From Deltaproteobacteria bacterium (GTDB taxonomy: Bacteria; Myxococcota_A; JAADFL01), in contig JAADFL010000073.1 in assembly GCA_013152945.1 (NCBI GenBank), positions 1-12,469 of the forward strand: DNA of 12,469 nucleotides, written 5' to 3'. Every line of letters begins with the position of its first letter. Positions within the stretch are counted from its first letter, which is position 1. Made by a program: the position numbers and the translations under genes. A model generated the notes under the pieces. The model worked only from the letters and a program-made list of their open reading frames with translations. It did not search any database and was not told the DNA's origin. Below are positions 1 to 12,469 of the stretch, piece by piece.

Positions 1-80
1 ACCCGCAAAACGTGTCGATAAAATTGCAAATCATGGGCACATTATCACGCCGTGTTCATAACGTGGACATATTTTCCAGC

Positions 81-140
81 GCATCCTCCCCACCGCATCC
101 TCCCCACCGAGCGCATCCTCCCGAGCGCATCCTCCCCACC
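81..140. repeat. Short irregular tandem repeat, core GCATCCTCCC
   Basis: The 10-base core GCATCCTCCC occurs four times, starting at 81, 95, 113 and 127, with alternating spacings of 14, 18 and 14 bases. The linkers are CACC or CACCGAGC-like. The last unit runs into a copy of the dispersed ~20-bp motif at 132-150, so the array may have grown by slippage at the end of that motif. No coding role is evident. Confidence 0.8.
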
Positions 141-150
141 GAGGTTGATT
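132..150 (-). repeat. Dispersed ~20-bp motif, copy 1
   Basis: CTCCCCACCGAGGTTGATT resembles five other sites in the window, with an approximate consensus of CTCCCCAYCCAGGTTGAGCT. It lies in inverted orientation to copy 2 at 319-338, and the pair brackets the protein remnant at 164-306. It could be a degenerate mobile-element end; the element family is not recognised. Confidence 0.5.
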
Positions 151-163
151 ACATCACCCCTGA

Positions 164-306
164 AAAACCTCGTGCTTTCAAAAAGATAGGGCGCTCCCAA
201 AAAAACGTGGTATCCAAACACCATAATTGCGGTCCATGACCTGCTGCAACTGGTGCTCAATCCACTGATTTTAATCACCGGCTTTTTGGCGATCACCAAT
301 CTTTGA
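164..306 (+). pseudogene. C-terminal remnant of an unidentified membrane-type protein
   Basis: A reading frame open from just after a TGA at 161-163 to a TGA at 304-306 encodes about 47 residues. It contains PKKTWYPNTIIAVHDLLQLV followed by a hydrophobic tail (NPLILITGFLAITNL) that could be a terminal membrane segment. There is no start codon with a ribosome-binding site, so if it is real it is only the 3' end of a gene. The family is not recognised. It is bracketed by two inverted copies of the dispersed motif. Chance hydrophobic coding is a real alternative. Confidence 0.3.
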
Positions 307-318
307 AGCAACAAAAAA

Positions 319-338
319 AGCTCAACCCAGGTGAGGAA
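319..338 (+). repeat. Dispersed ~20-bp motif, copy 2
   Basis: AGCTCAACCCAGGTGAGGAA, inverted relative to copy 1. Confidence 0.5.
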
Positions 339-383
339 CCCAAAAACTACTTGTGATAACGTAATGTTACAAAGACGCCGCGT

Positions 384-401
384 ATCAACCTGGGAGAGGA
401 G
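384..401 (+). repeat. Dispersed ~20-bp motif, copy 3
   Basis: ATCAACCTGGGAGAGGAG. Its CCTGGGAGA part also forms a perfect inverted repeat with 453-461. Confidence 0.45.
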
Positions 402-545
402 AACACCAACGACATTTCGAACCCCAACACCCTGATAGCGCTCGGCTTCTATTCTCCCAGGAAACTGCCTACTTTTTCTCCTTCCCGATTTCGGTTTGGT
501 ATTGCCGACGCATTCACGGAGCCCCTGTTTCTGTAGTTGTGCTTA

Positions 546-582
546 TTGACAGGGGCCTTGGGTATCAGTTATACTGATACCC
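546..582 (+). promoter_or_regulatory. Promoter with embedded operator for the nucleotidyltransferase pair
   Basis: A consensus -35 TTGACA (546-551) is followed after 18 bases by a -10 TATACT (570-575). A perfect inverted repeat, GGGTATCAGT (560-569) and ACTGATACCC (573-582) separated by TAT, covers the -10 box. The start codon at 586 is about 10 bases past the -10 with no Shine-Dalgarno sequence, so the transcript is probably leaderless or nearly so. The dyad looks like an autoregulatory operator; the winged-helix-like partner at 1115 is the natural candidate repressor (inference). Confidence 0.75.
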
Positions 583-585
583 AGC

Positions 586-1125
586 ATGAGACCACACGAG
601 ACCATAGCACGATTCGATAGCTTCCTGGCCGCACAAGGCTCGGTCTTCGAGGCTATCGTGATTGGGGGGACGGCTCTCGGACTTCCCGGAGTGATATCCC
701 GGCATACTCGGGACTGCGATGTACTTCAACCCAAGGTGCCGAATGACATCAAGGATGCGTCTGTGCGTTTTGCAGCAAAGGAGCGAGATGCAGGAAGGGA
801 TCTGCAGGACGATTGGTTCAATGATGAACCCGCATCAGTTGCAAACCTGCTTCCAAAGGGGTGGAAGAAACGGCTTCAGCTAGTTTTTCATGGTCGAGCT
901 CTTGTTTTACATACATTGGGTAGGGCGGACTTGCTGAAAATAAAGCTTTTCGCCTTGCGCGATCGGGCGACGGATTTGCCGGACTGCTTGGCGCTTGCAC
1001 CTTCGGCCGAAGAGCTTGCCGAGGCTCGACCATGGCTATACTTGCAGGACGCCAACCCATTATGGCCTTCGCACGTGGACCGTGTACTGGAAGACCTTGC
1101 AAGGAGGCTCGGCCATGGCCTTTAG
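586..1125 (+). CDS. Nucleotidyltransferase-like protein (DUF6036/AbiEii-like), candidate toxin-antitoxin component
   Basis: 179 residues. The N-terminal part has the nucleotidyltransferase signature: IVIGGTAL near residues 24-31, then R..TRDCDVL with two acidic residues, D43 and D45, in the D-x-D metal-binding position. A later segment, GRADLLKIKLFALRDRATD (about 112-130), is the helix typical of AbiEii and DUF6036-type enzymes. Such proteins transfer a nucleotide to RNA or protein targets and often act as toxins, or as antitoxins that modify a partner. The stop overlaps the next gene by 11 bases, implying translational coupling. The start follows a palindromic promoter with no ribosome-binding site. 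Family placement is from motif memory; which partner is toxic cannot be told from sequence. Confidence 0.8.
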   Translation: MRPHETIARFDSFLAAQGSVFEAIVIGGTALGLPGVISRHTRDCDVLQPKVPNDIKDASVRFAAKERDAGRDLQDDWFNDEPASVANLLPKGWKKRLQLVFHGRALVLHTLGRADLLKIKLFALRDRATDLPDCLALAPSAEELAEARPWLYLQDANPLWPSHVDRVLEDLARRLGHGL

Positions 1126-1888
1126 TCGTGCAGTCTTGCCTGCGGAGCGCCCGACACCGGGCCAGCTCTCCAGTGCCATGGCAGGTATTGGCATGCGCTT
1201 CGCCTCGAGGCCAGACTGGGGTGCCAACATCGAGGACACCCTGCTTTTCGCCTCCGAGGTCGGCATGGAATCCGATGACCTGCGGGTGCTGTCGGTCCTC
1301 GCCACCTGGCTGGGTGTGCATGCGGCTTGGGTCAATGCGGACCGGCTGGTTCGAATAGCCCGTGAGCACGAATCCGAGCGCGTACGCGCTTTTTGGAGCG
1401 CCGTGGGCTCTTGGCGTTCGCGGGACAGGCGATTTGCCCGCCTCGAGAAGGTCTACAATGGTCATAAACTCGACCTGCTAAGTGTGGGTACGGAGTTCCA
1501 GCTTTCACGCCGTGGTGAAGACCCTCGTTTCGCAGGCAGTGCCATGCGCGTGCCAGCCGGTGTGCTGCGCGACCGTCAAGATGACGTTCTCGATCCAGAC
1601 ACGTTGAGCCAGCGGCATTTGACCTATCGTTTCCGTGTGATTATCGGGCCGACCTACAGAGCGGACATGTGGGCAGCCCTGGAGCAAGACCCGACATTGT
1701 CCCCGGCCGAACTCGCCCGCCGGACCTACGGCTCATTCGCCACGGCATGGCAGGTGCGACGCGACTACATGGTGGTTCACGGCCCCGGCGTGGCAACAGG
1801 TAAAGCCCGGCTACCGTCTAATTTGGGTTCGAATACGGTGCGTTTGCCTGGAGATGTTTTTAGAACCGCACGGAGCAGGAGGCCCTGA
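1115..1888 (+). CDS. Winged-helix-like partner protein of the nucleotidyltransferase
   Basis: 257 residues from the ATG at 1115, chosen because AAGGAGG lies 7 bases upstream (1101-1107). The frame is open further upstream, but without such a signal and inside the preceding gene. Residues about 50-115 look helical. Residues about 184-220 (WAALEQDPTLSPAELARRTY and on through WQVRRDY) read as a helix-turn-helix with a recognition helix, so the protein may bind the inverted repeat at 560-582. By analogy with AbiE-type pairs it could be the antitoxin and repressor, although here it is the second gene. The last ~30 residues are low-complexity and overlap a convergent pseudogene, so the natural C terminus may have been altered by a junction near 1800-1860. 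Confidence 0.75.
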   Translation: MAFSRAVLPAERPTPGQLSSAMAGIGMRFASRPDWGANIEDTLLFASEVGMESDDLRVLSVLATWLGVHAAWVNADRLVRIAREHESERVRAFWSAVGSWRSRDRRFARLEKVYNGHKLDLLSVGTEFQLSRRGEDPRFAGSAMRVPAGVLRDRQDDVLDPDTLSQRHLTYRFRVIIGPTYRADMWAALEQDPTLSPAELARRTYGSFATAWQVRRDYMVVHGPGVATGKARLPSNLGSNTVRLPGDVFRTARSRRP

Positions 1889-2127
1889 CCGTGCCCAAGA
1901 GCACCTGATCCTTGCCCAACCGCTGGCGGCCGGGAGCGCCAAAGGCCTTCTTGGCGGAGAACAAATCCTTGCCGTTCACGTAAACGAATTCGAGCGTGTA
2001 ATTCCCGGGACCAGGATACTTGGCAAGCTTCAGCCCGGGCAGTATGCGCCAGCCGTCGGCAGGCATGAAGTAAGGATCCTTTTCGTACCAGGCCGCCTTG
2101 GGCCTTGACGCGACACTCCATAAGCAC
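1860..2127 (-). pseudogene. Decayed gene for a secreted protein of unknown function
   Basis: The minus strand ends with a well-formed C-terminal segment: KAAWYEKDPYFMPADGW, then ILPGLKLAKYPGPGNYTLEF, then VYVNGKDLFSAKKAFG, with a stop at 1860-1862. No start fits this frame. Immediately upstream the sense shifts to another frame that reads TEPLVLMECRVKA (about 2085-2125) before rejoining at KAAWYEK, so one frameshift near 2085-2095 is likely. Further upstream (about 2190-2330) the first frame contains a signal-peptide-like stretch, LLLPTASLAAALTCFWCTLV, but it is separated by a stop. The whole looks like a secreted-protein gene in ruins. I do not recognise the family. Confidence 0.5.
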
Positions 2128-2452
2128 CAGTGGCTCTGTATCGTTTGTTCTATTGGGAGACTTCTGCGCAGCCCCGTGACTTCTTACCTGCCGGGCCAGC
2201 GTCCTCTTTTACCAGGCATGTCATCCTCCCCAAGTCGGGCACATTCCGCTGCAACCAGAGTACACCAAAAACAGGTCAAGGCCGCGGCAAGACTTGCAGT
2301 TGGAAGCAAGAGCCTAAAGTAATGAACTGTTGGGCACGAACCGGGCTCCTTACCCATCTTCTCCACCTCGACTGTTGTTAGGGATGACTTCAAGCCTTTG
2401 TCGGCTGCTGACCATAGGATGCCTTCAACAGGTTGGACGTACAGCTTTTTGG
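2128..2452. other. Intergenic stretch with possible remnants of the minus-strand secreted-protein gene
   Basis: No intact gene. A minus-strand frame across 2184-2486 contains a hydrophobic signal-like run and lies in the same frame as the remnant at 1860-2066, so it may be the broken 5' part of that gene. CATCCTCCCCA near 2222 resembles the 81-140 repeat unit. Confidence 0.4.
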
Positions 2453-2480
2453 TTGACATTTTGCATTTGAAATGCATAAT
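2453..2480 (+). promoter_or_regulatory. Promoter with embedded palindrome for the first ATPase gene
   Basis: The -35 TTGACA (2453-2458) and -10 CATAAT (2475-2480) are 16 bases apart. A perfect 15-base dyad, TGCATTT-G-AAATGCA (2462-2476), fills the spacer and touches the -10. Binding of a repressor here would block transcription (inference). Expected transcription start is about 2487, giving a very short leader that just contains the AAGGA ribosome-binding site (2488-2492). Confidence 0.75.
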
Positions 2481-2500
2481 TTCCACTAAGGAAATTGTGC

Positions 2501-3751
2501 ATGGGTTCGACTTATATCAAGAGATCGCTGGAGCCGATCCTCGGGAAGGCAGCCTCCGAGTTCCCTGCCGTGCTACTTACCGGACCTCGCCAATCCGGCA
2601 AAACTACGCTATTGCAGCACCTCTTCGGCAAGCGTTACCACTACGTGTCACTGGAGCCACCGGATGTTCGAACGTCCGCTTTGGGAGATCCACGCAGTTT
2701 TCTCGAAATGTACCCACCTCCCGTGATATTCGATGAGGTGCAGTACGCTCCTGACCTGCTTCCCTACATCAAAGAGAGAATCGACGCTGACCGGCACAAG
2801 AGCGGGCGATTTTTGTTGACCGGCTCGCAGAACCTTTTGCTCATGGAAAAGGTGACCGAGTCGCTGGCAGGTCGTGCCGCGATACTTCGTCTCTTGCCCC
2901 TTTCAAGACGAGAGGCAGAGGGAAGACCGCGAATCTCCCTGCCATGGGAATCCAAACGCCCGGCTGTGCGCCGCACGCAGGCAGGTCGGTTATATCCAGA
3001 AAAACACCTTGCATACCGCGATCTTTGGACAGGATTCTTAAGAGGCGGGTACCCGGAGCTTGCCGCACATCCCGGCCGGGACATGAACCTATGGCATGGG
3101 AGTTACATCCAGACCTACCTCGAGCGGGACGTGCGCACGCTCCGGCAGGTCGGGGACCTGTCCCAGTTCCAGGATTTCCTCCGAACCCTGGCAGCCCGAA
3201 GTGCCCAACTCCTGAACTTGACCGATGTCGCCCGTGATCTCGGCGTAGCTGTCAACACGATAAAGGCATGGCTATCCGTGCTGGAAGCCACTTACCAGGT
3301 AATCGTGCTTCGCCCGTACTTCGCCAACGTCGGCAAGCGGCTCGTCAAAACACCGAAAGTTTATTTCACGGATGTCGGCACACTCTGCTACCTCGCCGGT
3401 CTGAAAGACCCCGAGCATGCGGCTTACGGTCCCATGGGAGGTGCTATCATGGAGACCGCTGTGCTCTCCGAGATCGTGAAAACCTTGACTCATCGTGGCA
3501 CAGACCCGCAGGTCTACTTCTGGCGGACCACGGCTGGAACGGAAGTGGATTTCGTGGTAGAGACCGGGGGAAATCTCGTTCCCATCGAGGTAAAGCTGTC
3601 AGCCACTCCACGCCCGGCCATGTCCTCTGCAATTAAGATATTCCAGAAGGATTTTGGAGATAAGGCCTTGCCGGGATACGTCGTGCATCCAGGCGATATA
3701 ATGCTTCCTATAAGCGCAGGTGTCACGGCCCTGCCCTTCTCGGAGCTGTAA
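2501..3751 (+). CDS. AAA ATPase with C-terminal DUF4143 (first of two tandem copies)
   Basis: 416 residues from the ATG at 2501, which has AAGGA 8 bases upstream; a TTG six bases earlier is less likely. Walker A is GPRQSGKT (28-35), Walker B is VIFDEVQ (75-81), and a sensor-like LLTGSQN lies at 105-111. A helix-turn-helix-like segment follows (about 238-262, LNLTDVARDLGVAVNTIKAW). The C-terminal DUF4143 region carries a PD-(D/E)XK-like signature: TEVDF (347-351) and IEVK (362-365). The length is normal for the family. The biochemical role of DUF4143 ATPases is poorly known; they are abundant in mobile and defence-rich regions. The gene is monocistronic with its own palindromic promoter. Confidence 0.92.
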   Translation: MGSTYIKRSLEPILGKAASEFPAVLLTGPRQSGKTTLLQHLFGKRYHYVSLEPPDVRTSALGDPRSFLEMYPPPVIFDEVQYAPDLLPYIKERIDADRHKSGRFLLTGSQNLLLMEKVTESLAGRAAILRLLPLSRREAEGRPRISLPWESKRPAVRRTQAGRLYPEKHLAYRDLWTGFLRGGYPELAAHPGRDMNLWHGSYIQTYLERDVRTLRQVGDLSQFQDFLRTLAARSAQLLNLTDVARDLGVAVNTIKAWLSVLEATYQVIVLRPYFANVGKRLVKTPKVYFTDVGTLCYLAGLKDPEHAAYGPMGGAIMETAVLSEIVKTLTHRGTDPQVYFWRTTAGTEVDFVVETGGNLVPIEVKLSATPRPAMSSAIKIFQKDFGDKALPGYVVHPGDIMLPISAGVTALPFSEL

Positions 3752-3770
3752 TCCCGGTTCCCTCGCATCC

Positions 3771-3803
3771 GTGCAAATCCCAAGTTGAAGTCTGAATTTG
3801 CAC
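3771..3803. repeat. Inverted repeat between the two ATPase genes
   Basis: GTGCAAAT (3771-3778) and ATTTGCAC (3796-3803) are perfect 8-base arms around a 17-base loop, 20 bases after the first ATPase stop. There is no U-tract, so it could be a weak mRNA end structure or an operator half-site pair. The rest of 3752-3957 shows nothing else recognisable. Confidence 0.5.
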
Positions 3804-3957
3804 AATCTAATCCCAGTGCGACCATTCCCGCCCTTGGCCGCGGCGCAGGAGAATCCAAGAGTGTAACGCCATGTTGGTGTCTACGGCATGGGCAACGTGC
3901 AATCTCATTTAGCAAGGGGAGCCGACTCTAGATAGCTTGCCGGGCGAGAAACAGTCC

Positions 3958-3985
3958 TTGCAAAATAGAAATTATTTTCTATAAT
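3958..3985 (+). promoter_or_regulatory. Promoter with embedded inverted repeat for the second ATPase gene (leaderless)
   Basis: The -35 TTGCAA (3958-3963) and a perfect -10 TATAAT (3980-3985) are 16 bases apart. The inverted repeat ATAGAAA (3965-3971), TTAT, TTTCTAT (3976-3982) overlaps the -10. The start codon at 3993 lies 7 bases past the -10, at the expected transcription start, and has no Shine-Dalgarno sequence, so a leaderless mRNA is predicted. Confidence 0.75.
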
Positions 3986-3992
3986 ACAAGAC

Positions 3993-5147
3993 ATGATAAG
4001 GCGGACAGTACAAAAGCTGATAGGAGAGCGCCTCAAGGCCTACCCGGCGGTGGCCATGGTGGGGCCGCGGCAGTGCGGAAAGACCACGCTGGCGCAGGCC
4101 ATGCGCGGGACCTACTTCGACCTGGAGCAGGAGTCCGACCGCCTGCGCCTGGACCTCGAGTGGGACGACCTCGTGGCCGGAAAGGATCTTCTCATCCTGG
4201 ACGAGGCCCAGTCATGGCCGGAGGTCTTTGTCCGCCTGCGGGGGGCGATCGACCAAGACCGCGGCCGCAAAGGACGCTTTTTGCTTCTCGGCTCCGTATC
4301 CCCATCGCTGATGACGCACGTGTCGGAATCCTTGGCAGGCCGGTTGTCACTGGTGGAGCTGACGCCGTTCCTGTTGTCGGAGTTGGAGACAAAGGCATCC
4401 TGCCGGCGGCACTGGCTGTGCGGGGGCTATCCCGAGGGCGGCGTGCTCGAACCCAAGCGGTACCCGCGGTGGCAAATCGATTACCTAGCGCTCCTGGCCC
4501 AGCGCGACCTTCCCATGTGGGGGCTTTCTGCAAAGCCGCAGGTGACGGACCGGCTTCTCCGTATGCTGGCCGCGCTGCACGGGCAGGTCTGGAACGCGGC
4601 CCAGGTGGGACAAAGCCTCGGGCTCTCTTATCACACGGTCAACAACTATCTCGATTATCTTATCGGGGCTTTCCTGCTCCGGCAGTTGCCGGCCTACCAA
4701 GCGAACATCCGCAAGCGCCTCGTCAAGAGGCCAAAGCTGTACTGGCGCGACAGCGGCCTCGTGCACGCGCTGCTCAACGTCCCGGACAAGCGCTCGTTGC
4801 TCGTGCAACCGTGGGTCGGAGCGAGTTGGGAGGGGTACGTCATCGAGCAAGCATTGGGGGCACTTTCCTCGCAGGGGCATAGCTTCAGCGCGTACTACTT
4901 CAGAACCCCGGACCAGTATGAACTGGACCTCGTCCTGGACTTCGGGAAGGAGATCTGGGCTGTCGAAGTCAAGCTAACATCTTCCCCGTCAACCGATGAT
5001 GTTTCGCGCCTGAACAAGGCCGCTGACATCATCAAGGCCTCGCAACGCTTCCTGGTCTCGCAGACAAAAAAAACAGCCGGAAACCAGAGGTGCCTTTCTT
5101 GTGACCTGTCGACATTTCTCGATCATCTCCGAGCGGCCAGATTGTAA
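3993..5147 (+). CDS. AAA ATPase with C-terminal DUF4143 (second tandem copy)
   Basis: 384 residues. Walker A is GPRQCGKT (24-31), Walker B is LLILDEAQ (66-73), and the sensor region is LLLGSVSPS (97-105). A helix-turn-helix-like stretch lies at about 201-222 (AAQVGQSLGLSYHTVNNYL). The nuclease-like C-terminal signature is YELDLV (309-314) and VEVK (324-327). The N terminus MIRRTVQK is typical of the family and fixes the start at 3993 despite the missing ribosome-binding site. It is clearly diverged from the upstream copy, so the two are not a recent duplication. The gene is GC-rich and has its own promoter and operator. What these ATPases act on is unknown. Confidence 0.92.
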   Translation: MIRRTVQKLIGERLKAYPAVAMVGPRQCGKTTLAQAMRGTYFDLEQESDRLRLDLEWDDLVAGKDLLILDEAQSWPEVFVRLRGAIDQDRGRKGRFLLLGSVSPSLMTHVSESLAGRLSLVELTPFLLSELETKASCRRHWLCGGYPEGGVLEPKRYPRWQIDYLALLAQRDLPMWGLSAKPQVTDRLLRMLAALHGQVWNAAQVGQSLGLSYHTVNNYLDYLIGAFLLRQLPAYQANIRKRLVKRPKLYWRDSGLVHALLNVPDKRSLLVQPWVGASWEGYVIEQALGALSSQGHSFSAYYFRTPDQYELDLVLDFGKEIWAVEVKLTSSPSTDDVSRLNKAADIIKASQRFLVSQTKKTAGNQRCLSCDLSTFLDHLRAARL

Positions 5148-5195
5148 ATCAAGTCCAGTAGCAAGGAGTCGATTCATGAGGAGCACACATCGCGG

Positions 5196-5680
5196 TCATG
5201 CGAGCTTGCGCGCGAGCACGGTCAATTGGTAAGACATGACGTACAGGCTGTTCAACGTGGCTTCGAGCCGCCGCATGACCGAGGCCGGCCCAGCACTCAG
5301 CGTAACGTTCTTGGCAGCTTCCACAAGTTGGCCGATAACAGGGATCCTACGCCTGGAAGGCCAGTTCAATACCTGGACCCAATGCGACGCGTACCTGAAG
5401 TTCTCCCAGGTCTCCACAGGCCTCCATCCAGCGTCTTTCAAGAGCATCGTGAAGCCTGCCGCCGTGTATATCCTGACGTGGTCAGGGTTATGGCCGGGCC
5501 GTTCCAGTGGCAGGAAGAACAGGCCGTATCCTTTGGGCTTGGTATGCTCGGCCATGGCTCTCAAGGTTGCTGCATCGTCCGGCACGTGCTCCGGCACGTA
5601 TGAAGCAATGACCAGGTCGTAATCGCCGGGGCTCCCGACCCGGGTTGATTCCAGGCCCGGGGAAGAAACAACTGAATGCC
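5196..5680 (-). pseudogene. 5'-truncated class I SAM-dependent methyltransferase
   Basis: The frame is a methyltransferase C-terminal half: DYDLVIASYVPEHVPDD matches the motif around the second acidic loop (usually DLV.....EHV.D), then LRAMAEHTKPKGYGLFFLPL, then the C-terminal domain ending LTVLARKLA. The segment carrying the glycine-rich SAM-binding motif I is missing. Upstream the frame runs into the 3' end of the neighbouring gene (about 5680-5700) with no start. It therefore cannot bind SAM as encoded. The break lies at the boundary with the secreted-protein gene, consistent with a deletion or recombination junction within the cassette region. Confidence 0.8.
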
Positions 5681-5693
5681 GCGCACTCAGTTG
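5669..5693 (-). terminator. Hairpin at the 3' end of the secreted-protein gene
   Basis: CAACTGA and TCAGTTG arms with an inner TGC/GCA pairing form a 25-base near-perfect hairpin. On the minus strand it is followed by TTTCTT. The stop codon of the 5687-6265 gene lies in the stem. It is a plausible intrinsic terminator. It is too short for a normal attC, although its AAC and GTT ends mimic one. Confidence 0.5.
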
Positions 5694-6265
5694 CCATGGT
5701 CCTCGTACTTCCTCATCAACTTCAACAGTTCCTTAAGAATCTTGGTTCGCTCATCCGCTGCTGATTCGGGATACACTTTCAATGGAGGTGGGTCTGTCCG
5801 GTGAAGATAGATGCTGAACCGCGAGTTGAAATACATAGGTAGCGGATACTTGTCCTTTTCTCGGTTGACCATGCTGTACTTCGTCTTGCCGTCAATCTTG
5901 GGGTTGTCGACAATCTTCCTGATGGCCTTGTCACGCTTCGCTTTCAGGTCAGCGTACTGCTCATCCGTCATACGCTCTTTGAACACGAGAATGATGAGAT
6001 AGTCTGTCTTTCGACCAAACTCTCGTAAGAGGTCCTCAAGCTCCAACGGTGGCAGGCTGATCGGGTTGAGAAGAGTAATTTGCTCGTCACGGGCGATGAC
6101 GATGGAACGTGCGTCGGCCTTGACTGTCCAGCCTGCCGGGATGATGGGTTGAAGCGCAGTAACTATCTCGGAAGGAAACACGGGCGGGCGTGTCTTGGCC
6201 GCAACGGTAGTGACTGCCGCCATAATCAAGCATATGACTAGAGACCGCCTCGTCCTTATCACCAC
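5687..6265 (-). CDS. Secreted protein of unknown function (integron cassette gene)
   Basis: 192 residues. The N terminus is a signal peptide: basic VIRTRR, hydrophobic SLVICLIMAAVTTV, and a cleavage site near AA-K at about 23-24. The mature part is charged, with an ITLLNPISLPPLELEDLLRE segment (63-82), an IILVFKERMTDEQY stretch (91-104) and a C-terminal coiled helix. I do not recognise the family. The start is a GTG (6265), followed by a second GTG, and it abuts the GTT of the attC site at 6262-6268, as cassette genes often do. A weak AGGTGA about 10 bases upstream lies inside the attC. It is the second minus-strand cassette after mazEF. No attC of the same family was found after it. Confidence 0.7.
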   Translation of the reverse strand: MVIRTRRSLVICLIMAAVTTVAAKTRPPVFPSEIVTALQPIIPAGWTVKADARSIVIARDEQITLLNPISLPPLELEDLLREFGRKTDYLIILVFKERMTDEQYADLKAKRDKAIRKIVDNPKIDGKTKYSMVNREKDKYPLPMYFNSRFSIYLHRTDPPPLKVYPESAADERTKILKELLKLMRKYEDHGN

Positions 6266-6345
6266 AACAGTGAAGTCACCTGCCGCCGTGGAGCAAGCCC
6301 GAAGGGCGCAGCAGAATGGTGGTCAGGTGAACTGACTGGTTCTGC
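6262..6345 (-). repeat. Integron attC site A
   Basis: Read on the minus strand: R'' GCAGAAC (6345-6339), a 5-base spacer, L'' AGTTCACCTG, a central region, L' CAGGTGACT, a 5-base spacer, and R' GTTGTGG (6268-6262). L'' has one unpaired base (T) relative to L', the extrahelical base expected of attC. The inner sequence CACCTGACCAC.ATTC.GCTG is shared with the site at 8453-8525. It lies 1 base after the restored mazF stop (6347-6349) and directly before the next gene's start. Confidence 0.85.
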
Positions 6346-6346
6346 C

Positions 6347-6668
6347 TTAAAGATCCAGCTGGATCGTGATAGCTCGGCCTATACCTTCCATCTCAGTGGA
6401 AGAACGATCCTGCCGGATTGATTAGCCGCTTTTTGCTCACCGTTGTAAGCTGATCGGCCATAGCTTTTGCCTTTTTCCCACGAAAAGTCACATATGTTTC
6501 GCTTGGGTAGAGTTTACTAACACTACTAGTCAGGGGCACGACTTGGACTCTATTAAGGAACTGGTTGGCAGCATCATTGCTTACGATGACCGCCGGTCGC
6601 TGCTTGTGGATTTCACCACCGATGGAAGGGTCAAAATTTATCCACCACACATCACCTCTCTTCATCAT
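6347..6668 (-). pseudogene. mazF: MazF/PemK-family toxin, frameshifted near the C terminus
   Basis: MazF-like endoribonuclease, normally cutting mRNA. GDVWWINFDP (5-14), RPAVIVSND (24-32, with catalytic-type R24), VVPLTSS (43-49, with T47) and ADQLTTVSKKRL (71-82) are all present. In this frame the protein ends early, after AGSFFH, at residue 91 (stop at 6393). One base later the other frame continues SSTEMEGIGRAITIQLDL with a stop at 6347-6349, which is the usual MazF C-terminal helix. One extra base near 6403-6408 therefore splits the gene. The ATG at 6668 has GGAG upstream and overlaps the antitoxin stop by 17 bases. The catalytic core is intact, so partial activity is possible; alternatively the frameshift is a sequencing error. 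Confidence 0.88.
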
Positions 6669-6882
6669 TTATATCTCCAAATGTGCCCTCAGCCCACTCA
6701 AGAGCCTCAGATTCCCGGACCTGATCAGCAGACATCTCTTTATATGCAGCATATATATCTCTCTTGACAACATGCGGACGAACTAACTCTTGGATAAAAC
6801 GACTGATTTTTCGTGGCCCTATAACTGTCCGTAATCCGTTATAGATCTCCTCATCTATGGTCAATGTAAGTTTCCTTTGCAT
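6652..6882 (-). CDS. mazE: MazE-like ribbon-helix-helix antitoxin
   Basis: 76 residues from the ATG at 6882, with a GAGGAGG ribosome-binding site 8 bases upstream. The N-terminal MQRKLTLTIDEEIYNGLRTV is a ribbon-helix-helix DNA-binding fold, and PRKISRFIQELVRPHVV follows as in known MazE/CopG-type partners of MazF. The acidic C-terminal tail (EALEWAEGTFGDINDEER) would wrap the toxin. It neutralises MazF and likely represses its own promoter at the two palindromes at 6903-6926. A longer reading from 6996 is possible but lacks support and would cross the promoter. Confidence 0.88.
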   Translation of the reverse strand: MQRKLTLTIDEEIYNGLRTVIGPRKISRFIQELVRPHVVKRDIYAAYKEMSADQVRESEALEWAEGTFGDINDEER

Positions 6883-6902
6883 CACAAACACCTCCTCGAG
6901 AG

Positions 6903-6939
6903 TTATACGTATAATACACGTGTATTGTTTATATGTCAA
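6903..6939 (-). promoter_or_regulatory. mazEF promoter with two adjoining palindromes
   Basis: On the minus strand, the -35 TTGACA (6939-6934) and -10 TATTAT (6916-6911) are 17 bases apart. Two perfect palindromes, TTATACGTATAA (6903-6914) and AATACACGTGTATT (6913-6926), overlap by two bases and cover the -10. Tandem symmetric sites are typical of ribbon-helix-helix autorepressors. The promoter is inside the cassette, so the pair does not depend on an integron promoter. Confidence 0.85.
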
Positions 6940-6963
6940 GGAGCTATGAATATTTTCTAAGGG

Positions 6964-6970
6964 GCAGAAC
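6964..6970 (-). repeat. Start boundary of the mazEF cassette (G^TTCTGC)
   Basis: The minus strand reads GTTCTGC here, exactly complementary to the R'' box GCAGAAC of attC site A. In integron cassettes the first bases of the cassette and R'' come from one attC arm pair, so this marks the cassette start. The cassette would be about 702 bases (6268-6969). AAGGAG directly precedes the crossover, as it does at 7477. Confidence 0.75.
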
Positions 6971-6988
6971 TCCTTGTTAGCCCCCAGC

Positions 6989-7007
6989 CTTCCCACCCAG
7001 GTTGATT
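6989..7007 (-). repeat. Dispersed ~20-bp motif, copy 4
   Basis: CTTCCCACCCAGGTTGATT, about 20 bases from the mazEF cassette boundary. Confidence 0.5.
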
Positions 7008-7049
7008 TTCAAGGCATCAAGAACATGCTGTCATTTCATGGAGTTGTAG

Positions 7050-7069
7050 GGGCGGTTCGCGAACCGCCC
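7050..7069. repeat. REP-like perfect palindrome
   Basis: GGGCGGTTCGCGAACCGCCC is a perfect 20-base palindrome preceded by GTAG. Palindromes of this GTAGGGGCGG type recur as extragenic repeats in many environmental bacterial genomes. No U-tract is present. Confidence 0.75.
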
Positions 7070-7239
7070 ATGCGAGATTCAGTACAGACAATTTGTATTT
7101 TTGTCTGCCGGACCAGGTCGGCTTTCCACCTAAAACGGCCTGATACGCCCGGCAATCATATCGTGCAGAGTCCCGGTTTTTTCACTCCTTATGATTTTTT
7201 GATATCACGCCTATATCCGGCCCCCGAAAAATCAACCAC

Positions 7240-7265
7240 GGAAGGGAGAATCCGGAAGGGAGAAT
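7240..7265. repeat. Short direct repeat, 14-base period
   Basis: GGAAGGGAGAAT occurs at 7240-7251 and again at 7254-7265. No associated function is seen. Confidence 0.7.
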
Positions 7266-7382
7266 TGCTCAGCATAACCACCAAGTTTCCGATCAAGTTC
7301 TCCCTCTCCATAACACCAAAATACTCATGTTATGTAATTGGCAACCTGATGCTGATTAAATGATTTTTCCTTGGATTATCCG

Positions 7383-7411
7383 TTGACTATGGGGGATGGG
7401 AGTTATATAAA
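7383..7411 (+). promoter_or_regulatory. Promoter reading into the nuclease cassette
   Basis: TTGACT (7383-7388) and TATAAA (7406-7411) are separated by 17 bases. It lies outside the cassette boundary, so it would act like an integron cassette promoter (inference). Expected leader to the start at 7497 is about 80 bases. Confidence 0.55.
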
Positions 7412-7447
7412 GATGTCTAGTTTCCTGGATTGACAAGGACTCGTACC

Positions 7448-7470
7448 GGATAAACGGAGATTGGGTAGAA
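7448..7470 (+). repeat. Left arm of the ~22-bp inverted repeat flanking the nuclease cassette
   Basis: It begins GGATAAACGGAG and ends ATTGGGTAGAA. Its reverse complement matches 8520-8541 except for one substitution/insertion in the middle. Confidence 0.85.
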
Positions 7471-7476
7471 TAAGGA

Positions 7477-7483
7477 GTTATTT
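7477..7483 (+). repeat. Probable start boundary of the nuclease cassette (G^TTATTT)
   Basis: GTTATTT matches the complement of attC site B's R'' (ACATAAC) at six of seven bases. It is preceded by AAGGAG, as at the mazEF boundary. The predicted cassette is 7478-8519. Confidence 0.55.
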
Positions 7484-7496
7484 GAAGGAAAAAATT

Positions 7497-8436
7497 ATGC
7501 AAGAAGATAAGTTATTTCAAATTTTGGAAAGAATTGCAGTTGCTCTTGAAAAAATTGCACTCAATATCACCACCAATCATATCTCCTGTTCTCAAATATC
7601 AGAAAAAAAGACGAAAGATACAGAAATAGAAAAAATAAGCGAAGATTTTTTTATAAATGATATATCTGAAATTGAGGAATTTTTGAATTCAAAAGGAGTA
7701 TCCATAAAAGTAATAAAAAAAGAAGATGATGCTGATGAGATTTTAGACAATATAGCATTTTTTATGGGAAATAGATATAAATATATCAAAAAATTATATT
7801 CATTAATAAAGAGAAACCTTAATTCTGGCAGAAGTTTCAAACTAGATTTAAAATTCAACTCAAGAAGAAATAGCTTCAGTTACCCAACTATGCACTAACT
7901 TGCATCAAATAGCTTTTCTTGAAGAATATAAATATCTTAAATCTCCAAAATTTTATCTTTTTGCAAAAGTAAATAGTATACCAAGAGCATTAAATTTCTT
8001 CTCTGGCGGGTGGCTTGAACGATATGTCAAGACCACAATAGAAGAGTCTATAAAACTAGCTTCGCATCCTATAAAGCTGAACTATTCTTATCTTAAAAAT
8101 CCACAAATTGTTTTACCAAATGGTAATGATTTTGAATTAGATATAATCTATAAAATAGAAGATGAAATTTTTTGGTGTGAAGCAAAATCAGGTGATTACC
8201 AGAAATATGTTCAGAAGTATTCTAATATGTCAAAATTGCTTAATATAGATGAAGATCATTCTTTTATGATATTAACTGATATATCTGAAGGTGGTGCAAA
8301 GGCATTAAAAAGCATATTTAAAATGAATGTGATTAGTATAGATGATTTTTATAATGTATTTAGCTCAGAGATAATGAGAATTAAGGCTAAAATACATGAT
8401 GAATATGAAAAAGATTCTGGATTCTGTGAAAATTGA
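7497..8436 (+). pseudogene. PD-(D/E)XK nuclease (DUF1887/Card1-like nuclease domain), split by a frameshift
   Basis: The ATG at 7497 has GAAGGA 8 bases upstream. The first frame encodes a helical N terminus (LFQILERIAVALEKIAL), an acidic middle and ends at 7898. The second frame takes over about 7855, reading STQEEIASVTQLCTNLHQIA and on to 8436. Removing one base from the A-run at 7850-7853 restores one frame of 312 residues. The C-terminal part has the motifs GGWLERYV (conserved E), FELDII (conserved D) and WCEAKSG (E-x-K), the PD-(D/E)XK order seen in DUF1887 and Card1/Can2 nucleases. No CARF sensor is visible, so the input signal is unknown. The gene is far more AT-rich than its neighbours, indicating a foreign origin, and attC site B follows it. 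A sequencing error could mimic the frameshift. Confidence 0.75.
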
Positions 8437-8452
8437 AAGTGATCAAAATATC

Positions 8453-8525
8453 ACATAACAAGGTGCTCCACCTGACCACTATTCCGCTGGCGCTCCATAG
8501 CGGCAGGTGAGCTTGGTCGTTCTAC
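8453..8525 (+). repeat. Integron attC site B
   Basis: R'' ACATAAC (8453-8459), spacer AAGGT, L'' GCTCCACCTG, a central hairpin (CCGCT with AGCGG), L' CAGGTGAGC, spacer TTGGTC, and R' GTTCTAC (8519-8525). L'' has one extra C relative to L', at the same position as in site A. It starts 16 bases after the nuclease stop. The inner sequence is shared with site A in the same orientation relative to the preceding gene. Confidence 0.85.
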
Positions 8526-8541
8526 CCAATCTCCCTTATCC
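8520..8541 (-). repeat. Right arm of the ~22-bp inverted repeat flanking the nuclease cassette
   Basis: It begins TTCTACCCAATC at the two T's of the attC R' box, exactly at the predicted G^TT crossover, and ends CTTATCC. It matches the left arm at 7448-7470 in inverted orientation. Confidence 0.85.
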
Positions 8542-8677
8542 GCAATCAACCCCCGTAGCTAGCCATGGCATCCTAAGCCGATATAGCCGCGACTCTCCTG
8601 ATTGTCAAGAAATACCTTGATTGCCGCCAAGTCTTCGATTAACCTAGCATAGGACAATCGATCCTATAGAGATTGTA
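8542..8677. other. Region upstream of the integrase, possible attI
   Basis: No gene. A small inverted repeat, TCAAG (8604-8608) with CTTGA (8615-8619), lies within ATTGTC...GATTG. By position, an attI site would be expected here, but no diagnostic sequence can be named. Confidence 0.3.
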
Positions 8678-8683
8678 TATAAT
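8678..8683 (+). promoter_or_regulatory. -10 box of the integrase gene
   Basis: A perfect TATAAT 13 bases before the integrase start. No convincing -35 at the right distance; CAATC (8655-8659) and GATTG (8671-8675) form a small dyad just upstream, possibly an operator. Confidence 0.45.
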
Positions 8684-8696
8684 CAGGACTGCAGTT

Positions 8697-9593
8697 ATGA
8701 ATCTGGCGCATAGAAGCTTTGAGCGGATACTCGATGGTTATGCCGAGTTTCTGCGGAAGCGACAACTGGCACCGCCCAAGCATCAGCCACACTTGGTTCG
8801 CTGGGTGCGGGAGTTCCTGGTCTTCGCGATGGAGCACCCCGGCCACACCTTTGAGCAAACGCTGGACATGTTCCTGGCCGCCTTGGAAGAACAAACCGGC
8901 GTCAAGCCATGGCAGATCCGACAGGCAATGGATGCGGTGCGTATCTATCGGCAGCAGTATCGAGAGGGAGCTCATGAAGCAGGTGAAGATGCATCAAAGA
9001 AAACCTGGGCTGGCAATGAGGATGACCTGCTTGCACGGACGCGGGAGATCCTACGCCTGCGCCACTACGCCAGAAGCACAGAGAAAACCTATCTGAATTG
9101 GGTGCGCCGGTTTCTCTCATATCGCAAACGAGCCGGCCTGACAGGCGATCCCACTGCCGCAGACGTTAAGGCATTCCTCACCCGCCTCGCCATGGTCGAA
9201 AGAGTAAGCGCTTCCACGCAGAATCAGGCATTCAGCGCGTTGCTGCTTCTGTTCAGGGAAGTCTTGCGCCGGGATCTCGAAGAAATGGAGCAAACCGTGC
9301 GCGCCAAACGGGGGCGCAGGCTTCCGACAGTCTTATCGGTCAGTGAAGTGCAGACACTGCTGAACGCTGTGGAGTCTGAGTACAAGTTGATGGTGAAGCT
9401 GCTCTACGGGAGCGGATTGCGCTTGATGGAGCTGCTTCGCCTTCGGGTGAAGGACATAGACTTCGACGCGGGATTGATAACCGTGCGTGGCGGGAAGGGA
9501 GACAAGGACCGGACGACCCTGCTACCGGAATCGTTGCGCGGAGAACTGCGCGCCCATCTGGCAAAGGTACGTGAATGGCATAAGGCCGATCTT
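8697..9593 (+). pseudogene. intI: Integron integrase, C-terminally truncated
   Basis: Tyrosine recombinase of the integron type. From the ATG at 8697 (AGGA upstream), residues 1-90 form an extra N-terminal domain found in longer environmental integron integrases. Residues about 113-195 are the core-binding domain (RSTEKTYLNWVRRFLSY, ASTQNQAFSALLLLFREVL). The catalytic domain starts with the box I arginine in GSGLRLMELLRLR (R242) and has the lysine region GGKGDKDRTTLLP (K267). Homology stops after HKADL (residue 299, position 9593). The H-x-x-R box and the nucleophilic tyrosine are missing, so it cannot recombine DNA. The frame stays open to 9800 but the rest is unrelated. The break coincides with copy 5 of the dispersed motif. 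Its orientation is away from the minus-strand cassettes, as in a standard integron. Confidence 0.9.
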
Positions 9594-9598
9594 AAGCT

Positions 9599-9617
9599 CA
9601 CCCCACCCAGGTTGAGC
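9599..9617 (-). repeat. Dispersed ~20-bp motif, copy 5, at the integrase break
   Basis: CACCCCACCCAGGTTGAGC, starting 5 bases after integrase homology ends. With copy 6 it bounds a ~260-base segment in inverted orientation. Confidence 0.6.
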
Positions 9618-9840
9618 CCGCCTCTTCCAAAATCCACCGTACTTTCAGGCAATTATAGCGCCGCCATCACGAGGTACACCTGGTCCAGGCCCAGTTCAGA
9701 TGCCCAAAGCCGCCATGCCGCTGCTGCCCTACCCGCCCGATGTCACGTTGGCCTGGCATCTAAAGGCACTGTCCTAGACGTGCCATCTCGTTTGGCCTGA
9801 ATGAATCAGCCGTAATTACAATATGCTGGAAGCAACGAAA
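9618..9840. other. Segment between inverted motif copies
   Basis: No gene is supported; the integrase frame runs through part of it without homology. It may be the inside of a small decayed mobile element or an insertion remnant. Confidence 0.35.
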
Positions 9841-9860
9841 AGCTCAACCTGGATGGGGAG
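9841..9860 (+). repeat. Dispersed ~20-bp motif, copy 6
   Basis: AGCTCAACCTGGATGGGGAG, inverted relative to copy 5 and adjoining the end of the transposase remnant. Confidence 0.6.
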
Positions 9861-9864
9861 TACC

Positions 9865-10091
9865 GTGGTTGATATATTTTTCTTTTGCCAGGCGTAGTTC
9901 TACGACCAAGCGGTCTTGGATGGTTCCCCAGAGGCGCTCTACCCTTCCTTTTGCTTGTGGGGAATAAGCCTTGATGAGAGTGATGCCTAGCTCGCTCATG
10001 GCTCTTCCGAACTGTGTGAGGGGCCTAAAACCCTTGAGCTGTTCTTCGATGGATTGACGTATTGAAAATCGGTCATCGATATGATAACAAT
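9865..10091 (-). pseudogene. Transposase remnant (DDE integrase-core type, ISNCY/IS1202-like)
   Basis: The minus strand encodes SIEEQLKGF, then LTQFGRAMSELGITLIKAY, then SPQAKGRVERLWGTIQDRLV and VELRLAKEKY. This is the end of a DDE core, with the glutamate of GRVERLWG as the third catalytic acid. The N-terminal half with the two aspartates and the C terminus are missing: the frame has a TGA at 10092-10094 and is cut off beside motif copy 6. IS family placement is from memory of similar sequences. Confidence 0.85.
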
Positions 10092-10098
10092 TTCAATC

Positions 10099-10290
10099 AA
10101 CGGCGAAGACCCTTCTGCGGTGCGACCTTTAATGGTCCTCTGCAGGAAAATTGGAGCGACTCATGCACGCGTCCTGCGCAGACGAGGCAACCTGCGTGGC
10201 CGGCCTACCGGTTGGCCCGCAGGGTGTTGTGGGTCGCTCTGGGTCTTCGCCGACTACAGTGTTGCCTCGGGCCTTGCGGGCCTCTTTTTT
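10099..10290 (+). ncRNA. Candidate structured RNA or attenuator upstream of the AcrVA2-like operon
   Basis: CGGCGAAGACCC (10099-10110) is perfectly complementary to GGGTCTTCGCCG (10240-10251). CGAGGCAAC (10183-10191) is perfectly complementary to GTTGCCTCG (10261-10269). Inside the latter is a hairpin, CCTGCG-T-GGCC (10191-10201) with GGCC-CGCAGG (10214-10223). The two long pairings cross, so they would be a pseudoknot or alternative folds. GAGGC (10184-10188) can pair with either of two GCCTC sites, the second lying just before a run of six T's. No known RNA family is recognised. It could instead be coding debris or a folded mobile-element remnant. Confidence 0.35.
10270..10290 (+). terminator. 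Possible intrinsic terminator
   Basis: GGCC (10270-10273) and GGCC (10279-10282) around TTGCG, then CTTTTTT to 10290. The stem is short, so termination would be weak unless helped by the upstream pairing. Confidence 0.45.
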
Positions 10291-10387
10291 ATTTCCGAAT
10301 ACCAAGAGGCTACTTTCTCATAAAAGGACCGGTAGCGGAAATTTAATATGCTGGTTTACACGTCGTATAGTTGGTGTTGTTATATTT

Positions 10388-10543
10388 ATGCTAATCGCCG
10401 CATCGCCCCCTGCGAATGCGAAGAGACCACAGTTTAACTGTCTCGCTGGAACGGCGTTTGTCAAAAAGCCGTACAACTACTTTCCCCTGCAGCCACTAAA
10501 GGGCAACCTGTTCCAGTGCGATAATCTAAGACGAGTCGCCTAA
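10388..10543 (+). CDS. Small ORF coupled to the AcrVA2-like gene, start uncertain
   Basis: The ATG at 10388 gives 51 residues: MLIAASPPANAKRPQFN, then a Cys-containing tail (FNCLAGTAFVKKPYNYFPLQ). The in-frame sequence before the ATG (WFTRRIVGVVIF) would complete a signal peptide, cleaved near ANA-K, but no usable start codon with a ribosome-binding site is visible there. The stop TAA overlaps the next ATG in TAATG, which suggests real translation and coupling. I do not recognise the protein; it may be exported. A 5' truncation or start-region mutation is possible. Confidence 0.4.
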   Translation: MLIAASPPANAKRPQFNCLAGTAFVKKPYNYFPLQPLKGNLFQCDNLRRVA

Positions 10544-11631
10544 TGGACCGATGGTTACCAAACCTACTTATTCCGGATGGAGGAGGAGAACAAGAATTTA
10601 CGCAGCAATTGATGCAGTTACCCCGCAAGATCAGACCTGTCTATGTTCAAGAGCTGCTGGGAATAACAGAGGAAGACATAAAAAAGAAACTTTCCAATAA
10701 AGGAACAGCCCTTGTTGGAGAACATATAGCATTACTTGCGCTGATTCTCACAGAACACATAGAAAATGGCCGCCAGGAAATAATTGTCAATAATGATATG
10801 GCCGAGCTATTAGCGCTTACTGAAATCAATCTTCCATTATCTGAAATAAGGCCACCTTATTCCTGTTGTTATGTACATATAGATGGGGACGTAGGCATGC
10901 GTATTTGGGGCGGAGAACGTACAGGATGGCATATGCTCGAAGGGGGCTATTCTATGCAAACTCAATTTGTCGGAGATACCAATTGGGGCCTGTTTATGTG
11001 CGCCAAGCCCAACACAAATTCTGAAAACAAAGTAGATGATGCAACTTTTTGGATGCCCTTCTTCAAAAGCGAATCTGACATGATTGTAGAAGATATCCTG
11101 CGGAAACGGCTGGAAACGGCTCCAGATCCCGTAATAGAGAAAGGTTCAAAGCTTCCAAAAGATGTTGCGGATATGTGTTCCAAATATGAATTTGTAGATA
11201 CAAAAGATACATGGGAGATCAATAAGTTCAATCTTACTCTTGCATTTCGAATCATGCTCAACACATTTCTTTATATGTCCTCGAAGGATGCGACAATAAG
11301 AAGGAAATTTTGGGAAGACAAGGCATTAAAGAAGAAGCTGCGTAAGGTGGGAAGAGCTAGCAGAAGACAAGAATTGGAAATGAGATTGAATATGCGCAGT
11401 TCCCACTATATCTACATCGGAAACGGCGACGAAAAGATGGCCGAAAGGAACGTCAACATCAACAGGGAATCTGGCGAAGTCAGAAGACATGTTGTGCGTG
11501 GTCATTGGCATACCTATTGGGTAGGAAAAGGCCGTGCAAATAGCGAGCGGAAGTGGATAAGGCCTTACTGGAGAGGAGCTGGAGAGGTTGTTCCCTCAAG
11601 AAGTTATAAAATAAAAGGAGGTACGTCATGA
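10543..11631 (+). CDS. Protein with AcrVA2-like C-terminal domain
   Basis: 362 residues. Near the C terminus is RRHVVRGHWHTYWVGKGR (314-331) followed by KWIRPYWRG (337-345). The anti-CRISPR protein AcrVA2, which lowers Cas12a levels, ends with a very similar RGHWHGYWQGTG block, and many phage and plasmid proteins of unknown role share it. LPLSEIRPPYSCCYVHID (98-115) may match AcrVA2's LP..CVYVDI region. No transmembrane segment is seen. Residues 258-283 are strongly basic. The gene starts within the upstream stop (TAATG) and overlaps the next gene by ATGA, so it sits in a tightly coupled operon. It is more AT-rich than the GC-rich flanks, fitting a phage or plasmid origin. Similarity is recalled, not computed; anti-CRISPR function is not shown. 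Confidence 0.7.
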   Translation: MDRWLPNLLIPDGGGEQEFTQQLMQLPRKIRPVYVQELLGITEEDIKKKLSNKGTALVGEHIALLALILTEHIENGRQEIIVNNDMAELLALTEINLPLSEIRPPYSCCYVHIDGDVGMRIWGGERTGWHMLEGGYSMQTQFVGDTNWGLFMCAKPNTNSENKVDDATFWMPFFKSESDMIVEDILRKRLETAPDPVIEKGSKLPKDVADMCSKYEFVDTKDTWEINKFNLTLAFRIMLNTFLYMSSKDATIRRKFWEDKALKKKLRKVGRASRRQELEMRLNMRSSHYIYIGNGDEKMAERNVNINRESGEVRRHVVRGHWHTYWVGKGRANSERKWIRPYWRGAGEVVPSRSYKIKGGTS

Positions 11632-11873
11632 AAAGAGTATTAGTCTTACTTATTCTACTCCTCGTTCTCTTCGGGCTCGGATGTGGAAGTGAAAAAGTGG
11701 TTTACAAATATCCACTTGAGCCCTGTGATACTCCGCTAGCAAGGAGATGTTCCCCAGATCCCGATAATCCCGCCGTGGAAGCTTGTTTCGGTGGTTATTG
11801 GTATCCTGTGGATGTATGCCTCCTATATTGCAAAGACTCACCTAGAGCTAGTTCTCCATGGTGTGATCTCTGA
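11628..11873 (+). CDS. Small cysteine-rich lipoprotein
   Basis: 81 residues. The start is in the ATGA overlap with the previous gene and has a strong AAGGAGGT (11615-11622). The N terminus KR followed by VLVLLILLLVLFGLGC is a lipoprotein-type signal with the acceptor Cys at residue 19; the lipobox (GLGC) is slightly non-standard. The mature part contains about six more cysteines (CDTPLARRC, ACFGGYW, VCLLYC, WC), which suggests disulfides and an exported location. The family is not recognised. Its tight coupling to the AcrVA2-like gene and the following terminator make it the last gene of the operon. Confidence 0.75.
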   Translation: MKRVLVLLILLLVLFGLGCGSEKVVYKYPLEPCDTPLARRCSPDPDNPAVEACFGGYWYPVDVCLLYCKDSPRASSPWCDL

Positions 11874-11879
11874 TAAAAT

Positions 11880-11908
11880 AGAAGATAAGCATCAAGCGCT
11901 TATCTTCT
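11880..11908 (+). terminator. Intrinsic terminator after the lipoprotein gene
   Basis: An 11-base perfect stem, AGAAGATAAGC (11880-11890) with GCTTATCTTCT (11898-11908), a 7-base loop, then TT. The U-tract is short; the A-rich flank on the 5' side would also allow weak function on the other strand. It separates the operon from the macro-domain gene. Confidence 0.75.
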
Positions 11909-11935
11909 TTAACAAAAAAAAGGAGAAACAAGAAA

Positions 11936-12331
11936 ATGTTGTCTTTGAATAGAGACTTATGGTCATTTTTAGGCGCTGCTGATGCCATATGTATTACTAC
12001 TAATGGTTATGTCAAAGCCAACGGACATGCCGTAATGGGACGAGGATGCGCACGTGAGGCAGCCGAGAGATTTGGCAGACTTCCTATGATTTTGGGGAAA
12101 AAATTAAAAGAAGCTGGAAACGTTCCACAACAATTACTTCCTGTGGTGCATAATCACGCAGCTACGTTTATCTTATCTTTTCCGGTAAAACCTATTGAAT
12201 CTATAGCGTCACAAAACTTGAATACTTGTTCACTCCGTCCGTCCCCGGTTACCCCCGGTTACCCTCTCGGTGCTCGAGAGAGTAAAGTTTGGTTAGGGGG
12301 TCGAATGACATGGGCTCCGAAGTGGACATAG
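11936..12331 (+). pseudogene. Macro-domain (ADP-ribose-binding) protein, C-terminally truncated
   Basis: The ATG at 11936 has AAAGGAGA about 11 bases upstream. Residues 8-85 match phage- and plasmid-type macro domains: LWSFLGAADAICITTNGYVK, then GHAVMGRGCAREAAERF (the ADP-ribose loop), LPMILGKKLKEAGN and ILSFPVKP. Homology ends around residue 93 (about 12215). Intact relatives continue for roughly as long again, with a second glycine-rich loop (RPGCG) that completes the binding site. The tail here is unrelated and includes a tandem repeat (12243-12262), so the gene is broken. Macro domains bind or remove ADP-ribose and can counter or regulate ADP-ribosylation. Confidence 0.8.
12243..12262. 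repeat. 10-base tandem repeat at the macro-gene break
   Basis: CCCCGGTTAC occurs twice in a row, just before the hairpin CTCTCG (12264-12269) / CGAGAG (12275-12280). GC content rises sharply downstream, so this looks like a junction. Confidence 0.75.
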
Positions 12332-12469
12332 TGGATCCGAGGGACCTGGCCAGGTTCCTTGCAGAAGAAGCCGATGCCGAAGACGCAGAACACGGCGGGC
12401 CGCACCGTGCCCGTGTCCGCTGCGTGGGTGCCGTTCTGATACCACGCGAGCCAGCCGGGCCGCCGGGCG
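12310..12469 (+). CDS. Start of an unidentified gene, runs off the window
   Basis: The ATG at 12310 has AGGGGG (12295-12300) 9 bases upstream, and the frame is open to the window end (53 codons). The N terminus reads MGSEVDIVDPRDLARFLAEE, then an acidic helix and RARVRCVGAVLIPREPA. It is GC-rich with GC-biased third positions, unlike the AT-rich genes before it. Not enough is present to name a family. Confidence 0.5.
   Translation, partial: MGSEVDIVDPRDLARFLAEEADAEDAEHGGPHRARVRCVGAVLIPREPAGPPG

Follow-up and report, generated by a model that had tools for sequence, protein, structure and literature searches.

An integron module in the window (the whole 12,469-nt stretch of DNA analysed here), complete with its own attI, was probably captured backwards by the attI of another integron, attI_R, which would account for a nuclease cassette that faces the integrase gene, intI_R. 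Two attI sites, the rejoining halves of one of them, the cassette boundaries, direct G^TT junctions and a truncated integrase gene can all be read directly from the window. The preliminary description regarded the nuclease cassette as inverted relative to the array. Its ORFs do lie on the plus strand, towards intI_R, with the mazEF and secreted-protein ORFs on the minus strand, but the cassette is not reversed with respect to its own attI, and what is reversed relative to intI_R is the whole block that includes the nuclease, not the nuclease cassette by itself.

The cassette had been described as enclosed by inverted arms of ~22 bp (7448–7470 and 8520–8541). The inverted match is real, with 17 of 18 bases identical between 7453–7470 and 8520–8537, and grows outward by only a few bases when one gap is allowed (CGGATAAACGGAGATTGGGTAGAA and CGGATAAGGGAGATTGGGTAGAA), but it does not enclose the segment, whose true edges lie at 6976^6977 and 8519^8520. 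By length alone the pair stands out only slightly: 7 of 60 Markov-simulated windows contained an inverted 18-mer with no more than one mismatch. Its weight derives from homology rather than length. The arms are the L-side cores of two attI sites facing each other, not inversion repeats. The proposed genome search for other copies of the arm found its core at a few other loci, all of them attI-like. A common dispersed repeat was considered as the identity of the arm and rejected on this distribution, the truly dispersed sequence being the neighbouring MITE-like element. An Rfam scan returned nothing at the gathering cut-off.

The left arm runs on inward as an intact attI (GGTAGAATAAGGAG^TT), here named attI_L (7447–7479, plus strand, crossover 7477^7478), which is common to the window and to contig C95 of the same genome, with identity at 33 of 33 positions. 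The C95 site reads CGGATAAACGGAGATTGGGTAGAATAAGGAG^TTAGCAT, and its integron is ordered as an intI 5′ remnant (MNRAERELDRKLGVYAE...), attI, a DUF2726-type cassette, attC, an OLD/AAA-type cassette and attC. Window positions 6994–7480, a stretch that takes in both the attI crossover and the inner edge of the left arm, are collinear with C95 7199–6642 (82% over 558 aligned columns), and the nuclease is therefore not flipped relative to the left arm. The 5′-end remnant of a second intI, at 7268–7312 on the minus strand, aligns with that of C95, and shows an inverted match of 83% to the start of intI_R at 8719–8747.

The nuclease cassette (7478–8519, plus strand) has the normal orientation with respect to attI_L, and its start, GTTATTTG, pairs at seven of eight positions with the R″ sequence CACATAAC. 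Its gene (7497–8436, plus strand) is read in two overlapping frames, 7497–7898 and 7852–8436, with an apparent frameshift. Judged by its sequence matches, the C-terminal part of the product resembles CARF-associated PD-(D/E)xK nucleases, with PADLOC CARF-PD-(D/E)xK/Csx1 matches at about 1e-6 and Pfam Card1_endonuc at only E 0.08. The attC of this cassette (8450–8521, plus strand) is 93% identical over 67 nt to C95 3524–3458. The mazEF cassette residing in attI_R (6268–6969, minus strand) starts with TTCTGCC at 6969, ends at the attC G at 6268, and has a PemK/MazF Pfam match of 3e-22; its start, GTTCTGCC, pairs at all eight positions with the R″ of its attC, GGCAGAAC. That attC (6265–6348, minus strand) was matched by covariance model R1 at E 1.5e-26, the sequence itself being among the four used to build the model. 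The attC hairpins of both cassettes fold.

From its sequence, attI_R is recognisable as a second attI beside intI_R, although split. A profile built from eleven attI sites, with the right arm left out, gave as its three best matches in the window 7447–7479 (E 4.7e-11), 8540–8518 on the minus strand (E 1.1e-5) and 6978–6968 on the minus strand (E 0.41). The second of these is the L-side half of attI_R, formed by the right arm (8518–8541, minus strand; profile positions 4–26), and the third its R-side part (6968–6978, minus strand; profile positions 23–33), which consists of the 7-bp centre CAAGGAG (6976–6970) followed by ^TT. The R-side half-site is weak by itself, but is on the same strand as, and in the right order with, 8540–8518; as 6968–6976 it ranks best among about 8500 possible left partners, and the mazEF cassette starts flush with it. 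When 6976 is joined to 8520, a full attI core is restored, which on the minus strand reads GCGGATAAGGGAGATTGGGTAGAA followed directly by CAAGGAG^TTCTGCC. The rejoined centre, GAACAAGGAG, which did not enter into the prediction, is found at C32, at C146 and in a further genome from the phylum. The L-box border is AAC in the rejoined attI_R, as against AAT in attI_L and C95. Neither an empty, contiguous attI_R (GGTAGAACAAGGAG^TTCTGCC; GGTAGAACAAGGAGTTCTGCCCC) nor a free circle was found. The earlier suggestion that the cassette might sit between two attI-like halves came close, as the halves of a split attI lie at 8520 and 6968–6978, with a second, intact attI inside the insert.

Further support for the identity of the core comes from other genomes. 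The 20-mer AGATTGGGTAGAAYAAGGAG, searched as a DNA pattern in the GTDB species genomes, was found at four places, two of them within one Blastocatellia MAG. At the Blastocatellia locus L091, some 160 bp separate it from the beginning of a divergent intI, and attC-bearing cassettes come after the 20-mer; this intI is 72% identical to intI_R over 299 residues, and is itself split into several reading frames. The other Blastocatellia copy adjoins a 93-residue intI match, and the copies in Zixibacteria and Runella have no intI match beside them, that in Runella probably being due to chance. The position of the 20-mer beside a divergent, related intI in L091 identifies the core as the attI belonging to this lineage of integrases. 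In L091 (reverse strand, 552–4051) the same array also holds a second intI remnant and attI (3141–3420) in tandem, behind a transposase-like gene. A search for related loci based on intI_R, in genome and viral contigs, confirmed no relative.

Between the two halves of attI_R lies the reversed module of 1543 bp (6977–8519, plus strand), with G^TT on the plus strand at both ends and flanks that rejoin to a full attI. It begins TTAGCCCCC, ends ...GGTCG, and contains a 13-nt stub, a MITE-like repeat, the intI remnant, attI_L and the nuclease cassette. The stub (TTAGCCCCCAGCC; 6977–6989, plus strand), located between junction and repeat, is of the R′ type GTTAGCC, also seen at a C95 cassette. The MITE-like dispersed repeat (6990–7262, minus strand) has imperfect terminal inverted repeats and about 40 matches in the genome. 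At the far end, the attC crossover G^TT (8519^8520) marks the exact start of the right arm, as the preliminary description stated. Both junctions are direct on the plus strand, in keeping with insertion or excision; inversion between two sites would leave the junctions inverted. In a check for misassembly, no exact repeat longer than 10 nt within the window spanned the junctions, and exact runs shared between the window and other loci measured at most 59 nt.

An attI comprises an L box and an R box with a short centre between them, and attC usually joins at the R box. In the proposed capture, a circle comprising the short stub, the MITE-like repeat, the intI 5′ remnant, attI_L, the nuclease cassette and its attC would have been inserted into attI_R by the integrase, with GTAGAA^CAAGGAG, the top-strand crossover of the L box, taking the place of the R-box crossover CAAGGAG^TT that is ordinarily used. 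Such an event would have split attI_R, leaving the L half with intI_R at 8520, and the 7-bp centre and R half with mazEF at 6968–6976. Use of the L side would reverse the polarity, such that the module faces intI_R as a whole, along with a nuclease that is correctly oriented within it. Direct repeat copies on either side of an attI array, like those on C95, may have recombined to release the circle; we infer this origin, as well as the circular form of the module and the L-box join by the integrase. The AAC at the L-box border of attI_R is the R-box crossover triplet, and may have made the L site usable. IntI1 is known to cut attI1 at the L box too, and rare attC × attI L-box events have been seen in the laboratory (PMC4792948), at 0.16–0.47%, with the attC top strand and at a crossover other than the A/C step (PMC4792948).

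Several points count against capture at the L box: the rarity of the laboratory events, with their use of the attC top strand and their different crossover; the weakness of the R-side half-site by itself; the failure to find an empty attI_R or a free circle; and the left end of the insert, only 13 bp away from a repeat that looks mobile and could have moved DNA without an integrase. Transposition, or illegitimate recombination, linked to the MITE-like repeat might then have joined the block, its G^TT ends being coincidental or left over from a truncated attC; in a C95 attC, too, the R″ region reads GCTAACAAG. This is an unlikely history, as both junctions coincide exactly with G^TT and rejoining the flanks yields an attI whose centre occurs elsewhere, while GGCTAAC is simply the complement of G^TTAGCC in the insert. 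A chimera comparison of the window repeat with two C95 copies gave a pattern that did not discriminate. Less probable still is that the module entered attI_R normally, through the R box, and was turned round by a later inversion. Insertion at the R box is the common reaction, and attI × attI inversion by IntI1 is known (PMC4792948), but this sequence of events predicts CAAGGAG on the intI side, or the opposite orientation on the mazEF side, whereas the 7-bp centre has stayed beside mazEF, as CTCCTTG on the plus strand, with none at 8520.

The flip originally put forward, in which the segment between the arms turns by homologous or site-specific recombination at the inverted repeats, is the hardest to sustain and very improbable. 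It draws on the inverted arms, on the cassette facing intI_R, and on laboratory work in which two intact inverted attI1 sites invert the intervening DNA (PMC4792948). However, the left arm runs without a break into an intact attI, and its continuity with C95 holds on either side of the arm's edge, indicating that the present orientation is ancestral there; attI_R is split, hence no pair of intact inverted attI sites exists; and the arm core recurs only at attI-like loci. The junctions 6976^6977 and 8519^8520 are direct, whereas inverted recombination sites bound an invertible segment. The integrase gene is also truncated, and a genome search found no intact integron integrase, in an assembly that is 94% complete and from which one could be missing.

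The truncated gene, intI_R (8697–9599, plus strand), lacks the C-terminal part of an integron integrase, matching TIGR02249 at positions 2–214 of 315 (1.4e-67; 228 bits, below the cut-off of 265). Two other tyrosine recombinases are present in the genome, with low scores. As intI_R has lost its C-terminus, no flipping is expected now, and the locus is probably frozen. At the point of truncation lies a 258-bp element with 17-nt terminal inverted repeats (9601–9858, strand undefined); its ends, like CCCCACCCAGGTTGA, resemble those of the MITE-like repeat around a different interior, and similar ends occur at 5634–5652, 107–150 and 384–402. Ahead of the usual integron integrase domain, intI_R carries an N-terminal stretch of ~110 residues (window 8697–9030); relatives in the phylum match only past this stretch, and Blastocatellia homologues match from residue 1. 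Elsewhere in the window, neighbouring ORFs at 2495–3751 and 3993–5147 look, by reading only, like AAA ATPases of the DUF4143 type that are related to each other, with no NCBIfam match.

The genome contains about nine attI-like sites, mostly without an integrase: two in the window (contig C73; 7447 and 8518), two on C82 (19005 and 20345), and one each on C95 (6643), C66 (47741), C32 (31551), C146 (17255) and C93 (1078). Near these sites, all MITE-like copies that were found share one orientation with respect to attI, except for a terminal-repeat match of 24 nt in the element located where intI_R ends. The copies end roughly 100–270 bp upstream of attI and/or start 0.7–3.2 kb downstream, and a few more lie farther out. 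They occur on both sides of the integron piece at C95, C93 and C82, and on one side at C66, C32, C146 and the window module. On C82 (locus L082, 6861–9231), two units of attI and gene stand in tandem, with a repeat before, between and after them; the first gene begins with GTTGTGCC and has a matching R″, GGCACAAC, after it, but the attC looks truncated. On C95 (locus L016, 7842–8662), HEPN/MNT toxin-antitoxin-like genes, identified by reading only, lie between two more repeat copies. This arrangement suggests that modules of repeat, attI and cassette have multiplied without an integrase of their own. A more tentative possibility is that attI itself is mobile: integrase-less modules of repeat, intI remnant/promoter, attI and cassette might have multiplied in the genome, excise as circles by recombination of the direct repeats on their flanks, and enter integrons as oversized cassettes of either polarity.

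Recombination at the L box of attI is known from laboratory assays, with attC only as a rare side reaction, and the window holds what looks like a natural, base-precise product of it. The case illustrates how a cassette can become reversed without any flip. Here the docking site, attI, lies inside the unit inserted along with its cassette, in a genome with about nine attI-like sites and one truncated integrase gene, making the mobility of attI platforms directly testable.

Among known systems, the locus is most readily compared with a chromosomal integron, a class whose decayed forms are In0- or CALIN-like: intI is divergent from the array, attI adjoins it, and the cassettes show R″/R′ pairing and attC hairpins. 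It differs in having two attI platforms that face each other, one nested in the other, and a truncated integrase. With attI1 L-box/top-strand recombination by IntI1 (PMC4792948), it shares an L-side crossover ~7 bp from the R crossover, an AAC border and reversed polarity; those events were obtained in the laboratory, are rare with attC, and involve the attC top strand, whereas here a natural product, with an A^C step, is proposed from sequence. As in Delta-attI-type gene cassettes (PMC12901181), an attI sequence travels in the array within a moving unit, but there a short, partial attI replaces the 3′ attC, whereas here the nuclease gene is preceded by a complete attI and an intI remnant, and keeps an attC of its own (8450–8521). 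MITE-flanked integrons, such as that of Acinetobacter johnsonii (PMC3934969), carry one miniature inverted-repeat element at both ends of integron pieces, an arrangement seen here at C95, C93 and C82, with the repeat on one side only at the window module, C66, C32 and C146; in contrast, the present genome has its attI sites, mostly without an integrase, in about nine places, near a repeat in fixed orientation.
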